Shown in pieces: positions 1 to 33,343 of a DNA stretch of 33,343 nucleotides. The translations under genes were made by a program, and so were the position numbers. Under the pieces are notes generated by a model, which saw only the letters and a program-made list of their open reading frames with translations, had not been told where the DNA came from and ran no database searches. Source of the DNA: Candidatus Sungbacteria bacterium RIFCSPLOWO2_01_FULL_54_21 (GTDB taxonomy: Bacteria > Patescibacteriota > Minisyncoccia > Sungbacterales > HO2-52-23); NCBI GenBank assembly GCA_001820725.1, contig MHQR01000014.1, forward strand, positions 1-33,343. The letters are read 5' to 3'. Numbering within the stretch: the stretch's first letter is position 1; each line of letters starts with the position of its first letter.

Positions 1-1524
1 CGCCTGCAACTGATGAAGCGTCTCCTCGCCCCCGACGGCTCAATTTATGTGCATCTTGACTGGCATGTCGGGCATTATGTAAAAGTGATGATGGATGAAG
101 TGTTTGGAAAAGAGAATTTTGTGAATGAAATTGTGTGGGAGTACCAAGGAGCGTGGTCTGAAACTGATAGATATTTTCCAAGACGCCACAACGCTATTTA
201 TTTATACGCGAGGAATCAGGAAAGGTATTTTTTTGATAGAACACACGAGGACGATATTCATGCCGGAACAAATTTTAACCGATGGTATGAATTTGTAGAA
301 AACAACAGAATTTATGCTCGACATGCTCCTTATCATGACGCAAGATTCAAAACCTATGTCGATAATTTCAAAAAGGAACATGGAAGAGAGGCACAGGGCG
401 ACGATATCATCATAGATTTCAGAGGGTCTGTGGTTGGGAGTGTTTGGTATATCAAGGTTGTTGATCCTAAAAGCCCAGAAAATGTTGGTTTTGGGACACA
501 AAAGCCATTACAGTTACTTGAGAGAATTATTGAATCATCGTGTCCAAAAGACGGATTAGTCGCAGACTTTTTTGGTGGCTCAAGTACATCACTCGTTGCA
601 GCAGAAAAATTAAATCGCCGTTGGCTTGGCTGCGAGCTCGGGAAAGTAGGAATACAAGTAACGCGCGGGCGGCTGGTGGAGCAAAAATCAAAGCCGTTTT
701 TGATTGAAAACATCGGCAATTATCAGCGCGAGATGATTTATCTGGGCGGGGCGCGGATTTACGAGATGCAGAAAATCATTTTGAAACTTTACGGCGCGGA
801 GCCGATGGCCAACCGCAAAGACTTGGGCGTGCGGAAAAATGAAGACGGGGTGTTGGAACTGGTCTATTGCGGTTATCCAGACAGAGCAGTCGCGGCGCAT
901 AAGGTGGAGGATTTGGCGACAGAAGCGCAGATGCTTGACGGTGCGGGGTATAAACGACTCGTGATTTTGGCGTGGGATTATGAATACAACTATGACGAGC
1001 TTTTACAGACGCGGATAAAAGCCGCGGGCAAAGATATAAAAACGGAAATTGTGAGTCGGCAGATTCCGCCGGACATCTATGAGCACTTGAGACAGGCAAA
1101 ATCAGCATCTGATGAGGATATTGAGCGACTCTCGGACAAAGTGAAGTTTTTGGAAAAGCCGTATTTGAAACTGAAAAAGCCGGAGGTGAAAGGAAGCTCG
1201 GTTACCATCGGCATTGAAAAATATGTGCTCTACGATTTTCCGCTCGGGAGCGGCAAGAAAGCGGACGAAGACCGCGAGGCATTACTGCATCTCGTCAAGG
1301 ATAATTTTGCTATTTTGATTGACTATTGGGCGGTGGATTGGGATTACGACGGGCTGACATTCAAAAGCCAGTGGCAGGATTTGCGCGGCTTGGGGCGGAA
1401 GACAAAAGTGGTAACGATGGAGAAAGAACATTCGTATGAAAAATCAGGAAAGCACACGATTGCCGTGCGCGTGGTTGATATTTTCGGCAACGACGCGACC
1501 GCGACGATGGAGATAAAAGTATGA
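1..1524 (+). CDS. Type III restriction-modification DNA methyltransferase (Mod), 5'-truncated by window edge
   Basis: Frame is open to base 1 (RLQLMKRLLAPDGSIYVHLDWHVGHYVK); motifs GTQKPLQLLERIIESSCPKDGLVADFFGGSSTSLVAAEKLNRRWLGCE; adjacent res gene. Confidence 0.88.
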   Translation, partial: RLQLMKRLLAPDGSIYVHLDWHVGHYVKVMMDEVFGKENFVNEIVWEYQGAWSETDRYFPRRHNAIYLYARNQERYFFDRTHEDDIHAGTNFNRWYEFVENNRIYARHAPYHDARFKTYVDNFKKEHGREAQGDDIIIDFRGSVVGSVWYIKVVDPKSPENVGFGTQKPLQLLERIIESSCPKDGLVADFFGGSSTSLVAAEKLNRRWLGCELGKVGIQVTRGRLVEQKSKPFLIENIGNYQREMIYLGGARIYEMQKIILKLYGAEPMANRKDLGVRKNEDGVLELVYCGYPDRAVAAHKVEDLATEAQMLDGAGYKRLVILAWDYEYNYDELLQTRIKAAGKDIKTEIVSRQIPPDIYEHLRQAKSASDEDIERLSDKVKFLEKPYLKLKKPEVKGSSVTIGIEKYVLYDFPLGSGKKADEDREALLHLVKDNFAILIDYWAVDWDYDGLTFKSQWQDLRGLGRKTKVVTMEKEHSYEKSGKHTIAVRVVDIFGNDATATMEIKV

Positions 1525-2984
1525 CAAAACCAGAATTAATAAAAAACATTCTCAATATTCCTTCCGAGTCTCGCACTTTGGAGTTTAAACGACTGGGAAG
1601 TAGGAACGAGAGCATAGATAGAGTGCTACAGTCCATTGTTGCAATGGCAAATACCGATGGGGGAACTTTGATTTTAGGAGTCGAAGATCCTCAAAAAACT
1701 ACTCTCAAAGGGCTTGATCGAATTTTTGGCATAGAAGAAAACCTAGTGTTTTATGATGAACTTGGAAAAGCCGTTAGGAAGATTTCACCCCCCATTTCAA
1801 GCATTTGGCCACCGGATATTGTTGAGGTTCCAAATAAGAATGTAAGGATTGGGCTTCTGGCTGTACCAAAAGTTAGTGATGGTTTCAGATCAATCGAGGG
1901 TCATGTGTATGTGCGTTTGGAACAAGGTAATAAGAGATTACTTCCCCAAGAGGTCGTCCATTTCGCCTATGTAAAAGGTTTCGAGCGCGCCGACAGAGAA
2001 TTGGTTGCTGTTGACTTTTCGCTTCTCAAAACAAATTTTTATGATGTTTGGCGTAAGAAGCGAGGAATTGCTGATGATCCTATCGCTAATGTTTTAGAAA
2101 AGACAGGACTGGCTCGAAAGGGTAAAGGAGGACAGATTTTGCCTACAAGGGCAGCGGTTCTTTTATTTGCGGAATTTCCTAATGATCTTTTGGATACTAA
2201 ATGCGCCGTTCGTATTTTTCAATATGAAGGCAATCTAGAGACCATCAAAGAAACACTGAATTTAATTGGAACGCCAAAAAATATAGTCGGGCCAGTGATC
2301 AAACAAATTACGGATGCACATGAGTATGTGTTGACTTTGCTTAGAACTGGTATCCGAGTACCATCAGGTTTTGTGACGACCTACCAGATCCCAGAGAGAG
2401 CAATCAAAGAAGCCATTACGAACACAGTTATACATCGCGATTATTACACCAAGCGCGATATTGAAGTTAGAATTTTTGAAGATCGCGTTGAGATTGAAAG
2501 CCCGGGCCTTCTTCCTCTTAATATCACTCCATCAAACATTGGAGTTGAAAGGGCGCACGGATACAGGAACGATCTGTTGGTAAAACATCTCCGTGAATTT
2601 CCGGATCCGCCAAATCTTGACCAAAATGAAGGGGTAAAAGCAATGCGCCAAACAATGATGATCGCCAATCTTTACCCTCCAGTTTTTTGGACATACCCTC
2701 GCTTACAGGATGCTGTTAGAGTGATATTTTTCAATGCGAAAGCCCCAAGTGAATGGGACAAAGTTTCCGATTTTTTGATCCGGAATAAATACATAAACAA
2801 TACTGAAGCCCGCGGGATTCTTCATGTGGAAGATACCGGAAAAGTGTCGAAACTTTTTAACCGATTGGTAAGGCAAGGATCGCTCACCAAAATCGTGCCT
2901 CGAACGGGCGCAAAGCGCAATGTGCGGTATAGGTTACCAACTGCCGATGAAAAAACTTTATTTACCCCTGACAAAAGTAAATAA
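1521..2984 (+). CDS. AlbA_2 (Schlafen-like) domain ATP-binding protein / putative transcriptional regulator
   Basis: N-terminal ESRTLEFKR...IVAMANTDGGTLILGVED (AlbA_2); AIKEAITNTVIHRDYY...IRIFEDRVEIESPG (HATPase_c_4-like). ATGA overlap with mod. Confidence 0.8.
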   Translation: MTKPELIKNILNIPSESRTLEFKRLGSRNESIDRVLQSIVAMANTDGGTLILGVEDPQKTTLKGLDRIFGIEENLVFYDELGKAVRKISPPISSIWPPDIVEVPNKNVRIGLLAVPKVSDGFRSIEGHVYVRLEQGNKRLLPQEVVHFAYVKGFERADRELVAVDFSLLKTNFYDVWRKKRGIADDPIANVLEKTGLARKGKGGQILPTRAAVLLFAEFPNDLLDTKCAVRIFQYEGNLETIKETLNLIGTPKNIVGPVIKQITDAHEYVLTLLRTGIRVPSGFVTTYQIPERAIKEAITNTVIHRDYYTKRDIEVRIFEDRVEIESPGLLPLNITPSNIGVERAHGYRNDLLVKHLREFPDPPNLDQNEGVKAMRQTMMIANLYPPVFWTYPRLQDAVRVIFFNAKAPSEWDKVSDFLIRNKYINNTEARGILHVEDTGKVSKLFNRLVRQGSLTKIVPRTGAKRNVRYRLPTADEKTLFTPDKSK

Positions 2985-3128
2985 CCACAAAATGGCGTTT
3001 TATGGGCATTTTGAAGGAGTTCATTTGCAAGGGGGGTTGAAAAGGGACATTCCGGAAGTCTCCTTTCCTCTTAAATACGGCACTTTCCGGCATACTCCAT
3101 TTGCAATAGGCCAATAAATCAAAATACC

Positions 3129-5972
3129 ATGGCAAAGAAAATCCAAAACAATCTGCTCAACGAACTGCCGCTTGCCATAGCGCTGGAGGGCGAGGTAAAG
3201 GCGTGGGCGGATCAGGGCTGGCAGGGCGTAACGCAGACAACCTACGAACTTTTGGCGTATTGGTTTAATCGCGGTGAGGAAACAGACGAGAGATTCCATA
3301 ACTGCCAGCGCTGCGCGGTGGAGACGATTATTTACTGCCACGAAGTTTTGGGGATTGAAACATTGAAGCAAGTGTTTGAAAGATTCGCGCCGGAAGCGCT
3401 GGCAGCAAGCGCGGCTCTTTCGGAAGAAGTGGAAAATTTACCGTTTGCGAAATACTGCCTTAAGATGGCAACCGGCACCGGGAAGACTTGGGTACTTGCC
3501 GCACTTTTAGTTTGGCAGTATTTCAACGCCTTAAACAATGAACAGTCGGGCAAATACTCCACGCACTTTTTACTCGTCGCACCCGGACATGAGGTATTGA
3601 ATCGTCTGCTGGATATGTTTTTGGGAAAGCACGACTCCAAAACCGGCAACCGCGACAAATCCAAATCGGATTTTCTGCGTCCGCTTTTTATGCCGGAGGG
3701 CGAGCGATTTCGCAGTCGCTTCCACTTGCAAGTCCTGGAGCCGGCGGACATCCGGCCCAACCTTACGCCCCCGGACGAGCCGTTCGTGTATATCACCAAC
3801 TGGCAGCAGTTTCGGCTGAACGAATCAAGCAACTTGTGGGATCAACTAACCGGCGCCGATGCGGAGGAACAGCCGCGTGGAGAAATCATTGCCGATTTTC
3901 TCTCCGAGCATCCGGATTTGATTATTTTCAACGACGAGGCGCACCATGTCCACGGCGCCAAAACCGCCAAAGGCGAGGAATTGGTCTGGCGGAAATTCTT
4001 GATTGCTCTGTATAACCGAATGGCGGAAAAGCACCGCGGCGAGAAAGGCGTATTTTTGCAAATTGATTTTTCCGCTACGCCGTTTTATGGAAGCGCCGAG
4101 AAAAAAGAGTATTTTCCGCATATCGTCTACGATTTTGATTTGGTGTCAGCGATGCGGACGATGCTTGTCAAGCAGATATTTTTGGAAGAGCGGCAAGCAA
4201 TGTCGGGCGAGAAAATGGATGACCTTGATGTGCGCGCCGAACGAGCCGAAGCCGACGAGGAACACCGCAGGGGGCAGGTTATTGGTGTTTCCGTGAGCCA
4301 AAAACTGCTTTTGGACATCGGCAGAAAAAAGATGGAGCAGATAGCCGCGGAATTTCGCGAAAAAGGACTGGATAAGAAACCTGTGCTTTTCGTGCTTGCG
4401 GAAAATACCGAAGTGGCGGATTTAGTTGCCGAGCATGTGGCGAATTTGACCGATGAACGGGGCAGAAATTATCGCAATCAGATTCTCGTAATCCACTCGG
4501 ACAAAAAAGGCGAGATGAGCGACAAGGATTGGGAAAAGTACCGCCAGCAGTTAGAAACATTGGACGAGTCGGAGGAAGTAAATCCGATTCGCGTGGTGGT
4601 AAGCGTTTTGATGTTGCGTGAGGGCTTTGACACGCAAAATGTGGCAGTGGTTGTGGTGTTGCGGAGCGCGAAGGCCGATCTACTTTTAGAGCAGATAGTC
4701 GGGCGCGGAGTGCGGCTGATGTTTCCGGAATATAAATATCCTGAACTTGCCGATTTGAAACGCGAAGCGCGGGAAGATGTGATGCGTAAACGCGCGCCGA
4801 AAAATTCTCTGGACTTTCTTTTTGTCGTTGAACACCCGAAGTTTCGGAGTTTTTACGAGGAACTACAAAAGCAGGGATATACTATCGGCATTGGCGACTC
4901 TTCCGGCACGGATGCGACCGGCGACCTGGTCCTGTCGGAAGCCACGCCAGGGAGAATCAAAAACTACGATCTTTTTTGGCCGATACAAGTATACGAACAA
5001 TCGGCGAAGTTTGATTTTTCCGCCATAGATATTGCGGGGCTTCCGAAGTACTCCATTCCATTTGAGATGCTCAAAAAACAACTTTCCCAAATCGCTATCA
5101 CGGAAACACACGCCGAAACAGGCGGAAAAATAAAAACATGGAAGCTGGACAATCAGTATTTTGATTACGCCCATTTCTTGCGACAAGCGACGATGGCGGT
5201 GGCTTCCGAGAAGGGCGCGCACATTCTCACCGGCAAAATGGCCGATATCACGGGAATTATTGACGAGTATGTCAGCAACTACTTATTTGGCGGCGAGATT
5301 GATTTTCAGAAGGCGGAAAATTATACGGTGCTCAACTACGCGCCGCTCTTTGATTTTATCGTCGGAAGCGTCAAGCGGGCGCTGTTTGACGGCTTGGGCG
5401 CGATTCAATACGAAGTGAAGGCCGGAAAGATCGGCACATTGAGCGATGTAAAAAAGATTTATGTGCGCGAGTCGCTTTCCGTGCCGGTGGAGCGGTGCAT
5501 CTATCCGCTTTCCGCGTATTCGCGCCGTGGAGAAGGATTTGAGAAAAAGTTTATGGAGGAAACTTTGGACAAGTCCGGCGAGGTGGAAGCGTTTGGCAAA
5601 ATCCAGCCCAAGAAACACCCGCTCAATATTTCTTATCGGGACAAGGATGGAATCAAGCGCGACTATTTTCCCGACTTTATCATCAAGACGAAAGATAAAA
5701 TGTATATCGTGGAAACGAAGGCAGAGGACGAGATGCAAAAAGCGGAGGGCAACGAAAAGAACCTGATTGTTTTGAAGGCGCGCGCGGCGGTGAGCTGGTG
5801 CAAAACGGCAAGCCAAGTGTCGCTGGCGAACCAGCCGCAGCAATGGGAGTATCTCATGCTTTCCGAAAAAACATTCAACGAAAATCGGCAATTGGGCTTT
5901 GATGCATTGATGAATTTTGCAAGATTGGAGACGACACGGTTTTTGTCGCGGGAATCAGGCAGGTTGCTCTAG
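3129..5972 (+). CDS. Type III restriction enzyme, Res subunit (helicase/nuclease)
   Basis: Walker A MATGTGKTW, DEAH-like NDEAHHVHG, REGFDTQNV...QIVGRGVR helicase motifs, C-terminal PDFIIKTKDKMYIVETKAE (PD-(D/E)xK). Confidence 0.9.
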   Translation: MAKKIQNNLLNELPLAIALEGEVKAWADQGWQGVTQTTYELLAYWFNRGEETDERFHNCQRCAVETIIYCHEVLGIETLKQVFERFAPEALAASAALSEEVENLPFAKYCLKMATGTGKTWVLAALLVWQYFNALNNEQSGKYSTHFLLVAPGHEVLNRLLDMFLGKHDSKTGNRDKSKSDFLRPLFMPEGERFRSRFHLQVLEPADIRPNLTPPDEPFVYITNWQQFRLNESSNLWDQLTGADAEEQPRGEIIADFLSEHPDLIIFNDEAHHVHGAKTAKGEELVWRKFLIALYNRMAEKHRGEKGVFLQIDFSATPFYGSAEKKEYFPHIVYDFDLVSAMRTMLVKQIFLEERQAMSGEKMDDLDVRAERAEADEEHRRGQVIGVSVSQKLLLDIGRKKMEQIAAEFREKGLDKKPVLFVLAENTEVADLVAEHVANLTDERGRNYRNQILVIHSDKKGEMSDKDWEKYRQQLETLDESEEVNPIRVVVSVLMLREGFDTQNVAVVVVLRSAKADLLLEQIVGRGVRLMFPEYKYPELADLKREAREDVMRKRAPKNSLDFLFVVEHPKFRSFYEELQKQGYTIGIGDSSGTDATGDLVLSEATPGRIKNYDLFWPIQVYEQSAKFDFSAIDIAGLPKYSIPFEMLKKQLSQIAITETHAETGGKIKTWKLDNQYFDYAHFLRQATMAVASEKGAHILTGKMADITGIIDEYVSNYLFGGEIDFQKAENYTVLNYAPLFDFIVGSVKRALFDGLGAIQYEVKAGKIGTLSDVKKIYVRESLSVPVERCIYPLSAYSRRGEGFEKKFMEETLDKSGEVEAFGKIQPKKHPLNISYRDKDGIKRDYFPDFIIKTKDKMYIVETKAEDEMQKAEGNEKNLIVLKARAAVSWCKTASQVSLANQPQQWEYLMLSEKTFNENRQLGFDALMNFARLETTRFLSRESGRLL

Positions 5973-5978
5973 AGAACT

Positions 5979-6878
5979 ATGAACTATCTTCTCTACGGGC
6001 CGGATACGTACCGGAGCCGGAAAAAATTACGGGAGATGATTGCGGGTTATGCGCCGCGCGTGCAGGCGGGGACGGTGGATGTTCTGCGCTTTGACGCGGC
6101 GGAGGATGATATGAGTGAGTTGCCCGCCGTAGTGCGCGGGGGATCGCTGTTCGGCGCGAAAAAACTCATCGTGCTGGAACGGCCGTTCACTGCGGCCACC
6201 CCGTTTGATATCACGCGCCGCGTGCTCGCGGAGACGCACGAAACAAAAGATAGCTTCGTGATCGTTTGGGACGCTCTACTGGATGTGGAAGGGAAGAAAC
6301 GGCTGAAGGAAGTGGAAAAGTATTTTAATAAGCGCGTGGAATTCACGCCGCTCGCGGGCGTACGCCTGCATCAATGGATAAAAAAAGAGGCTGCGGCGCG
6401 CGGCGTGGCGCTCTCTGCGGCAGATCGTGCGGCGCTCACGGCGAGAGACGGGGGCGATACATGGGGCATCGTCCAGGACATTGAGAAAAAAGCGCTCATG
6501 GCGGATAGCGGGGTGGCGGCGCCGTCCGCACCACCCTCTGTCTTTGATCTTGGCGATACTTTTTTTTATTCTCCCGTCGCCGCGCGGCGCATCCTGTTGT
6601 CCCTCATCCGTGCGGGAGAAGACGAAAAAAATATTTTCTGGTATCTTGCGGGGCACACGCGCACACTTCTTACGGTAAAATCATATCTTGAGCGCGGCAT
6701 ATCCGTACCCGCGAGCGCCCACATCCATCCCTTTGTGGTAAAAAAAGCGTCCCGAGTAGTCGGGATGCTTTCCGTGGGTGATATGACGCGCATGCTCGGG
6801 CGTTTTTTTGAAGAAGATTGGCGGATAAAGACGGGCGTGTCATCGGCGCAAGAGTCGCTCCTGCGCCTGCTCGGATAA
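5979..6878 (+). CDS. holA: DNA polymerase III subunit delta
   Basis: MNYLLYGPDTYRSRKKLREM..., length and C-terminal FFEEDWRIKTG pattern typical of HolA. Confidence 0.8.
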   Translation: MNYLLYGPDTYRSRKKLREMIAGYAPRVQAGTVDVLRFDAAEDDMSELPAVVRGGSLFGAKKLIVLERPFTAATPFDITRRVLAETHETKDSFVIVWDALLDVEGKKRLKEVEKYFNKRVEFTPLAGVRLHQWIKKEAAARGVALSAADRAALTARDGGDTWGIVQDIEKKALMADSGVAAPSAPPSVFDLGDTFFYSPVAARRILLSLIRAGEDEKNIFWYLAGHTRTLLTVKSYLERGISVPASAHIHPFVVKKASRVVGMLSVGDMTRMLGRFFEEDWRIKTGVSSAQESLLRLLG

Positions 6879-6880
6879 TC

Positions 6881-7150
6881 CTATTTATTCACTGACTTTC
6901 CGATAAATTTCGTCAGACGCGACTTGAGGCGGCCTGCCTTATTTTTCTTGATCGCGTGCGTCTTGGCGGCCTTGTCGAGCGCCTGATATGCGAGCACGAG
7001 CGCTTTTTTCGCGTCCTCGATCTTGCCATCGGATACGAATTTCCGCACGACCCGTACCGCATCCTTGTAGGCGTCTTTTTTGATGGTGTTGCGGATTTTG
7101 CGCCGCACGGACTGGCGGAGCGCTTTTTTTGCTGAAGTGGTGATCGGCAT
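6881..7150 (-). CDS. rpsT: 30S ribosomal protein S20
   Basis: MPITTSAKKALRQSVRRKIRNTIKKDAY...; internal Met of the listed ORF is the natural start. Confidence 0.9.
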   Translation of the reverse strand: MPITTSAKKALRQSVRRKIRNTIKKDAYKDAVRVVRKFVSDGKIEDAKKALVLAYQALDKAAKTHAIKKNKAGRLKSRLTKFIGKSVNK

Positions 7151-7191
7151 AGTGCTATGGAATGTACTGCGGAAGCCCCAAAAAGTCAAAT

Positions 7192-7221
7192 AAAAAAAAG
7201 AGCCGATGTTGCCATCGACTC
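7192..7221 (-). terminator. Intrinsic terminator downstream of pyrB
   Basis: Minus strand GAGTCGATG-GCAA-CATCGGCTC hairpin followed by TTTTTTTT. Confidence 0.85.
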
Positions 7222-7255
7222 GGTCGGGGGTTTGCGATTGCGGTGAAGCGGCGAG

Positions 7256-8224
7256 TCACGCCGCTTCTGCCAAACTTTCCGCGTGTGAATTGCCGCCGAG
7301 CGCGAGTTCAAGCAGTGCCATACGGATGGGGACGCTGTACTCGGTCTGCCGAAAGTAGTGCGCACGCGGGTCGCTATCGACTTCGTGATGTATCTCTTCA
7401 TTCCGGGGCAAGGGGTGCATGAGTATTGCATCCGGCTGCATGCGTTCCATCATCTTTGCGTCAATACAGTAGCGCCGCTCAATGTCTTCATATACCACTC
7501 TGCCATCCGCTTTTTCGTGCTGAGAGCGCGTCCAATAGATGACCTTTGATTCTGCGATCACTTCTTCAAGTACTTCGTGCTCGGTAAACGTGACGTGGTA
7601 CTTGTCGAGATACTCAAGCACGTCGCTTTTCATCCGCAGTTCGGGGGGCGAGACAAACATGATCTTCACGTCTTTGAATTTGGCAAGGAGGTACGCAAGA
7701 GAGCGGGCCGTCCTGCCGTTTGCAAGGTCTCCGCCGATGATGATGCTGAGGCCGTCAATAGCCCCGAACTTCTGATGGATGGTGCCTACGTCTAGTACTG
7801 CTTGTGTCGGGTGCTGGCCTTTACCGTCGCCTGCGTTGATGATGGGCACTCGGCTAACCGTTGCGGCGCGCTCGGCTGCGCCCTCTTCAGGGCGACGAAG
7901 AACAATCACATCGGGCCCCATAGTATTGAGGACTTTAATGTGGTCTTCTAAGCTCTCTCCGCGATTCCGATATTCGGAGGAGATTCTCCCGCCTCCTTGG
8001 AGCGGTGGCACGTCCATGCCCAATCGCAATCCTGCTACGCAAAATGACGCATGTGTCCTTACCGATTCCGTTTCGAAACTATTGAACAGCATTTTTTCGG
8101 AAAAGAGTTGGCGCATGCGATAGCGGCCGGAACTGCTTCTCCATAGCACCTCGAACTCATTGGCGCGACGAACCACTGCCTCCAATAACGGGCGGCTGAA
8201 CTGTTGCGATTTCAAAATGTGCAT
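7256..8224 (-). CDS. pyrB: Aspartate carbamoyltransferase catalytic subunit (variant active-site loop)
   Basis: NAGDGKGQHPTQAVLD, GDLANGRTARSL, HPLPRNEEIHHEVD, TRSQHEK; the carbamoyl-phosphate loop reads ESVRTH rather than PSTRTR. Confidence 0.85.
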   Translation of the reverse strand: MHILKSQQFSRPLLEAVVRRANEFEVLWRSSSGRYRMRQLFSEKMLFNSFETESVRTHASFCVAGLRLGMDVPPLQGGGRISSEYRNRGESLEDHIKVLNTMGPDVIVLRRPEEGAAERAATVSRVPIINAGDGKGQHPTQAVLDVGTIHQKFGAIDGLSIIIGGDLANGRTARSLAYLLAKFKDVKIMFVSPPELRMKSDVLEYLDKYHVTFTEHEVLEEVIAESKVIYWTRSQHEKADGRVVYEDIERRYCIDAKMMERMQPDAILMHPLPRNEEIHHEVDSDPRAHYFRQTEYSVPIRMALLELALGGNSHAESLAEAA

Positions 8225-8293
8225 GATGGGTCCCTCCCGTGTGTACCCCTTGGGTCTTAAGAACGTGTTTTGAAATACCTTATCACGCCGCCG

Positions 8294-8380
8294 CTAGTCC
8301 GGCAATACGCGGTATTGTTTTATCCGGTCGCGCAGGCGCGCGGCCAGCTCAAAGTCCATGTGTTTCGCGGCTTTTTTCAT
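8294..8380 (-). pseudogene. Duplicated 3' fragment of uvrB encoding a 28-aa UVR-motif peptide
   Basis: MKKAAKHMDFELAARLRDRIKQYRVLPD*; nearly all of it lies in the 79-bp segment identical to the real uvrB C-terminus. Confidence 0.75.
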
Positions 8381-8394
8381 TTCGCGCTCAAGCG
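8316..8394. repeat. 79-bp perfect direct repeat, copy 1 (uvrB 3' end)
   Basis: Identical to 9274-9352 base for base. Confidence 0.97.
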
Positions 8395-8676
8395 CTACCG
8401 CCGCAGAAGGTTTTTATATGCTTTGTCGCGGCGATCAATATCGTAAAGCGTGAGTTCTCTTTTACTGCTATCCACCCAAAAGAAAATCCGCCAGTCCCCG
8501 GCCCGCATCTTATGTAGGCCGCGCAGATCAGGCGGCAAATTTGTCATGGGCGAGCCGATGATTTCGGGATGCGCCGCACGGTATTCTATTTTCTCGGCGA
8601 TGCGACGTTGGTCATTGCGAGGCAATCTGGCGAATACTTTCTCAAAAGATACAAGTGGCCGGATACTATAGGCCAT
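8395..8676 (-). CDS. RelE/ParE-superfamily toxin
   Basis: SFEKVFARLPRNDQRRIAEKIEY...LRGLHKMRAGDWRIFFWVDSSKRELTLYDIDRRDKAYK: RelE-like core and C-terminus. Confidence 0.8.
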   Translation of the reverse strand: MAYSIRPLVSFEKVFARLPRNDQRRIAEKIEYRAAHPEIIGSPMTNLPPDLRGLHKMRAGDWRIFFWVDSSKRELTLYDIDRRDKAYKNLLRR

Positions 8677-8872
8677 ACCTTGTTTTCAGCAATTTCCACT
8701 GCCCAGTATCGCCGTGGAGGTGTTCGGCGCGCAGACGACGTATCTTTCTTATGAATGCGGGTTTTGAGACAAGGAGCGCATTCTCCAAAGCATCTTCGGC
8801 CGCAATAAACTGGCGTCCAGCTGCCAAGATATCTTGAAGCGCTTTTTTAGGTATCTGAATTGTGGTTGACAT
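8666..8872 (-). CDS. Putative antitoxin partner of the RelE-like toxin
   Basis: 68-aa ORF overlapping the toxin start by 11 bp; MSTTIQIPKKALQDILAAGRQFIAAEDALENAL; promoter immediately upstream. Confidence 0.65.
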   Translation of the reverse strand: MSTTIQIPKKALQDILAAGRQFIAAEDALENALLVSKPAFIRKIRRLRAEHLHGDTGQWKLLKTRYGL

Positions 8873-8878
8873 AGTTCA

Positions 8879-8907
8879 AAGATAGAAGAAAATTGTCGCG
8901 TTGTCAA
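8879..8907 (-). promoter_or_regulatory. Sigma70-type promoter for the TA operon
   Basis: Minus strand TTGACA-N17-TATCTT, 6 nt before the antitoxin ATG. Confidence 0.75.
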
Positions 8908-9061
8908 TAATATGGGCATACTTGCATACGAAAAGAAAAATACCAGCAGGTCCGTATTAAATGATGGTACAAAACATATCCGCTCCTTTTCAAAGAACAA
9001 GTATCCTCAAGGAACATTGGCCATCGGGGGCTGTCCTCGGTGCCTCAATATCCCTGAAAAT

Positions 9062-9096
9062 AAATAAACCCCTCGCTTGTGGCGAGGGGTTTATTT
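9062..9096. terminator. Bidirectional intrinsic terminator
   Basis: 15-bp perfect stem AAATAAACCCCTCGC-TTGTG-GCGAGGGGTTTATTT. Confidence 0.85.
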
Positions 9097-9230
9097 GATA
9101 GCAGAATTCGTGGTTATCTATGCCTACATATCAAATATGCGCCTTCGCCAGAAGGGTTCATCATCATAGCCATCATCATGTTTCTCTGGGCTCGTATATC
9201 CATAGGTTATCTCATGATAGCGGGGGCGGA

Positions 9231-11300
9231 TTATTTGTCAAGCGACGGCTTGAGAGAAGCGTCACCTGTCAACTGTTTTATCCGGTCGCGCAGGCGCGCG
9301 GCCAGCTCAAAGTCCATGTGTTTCGCGGCTTTTTTCATTTCGCGCTCAAGCGATTTCACTATGTCGGCAGTATGACCCTCCGGCAAAGGGAGAGGGTCGT
9401 CCTTTTTCGCTGTTTCTAATATAGAATCGCGAATTGTCTTTTGAATCTGCAGGGGCGTGATGCCGTACTCTTTATTATAGGTACGCTGAATGTTCCTGCG
9501 CCGGTCGGTTTCCCGCATCGCGGCATGCATGGAACGCGTCACAGTGTCTCCGTACAACACAACCGTGCCGCTGGTGTGGCGCGCGGCGCGCCCGATAATC
9601 TGAAGCAGAGTTGTCTCATTGCGCAAAAACCCTTCTTTGTCCGCGTCGAGGATGGCGATGAAGGAAACCTCGGGAAGGTCCAGGCCTTCGCGCAGGAGGT
9701 TGATGCCAACGATCACGTCGTGCTCGCCTTGGCGCAGTTTTTTCAAAATGCCCGGGCGCTCAAGCGTCTTGATGTCCGCGTGCAGATATTCCGCATTGAT
9801 GCCTGCCTCGGTCAGATATTCGGCAATGTCTTCGGCAAGCCGCTTGGTGAGAGCCAGCACGAGTGAGCGCTCGCCCCGTTTGCTCCGTGCTTTTATTTCC
9901 CTGATAATGTCCTGGACTTGATTTCTTGTCGGACGCACTTCAATCTCCGGATCCAGAATACCCGTGGGGCGGATGACTTGTTGGACAATAAACGAGGTAG
10001 AAGCGGGTAGGTTGTAGTTTGTAGGATCTTGGTTGCGGCTTTTCTCCAACTCATATATCGCAGGCGTGGCCGATACATAGATCACTTGGCTGGTGCGCTG
10101 GTTGAATTCGGTGAACGTAAGCGGGCGGTTGTCTACGGCAGAGGGAAGCCGAAAACCATAATTCACAAGCACATCTTTGCGCGCGCGGTCGCCGCGCTCC
10201 ATGCCGCGTATCTGCGGCAGGGTTGCGTGCGATTCGTCAACACATATCAAAAAATCATTACCGTAGGCATAGCGGAAATAATCAACGAGCGTGTGCGGCG
10301 GCGTGCCTGCCTCACGGAAATCCAATTGGCGCGAATAATTTTCAATGCCGTTTACGTAGCCGGTCGCGCGCAACATTTCCATGTCATATTCGGTGCGCTG
10401 TTTGATGCGCGCCGCTTCCAATACTTTGTCCTGCCGTTTGAACAAGGCCAACTGCTCTGCCAGCTCGCCTTTGATATTGGCAATCGCCACATCAAGCTTG
10501 TCCTGCGGGGTCACGAAATGCTTGGCTGGGAAAAGGCGCACGGATGAGAGCTTGTATGCTGTAGCTTGTAGGTTGTAGGACTTGACGGAGCGGCGGTCAA
10601 TGGCAACGACTTTGTTTTTTTCAAAAGCGATGGAAATGATTTCTTCTCCAGACGGCACGTGTATTTCTACGGTATTTTCGCGCGTGCGGAAGTGTCCTTG
10701 CCGCGGGTCAACCGGGTTGCGGGTGTATCGCAAAGCAATCAATCGTGCCATCAGCGCTTTCTGGCCCAACGGCTGGCCCACGCGCACGTTCATTGAGATG
10801 GCGGCATATGCTTCCGGACTGCCCACGCCGTAGATACACGACACGGACGCGACAATGATTGTGTCTTTGCGCGTGAGGAGGGAAGCCGTAGACGCATGCC
10901 GCAAGCCGTCGATCATTTCATTGATCTTGGCGTCCTTTTCAATATACGTGTCTGTCTGGGGGATGTAGGCCTCGGGCTGATAGTAATCATAGTAAGAAAC
11001 AAAGTAGTGCACGGCGTTGTCGGGAAAAAATTCACTGAATTCTTGATAAAGCTGGCCTGCGAGTGTTTTGTTGTGGGAAATGACGAGCGTCGGTTTCTGG
11101 ATTTTTTCAATGACATTGGCCATAGTAAACGTCTTGCCCGATCCCGTGACGCCCAACAGCGTCTGGTGCGTTACGCCCGCGTCCAGATTTTTTGTGAGCG
11201 CAGTAATAGCCGCCGGCTGGTCGCCAGTGGGGGAGAACGGGCTTTCCAGCCGGAATCTCTGCGTGTCGTTTGACGGAATCATCCTGGCATGGTATCCCAT
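9231..11300 (-). CDS. uvrB: Excinuclease ABC subunit B (start could be the internal Met at 11282)
   Basis: GVTGSGKTFTMANVI, YYDYYQPEAYIPQTDTYIEKD, VGINLLREGLDLPEVS, ILDADKEGFLRNETTLLQIIGRAARH, C-terminal UVR motif. Confidence 0.95.
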   Translation of the reverse strand: MGYHARMIPSNDTQRFRLESPFSPTGDQPAAITALTKNLDAGVTHQTLLGVTGSGKTFTMANVIEKIQKPTLVISHNKTLAGQLYQEFSEFFPDNAVHYFVSYYDYYQPEAYIPQTDTYIEKDAKINEMIDGLRHASTASLLTRKDTIIVASVSCIYGVGSPEAYAAISMNVRVGQPLGQKALMARLIALRYTRNPVDPRQGHFRTRENTVEIHVPSGEEIISIAFEKNKVVAIDRRSVKSYNLQATAYKLSSVRLFPAKHFVTPQDKLDVAIANIKGELAEQLALFKRQDKVLEAARIKQRTEYDMEMLRATGYVNGIENYSRQLDFREAGTPPHTLVDYFRYAYGNDFLICVDESHATLPQIRGMERGDRARKDVLVNYGFRLPSAVDNRPLTFTEFNQRTSQVIYVSATPAIYELEKSRNQDPTNYNLPASTSFIVQQVIRPTGILDPEIEVRPTRNQVQDIIREIKARSKRGERSLVLALTKRLAEDIAEYLTEAGINAEYLHADIKTLERPGILKKLRQGEHDVIVGINLLREGLDLPEVSFIAILDADKEGFLRNETTLLQIIGRAARHTSGTVVLYGDTVTRSMHAAMRETDRRRNIQRTYNKEYGITPLQIQKTIRDSILETAKKDDPLPLPEGHTADIVKSLEREMKKAAKHMDFELAARLRDRIKQLTGDASLKPSLDK
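9274..9352. repeat. 79-bp perfect direct repeat, copy 2 (inside uvrB)
   Basis: Identical to 8316-8394. Confidence 0.97.
10008..10026 (-). repeat. Heptanucleotide repeat inside uvrB (locus B)
   Basis: Minus strand T-CCTACAA-ACTACAA-CCTA, read as DPTNYNLPA. Confidence 0.6.
10549..10581 (-). repeat. Heptanucleotide repeat inside uvrB (locus A)
   Basis: Minus strand GT-CCTACAA-CCTACAA-GCTACAG-CATACAA-GCT, read as SYNLQATAYKL. Confidence 0.8.
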
Positions 11301-11364
11301 ACTCCATGAGCCGGCAAGCGCTGGCTAAAGACAATAAGTTCCCTGTTTCTTACAGGAGTAGCAT

Positions 11365-11490
11365 ATGGTAGCGACAATGGCTCTTTTATACGGCGTCATG
11401 ATCGTTGGCGCACTATGCACGATACCGTATCTTGCGCGGTACGAACGGCGTGTATCCCGCCGCGGCCGCCTCTGGCCGCGGGTTATTTAA
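11365..11490 (+). CDS. Small (41 aa) putative membrane protein
   Basis: ATG after ACAGGAG; MVATMALLYGVMIVGALCTIPYLARYERRVSRRGRLWPRVI*; hydrophobic N-terminal half. Confidence 0.45.
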   Translation: MVATMALLYGVMIVGALCTIPYLARYERRVSRRGRLWPRVI

Positions 11491-11496
11491 GGAGGC

Positions 11497-11679
11497 ATGA
11501 TGTCGGTTTTGAGCATACTTCTGCTCGTAGGGTCTGTGATACTTTTGCTGATAATTGGTGGAGCGATTCTTTTTCCGCCGGGCATTGGCAGGAACGACGG
11601 CAGGTGCGGCGAGGACATAAAGGTCTCAAAAGCGCGCTTGTCGCGTATTCGTTCCGGCTGGATTGACGCCAGCTTCTGA
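11497..11679 (+). CDS. Small (60 aa) putative single-TM protein
   Basis: Strong SD AAGGAGG directly upstream; MMSVLSILLLVGSVILLLIIGGAILFPPGIG... Confidence 0.55.
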   Translation: MMSVLSILLLVGSVILLLIIGGAILFPPGIGRNDGRCGEDIKVSKARLSRIRSGWIDASF

Positions 11680-11714
11680 TTTGTTCCTTCGGCATCTCGC
11701 ATAGTATCTTCATC

Positions 11715-11739
11715 GGCCTTTTGAACAAAAGGCCTTTTT
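11715..11739 (+). terminator. Intrinsic terminator
   Basis: GGCCTTTTG-AA-CAAAAGGCC-TTTTT. Confidence 0.85.
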
Positions 11740-11755
11740 CCTTTACTGTAGCAGT

Positions 11756-12337
11756 ATGATTTCGTTTCTTGAGGGGATCGTGCTGATGGCCGGAGAAAAA
11801 TTCGTCGTCGTGGGTGTCAGTGGTATTGGCTATAAAGTATTTGCCGGGACGGACACCCTTGCAAAAATGCCCGCGCGCGGCAATCCGGTCAAACTCTGGA
11901 CGCATGACCATGTGCGGGAAGACGCGCGGGAATTATACGGCTTTGCGCATTATGCGGAACTCGTGCTTTTTGAAATGCTGATTTCGATTTCCGGCATCGG
12001 GCCCAAAGGCGCTTTGGGAATTCTCGGCGTGGCACCCGTGGACACGCTGAAAAAGGCAATTGCCGCAGGGGACACGTCGTATCTGACGCGCGTATCTGGT
12101 ATCGGCAAGAAAATCGCGGAGAAAGTCGTCCTTGAGCTGAAAGACAAAATGGCCGGGCGCGGCGTGACGATAGAAGCGCCGGAATTGAAAGCCGAAGCCG
12201 AGGCGCTGGACGCGCTCGAGGCCTTGGGATATTCACAGCGAGAAGCGCGTGATGCGTTGACGCAGGTACCTGCCGATCTGACGCGCCTGGAAGAGCGGGT
12301 GCAATACGCACTCCGCCGTATGGGCGAGAAAAAATGA
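11756..12337 (+). CDS. ruvA: Holliday junction branch migration protein RuvA
   Basis: MISFLEGIVLMAGEKFVVV...GIGPKGALGILG...VSGIGKKIAEKVVLELKDK. Confidence 0.93.
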   Translation: MISFLEGIVLMAGEKFVVVGVSGIGYKVFAGTDTLAKMPARGNPVKLWTHDHVREDARELYGFAHYAELVLFEMLISISGIGPKGALGILGVAPVDTLKKAIAAGDTSYLTRVSGIGKKIAEKVVLELKDKMAGRGVTIEAPELKAEAEALDALEALGYSQREARDALTQVPADLTRLEERVQYALRRMGEKK

Positions 12338-13236
12338 CTTCTGCACACTCGTTTTTGCAGTCCTCGGCATGGGAGGACTTCCAACACGCGCTGGGGCGCA
12401 AAACATGGCGTGTTGCGGGTGTCCTCGTCATCCGCCATGATCTGCCGATGGGACTTCATTATCTTTACGCGCCGCATCCGGTGATTCATGGGGACCTTTT
12501 CAGCGAGATGCGTGCGATTGCCGCGGCTGAAAAAAGCGTGTTCTTGAAAATCGATCCGCTCGTTTCTCTACAACCTACAACCTACAAGCTACAAGCTAGT
12601 ATCTCGCTTCAGCCGCGCGAGACAATCGTTATTGATCTGACGCAAGCGGAGGAAATACTGCTTTCGGGCATGCACGAGAAGACACGCTATAATATACGGC
12701 TCGCGGAGCGCAAGGGCGTAGCGGTAAAAAATTATTGGTTTCCGGTGGCGGATGCCGACTTCGCAGCATTTTGGCGGCTCATGCAGGAGACGGCAGAGCG
12801 CGACAGATTTCACGCGCACCCGAAAGAGCATTATAAAAAATTGCTTGACGCTCATACGGATGATTTTTCCAACGAGTTATTTCTTGCCGAGTATCAGGGT
12901 ATGGTGATTGCCGCCGCAATAGTAAACTTCTATCACTATAGAGGCGAAACCTCTATAGTGAAGACGGCGACCTATCTGCACGGCGCGTCTGGGAGCGAGC
13001 ATCGCGGCGTCATGGCGCCGCATCTGCTCCACTGGCGCATCATGCAGGAAGCCGTACGGCGGGGATGTGGCTCGTATGACTTGTGGGGCGCGGACGCCGT
13101 GCGCTGGCCTGGACTCACGCGCTTTAAGACGGGATTCGGCGGCGCCACCCTTGTCCATCCAGCATCATCTGATATGATATACCGCGCCGGCTGGTATCGC
13201 GCCTATTCGTCATGGAAACGCTTTTTCGGAAAATAA
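12334..13236 (+). CDS. FemAB/GNAT-type peptidoglycan bridge formation protein
   Basis: LLSGMHEKTRYNIRLAERKGV, TATYLHGASGSEHRGVMAPHLLHW, GCGSYDLWGAD. Confidence 0.83.
   Translation: MTSAHSFLQSSAWEDFQHALGRKTWRVAGVLVIRHDLPMGLHYLYAPHPVIHGDLFSEMRAIAAAEKSVFLKIDPLVSLQPTTYKLQASISLQPRETIVIDLTQAEEILLSGMHEKTRYNIRLAERKGVAVKNYWFPVADADFAAFWRLMQETAERDRFHAHPKEHYKKLLDAHTDDFSNELFLAEYQGMVIAAAIVNFYHYRGETSIVKTATYLHGASGSEHRGVMAPHLLHWRIMQEAVRRGCGSYDLWGADAVRWPGLTRFKTGFGGATLVHPASSDMIYRAGWYRAYSSWKRFFGK
12568..12597 (+). repeat. Heptanucleotide repeat inside the FemAB gene (locus C)
   Basis: CTACAA-CCTACAA-CCTACAA-GCTACAA-GCT, read as LQPTTYKLQA. Confidence 0.85.
12934..12960. repeat. 27-bp in-frame hairpin inside the FemAB gene
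   Basis: CACTATAGAGG-CGAAA-CCTCTATAGTG, 11-bp perfect stem, encodes HYRGETSIV. Confidence 0.85.
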
Positions 13237-14546
13237 AAACATTATTGCCGCGTCCGGTGTTCCGGCTTTTGCAAAAGCCCTACCACTTCCTGCTCGCGTA
13301 TGCGGCGGCGGTGATATATTGGTTTCCCGGCAGAAATCTCACGGTGATCGGCGTAACCGGCACCAAAGGCAAGACCACAGTCGTAGCCCTCGTACATGAA
13401 GTGCTGTCCGCGTCCGATATGCCGGTTATGTCGGCGTCATCGTTGCGATTTCGCATCGGCGCCATTGAAACGCAAAACACCCTGAAGATGACCATGCCCG
13501 GGCGATTCTTTATCCAGCGTCTTCTGCGCAGGGCCGTTACCGCAGGGTGCCGATATGCGGTCTTGGAAGTGACGAGCCAGGGTATTGCGCAATGCCGGCA
13601 TCGCGGCATTCCTTTTGCCGGAGCCGTGATGACCAATGTGGCTCCCGAACACATCGAATCGCATGGCGGCTTCGAGCCATACCTGCGCGCCAAGTTGGAT
13701 TTATTCTGGCGCCTGCCCAGGAAGGGCGCTGCCATCATCAATCGCGATGACCCGCAATGGCGCAGGTTCTCCGCGGCCACGTCGGCGCACAAGATTTTTT
13801 ATGGAAAAGACGGAATCACGATCGGCGGAAAGCAGTGGAAGATAACGGATGTCGCGATAGAGAAAGACGGCATGATGTTTTCCATAGCAGGAGTTGCGGT
13901 GCGCTCTGCCCTCCTCGGCGCATTCAACTTTTCCAATGTGCTCGCCGCCGTGGCCGTCGGCTTGAGCCATAGCATTGCGCTGGAACGCATTGCGACAGCG
14001 ATTGCGCGCGTCACTGGCGTACCCGGGCGCATGGAATTCGTGGCGCGGGGTCCCGTGGCGGTTGTGGTGGATTACGCGCACACGCCGGATTCCCTGGAAG
14101 CGGTGTATGCATTTTTGAGCAAAAACGCAAAACGCAAAACAAAAAACGCAAAACTTATTTGCGTGCTGGGAGCCGCAGGCGGGGGGCGGGACATGTGGAA
14201 ACGCCTCGCGTTCGGGAAGATCGCCGCGAAATACTGCGATGAGATTATCCTGACAAACGAAGACCCGTATGATGAAGATCCGATGATGATACTCGCAGAC
14301 ATAGAAACGGGTATTCCTACAAACTCCAAACAACAAACTGCTGCTCTTCGGACCATTCTCGACCGAGGCGAGGCAATCAAGACGGCGCTCGGCTCTGCTC
14401 GCTCGGGAGACACCGTGGTCATCACGGGAAAAGGCGCGGAGCCCTGGATTATGGGCCCGCAAGGGAGTAAACTGCCGTGGGATGATCGGGCGGTCGCGCG
14501 CGAGGCGCTGGATTGTCGGGCATCTATCACCCCCATACCATCATGA
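13212..14546 (+). CDS. murE: UDP-N-acetylmuramyl tripeptide synthetase (Mur ligase)
   Basis: GVTGTKGKTTVVALV, AAIINRDDP, VVDYAHTPDSLEAVY, CVLGAAGGGRDMWKR, VITGKGAE. Confidence 0.87.
   Translation: METLFRKIKTLLPRPVFRLLQKPYHFLLAYAAAVIYWFPGRNLTVIGVTGTKGKTTVVALVHEVLSASDMPVMSASSLRFRIGAIETQNTLKMTMPGRFFIQRLLRRAVTAGCRYAVLEVTSQGIAQCRHRGIPFAGAVMTNVAPEHIESHGGFEPYLRAKLDLFWRLPRKGAAIINRDDPQWRRFSAATSAHKIFYGKDGITIGGKQWKITDVAIEKDGMMFSIAGVAVRSALLGAFNFSNVLAAVAVGLSHSIALERIATAIARVTGVPGRMEFVARGPVAVVVDYAHTPDSLEAVYAFLSKNAKRKTKNAKLICVLGAAGGGRDMWKRLAFGKIAAKYCDEIILTNEDPYDEDPMMILADIETGIPTNSKQQTAALRTILDRGEAIKTALGSARSGDTVVITGKGAEPWIMGPQGSKLPWDDRAVAREALDCRASITPIPS
14119..14155 (+). repeat. Heptanucleotide repeat inside murE (locus E)
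   Basis: AAAACGC-AAAACGC-AAAACAA-AAAACGC-AAAAC, read as KNAKRKTKNAK. Confidence 0.8.
14315..14340 (+). repeat. Degenerate heptanucleotide repeat inside murE (locus D)
   Basis: CCTACAA-ACTCCAA-ACAACAA-ACTG; shares TCCTACAAACT with locus B; read as IPTNSKQQTA. Confidence 0.5.
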
Positions 14547-14980
14547 AAGCGAAACAGTATCAGGAATTTGAAATAGTGCCGCAAGACGAGCATACGCATC
14601 TCCGTGTCCGGGGAAGCACCGTCCAGGATCTTTTTCGCAATACTCTGGCAGGCATGGCGGCTTTTTTGTCGCCCGATGCCGCAACGTCGCCGACACAAGG
14701 GAGAAAGATAACGCAGGAAATCATGGTGCGTGCCGTTGACATCTCCTCGCTCCTCGTAGAATTTATTTCCCGGGTCCTTGCCGAGCAGGAAGCGCGCGGC
14801 GCCGTGTTTACCCAAAGCGCGTTCCGCACATTCGGCGACAATTTTCTTGACGCCGATATCACGGGGATACGCGTGGAAGAGCCGGCCGCGGAAATACGCG
14901 CCGTGTCGTATGCCGATGTGGACATAAAGAAGAATCCAGACACGGGCATGTTTGAAACTACTCTAGTGTTTGAGACATAA
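14543..14980 (+). CDS. Archease-family protein
   Basis: EFEIVPQDEHTHLRVRGSTVQDLFRNTLAGMAAFL...DISSLLVEFISRVL...ADVDIKKNPDTGMFETTLVFE; ATGA overlap with murE. Confidence 0.75.
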   Translation: MKAKQYQEFEIVPQDEHTHLRVRGSTVQDLFRNTLAGMAAFLSPDAATSPTQGRKITQEIMVRAVDISSLLVEFISRVLAEQEARGAVFTQSAFRTFGDNFLDADITGIRVEEPAAEIRAVSYADVDIKKNPDTGMFETTLVFET

Positions 14981-14982
14981 CA

Positions 14983-15921
14983 ATGGCACAGACATTTGAT
15001 TTACAAATCCAGTCCACGGCATCTGATGGCAAGCACACGCCAACAGAGATCGTAAGCATGGCGCGGGACCTTGGTATCGGGGTGATCGCGATGACGGATC
15101 ACGACACGATCAATGGTGTTGCCGAAACGCTGGGCGCGGGCGCGCGCGCGGGCGTCAGAGTGATAGGCGGCATTGAGATGTCGGTTGAGGATCGCGGCGC
15201 GCACATGTTGGGATTCGGCGTTGATCACACGCATGCTGTGCTTTTGGAGCGTCTTGCTTTGTTTCAGCAGGCGCGCGTGGAAGGCGCGAAGCAGATGGTA
15301 CGGAATCTTGCGGCCGCGGGATTTGCCGTGACGTGGGAAGATGTTGAACGGCAGGCGTCAGGCACGGTCGCGCGTCCGCACATCGCGCGGGCCGTCCTTG
15401 CAAGGCCGGAGAACAGGGAGAGCATTGGCGACATTGCGACCAGCCACGACTTTATAGAAAAATTTCTCACCGATGACAGTCCGTATTACGTCCGCCGCGC
15501 CCACATTTCAGCTCCTGATGCGATCGCGCTCATCCATACCGCAGGAGGCGTTGCCGTGTGGTCGCACCCCGCGATTCATTTTTCAGGTGATCAAGAAGGG
15601 CTCGAAGTGTTTCTCAAAGACCTGATCGGCTGGGGCATCGAAGGCATGGAAGTGTTCAGTCCCGCGCATACGGAAGATGACGCGGAATTTTTGCACGCGC
15701 TCGCGGGGAAATACGGCATACTGCGCACCGGCGGGTCGGACTTTCATGAAAAAGGAGATCATCATGCGGATGCGCGGGGCCTGCACGCGGCGCGCACGCT
15801 CGGCGATTTCGAGACATACGGATTCCCGGCGGACGACATGGTAGAAAAATTAGACGCGGCGCTGACGGCATCGCGGGGCTTGCGGCAAAAATCCGGCGCG
15901 GATATACTTATAGATGCGTAA
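14983..15921 (+). CDS. PHP-domain phosphoesterase
   Basis: DLQIQSTASDGKHTPTEIVSMARDLGIGVIAMTDHDTINGV; WSHPAIHFSG; GGSDFHEKG. Confidence 0.9.
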   Translation: MAQTFDLQIQSTASDGKHTPTEIVSMARDLGIGVIAMTDHDTINGVAETLGAGARAGVRVIGGIEMSVEDRGAHMLGFGVDHTHAVLLERLALFQQARVEGAKQMVRNLAAAGFAVTWEDVERQASGTVARPHIARAVLARPENRESIGDIATSHDFIEKFLTDDSPYYVRRAHISAPDAIALIHTAGGVAVWSHPAIHFSGDQEGLEVFLKDLIGWGIEGMEVFSPAHTEDDAEFLHALAGKYGILRTGGSDFHEKGDHHADARGLHAARTLGDFETYGFPADDMVEKLDAALTASRGLRQKSGADILIDA

Positions 15922-15960
15922 ACGCTCCCTTGCCGCGCCGATGGAGGGCGTTTCCAAGCT

Positions 15961-17337
15961 ATGCTGTCGTTCCGAATGATTATCCTGATTGCGGTAGCGC
16001 TCACTGGTCTCGCGATCGGAGCGCTTTTTGCGTTTTCTATGGATGAAAAAGAAAAGGACTTCGCCACGGTGGAAATAAATGGCGCCATCCTCATGGCGGA
16101 AGTGGTGTCGCACCGCACGTCTCGGGCGCGCGGCCTTTCGGGGCGCGAGATGCTGGGGGAGCGCGAGGCCATGCTGTTTATATTTGATGAGCCGGATTAC
16201 TACGGTATTTGGATGAAAGATATGAAGTTTCCGATAGACATTTTCTGGATCAGCAACGGGGTGATCGCGGATATCGAAGAAAACGCGCCCGTGCCCGCGC
16301 CGGGTACGGCGGATGCCCAGTTGCCCGTGTATCGTCCTGACAAGGAAGGAGAGCTGGTGCTTGAGACGCGGGCGGGCTTTGCACAAAAACACAAGGTAAA
16401 GATCGGCGATCGCGTGCGCATCACGGGAGATAAAGCCGCAGCAGAAAAAAATATGTCTGCGGTTCCGGGCCAAGAGTTTACCATTCCCGCATTACGCCAA
16501 CATCCCGCGGTCGGCCGTGATTTTCGGATAGGGGAGCCCATGGTAAGCACAGGCGGCGCCTATCAGAAGTTCCCCATTTCCTACGCCTCTGGCGGCCTTA
16601 CGCTCACCGGTATTATGAACGTGCCCGCAGGACCAGTGCCCGAGGGCGGATTCCCCGTGCTGATTTTGAACCACGGGCTTATTGATCCTGTTATCTATAC
16701 GTCGGGCCGCGGGTCAAAACGCGAGCAGGACTTTTTTGCCCGCCACGGCTATGTGACGCTTCATCCCGATTATCGGGGACACGCGAGTTCCAGCCCCAAT
16801 CCTGTTCTGCACCACGATTTCTATGTTGGCTATACCCAAGACGTGATGGCGCTGGTAGACGCGATAAAAAAGTACGAGGGCACGCTGATAGACGCCCGGC
16901 GTATCGGCATGTGGGGACATTCCATGGGCGGGGGCATCGCGGCGCGCGCCATGACGCTTTCATCTGATATTCGCGCGTATGTCCTGTTCGCGCCCATCAG
17001 CGCGGATGCGGAGGAGAATTTCTATGAACTGGCGCAGGAAGAAAGAGCGTGGCTGTACGAAACATACGGCAAAGAAGGCGCCGGCATATATCGGCGCATA
17101 TCACCGATACAATACTTTGAGGATGTACGCGCTCCAGTGCAGCTACATCACGGCGCCGCAGACCGCGATGTGCCGATCGCGTTTTCAGAAAAGATGTTTG
17201 AGAAACTCACTTCGCTAAACAAAAAAGCGGAACTCTTCACCTATCCGGGCGAAGCGCACGAATTCGCAGACGCGTGGCAAACCGCCGCCGATCGCGCCCT
17301 CCAGTTTTTCGACAAGTATGTCAAAAACGCGCGGTAA
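15961..17337 (+). CDS. DUF192 - alpha/beta hydrolase fusion, membrane anchored or secreted
   Basis: N-terminal TM; DUF192 (RGLSGREMLGEREAMLFIFDEPDYYGIWMKDMKFPIDIFWI); C-terminal hydrolase (LILNHGLIDP, MWGHSMGGGIA, HHGAADRDVP, YPGEAHEF). Confidence 0.85.
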   Translation: MLSFRMIILIAVALTGLAIGALFAFSMDEKEKDFATVEINGAILMAEVVSHRTSRARGLSGREMLGEREAMLFIFDEPDYYGIWMKDMKFPIDIFWISNGVIADIEENAPVPAPGTADAQLPVYRPDKEGELVLETRAGFAQKHKVKIGDRVRITGDKAAAEKNMSAVPGQEFTIPALRQHPAVGRDFRIGEPMVSTGGAYQKFPISYASGGLTLTGIMNVPAGPVPEGGFPVLILNHGLIDPVIYTSGRGSKREQDFFARHGYVTLHPDYRGHASSSPNPVLHHDFYVGYTQDVMALVDAIKKYEGTLIDARRIGMWGHSMGGGIAARAMTLSSDIRAYVLFAPISADAEENFYELAQEERAWLYETYGKEGAGIYRRISPIQYFEDVRAPVQLHHGAADRDVPIAFSEKMFEKLTSLNKKAELFTYPGEAHEFADAWQTAADRALQFFDKYVKNAR

Positions 17338-17447
17338 TCTTTGTTTGAAGTTCCACTTCAAACACCTATTGACTCACTGACCCATGCACAGGTATGGTGC
17401 TGTCTGTAGGATATGTTCTCTCAACCAGCGTTGTAAGGAGAATAACC

Positions 17448-17714
17448 ATGCAGGCATGTCCGTTGTGCGGTAGTCAGGTTACGAAACAAACTATTCAACT
17501 CGGTACATTCAGTTCGGTTTTCGATAATTGCTGGCCGCCGTGTTCTATAAAACCCTTCAATGCCTATAATACCGAGTTTTATATTTGTGGAAAGTGTGAT
17601 TGGGTCTTTGTGAGCAAGAAGGATTTCCTTTACCTCAAGAGGGATGTGGATCCTAAAGATGAAGCAATGCGTCGGCATATTGCATCGCTTAAGGAAAGGC
17701 GGGCACGCGTGTAA
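17448..17714 (+). CDS. Small zinc-ribbon protein (two CPxC/CxxC pairs)
   Basis: SD TAAGGAG; MQACPLCGSQV...FYICGKCDWVF. Confidence 0.65.
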   Translation: MQACPLCGSQVTKQTIQLGTFSSVFDNCWPPCSIKPFNAYNTEFYICGKCDWVFVSKKDFLYLKRDVDPKDEAMRRHIASLKERRARV

Positions 17715-17745
17715 GGGGAATACACGCGCTCTATAAGTAACATAC

Positions 17746-17771
17746 GAGGGTACGCTTGCGTACCCTCTTTG
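17746..17771 (+). terminator. Intrinsic terminator
   Basis: GAGGGTACGC-TT-GCGTACCCTC followed by TTTG. Confidence 0.75.
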
Positions 17772-17792
17772 ATTTTCTTGGAGGATTCTGCT

Positions 17793-18632
17793 ATGTTATA
17801 TCTTATGCGCGATACATTGATCATTGATTTGGAAACGAAAAAAGCGTTTGCCGAAGTCGGGGGAGAGAAAAATATCCGCGACTTGGGCATTTCGGTCGCC
17901 GGCGTCTACTCATATGCGAAGGACGCCTTTTTTGCGTTTGAAGAGCACGAACTGTCTCAACTGACGGAGATGCTGAAAGAGACGGATCATATCATCGGCT
18001 TCAACATCATTCACTTTGATATTCCGGTGCTGGAGGCGTATGTGGATAAAGCGATACTCGCCTCCATAGCGCTGACGGACATTTTCGCGGACGCGGTGAA
18101 ATTTCTCGGGCATCGCGTGGGGCTCGACGGCGTTGCCAAGGCAACACTCGGTATGGGCAAGAGCGGACACGGACTGGAAGCGCTGGAATGGTTCCGACAG
18201 GGGAGAATGGCGGACGTGAAAGAGTACTGTCTGGATGACGTGCGGCTGACGCGGGATCTCTATGAGTACGGCAAGAAAAATGGACACGTGCTGTTTGAGT
18301 CATATATTGATCACAAGATCCATTCCATCCCTGTGGCATGGGCAGGGCTGGTGGCGGAGCCCGTGGGCGCCATCGTCGCCAAAGGCCTGGCCGAGCGCAA
18401 AAAAGTCGCCATTGAATACGTCTCCTCGCAGGACGCGAATAACGAGGGATTCAAGAAAACGCGCCTCATCGAAGTGCGCCAGATAAAGCCCAACGGCGAG
18501 ATTGAGGCGTATTGTCATTTACGCCGCGATGTGCGGCTATTCCGCTTGGGTCGCATTACGAAAGCGGAGCTCACGGATGAGCCATATGCCATACCCCAAG
18601 ATGTTCAACATAGTTTGTTTGCAGGTTCATGA
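17793..18632 (+). CDS. RNase H-like / DnaQ-like 3'-5' exonuclease domain protein
   Basis: LIIDLETKKAF, IIGFNIIHFDIPVL, VKEYCLDDVRLTRDLYEYG; SD TTGGAGG. Confidence 0.75.
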   Translation: MLYLMRDTLIIDLETKKAFAEVGGEKNIRDLGISVAGVYSYAKDAFFAFEEHELSQLTEMLKETDHIIGFNIIHFDIPVLEAYVDKAILASIALTDIFADAVKFLGHRVGLDGVAKATLGMGKSGHGLEALEWFRQGRMADVKEYCLDDVRLTRDLYEYGKKNGHVLFESYIDHKIHSIPVAWAGLVAEPVGAIVAKGLAERKKVAIEYVSSQDANNEGFKKTRLIEVRQIKPNGEIEAYCHLRRDVRLFRLGRITKAELTDEPYAIPQDVQHSLFAGS

Positions 18633-19126
18633 CTACACCGGAAAACATGACGCTTTTTTCAACACCGAACCGCGGCGGGATGACGCTGTCCGAAGTGGTG
18701 GCGGATATTGCGTGCTTCGTACAATCCCAGCCCGAGCGGTTTTACAAAATCATCATCGGCAGTGACTCCGAGGCCGCGAGTCCCGCCGCGATCGTAACCG
18801 CCGTCACCGTCTGGCGCGTGGGCAATGGCGCGGTGCACTTTTGGACGACTGCCCAAGAGAGGTCGTTTGCCGTGATGCGCGACCGTATCTGGGCAGAGGC
18901 CATACGTTCAATCACCTTGGCGCAAGAAGTGCGCGGACGGCTGGAGGTAGCGCTTGGCGATGACTTTTTCTGGGACGGCAATGAGGTGCATGTGGATATC
19001 GGGACAAACGGCCCCACGCGCGAGCTGGTGGACAGCGTCTCGGGTATGATCCGCGGCTACAACTTCGTACCTGTCATCAAGCCCTACTCATTCGGCGCCT
19101 CCGTCGTCGCCGATCGGCATACTTGA
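18629..19126 (+). CDS. YkuK/DUF458-family RNase H-like protein
   Basis: IIIGSDSEA..., VHVDIGTNGPTRELVDSVSGMIRGYNFVPVIKPYSFGASVVADRHT. Confidence 0.75.
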   Translation: MTTPENMTLFSTPNRGGMTLSEVVADIACFVQSQPERFYKIIIGSDSEAASPAAIVTAVTVWRVGNGAVHFWTTAQERSFAVMRDRIWAEAIRSITLAQEVRGRLEVALGDDFFWDGNEVHVDIGTNGPTRELVDSVSGMIRGYNFVPVIKPYSFGASVVADRHT

Positions 19127-19256
19127 CATACACGATGATGCCATGCGCATCGCCGCGCGGGAGGTCTTTACAAGTGTTTTCATGCGTGTACAGTAAAGAC
19201 ATTCTGGCTCTTCCATAACGAAGAATTCGCTCTGGTTCCTACAAGGGAGAGGTGTC

Positions 19257-19463
19257 ATGTCTGTCTCGAGAGATCGTTCGCAATCTCCGCGCCGCGAAGG
19301 CGTGCGGTATGAGTCCGTAGTTCCCATCAATGAGAGGGACCTCGGCATCATCGCAAGAGGCCTTTCAAGGGGCGAGGTGCTCAAAGGAAGGAGATTGCTC
19401 ATCATCGAGAACGGTAGTGTGGTCTCGGCCCGTGAGTGGCGGGACTCCCGAAATAGGCGGTAA
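19257..19463 (+). CDS. Small basic ORF of unknown function (68 aa)
   Basis: GGGAGAGG upstream; followed by an intrinsic terminator. Confidence 0.45.
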   Translation: MSVSRDRSQSPRREGVRYESVVPINERDLGIIARGLSRGEVLKGRRLLIIENGSVVSAREWRDSRNRR

Positions 19464-19485
19464 CATTTTTCATCATCGCGACATC

Positions 19486-19513
19486 GGGGAACGGACAACG
19501 TTCCCCATTTTTC
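19486..19513 (+). terminator. Intrinsic terminator
   Basis: GGGGAACG-GACAA-CGTTCCCC-ATTTTT. Confidence 0.8.
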
Positions 19514-19577
19514 TTTGTCTTTTTTATAATTCGGACAGAAGATATATAATAAAGCCGTCTGAAGTAAGAGGCGGTTT

Positions 19578-21344
19578 TTGATGAAAGCGGTTACCCGAGA
19601 GACGTACAAGATATTTTGGCGGCATGCGCGCGTGTATCGCGGGATGCTTGCTGTGATGTTTCTGTCGCTGATCGCCGTGACGGCGATTGAGGCAGTTATC
19701 CCGTTTTTCTACAAACGCTTTTTTGACGTTCTTTCGGCATCCCAGCCGGGGACAGCCGCGGCCGGCCGGCTGACATGGATCGCCGTGCAGATTCTCGGGC
19801 TGTGGTGGCTCGCGTGGCTTGCATTCCGGATCATCTTTTTCCTCAACGGCTTTTTCCAGCCGCGCGTGATGGCTGACATCGCCAATTCCTGCTTTGACTA
19901 TCTCCAGCGCCATTCGCTCGGATTTTTCTTGAACCGGTTCGTGGGCTCGGTGGTGCGGCGCGTCAACCGCTTTGTGGATTCGTTTGAAGGGCTCGCGGAC
20001 CGCATTCTGCTTGATCTGTTCCCCATGATGCTTCGCACGTGCATCATCATCGGCGTGCTGTGGTTTTGGCATCCATTGCTTGGTATCATGCTCGCCGTGT
20101 GGCTCGTCATTTTTATTATCGTCAATTATTTCTTTGCCGCGTACAAGCTGAAGTATGACAGTGCGGCCGCGGCGGCGGATACGGAAGTTACGGGGCAACT
20201 GGCGGACACCGTGACCAACAATGTGAATATAAAAATATTCACGTCGCTTGCCGAAGAGCTCACGCGTTTCAAAGCGCTCACGGAAAAGCAATTCCGCATC
20301 CGGCGCTTTACATGGCATCTTTCCGCCAGCATTGAGGGCGTGCAGGGAGCTTTGATGATTACCTTGGAATTCGCCATCTTTTATTTCGCCATTCGGCTGT
20401 GGAATCAAGGTCTCTTGACGCTCGGCGACTTCGCGCTCTTGCAAGGATACCTCATCCAGATGTTCCGGCGGCTGTGGGATTTCTGGCGCGTCATCCGTGA
20501 CATTTATCGGCGTCTAGCCGATGCCGAAGAGATGACCGAGATCCTCATGCGTCCCCACGACGTGCAGGATAAACCGCAGGCCAAGGAGTTGGACATGGGC
20601 AAAGGGCAGGTGGAGTTCCGCGACGTGTCATTTACGTATACCAAAACGCGCAAGGTCATCACGCGTTTCAATCTCACCGTAAAGCCGGGTGAAAAAGTCG
20701 GGCTCATCGGGCCGTCGGGCGCGGGGAAATCCACGCTGGTCTCGCTGATCTTCCGTTTCTTTGACGTGCAGGAGGGGAAAATTCTCATTGACGGGCAAAA
20801 CATTGCGGACGTAACGCAGGATTCTCTGCGCCGCGCTCTGGCGCTGGTTCCCCAGGATCCGCTATTGTTTCATCGCACGCTCATGGAAAACATCCGCTAT
20901 GGCAGGCGATCTGCCACAGATGAAGAAGTAAAGGCGGCGGCCCGCGATGCCCATTGCGATGACTTTATCACGCGTCTGCCGCAGGGGTTTGAGACATACG
21001 TGGGCGAGCGGGGGATAAAACTGTCCGGCGGAGAGCGCCAGCGCGTTGCCATTGCGCGCGCGATTCTCAAGAATGCGCCCATTCTCGTGCTTGACGAGGC
21101 AACATCAAGCTTGGATTCCCATTCGGAAGGGCTGATTCAGGACGCATTCTCGCGCCTCATGCAGGGCAAAACCACGATCGTCATCGCGCACCGCCTCTCC
21201 ACGATTATGAAAATGGACCGCATTGTCGTGGTGCGCCAAGGACAGGTGTACGAAATCGGCACGCATGCGGAACTTCTGCAAATGCCCGACGGCCTGTACA
21301 AGAAACTGTGGGAACTGCAAATCGGGGGTTTTATCAGTGGGTAA
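19578..21344 (+). CDS. ABC exporter, fused permease and ATPase
   Basis: GLIGPSGAGKSTLVSLIFRF, LSGGERQRVAIARAILKNAPILVLDEATSSLD. Confidence 0.93.
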   Translation: MMKAVTRETYKIFWRHARVYRGMLAVMFLSLIAVTAIEAVIPFFYKRFFDVLSASQPGTAAAGRLTWIAVQILGLWWLAWLAFRIIFFLNGFFQPRVMADIANSCFDYLQRHSLGFFLNRFVGSVVRRVNRFVDSFEGLADRILLDLFPMMLRTCIIIGVLWFWHPLLGIMLAVWLVIFIIVNYFFAAYKLKYDSAAAAADTEVTGQLADTVTNNVNIKIFTSLAEELTRFKALTEKQFRIRRFTWHLSASIEGVQGALMITLEFAIFYFAIRLWNQGLLTLGDFALLQGYLIQMFRRLWDFWRVIRDIYRRLADAEEMTEILMRPHDVQDKPQAKELDMGKGQVEFRDVSFTYTKTRKVITRFNLTVKPGEKVGLIGPSGAGKSTLVSLIFRFFDVQEGKILIDGQNIADVTQDSLRRALALVPQDPLLFHRTLMENIRYGRRSATDEEVKAAARDAHCDDFITRLPQGFETYVGERGIKLSGGERQRVAIARAILKNAPILVLDEATSSLDSHSEGLIQDAFSRLMQGKTTIVIAHRLSTIMKMDRIVVVRQGQVYEIGTHAELLQMPDGLYKKLWELQIGGFISG

Positions 21345-21494
21345 ACGCGATATGATGACAAGCGCTGTTTCTGGCTTCATAGGCAAGCAGTAGCACTCTC
21401 ATGAGATCCCCGCTCCTCTCTGAACGTTAAAAGGACTGGCATACCCCTTGACACAGCAAAACAGCATATAGAATGGTTTGAGAAAACACTAAAT

Positions 21495-21816
21495 ATGTTG
21501 CTAAAACTCAAAACAAGAATACCCTCCCCATTAGCGGTGCACGGTGCATTGCAGGGAAAAAAGGTGAATCTTTTTACGCCTAAAGAACTGGGACGGTATC
21601 CTCAAGGCATCTCGGCGTAGCGTGCAATATTTTGTAGATGAGAAAATAGAAGACATGGTGCTGGCGACGCTTGCGAGCTTTGAACAAGAGGGAATTGACG
21701 CCAATCTCTTTGAGGCGAAAACTACCACCGGCGGCTATCTTTCCGTGGTGGAATTTCGCGCCGATGAGCGGATCATGCCGATCTAGCTGGAGCGGGAGAC
21801 GAAGCGGTATCTGTAG
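21495..21816 (+). pseudogene. Decayed ORF, possibly AbiEi-like regulator
   Basis: VNLFTPKELGRYPQGISA* continues in another frame as RSVQYFVDEKIEDMVLATLASFEQEG...RIMPI*LERETKRYL*: one apparent frameshift and one in-frame TAG. Confidence 0.4.
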
Positions 21817-21819
21817 CCC

Positions 21820-21847
21820 TTGACTGCTTTTTTACCCCCTCTATTAT
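21820..21847 (+). promoter_or_regulatory. Sigma70-type promoter for parDE
   Basis: TTGACT-N16-TATTAT, 23 nt before the ATG. Confidence 0.6.
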
Positions 21848-21870
21848 GGTGATAAGTAATAATAAACACT

Positions 21871-22137
21871 ATGGCACGAGAAGTAGAAAACATGAGCATA
21901 TCGCTTCCTAAAGAATTAAAGGAGCGAGTCAAGCAGCGGGTACGCGAAGATCATTATGGCACCCCGAGCGACTATATGCGAAGTTTAGTCCGCGAGGATC
22001 TTCGTCGCCGCGATCAGGAGCGGCTCGAACAGGCGCTCATAAAAGGGCTGGATTCCGGACGCGGCATGACCATCACCTCAAAAGGGGATTGGAAAAAGTT
22101 TTGGCACAAGAGCGTGGTAAAGAAGGGTAGAAAATAA
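21871..22137 (+). CDS. ParD-like ribbon-helix-helix antitoxin
   Basis: MSISLPKELKERVKQRVREDHYGTPSDYMRSLVREDL. Confidence 0.85.
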   Translation: MAREVENMSISLPKELKERVKQRVREDHYGTPSDYMRSLVREDLRRRDQERLEQALIKGLDSGRGMTITSKGDWKKFWHKSVVKKGRK

Positions 22138-22147
22138 GCCAAGCGTC

Positions 22148-22456
22148 ATGCATAGAAAACTTTTGTTTCTCCATCTTTCGGAGAATGATGCGCGGGAGAT
22201 TGCAGCATACATAGCTGACGATAATCCGACAGCCGCACAGCGTTTCCGCGCGGCATTTGGAGAGACCACTGAGCTTTTATTGCGTATGCCGCATATCGGC
22301 AGCCTGCGGGTTTCTGGCAAACTAGCGTTGGAAGATATACGAGTGGTTCCCGTGAAAGATTTTGAGCGATACTTCATATTTTACCGACCCATTGATGAAG
22401 ACATCGAGATTGTCCGAGTATTGCACGGCGCGCGCGATTACGCCTCACCTTTTTGA
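22148..22456 (+). CDS. ParE-like toxin
   Basis: LSENDAREIAAYIADDNPTAAQRFRAAF...MPHIGSLR...FERYFIFYRPIDEDIEIVRVLHGARD. Confidence 0.87.
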   Translation: MHRKLLFLHLSENDAREIAAYIADDNPTAAQRFRAAFGETTELLLRMPHIGSLRVSGKLALEDIRVVPVKDFERYFIFYRPIDEDIEIVRVLHGARDYASPF

Positions 22457-22490
22457 AGAGCAGAATCAGGCGCAGGCAAGAATACTTTAC

Positions 22491-22589
22491 ATGACCATAA
22501 AAGAGTTTTTGGAAAAATTTATTGAGGGGTATCTTTTCTGTGATCTGGAGAATATAAAGGATGGTAGCAAATTAAAACCAAAGAAGTAA
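22491..22589 (+). CDS. Possible 32-aa ORF
   Basis: MTIKEFLEKFIEGYLFCDLENIKDGSKLKPKK; no SD, could be a remnant. Confidence 0.2.
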   Translation: MTIKEFLEKFIEGYLFCDLENIKDGSKLKPKK

Positions 22590-22631
22590 AACCCTCGCTC
22601 CGAAGAAAAACAGAAGGGATGATGGCTGAGT

Positions 22632-22898
22632 TTAATACGCCACCTTAAATGTCGGGCTGTTCTCCGGCCGATGCTTGCGCCGGTCATATAATCTTGTGGT
22701 CGCGATGTTCGCGTGTCCCAGCCACTCCTGAACTTTGGCAATGTCCGCCTCGTGGTCGAGCGCGTTTGTTGCGGCTGTGGCTCGGAGCGCGTGCGCCCCC
22801 AAGCGCTCAATGTCGCTCATGCGACTGGTCGACTTATCCACAAGCGTGATGCGGTGTGCGCGCATTTTTGGTATCATCAAGACGAGGTCTTCTCTCAA
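22632..22898 (-). pseudogene. C-terminal remnant of a tyrosine recombinase
   Basis: HALRATAATNALDHEADIAKVQEWLGHANIATTRLYDRR (H-x-x-R, LGH, Y box); N-terminal domain and first catalytic Arg missing. Confidence 0.78.
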
Positions 22899-22924
22899 TA
22901 TTTTTATACCTTAATTTTTTGCGT

Positions 22925-25900
22925 ATGCGGCGAATATCTTTCATTTTTTTAGCAGTGGTTGTGATTGCCGGCAGTTTTGTTTCTATGTGGCCGATGCCTG
23001 CGGCGGCGGCCCCTTCGGAACAGGAGCAGTTGGCGGCGCTCGTCTCGCAGGTTGAGACGCTCACGCGTCTCTTTGAAACGCTCAAGCGCAATTTCATAAA
23101 ACCGGCTCGCGCGGCAGTCGCGTGCGCGGATGGGATTGATAATGATAATGATGGCGCGATTGATTATCCGTCAGATACCGGATGCTATGGCGCGGACGAC
23201 CAGGACGAGGCGTACTACTCTACAACGGGGAGCACGAGTTCTTCATCGGGTTCTTATTCGTCCTGTAGTTCATCGCTGATTTCTTTGCTCGGTACCGGCT
23301 GTCATCAGATGTATACCGATGCGTCCGGCAACGCGATCTATTGCAACGGGGAAATGACCGTGTCCGCAAAATCAGGGGAGACGGCGACGACATCGGGTTG
23401 CTCTTCCGGCGGAAGTTCCTCAACCCCAACCACTACCTCTACGGGAGGCACGGCCTCATCAACCCCGACCACGACGACATCAACCGGCGGAACAACAACC
23501 ACGACCGCGAGGGGTTCGGCAAATCTCACGGTGGCGGTTTCGGGCGCTGACGTAACGCTCACGTGGACTGACTTCTATCAGGGCGAGGATATATATCGCG
23601 TTGACCGCAGAATAGGCGCGGGCGAGTGGATACAGACCGGCACCATACCGTATCTTGCGGGAGGAAGCGGATCCTATAAAGACACAGGGGTGGGAACAGG
23701 CACCTACGACTACCGCGTACGTCCGTGTACGAATACGGCCGGGTGTTTCGGCGAGTCCAACACCACGCGGGCGACCGTCGGCGGCACATCCACCAGCACG
23801 ACCGCACCGGCAACCGCAACGCCCCCGCCGGTCATCAGCGCTATCGCGGCAACCTACATCACGTCCTATTCGGCAAATATCACATGGACGACCGATATTC
23901 CCTCAAACGCAAAAGTTGAGTATGGCGTTGGCACGCCGTCTCAGACGAAATCAAATGTGACATTCAGCACGAATCACAATATATATTTGGACGGGCTCAC
24001 CGCGTCAACCACCTATGCCTATAATGTCATTTCAGAAAACACCGATTACTATCGGACGACGTTTTCCGGGAAGACCTTCACAACATCTTCCGTCGGCGGA
24101 AGTACGAGCGTGGCGGTAGGATCGTGCGACAGCGCGCTGACAGCCCTCCTCGGCAGTGGCTGTCATCAGATGTATACCGATGCGTCCGGCAACGCGATCT
24201 ATTGCAACGGCGACATGACGCAATCAGCGAAACGGGGAGACACCGTCGTCGCATCCGGCTGTAACTCAAGCGGCTCGGGATCAACAAACGCGAATGGGGT
24301 GTCCCATACATGGCGGTTCAAAAACGGCTCCACTCAGCACTCGCAGATTCTTTCGCGAACCGATGCCGAATATACAGCGTTCATCGTGGGGGTTGATAGC
24401 TCTGCGGCAGGCGGCTATTTCGGCGGGTGGAAACCAGGAGCAGGGACCGACGCGAATTGGCAAGAATTCGGCATTCCGATCGTAAGCCCGACCTCGACGG
24501 GCACAATCGGCACATGGCAGTGTTCGGACGGAATTGATAACGATAATGACGGCGCAACCGACTATCCACAGGACACCAGTTGCTATGGGAGGGATGATAA
24601 TGACGAATGGTATCCTACGTCCGGCGGGCAGACCGCGTCCACCACGCTGTCGGGTATTCCCGCGGCGCCGACGGCATTGACCGCCGTGCAGTCATTTGCG
24701 GATGTCCTGCTCTCATGGCAAGACAACGCGACCAATGAAGATATGTACAAAATAGAGTGGCACAACGGGACGGAGTGGATCGTCATGGGGAGCACGGGAA
24801 TTGTCTACGAGAGACGCGGCACATACACCGACCGCTCGCCTTCCCAACGGACGCACCAATATCGCGTGCGCGCGTGCAGCGCCGCAGGATGTTCTTTGGA
24901 ATCCAACATTGCGCTCATTCTCGTCAGCGGGTCCGGCATTGGAACGACGACACCGATAACGGCTCCGGCGCTGTGGTCTCTTACGCCGTCATCCGGCTCC
25001 ATCGGCGTCAAGGTTCTCATCTCCGGCTCCGGATTTACGCCGACCGGCAACCGTATCAATGTTGATACCGGCGTGATCATGGATGTCCCGTCTTTGGACA
25101 GCAAGACCCTTATTTTTGCCGTGCCGGAAGACCGCGTACCTTTGTGCGCGGTAACCGAACCGCGCTGTCTCTTGCCCGCGCCCTATAATCCGGTGAAGCC
25201 CGGGACATATTGGGTGTCGGTGACCAATGGCAATGGCGTGTCCGGCGGACTTTCATTCAGCGTGATTGAACGCGTTGTCGGCGCATTTGCGGTGGATTCC
25301 GCGGGTACATTCCCCAAAACGGGTGCTGTCGGCGTAGAGACCGGCACGCGCATCAAGGTGCGGTTCACGCGCGAGCTGGATCCCGCATCCACTGCAAAAG
25401 AATTCTTCCGTGTGACCAAGACCGCGGCGCCGGAGAGCTGGGTGCCGGGTTCGTTCAGTATATTCCCCGACGGATTTGAATTCGTGCCTTCAGGGGAATG
25501 GGAGCCGAGCATGAGCTATACGTTCACGGTGCTATCCTCATTGCGCGACCGCGCGGGCAACGCGCTTGCGGCGTCCTATAGCGCGTCATTTACCACCGCG
25601 GGATCCACGCGCGGGAGTAGTGCCATCATCGGGAAAGTTACTGACGCAAGCGGGGCCTCCGTAGCCGGAGCGTATATCTATGTCTTTGTTCCCCAAGGTG
25701 TGCCGATACCGTACGCGGCTGATGCCTCGCGTAGTTATCAAAACTATTTCTCCCGCAATGCCAAGACCGACGCCGACGGCGCATTCCAACTTTCGGTGCC
25801 GCCGGGCGCCTACATGGTGGAAGCGCATCCGCCGTATGACCGCAGTGATGCCCTGCGGGCCGCTCCCCGCGAGGTAACGATTACTGCGGGAGAAACGCGG

Positions 25901-27775
25901 ACAGTAAATCTCACGCTCGGCAGTACGGTAAAAATCATTACCGGCACGGTGCTTTTTGCGGACGGCGCGCCCGTAACGGACGCCGAAGTGGGCGCGTATG
26001 CTTCCGAGTCGCGCCAATGGGCGAGTAGCACGACCGATGCCGCCGGAATATATGTGTTGAAAGTCGGCGCAGGGCAGTGGTTTGTGGGGATTCATCCGCG
26101 GGAATCCGGACGCGCCGCGTGGACGTGGAACGGCAAGCCCCAGGGAGCGACATTTGCGCGGGACGGAAAAGAGGAGACCGCAACGCGCAACTTTATCGTA
26201 GCCGCGAGCAACGCTGTGCTCGTGGTCTCCGCGACCGATGAGTCAGGGGCTCCTTTGGAAAACGTGGGCGTCATTGCCGATACGCACAGCGGATCATCGA
26301 TCGTCTCTGGCGACATTGGCATACCACCGGAGTTTCGAATTACGGGTACGGACGGCACGGCGACGTTCGCGCTCGGCGTGCGCGCCTACTTTGTGCGCGG
26401 CTATGTGCCGCAGGATCGAGGGTATGTCAATGCTGCGGAACAGGAAGTATTGCTTGCGGGAGGAGCGCGCAAGGAGGTAAAACTTGTATTCAAAAAGAAG
26501 CAGGCCGCGACCCAGCTTACGATAAGCGGCACGACAAAAACCGAAGAAGGTATCGCGACCGACGCGTTCGTCTGGGCATGGAGCGAGCGCGGAGGATTCA
26601 CCTCCACGCGCGCGGACGCGCAAGGCGCGTTCTCTTTCGGGGTTGAAGGCAACGCGCGATGGCACATAGGCGCGGGAAAGGAATACAAAGGATTTCCGTA
26701 TAAATCGCCGGAGATCGTGGTAAACGTAAAGACAACGGCCGTTGTCGTAGAATTATTGCTGAACAAGCAGACCTTGGCGCCACTCCCGCCCTCCATTAGC
26801 GTAAGCGAGCCCGGGAGCCAGCAAGTGGTGGCGAAGTCGGCGGACGGCGCCCAGCTCACCCTGCCGCCTTCTGCCGTCTCTGCATCGGGAGATGTGAAGG
26901 TGGAGATCAATCCCACGGTGGAGGCGCCGACGCAGGCGGGGACCGATGTGGTCAGCACGGTGTATGACGTGACGATTCATGATGCGACGGGCAAGGAAGT
27001 GACGACGCTGACCAAAGAAGCAGAGATCGTCATTCCCTACGACGATACGGATCTCAAAAAACAGGGAGTGAGCGAAGACGCGCTCGTGCCGAGTTACTTT
27101 GATGAAAAGACGGGCGTGTGGGCGCGGCTGGACGAATGTACGATTGACAAAGAGCGCAATGTCGCGGTATGCCGCGTGGATCACCTGACGCGCTTTGCGA
27201 TCACCGCGCGCGCAGACGCGACGCCGCCCGATGCGCCCGCGAGCGTTGCGGCAAAGCCGGCGGGGGTCGGACAGATCAGCATCACGTGGAAGAAGCCCGT
27301 CAAGGATTTTGACTACATCAAGGTGTATCGCTCGGCAAAGACAGGGGAGCTCGGCACGGTACGCGCGGCAAAGTTGCGTGCTTCCGCGTTCAGCGACGGC
27401 GAAGGGCTTGCGGACGGCGCTACCTATTACTACACCGTCCGCGCCGTGGACACGGCAGGCAATGAGTCGGAAAACACCGCGCAGGTGAGCGCCACAGCAA
27501 AAGGATCTTCTGGGGCGAAGTCGTCGGACAATGTCGCTACATCCGTCAGTGGGGGTATCATGCGCGCGTTGCGCCGCGGCATGCGGGGAGACGACGTGCG
27601 GCTTCTGCAGACCATCCTCGCGCAAGAAGGACTATTGGCGAGCGACAGCGCCACCGGATTCTTCGGCCCCGCAACCGAGGCGGCGGTGAAGAAATTCCAA
27701 GCGGCGGCAGGGCTTGAGCAAGTCGGCAGTGTCGGCCCCGCCACGCGCAAGAGAATCAACGCGCTGGCGCCATAA
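22925..27775 (+). CDS. Very large secreted modular surface protein (TSP3-like, FN3, TIG-like and carboxypeptidase-regulatory-like modules, C-terminal PG_binding_1)
   Basis: Signal peptide MRRISFIFLAVVVIAGSFVSMWPMPAAAAP; CADGIDNDNDGAIDYP; Ser/Thr linkers; C-terminal RRGMRGDDVRLLQTILAQEGLLASDSATGFFGPATEAAVKKFQ. Confidence 0.85.
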   Translation: MRRISFIFLAVVVIAGSFVSMWPMPAAAAPSEQEQLAALVSQVETLTRLFETLKRNFIKPARAAVACADGIDNDNDGAIDYPSDTGCYGADDQDEAYYSTTGSTSSSSGSYSSCSSSLISLLGTGCHQMYTDASGNAIYCNGEMTVSAKSGETATTSGCSSGGSSSTPTTTSTGGTASSTPTTTTSTGGTTTTTARGSANLTVAVSGADVTLTWTDFYQGEDIYRVDRRIGAGEWIQTGTIPYLAGGSGSYKDTGVGTGTYDYRVRPCTNTAGCFGESNTTRATVGGTSTSTTAPATATPPPVISAIAATYITSYSANITWTTDIPSNAKVEYGVGTPSQTKSNVTFSTNHNIYLDGLTASTTYAYNVISENTDYYRTTFSGKTFTTSSVGGSTSVAVGSCDSALTALLGSGCHQMYTDASGNAIYCNGDMTQSAKRGDTVVASGCNSSGSGSTNANGVSHTWRFKNGSTQHSQILSRTDAEYTAFIVGVDSSAAGGYFGGWKPGAGTDANWQEFGIPIVSPTSTGTIGTWQCSDGIDNDNDGATDYPQDTSCYGRDDNDEWYPTSGGQTASTTLSGIPAAPTALTAVQSFADVLLSWQDNATNEDMYKIEWHNGTEWIVMGSTGIVYERRGTYTDRSPSQRTHQYRVRACSAAGCSLESNIALILVSGSGIGTTTPITAPALWSLTPSSGSIGVKVLISGSGFTPTGNRINVDTGVIMDVPSLDSKTLIFAVPEDRVPLCAVTEPRCLLPAPYNPVKPGTYWVSVTNGNGVSGGLSFSVIERVVGAFAVDSAGTFPKTGAVGVETGTRIKVRFTRELDPASTAKEFFRVTKTAAPESWVPGSFSIFPDGFEFVPSGEWEPSMSYTFTVLSSLRDRAGNALAASYSASFTTAGSTRGSSAIIGKVTDASGASVAGAYIYVFVPQGVPIPYAADASRSYQNYFSRNAKTDADGAFQLSVPPGAYMVEAHPPYDRSDALRAAPREVTITAGETRTVNLTLGSTVKIITGTVLFADGAPVTDAEVGAYASESRQWASSTTDAAGIYVLKVGAGQWFVGIHPRESGRAAWTWNGKPQGATFARDGKEETATRNFIVAASNAVLVVSATDESGAPLENVGVIADTHSGSSIVSGDIGIPPEFRITGTDGTATFALGVRAYFVRGYVPQDRGYVNAAEQEVLLAGGARKEVKLVFKKKQAATQLTISGTTKTEEGIATDAFVWAWSERGGFTSTRADAQGAFSFGVEGNARWHIGAGKEYKGFPYKSPEIVVNVKTTAVVVELLLNKQTLAPLPPSISVSEPGSQQVVAKSADGAQLTLPPSAVSASGDVKVEINPTVEAPTQAGTDVVSTVYDVTIHDATGKEVTTLTKEAEIVIPYDDTDLKKQGVSEDALVPSYFDEKTGVWARLDECTIDKERNVAVCRVDHLTRFAITARADATPPDAPASVAAKPAGVGQISITWKKPVKDFDYIKVYRSAKTGELGTVRAAKLRASAFSDGEGLADGATYYYTVRAVDTAGNESENTAQVSATAKGSSGAKSSDNVATSVSGGIMRALRRGMRGDDVRLLQTILAQEGLLASDSATGFFGPATEAAVKKFQAAAGLEQVGSVGPATRKRINALAP
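23297..23349 (+). repeat. 53-bp perfect intragenic repeat, copy 1
   Basis: ggctgtcatcagatgtataccgatgcgtccggcaacgcgatctattgcaacgg, identical to 24158-24210. Confidence 0.95.
24158..24210 (+). repeat. 53-bp perfect intragenic repeat, copy 2
   Basis: Identical to 23297-23349. Confidence 0.95.
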
Positions 27776-27790
27776 ATTCAGAAAGCACGC

Positions 27791-27825
27791 AAAACGCGCT
27801 CCGATTGAATCGGAGCGCGTTTTTT
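27791..27825 (+). terminator. Intrinsic terminator of the surface protein gene
   Basis: AAAACGCGCTCCGAT-TGA-ATCGGAGCGCGTTTTTT. Confidence 0.88.
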
Positions 27826-27845
27826 GCTATGGTGTCAGGCGTAGT

Positions 27846-27917
27846 GTCCTTGTAGTTCAATGGATAGAATACAGCCCTCCGAAGGCTGGGATGGCAGTTC
27901 GAATCTGCCCAAGGGCA
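27846..27917 (+). tRNA. tRNA-Arg (anticodon CCG), CCA not encoded
   Basis: GTCCTTG/CAAGGGC acceptor, CAGCC-CTCCGAA-GGCTG anticodon arm, T-arm GGCAG-TTCGAAT-CTGCC. Confidence 0.88.
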
Positions 27918-28012
27918 TACGAAATCTATGCTATCCGCAACAGGCGTTTAAAAGGTATTCGCGGGGAGATTTTATCTAAATCACTGAATTATAAGTAGTT
28001 AGATGCAAGCAA

Positions 28013-28060
28013 TGCATAGATTGATAGATTTTTGCATAGTTTCAGGGTATGCTTGCATAG
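28013..28060. promoter_or_regulatory. Phased TGCATAG repeats, putative operator
   Basis: TGCATAG at 28013, 28033 and 28054 (20 and 21 bp steps); ATGCAAGC (28003) is the inverse of GCTTGCAT (28051). Confidence 0.55.
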
Positions 28061-28099
28061 TTTCTAATCCTATGATAAGATGACGATACTCTCCAAGGT

Positions 28100-28819
28100 A
28101 TGGAAGAAAAATTATTAACCATTACGCAGGCAGCGGGATTTTTAGCCGTTTCGCTTGATACTTTGCGTCGCTGGGACAAGAGCGGTAAATTAGTCGCGAT
28201 CAGAAAAGACGGGGGCACGCATCGGTATTACCGTGAAAATGACTTAGAAATTTTTGCCAGCGATTTGATGCGATTTGCCTCGGAGTGGATTCGGGACGGC
28301 ATTGAGTTTCCGGGCGCATTCTACTGTTCTACCAGTTCTATTTTTAACGCGCGGCTGACGAAAATGGAGTACGCGCTGATGCAAAAGCCCGGATTTGAAA
28401 AATTATATTCTTTGATCACACTAATTGCCGGAGAAATCGGCGACAATTCGTTTGCTCATAATTTGGGTAAGTGGCCGGATACCGCGGGAATTTTCTTCGG
28501 CTATGATATTGCCAAAGGCATTATTGTGCTTGCTGATCGGGGGTTGGGTATTTTAGAAACATTGCGCCGCGTGCGTCCGGAACTTTCGAGCCATGTCGCG
28601 GCAGTGGAAGTGGCGTTTACGGAGTTTATTTCCGGCAGGGCGCCGGAAAAGCGGGGGAATGGGCTCAAGCTTGTTCGCGAGGTCGTCACGGAGCAATCGT
28701 TTGATCTTTTTTACACCAGTGGCGATGCCGAGGTGCGCATGCAAGGTAAAGACAAAGAGTTTCGTGTTACGCGCGGTGAGCGTATCGTGCGAGGGTGTTT
28801 GGCGAAAATAGGGTTTTAG
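28100..28819 (+). CDS. MerR-type HTH fused to an HATPase-like domain
   Basis: LTITQAAGFLAVSLDTLRRWDKSGKLVAIRKDGGTHRYYRENDL; IAGEIGDNSFAHN (N-box); LADRGLGI; KRGNGLKLV (G-box). Confidence 0.75.
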   Translation: MEEKLLTITQAAGFLAVSLDTLRRWDKSGKLVAIRKDGGTHRYYRENDLEIFASDLMRFASEWIRDGIEFPGAFYCSTSSIFNARLTKMEYALMQKPGFEKLYSLITLIAGEIGDNSFAHNLGKWPDTAGIFFGYDIAKGIIVLADRGLGILETLRRVRPELSSHVAAVEVAFTEFISGRAPEKRGNGLKLVREVVTEQSFDLFYTSGDAEVRMQGKDKEFRVTRGERIVRGCLAKIGF

Positions 28820-28832
28820 CAGATAAAAATAT

Positions 28833-29126
28833 ATGAAATTACCATTGGAAAAGTTCGGCAAAACATTGATATCGCGGGAATTGGGCAGTGAAGCGTTCAA
28901 GGCGTTTCAGTCAACCTTGCGCGAGTTTTCTCAAGGTGAAGATCTGGAAATAGATTTTTCCGGCGTATTGACGCTATCGCCGTCATGGGCTGATGAGTTT
29001 TTGAGTCCTTTATTGAATCAGTTGGGCGAGCGTTTAATTCTCTTGCCGACCGACAATCTTTCGGTGCATGCGACGATTAGGATCCTCCAAGAGGCAAATA
29101 AGCGGGCGTTTAAGGCGAAGGCGTAG
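28833..29126 (+). CDS. STAS-like DUF4325-family protein
   Basis: SRELGSEAFKAFQSTLREFSQGEDLEIDFSGVLTLSPSWADEFLSPLL; 13-nt gap after the HATPase gene. Confidence 0.65.
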   Translation: MKLPLEKFGKTLISRELGSEAFKAFQSTLREFSQGEDLEIDFSGVLTLSPSWADEFLSPLLNQLGERLILLPTDNLSVHATIRILQEANKRAFKAKA

Positions 29127-29137
29127 TATAAACGAGT

Positions 29138-29305
29138 ATGCAGCCGCCTATTCCCAATTCGCCTTATCTTGAGCCGCGGCGCCATCGAAATGCTGATGAG
29201 CGCGGTTTAACCGATGAGGTCGGAGCGACACCGAACCCGACCATTGAAACTTTGAAGAAAATCGTAAAGGGGTTAAATGTAAGCGTTGATGATTTGATCA
29301 AATAA
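29138..29305 (+). pseudogene. Xre/HTH_3 C-terminal remnant
   Basis: MQPPIPNSPYLEPRRHRNADERGLTDEVGATPNPTIETLKKIVKGLNVSVDDLIK*: only the end of an HTH_3 domain. Confidence 0.5.
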
Positions 29306-29309
29306 AAAT

Positions 29310-29450
29310 ATGGACCTCTCTCACTTGGACAAAAAATACTTTATAGACCCGCATATTTACAACTGCCCTTTTTGTAAAAGGAATAATGTCTCTTATTCAT
29401 TGATTGATACTTTTTCTTTTCTTTTAGTAAAGGTATACGTGAATTATTAG
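29310..29450 (+). pseudogene. Truncated CPFC zinc-finger-like ORF
   Basis: MDLSHLDKKYFIDPHIYNCPFCKRNNVSYSLIDTFSFLLVKVYVNY*; one Cys pair only. Confidence 0.35.
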
Positions 29451-29510
29451 GGTCGCATCACACGTTGGATCACAGACGCGACCAACAGGTGCTCAAAAGC
29501 ATACGAAAAA

Positions 29511-29936
29511 ATGAATGGAGACATCGAAAATTTTGATGAAGTTACGACGAAGGGAGGGGATTTGTATAAAAAATTCTCGCCGGTCCGATGTCCTTATTTC
29601 GGAGGCGACGTTTACTTCAACGCAAGTGGTTTAGAGCATCTGAAATTCAAACGTCCGCGCTATGCGCGCTCACGCCGTGATCAGTACATGCGCTTCAAGG
29701 TGCTTTTCCTTGTGCCGGAAGTTTTATGTTTGAGCCACACGGTGCAGGGAGTTTGGGAGACGAAACATTTTGAGCGCGTGAGGATCCATAGTCGTACCGA
29801 TATCATACTCAAGCATGTTACCTATTATGAGTTCATTGCGGTCATACGGCGCGTAAGGATCAAGATCGTCATAAAACAGATTGAAGATGGGCAACGATTT
29901 TTTTTGGAGCATTATCCCTTTTGGGGGAGTCAATAA
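29511..29936 (+). CDS. Hypothetical protein, possible BECR/RelE-fold nuclease
   Basis: FSPVRCPYFGGDVYFNASGLEHLKFKRPR...RFKVLFLVPEVLCLSHTVQGVW...YYEFIAVIRRVRIKIVIKQIEDGQRFFLEHYPFW; layout resembles PBECR-like proteins. Confidence 0.45.
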   Translation: MNGDIENFDEVTTKGGDLYKKFSPVRCPYFGGDVYFNASGLEHLKFKRPRYARSRRDQYMRFKVLFLVPEVLCLSHTVQGVWETKHFERVRIHSRTDIILKHVTYYEFIAVIRRVRIKIVIKQIEDGQRFFLEHYPFWGSQ

Positions 29937-29987
29937 AGAGACGAGGCGGCGCAAATTGTACGGCGGAAATCCGGAAGAGGATTGACA

Positions 29988-30075
29988 AACAGAAAGCCCG
30001 CCAAATGGCGGGGGCTCTGTTGGTGTTTGGTTACAGCTTACCTTTAGCCGTGAGAGGGCGAACCCTCCAAACACC
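29988..30075 (-). ncRNA. Candidate structured RNA: three-way junction plus terminator
   Basis: Minus strand P1 GGUGUUUGG/CCAAACACC, P2 AGGG-UUCG-CCCU, P3 ACGGCU-AAAGGUA-AGCUGU, then hairpin ACAGAGCCCCCGCC-AUUU-GGCGGGCUUUCUGU-UUG. Confidence 0.55.
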
Positions 30076-30081
30076 GCGTTA

Positions 30082-30110
30082 GGTATAGCATGGATGGTAA
30101 GATGACGCAA
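30082..30110 (-). promoter_or_regulatory. Putative promoter of the ncRNA candidate
   Basis: Minus strand TTGCGT-N17-TATACC; 6 nt downstream is the first G of P1. Confidence 0.45.
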
Positions 30111-30142
30111 TAGGTTGTCCACAGGCGGGCGGCCCGTTGCAG

Positions 30143-30164
30143 AAGGTCTGTAACAGACCTTTTT
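30143..30164 (+). terminator. Terminator-like hairpin
   Basis: AAGGTCTG-TAA-CAGACCTT-TTT, 24 nt before the next ATG. Confidence 0.75.
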
Positions 30165-30188
30165 GTGCGGGGGCGGGATTGTGGTAGG

Positions 30189-31205
30189 ATGACGGCGATG
30201 AGGCGGTATGCCGTTTGGATGGTACTTGCGGGTGCGGCGGCTTTTCTGCCGCTTGCGGTTTTTGGTGCGGGGAGTTTTAACCGCGATTTATATTACGGCA
30301 TGCGGGGGGATGCGGATGTGGCGCGCTTGCAGGACTTTCTGCGCGGGCGCGGGTATTTTAACGCTCCGGAATCCACGGGGAACTTTTTCGGTCTTACGCG
30401 CGGCGCCGTACAGCAGCTTCAATCCGCATACAATATCTCTCCGGTGAGCGGCTATTTCGGGCCGCTTACGCGGGCTGTCGCGAACAAGCTGTCTGCCCTT
30501 ACTCCTGCCGCAATTCCGCCCGCGGGCACGGCGTCCATCGTTTCACTCCTGCCCCCGGCGGGCGCGTCTCCTTACCGAGGCAAGATTGAGATGTCGAGTA
30601 TCCGCGGCCGCGAGAGCACGGCTGATAAAGAACAGGTGACTTTGCGCAATACCAGCTCGGTGGAGACGATCAATGTAACGGGCTTCAGAATTGAGAACTC
30701 TGCCGGCGGGTCGGTGGACATCCCCAAAGCATTTGAATTGCCGGGCCTTGCGGGAACGGCCATGGACCCCATCCGTCTTCGGCCCGAGGATCAGGTCGTG
30801 ATTACGTTCGGCACGCAGGAGCGGCGGATGAATTTCCGCGAGAATCTCTGCACTGGCTATTTTGACCAAACATCAAAATTTTCCCCGTCCCTGGCGCACC
30901 GATGTCCCCGGCCCGATGTCAAAGAATATCCGTCACTGTCTGACGCGTGCATCAAGCAATTGCAAAACGCGTCGAGCTGTAGGATTCCGAAATTGGAGAT
31001 GTTTACCGACTCGGCGTGCGCGGATTTTGCCCAGGCGCATTTCAACTACGCCGGATGCGTGAAGGACTATCGGGAAAAAGCCAACTTCTACGGCACGCGG
31101 TGGCTGGTGTGGCTCCAGCGCGATGGCGATTTCTTTCGCAACACCATAGAGCGCGTAACCCTGAAAGACCAGGCCGGAAAAACGGTTGACGAGTTTGAGT
31201 ATTAA
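30189..31205 (+). CDS. Secreted PG_binding_1 protein with lamin-tail-like C-terminal region
   Basis: Signal peptide MRRYAVWMVLAGAAAFLPLAVFGAG; LYYGMRGDADVARLQDFLRGRGYFN...GYFGPLTRAVANKLSAL; EQVTLRNTSSVETINVTGFRIENSAGG. Confidence 0.72.
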   Translation: MTAMRRYAVWMVLAGAAAFLPLAVFGAGSFNRDLYYGMRGDADVARLQDFLRGRGYFNAPESTGNFFGLTRGAVQQLQSAYNISPVSGYFGPLTRAVANKLSALTPAAIPPAGTASIVSLLPPAGASPYRGKIEMSSIRGRESTADKEQVTLRNTSSVETINVTGFRIENSAGGSVDIPKAFELPGLAGTAMDPIRLRPEDQVVITFGTQERRMNFRENLCTGYFDQTSKFSPSLAHRCPRPDVKEYPSLSDACIKQLQNASSCRIPKLEMFTDSACADFAQAHFNYAGCVKDYREKANFYGTRWLVWLQRDGDFFRNTIERVTLKDQAGKTVDEFEY

Positions 31206-31207
31206 AC

Positions 31208-32539
31208 ATGAAAGTGTCTTTTTACGGGGGGGCGCGGGAGGTAACGGGCGCGTGCTATCTCTTTGAAACAAGAAAAACAAAACTACTCATTGACTGCGGC
31301 CTGTTCCAGGGCTCGCATGAATTGAGCGATACTAATTTCGGGCCGTTCTCTTTCTCCGCGAAAGATATTGATGCGGTGCTGGTTACGCACGCGCACATCG
31401 ATCACATCGGCAGGATCCCCAAGCTTGTACGCGAGGGATTCCGTGGGAGTATTTTCTCCACACCGGCCACGCGCGATCTGGCGCGCCTTTTACTCGAGGA
31501 TGCTCTGCATCTTGCCGAACGAAATCGTGAGGCCCTCTATACAAAAGAAGATCTGGAGCAGGCGCTTTCATTGTGGCAGGATGTGCCGTATGGCACGCGC
31601 AGGACGGTCGGGGATGTTGATTTTGAACTGGCCAATGCGGGACACATCCTAGGGTCCAGCATGATCGTGCTGTATGCGGAAGGGAAAAAGATTCTTCATA
31701 CCGGCGACTTGGGCAATGACCCGTCCGTACTCCTCCCGCCGCCCCAGCACTTCTCGGACATAGAGTATCTTTTTATTGAATCAACATACGGAAATATCGC
31801 GCACGAGGCCACGGAGGAGCGGACGCTGAAACTCGAGCGGGCTGTGGAAGACGTCGTCTCGCGCGGCGGCACGCTCATGATTCCCGCGTTTGCCGCTGAG
31901 CGCACGCAGGACATTTTGCACCTCCTCAATGAGATGCTTTTGTTCAAGCGGATTCCCGACGTGCCCGTATTTGTGGACTCGCCCCTGGCAATTCGCATCA
32001 CCGAAGTATACGAGCAATATCCGGAAGCATACCGTCCCGAGATACGCGAGCTTTTCGGCAAGCACCGGCACCTGTTCCGTTCCAAAAAACTCCATTTTAC
32101 CGAGACCGCCGAGCAATCCAAGGCGATCAACGAGGTCGCGGGACCCAAGATCATCATCGCGGGCTCCGGCATGCTCCAGGGCGGCAGGATACTACATCAC
32201 CTCCGGCGATATCTTCCAGATGAACGCAGTATGCTGTTGGTCGTGGGTTTTCAGGCCGCGGGCTCGCTCGGCAGGCGCCTCATTGAGGGCGCCGATCGCG
32301 TCAGAATTCTGAATGAAGAGGTGCCGGTGCGGGCGGAACTGCGCAAGATCAACGGCTTTTCCGCGCACGCCGACTATCCCCAGCTCTTCAAATTTGCCGC
32401 GTCCAGTCGCGACACGCTCAAGCGCGTCTTTGCCATACAAGGTGAAGAAATGCAAGCGATATATCTTGTCCAGCACATCCGTGATCGTCTCGGCCTGGTC
32501 GCGGAGGCGCCTGAACAGGATGCCGTGGCTGTATTCTGA
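31208..32539 (+). CDS. Metallo-beta-lactamase/beta-CASP RNA-processing nuclease
   Basis: VTHAHIDHIGRIP, GHILGSSM, HTGDLGND, VDSPLAIRITEVY, GSGMLQGGRILHHL, INGFSAHADY. Confidence 0.93.
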   Translation: MKVSFYGGAREVTGACYLFETRKTKLLIDCGLFQGSHELSDTNFGPFSFSAKDIDAVLVTHAHIDHIGRIPKLVREGFRGSIFSTPATRDLARLLLEDALHLAERNREALYTKEDLEQALSLWQDVPYGTRRTVGDVDFELANAGHILGSSMIVLYAEGKKILHTGDLGNDPSVLLPPPQHFSDIEYLFIESTYGNIAHEATEERTLKLERAVEDVVSRGGTLMIPAFAAERTQDILHLLNEMLLFKRIPDVPVFVDSPLAIRITEVYEQYPEAYRPEIRELFGKHRHLFRSKKLHFTETAEQSKAINEVAGPKIIIAGSGMLQGGRILHHLRRYLPDERSMLLVVGFQAAGSLGRRLIEGADRVRILNEEVPVRAELRKINGFSAHADYPQLFKFAASSRDTLKRVFAIQGEEMQAIYLVQHIRDRLGLVAEAPEQDAVAVF

Positions 32540-32569
32540 CGGAGGTTTCTGGTACGATATAGTCATGTA

Positions 32570-33169
32570 ATGCCTCATCTCATGCCTGAAGAAATAAAAA
32601 AAACGCCGCACATCCATCTCAAAGTAAAATTATGTATTTCAGGGGCCGCGGAGACCGGTCATTGCGCCCCCGACGCGCTTGAAAAAACCAAAGAACTTGG
32701 CCGCGAGATTGTGCGCCAGCATGCGGTGCTGGTTACCGGCGCTACGACGGGCGCGCCATACTGGGGAGCCATCGGCGCCAAGGAAGAAGGTGGATTTGTC
32801 ATCGGGGTTTCGCCCGCGATGTCGGAAGTGGAGCATGTAAAAAAGTACGCATTGCCCCTTGATTATCATGACATCATCATTTATACGGGATTTGGGTACG
32901 CGGGGCGCAATCTCATGCTCACCCGCGCGGCGGATGCCGTGCTCATTACCTGTGGCCGCATGGGGACGCTGAACGAATTCACGATCGCGTTTGAGGACAA
33001 CAAGCCCATCGGCGTGCTGACGGGCACCGGCGGGATGGCGGAAGAGATGAGAGAGATTTTGGAAGAAGCGCATCGGGGTATGGGGAGGGTAGTGTTTGAC
33101 GCCGATCCAAAAGCGCTGGTGGAAAAAGTGATGGCGCTCGTCAAAAAAGACAAAATTGTCGAAATATAA
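32570..33169 (+). CDS. LOG-family / Rossmann-fold nucleotide-binding protein
   Basis: CISGAAETGHCAPDALEKTKELGREIVRQHAVLVTGATTGAPYWGA; GYAGRNLMLTRAADAVLITCGRMGTLNEFTIAFEDNKPIGVL. Confidence 0.8.
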   Translation: MPHLMPEEIKKTPHIHLKVKLCISGAAETGHCAPDALEKTKELGREIVRQHAVLVTGATTGAPYWGAIGAKEEGGFVIGVSPAMSEVEHVKKYALPLDYHDIIIYTGFGYAGRNLMLTRAADAVLITCGRMGTLNEFTIAFEDNKPIGVLTGTGGMAEEMREILEEAHRGMGRVVFDADPKALVEKVMALVKKDKIVEI

Positions 33170-33343
33170 TGCGGGTATTTTTTGAGGCCGTGCTCATGCT
33201 GGCCGGCATGATTATCGGGGTGGGGATGTTCGCCATCCCTTTTTCTTTCGCGGCCGCGGGATTTTGGCTGGGTGCGGCCGAACTCGCCGTCCTGGCAATG
33301 GCGGTGCTGGCGCTTCATGTGTTGTATGGCGAGATCGTGCTGG
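33169..33343 (+). CDS. Amino acid permease-like membrane protein, 3'-truncated by window edge
   Basis: MRVFFEAVLMLAGMIIGVGMFAIPFSFAAAGFWLGAAELAVLAMAVLALHVLYGEIVL; TAATG coupling with the preceding gene. Confidence 0.65.
   Translation, partial: MRVFFEAVLMLAGMIIGVGMFAIPFSFAAAGFWLGAAELAVLAMAVLALHVLYGEIVL

What the first reader, a model, noticed from the sequence alone, without database searches (positions are those of the whole stretch)
8294..9352. 79-bp perfect duplication of the uvrB 3' end brackets a TA cassette: possible integration into the end of uvrB
Bases 8316-8394 and 9274-9352 are identical over 79 bp. Copy 2 is the UVR-motif coding end of uvrB. Copy 1 lies 958 bp away, directly beyond the toxin stop codon (the stop abuts the repeat edge), and stays open to a different tail (IKQYRVLPD* versus IKQLTGDASLKPSLDK*). 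A perfect 6+3+6 inverted repeat CAATAC-GCG-GTATTG (8303-8317) sits at the outer edge of copy 1. The layout matches insertion of a roughly 0.96-kb unit (new uvrB tail, terminator, antitoxin, toxin) into the old uvrB 3' end, with the gene end regenerated and the displaced end left behind. Use of a uvrB 3' end by a recombinase-free TA cassette would be unusual. Mechanism is inference; the repeat itself is directly seen.
Basis: partly seen in the sequence, partly recalled or inferred. Interest (0 to 1): 0.78.

Follow-up and report, generated by a model that had tools for sequence, protein, structure and literature searches.

The report
Toxin-antitoxin insertion leaves displaced gene tail
In a tiny groundwater bacterium a toxin-antitoxin gene pair has been inserted at the end of the DNA-repair gene uvrB together with a fresh copy of that gene's end, leaving the old end stranded downstream; the same layout recurs at other genes and in related bacteria, which points to a recombinase-free way for such gene pairs to spread.

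Summary
In detail: a 79-bp perfect repeat of the uvrB 3' end brackets a RelE/ParE-like toxin-antitoxin (TA) pair. The insertion reading holds in outline. The window's sister genome (G002) has uvrB-pyrB-rpsT with no TA and no second copy. Displaced uvrB ends occur in five of the order's genomes, next to the same TA family in two (G000, G008) and behind a GIY-YIG nuclease in one (G021).

The same architecture recurs in the window's own genome: hppA/RelB-YafQ, a cation ATPase/AbiEii, and, mirrored at a 5' end, tktN/AbiEii-like. In the sister genome, hppA carries MazEF. In most diverged copies the two ends differ mainly at synonymous codons (e.g. 9 of 9 changed codons at G002 hppA). So the two ends diverged in different genomes and were then joined; local duplication plus decay does not explain that.

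Best account: DNA from a relative recombined at a conserved gene end, bringing TA plus a foreign gene end, and the native end was displaced. No recombinase or shared att site was found. This is a TA version of "insertion with long target duplication" (known for restriction-modification systems) and of endonuclease-borne C-terminal replacement in fungal mitochondria. The recombination step is inferred.

The parts
9231..11300 (-). uvrB, complete, ending in the proximal (live) 3' end, tail IKQLTGDASLKPSLDK*
   Evidence: NCBIfam NF003673 E=1e-278, TIGR00631
9274..9352 (-). proximal copy of the 79-bp repeat (UVR-motif coding end of uvrB)
   Evidence: the repeat finder, 100% over 79 bp
9214..9241 (-). 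promoter-like site TTGACA-16-TATCAT in the uvrB tail; in relatives with uvrB-rpsT adjacency a similar site lies just before rpsT
   Evidence: consensus match only
9062..9096 (-). strong terminator-like hairpin (15-bp perfect arms, 5-nt loop) between uvrB and the TA operon
   Evidence: (I2)
8879..8907 (-). promoter-like site TTGACA-17-TATCTT just upstream of the antitoxin
8666..8872 (-). antitoxin gene, 68 aa, overlaps the toxin start by 11 bp; no Pfam/NCBIfam match; homologues precede the toxin in G006, G011, G015, G021
8395..8676 (-). toxin gene, 93 aa, RelE/ParE superfamily (weak)
   Evidence: PF05016 E=0.012, below cut-off; PDB 9g12 'Toxin RelE' E=1.4e-5; 66-68% identical homologues next to uvrB
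8316..8394 (-). displaced copy of the uvrB 3' end, abutting the toxin stop codon
8294..8315 (-). displaced tail ...YRVLPD*; fits the Y-R/Q tail type of relatives' UvrB (G006, G007, G012, G014, G022)
8303..8317 (.).
7256..8224 (-). pyrB; directly follows uvrB in the sister genome G002
   Evidence: TIGR00670; L031
6881..7189 (-). rpsT; ancestral neighbour of uvrB in most relatives
   Evidence: PF01649

Best explanation
A TA pair from a relative was added to the uvrB-pyrB junction by recombination at the conserved end of uvrB. One side of the event was homologous: within the last ~80 bp of uvrB the sequence passes into a donor-type uvrB tail (LTGDASLKPSLDK plus promoter), followed by terminator, antitoxin and toxin. 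The other side was an illegitimate join at the toxin stop, back to a point 79 bp upstream in the recipient's own uvrB end. That 79 bp is therefore present twice, and the native tail (YRVLPD) is stranded before pyrB. uvrB stays intact with a new tail, pyrB keeps its original upstream sequence, and TA addiction may help fix the insert. The same kind of event happened repeatedly in this order, at different genes and with different TA families. Shown: the structure, its recurrence, empty sites in relatives, and heterologous (synonymously diverged) gene ends in most other cases. Inferred: the donor, the entry route (natural transformation is plausible), the template-switch or one-sided crossover step, and TA activity.
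For: Empty site in the sister genome G002 (tree support 0.994): uvrB-pyrB-rpsT, no TA; uvrB-rpsT directly adjacent in G003, G005, G006, G007, G009. The same TA family is at the uvrB locus in 6 of 23 genomes of the order, patchily and in lineages whose nearest held relatives mostly lack it; in a sample of 384 genomes of the class these six are the only close members. Displaced uvrB ends occur in 5 of 23 genomes of the order, none seen in the listed matches outside the order. G008 has toxin, displaced uvrB end, rpsT. Same layout in the window's genome: hppA / RelB_DinJ-YafQ / displaced hppA end; cation ATPase / DUF6922-AbiEii / displaced end; mirrored tktN 5' end / AbiEii-like. Sister G002: hppA / MazEF / displaced hppA end; hppA-tig directly adjacent in G007 and G001. 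Live and displaced ends differ mainly at synonymous codons: G008 6 syn/1 non, G012 13/3, G021 11/2, tktN 7/0, G002 hppA 9/0, all rejecting neutral decay. Some pairs are mosaic, near-identical inside and diverged toward the gene end (hppA, mutM, atpG, and the window itself). E. coli K-12 control: none in 250 kb.
Against: In the window the two copies are identical, so the foreign-tail step rests on the tails alone plus analogy with the other loci. No donor with this tail and TA in the same species was found. Why the displaced fragments are always short (~45-100 bp) is not explained. In G012 and G001 displaced uvrB ends have no gene cargo, and in G003 and G011 the cargo is not a TA. secF (G003) and atpG (G011) do not reject neutral change on their own, and G001 only weakly (P=0.016). 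The E. coli control is small, and the outgroup survey gave one possible tail copy (G077).
Confidence: 0.66

Rival explanations
1. Nuclease-driven tail replacement: a GIY-YIG (or other) endonuclease cuts the uvrB 3' end; repair from a donor copies in a cleavage-resistant tail plus neighbouring cargo. In the window the nuclease acted in trans or has been lost.
For: G021 has uvrB / GIY-YIG (PF01541 E=1.3e-15) / displaced uvrB end at this very locus. The sister genome G002 has a LAGLIDADG intein in UvrB. The arrangement equals mORF-driven C-terminal replacement in Glomus/Allomyces mtDNA (PMC3630166). The five uvrB displaced ends start within ~33 bp of each other (my reading).
Against: No nuclease in the window unit or at hppA, ATPase, tktN, atpG, secF or mutM; several unrelated target genes are used.
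Confidence: 0.15
2. The TA is ancestral next to uvrB and the 79-bp copy arose by simple local duplication to a place behind the toxin.
For: The TA family is old at this locus in the order and its divergence resembles that of uvrB; in G011, G015 and G021 TA precedes rpsT with no displaced end directly behind it.
Against: The sister genome lacks TA and has uvrB-pyrB-rpsT. The displaced tail continues in frame into a uvrB-type ending. In G008 the equivalent copy differs 6 syn/1 non, incompatible with duplication and neutral decay. Tail-only copies carrying TA recur at other genes, downstream of 3' ends.
Confidence: 0.1
3. Small circular cassette [gene end + TA] that integrates by a single crossover (Campbell type, RecA) into the homologous gene end and can excise between the repeats.
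For: Direct repeats of the target gene end flank TA with no recombinase; integration by homology would restrict each TA family to one locus, as observed.
Against: Mosaic pairs (identity inside, divergence only toward the gene end) are not expected from a simple crossover between two uniformly diverged ends; no circle seen.
Confidence: 0.12
4. Site-specific recombinase element (tyrosine or serine integrase) using gene 3' ends as attB.
For: 3'-end duplication resembles att sites of integrative elements at gene ends (general knowledge).
Against: No integrase in any unit; the repeats are each target gene's own end with no common core; a mirrored 5'-end case (tktN); junction palindromes not enriched.
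Confidence: 0.03
5. Assembly artefact of a metagenome-assembled genome.
For: Draft assembly (37 contigs); perfect repeat.
Against: 79 bp is below usual read length (general knowledge); near-identical architecture with non-identical repeats at other loci and in other genomes.
Confidence: 0.03

Closest known systems
Insertion with long target duplication of restriction-modification systems (Nobusato et al. 2000; [quoted passage not shown]
   Same: Addiction-type module inserted without a transposase, flanked by ~50-100 bp direct repeats of the target, single copy in relatives
   Different: Cargo is TA, not R-M; repeats are gene ends that keep the target gene intact; in most loci outside the window the two ends are heterologous (synonymously diverged), so not a plain target duplication
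mORF-driven C-terminal replacement in fungal mitochondria (Allomyces atp6; Glomus atp6, atp9, cox2, nad3; PMC3630166)
   Same: Insert brings a foreign gene end that is fused to the resident gene; the native end is displaced ~1 kb downstream; differences between ends largely synonymous
   Different: There the insert encodes a homing endonuclease; here only G021 uvrB does (GIY-YIG), the window and five other units carry TA
Homology-facilitated illegitimate recombination during natural transformation (e.g. PMC3240628)
   Same: One homologous end, one illegitimate end, no mobile-element enzyme
   Different: Not demonstrated in these bacteria; the recurrent short duplications at gene ends are a specific signature that I did not find described in the papers searched
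Type II toxin-antitoxin systems, RelE/ParE superfamily
   Same: Antitoxin-toxin order with overlapping genes, own promoter-like site, weak RelE/ParE similarity
   Different: Antitoxin matches no described family; the pair was found only beside uvrB in this order

Membership tests
Insertion with long target duplication | Insert flanked by long (~100 bp) direct repeats, single copy in a related genome | tested here: met
   79-bp repeats; sister G002 has one uvrB end followed by pyrB
Insertion with long target duplication | Addiction-module cargo without transposase or terminal inverted repeats | tested here: met
   TA pair only; no shared ends or significant palindromes
Insertion with long target duplication | Repeats are both copies of the recipient's own target sequence | tested here: inconclusive
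   Window copies identical but tails differ; G008, G012, G021, tktN and G002 hppA pairs are heterologous
Endonuclease-borne C-terminal replacement (mORF) | Live gene end replaced by one carried on the insert, native end displaced downstream | tested here: met
   Both tails are in-frame uvrB-type endings; synonymous divergence at sister loci
Endonuclease-borne C-terminal replacement (mORF) | Insert encodes a homing endonuclease | tested here: not met
   None in the window unit; met only at G021 uvrB (GIY-YIG)
Integrase-driven element at a gene 3' end | Integrase gene and common att core | tested here: not met
   No integrase in any unit; each unit has its own target's end; mirrored 5' case
Type II TA, RelE/ParE superfamily | Toxin matches the family profile | tested here: inconclusive
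   PF05016 E=0.012 under cut-off; RelE structure hit E=1.4e-5
Type II TA, RelE/ParE superfamily | Toxin inhibits growth and antitoxin neutralises it | not testable with these tools
   Needs expression assay

The most novel reading that the evidence does not exclude
Patescibacteria of this order harbour a class of minimal, recombinase-free mobile units: TA pairs tied to particular conserved gene junctions (uvrB-rpsT, hppA-tig and others) that spread between species by uptake and recombination at the flanking gene end, each arrival leaving a displaced gene-end scar.
Probability: 0.38. Interest if true: 0.8.

Novelty: new variant of a known kind. Interest (0 to 1): 0.63.

Why it matters
How chromosomal TA pairs move when no mobile element carries them is an open question. 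Here the scars can be read: displaced gene ends show where a unit landed, and which synonymous changes came with it. That gives a searchable signature for counting TA gain and donor relationships in ultra-small bacteria, which are hard to culture. It also suggests that addiction modules, R-M systems and homing nucleases may all exploit the same gene-end replacement route.

Tried and rejected
Junction palindromes as a recombinase signature: not enriched. A viral, plasmid or phage source of the toxin: no match. An RNA element between uvrB and TA: no Rfam match, though the fold is stable (z=-3.1). The 71-bp repeat at window 23288/24149 is an in-frame repeat inside a large surface-type protein, not a gene-end event. 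Other near repeats in the genome are CRISPR repeats, a dispersed hairpin, repeats within one gene, or unresolved repeats. L127 (outgroup) repeats belong to a highly repetitive region and were left out of the tail count.

Full report
Observation. The 79-bp repeat is exact and at the stated coordinates and has no other copy in the 767-kb genome. uvrB is complete. The TA pair lies between the copies; the toxin is a weak RelE/ParE match and the antitoxin has no described family. The toxin stop abuts copy 1. The noted inverted repeat exists, but palindromes at such junctions are not significant.

Empty site. The genome belongs to a Sungbacteria-like Patescibacteria lineage: two relatives found here are titled Candidatus Sungiibacteriota. 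A tree of six neighbouring proteins puts G002 as sister (0.994). G002 has uvrB-pyrB-rpsT with no TA. Several relatives have uvrB directly next to rpsT. The window therefore carries an extra ~0.96 kb relative to its sister.

Recurrence at uvrB. The toxin family occurs at the uvrB locus in six of 23 genomes of the order (just upstream of uvrB in one, G006); a wider sample of 384 class genomes found no other close members. A second uvrB end was found downstream of uvrB in five of the 23. G008 repeats the window layout: toxin, displaced uvrB end, rpsT, although its toxin gene is broken near a contig end. G021 has a GIY-YIG nuclease between the live and displaced ends, and the TA further on. G012 and G001 have displaced ends without gene cargo.

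Heterologous ends. Where the two ends differ, the changes are mainly synonymous: G008 6/1, G012 13/3, G021 11/2, G001 5/4 (syn/non codons), against a neutral expectation of mainly non-synonymous change. A displaced end that decayed after local duplication should not look like this. Both ends diverged while coding, that is, in different genomes, and were then joined. In the window the 79 bp are identical, but both tails read as uvrB-type endings: IKQLT..., as in G003, G005 and G011, and IKQYR..., as in G006, G007, G012, G014 and G022.

Same genome, other genes. A survey of ~630 kb of this genome for copies of gene ends within 4 kb and a repeat check around its TA loci gave three more cases. hppA carries RelB_DinJ plus YafQ/RelE, with a displaced hppA end behind the toxin. 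A cation ATPase carries DUF6922 plus AbiEii and a displaced end. tktN shows the mirror image: a displaced 5' end, an AbiEii-like nucleotidyltransferase, then the intact gene, with 7 of 7 changed codons synonymous. All four convincing cases in this genome carry TA or TA-like pairs. Five other RelE/ParE-type toxins found there have no spanning repeat, so this is not the only way TA pairs sit in the genome.

Relatives. The sister G002 has hppA, MazEF, then a displaced hppA end whose nine changed codons are all synonymous. hppA is directly next to tig in G007 and G001, and a MazE/MazF pair lies between hppA and tig also in G000 and, with a partial mazF match, in G008. Thus TA families are tied to junctions (uvrB-rpsT, hppA-tig) and come and go between genera. 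Non-TA cases also exist: mutM with a SET-domain protein and another ORF, atpG, and secF with an inverted-repeat insert. E. coli K-12 gave none in 250 kb, a small control.

Mechanism. Several pairs are mosaic: near-identical on the side inside the gene and diverged toward the gene end (hppA 1 difference in 45 nt then 6 in 26; atpG none in 48 then several in 12; mutM similar; window 79 identical and then different tails). This fits a crossover or template switch from the recipient's gene end into a donor gene end, copying of donor tail plus cargo, and an illegitimate return a short distance upstream. Entry by natural transformation is plausible because comEC and pili are reported for Patescibacteria (PMC12455944). 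A nuclease-initiated version is a live rival because of G021 and because of the UvrB intein in G002.

Comparison. R-M systems are known to insert with long target duplications of the order of 100 bp (PMC3874152; PMC1643837), and endonuclease ORFs in fungal mitochondria replace gene C-termini and displace the native end with synonymous divergence (PMC3630166). The present case combines features of both with TA as cargo. I found no report of TA pairs doing this in the library searched, which lacks most subscription papers.

Noticed in passing
window 9056-9241 (-): Between uvrB and the TA operon: a near-consensus promoter in the uvrB tail, a short Met-rich ORF (MDIRAQRNMMMAMMMNPSGEG...), a strong terminator and a sequence complementary to one terminator arm (9129-9144 vs 9085-9100); the RNA fold is stable (z=-3.1). 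Could be a leader or small RNA, or a left-over of the rpsT promoter region.
   Followed up: partly
L077 (G000:C18) 9208-11165: hppA locus: RelB_DinJ/YafQ pair followed by a displaced hppA end, then an ORF of 186 aa and a MazEF pair before tig; two TA pairs stacked at one junction.
   Followed up: yes
L158 (G002), hppA downstream: MazEF pair between hppA and a displaced hppA 3' end with only synonymous differences.
   Followed up: yes
L031 (G002) 4476-6092: Intein with LAGLIDADG domain inserted in UvrB near the P-loop; one in-frame TGA in the stretch.
   Followed up: partly
L107 (G000:C28) 6283-6815: CRISPR-like repeats ending AATTTCTACTTTTGTAGAT (Cas12a-like) downstream of genes that look like cas1/cas2; unusual in a reduced Patescibacteria genome.
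   Followed up: no
L051 (G019) 1127-3419: mutM 3' end duplicated around a 253-aa ORF of no family and a SET-domain protein.
   Followed up: partly
L029 (G001) 4342-4470: Displaced uvrB end interrupted by a palindromic insert (CCCGGTAGTA...TACTACCGGG).
   Followed up: no
L030 (G006) 3395-3869: The same TA family lies upstream of uvrB, its toxin stop ~25 bp from the uvrB start, instead of downstream.
   Followed up: partly
L119 6092-6150 / 7039-7098 and L057 after both ATPase ends: Dispersed hairpin TTTGAAGTTCCACTTCAAA recurring in the genome.
   Followed up: no
window 21871-22456 (+): Another TA-like pair (ParD-like 88 aa, ParE 102 aa) without flanking gene-end repeats.
   Followed up: partly
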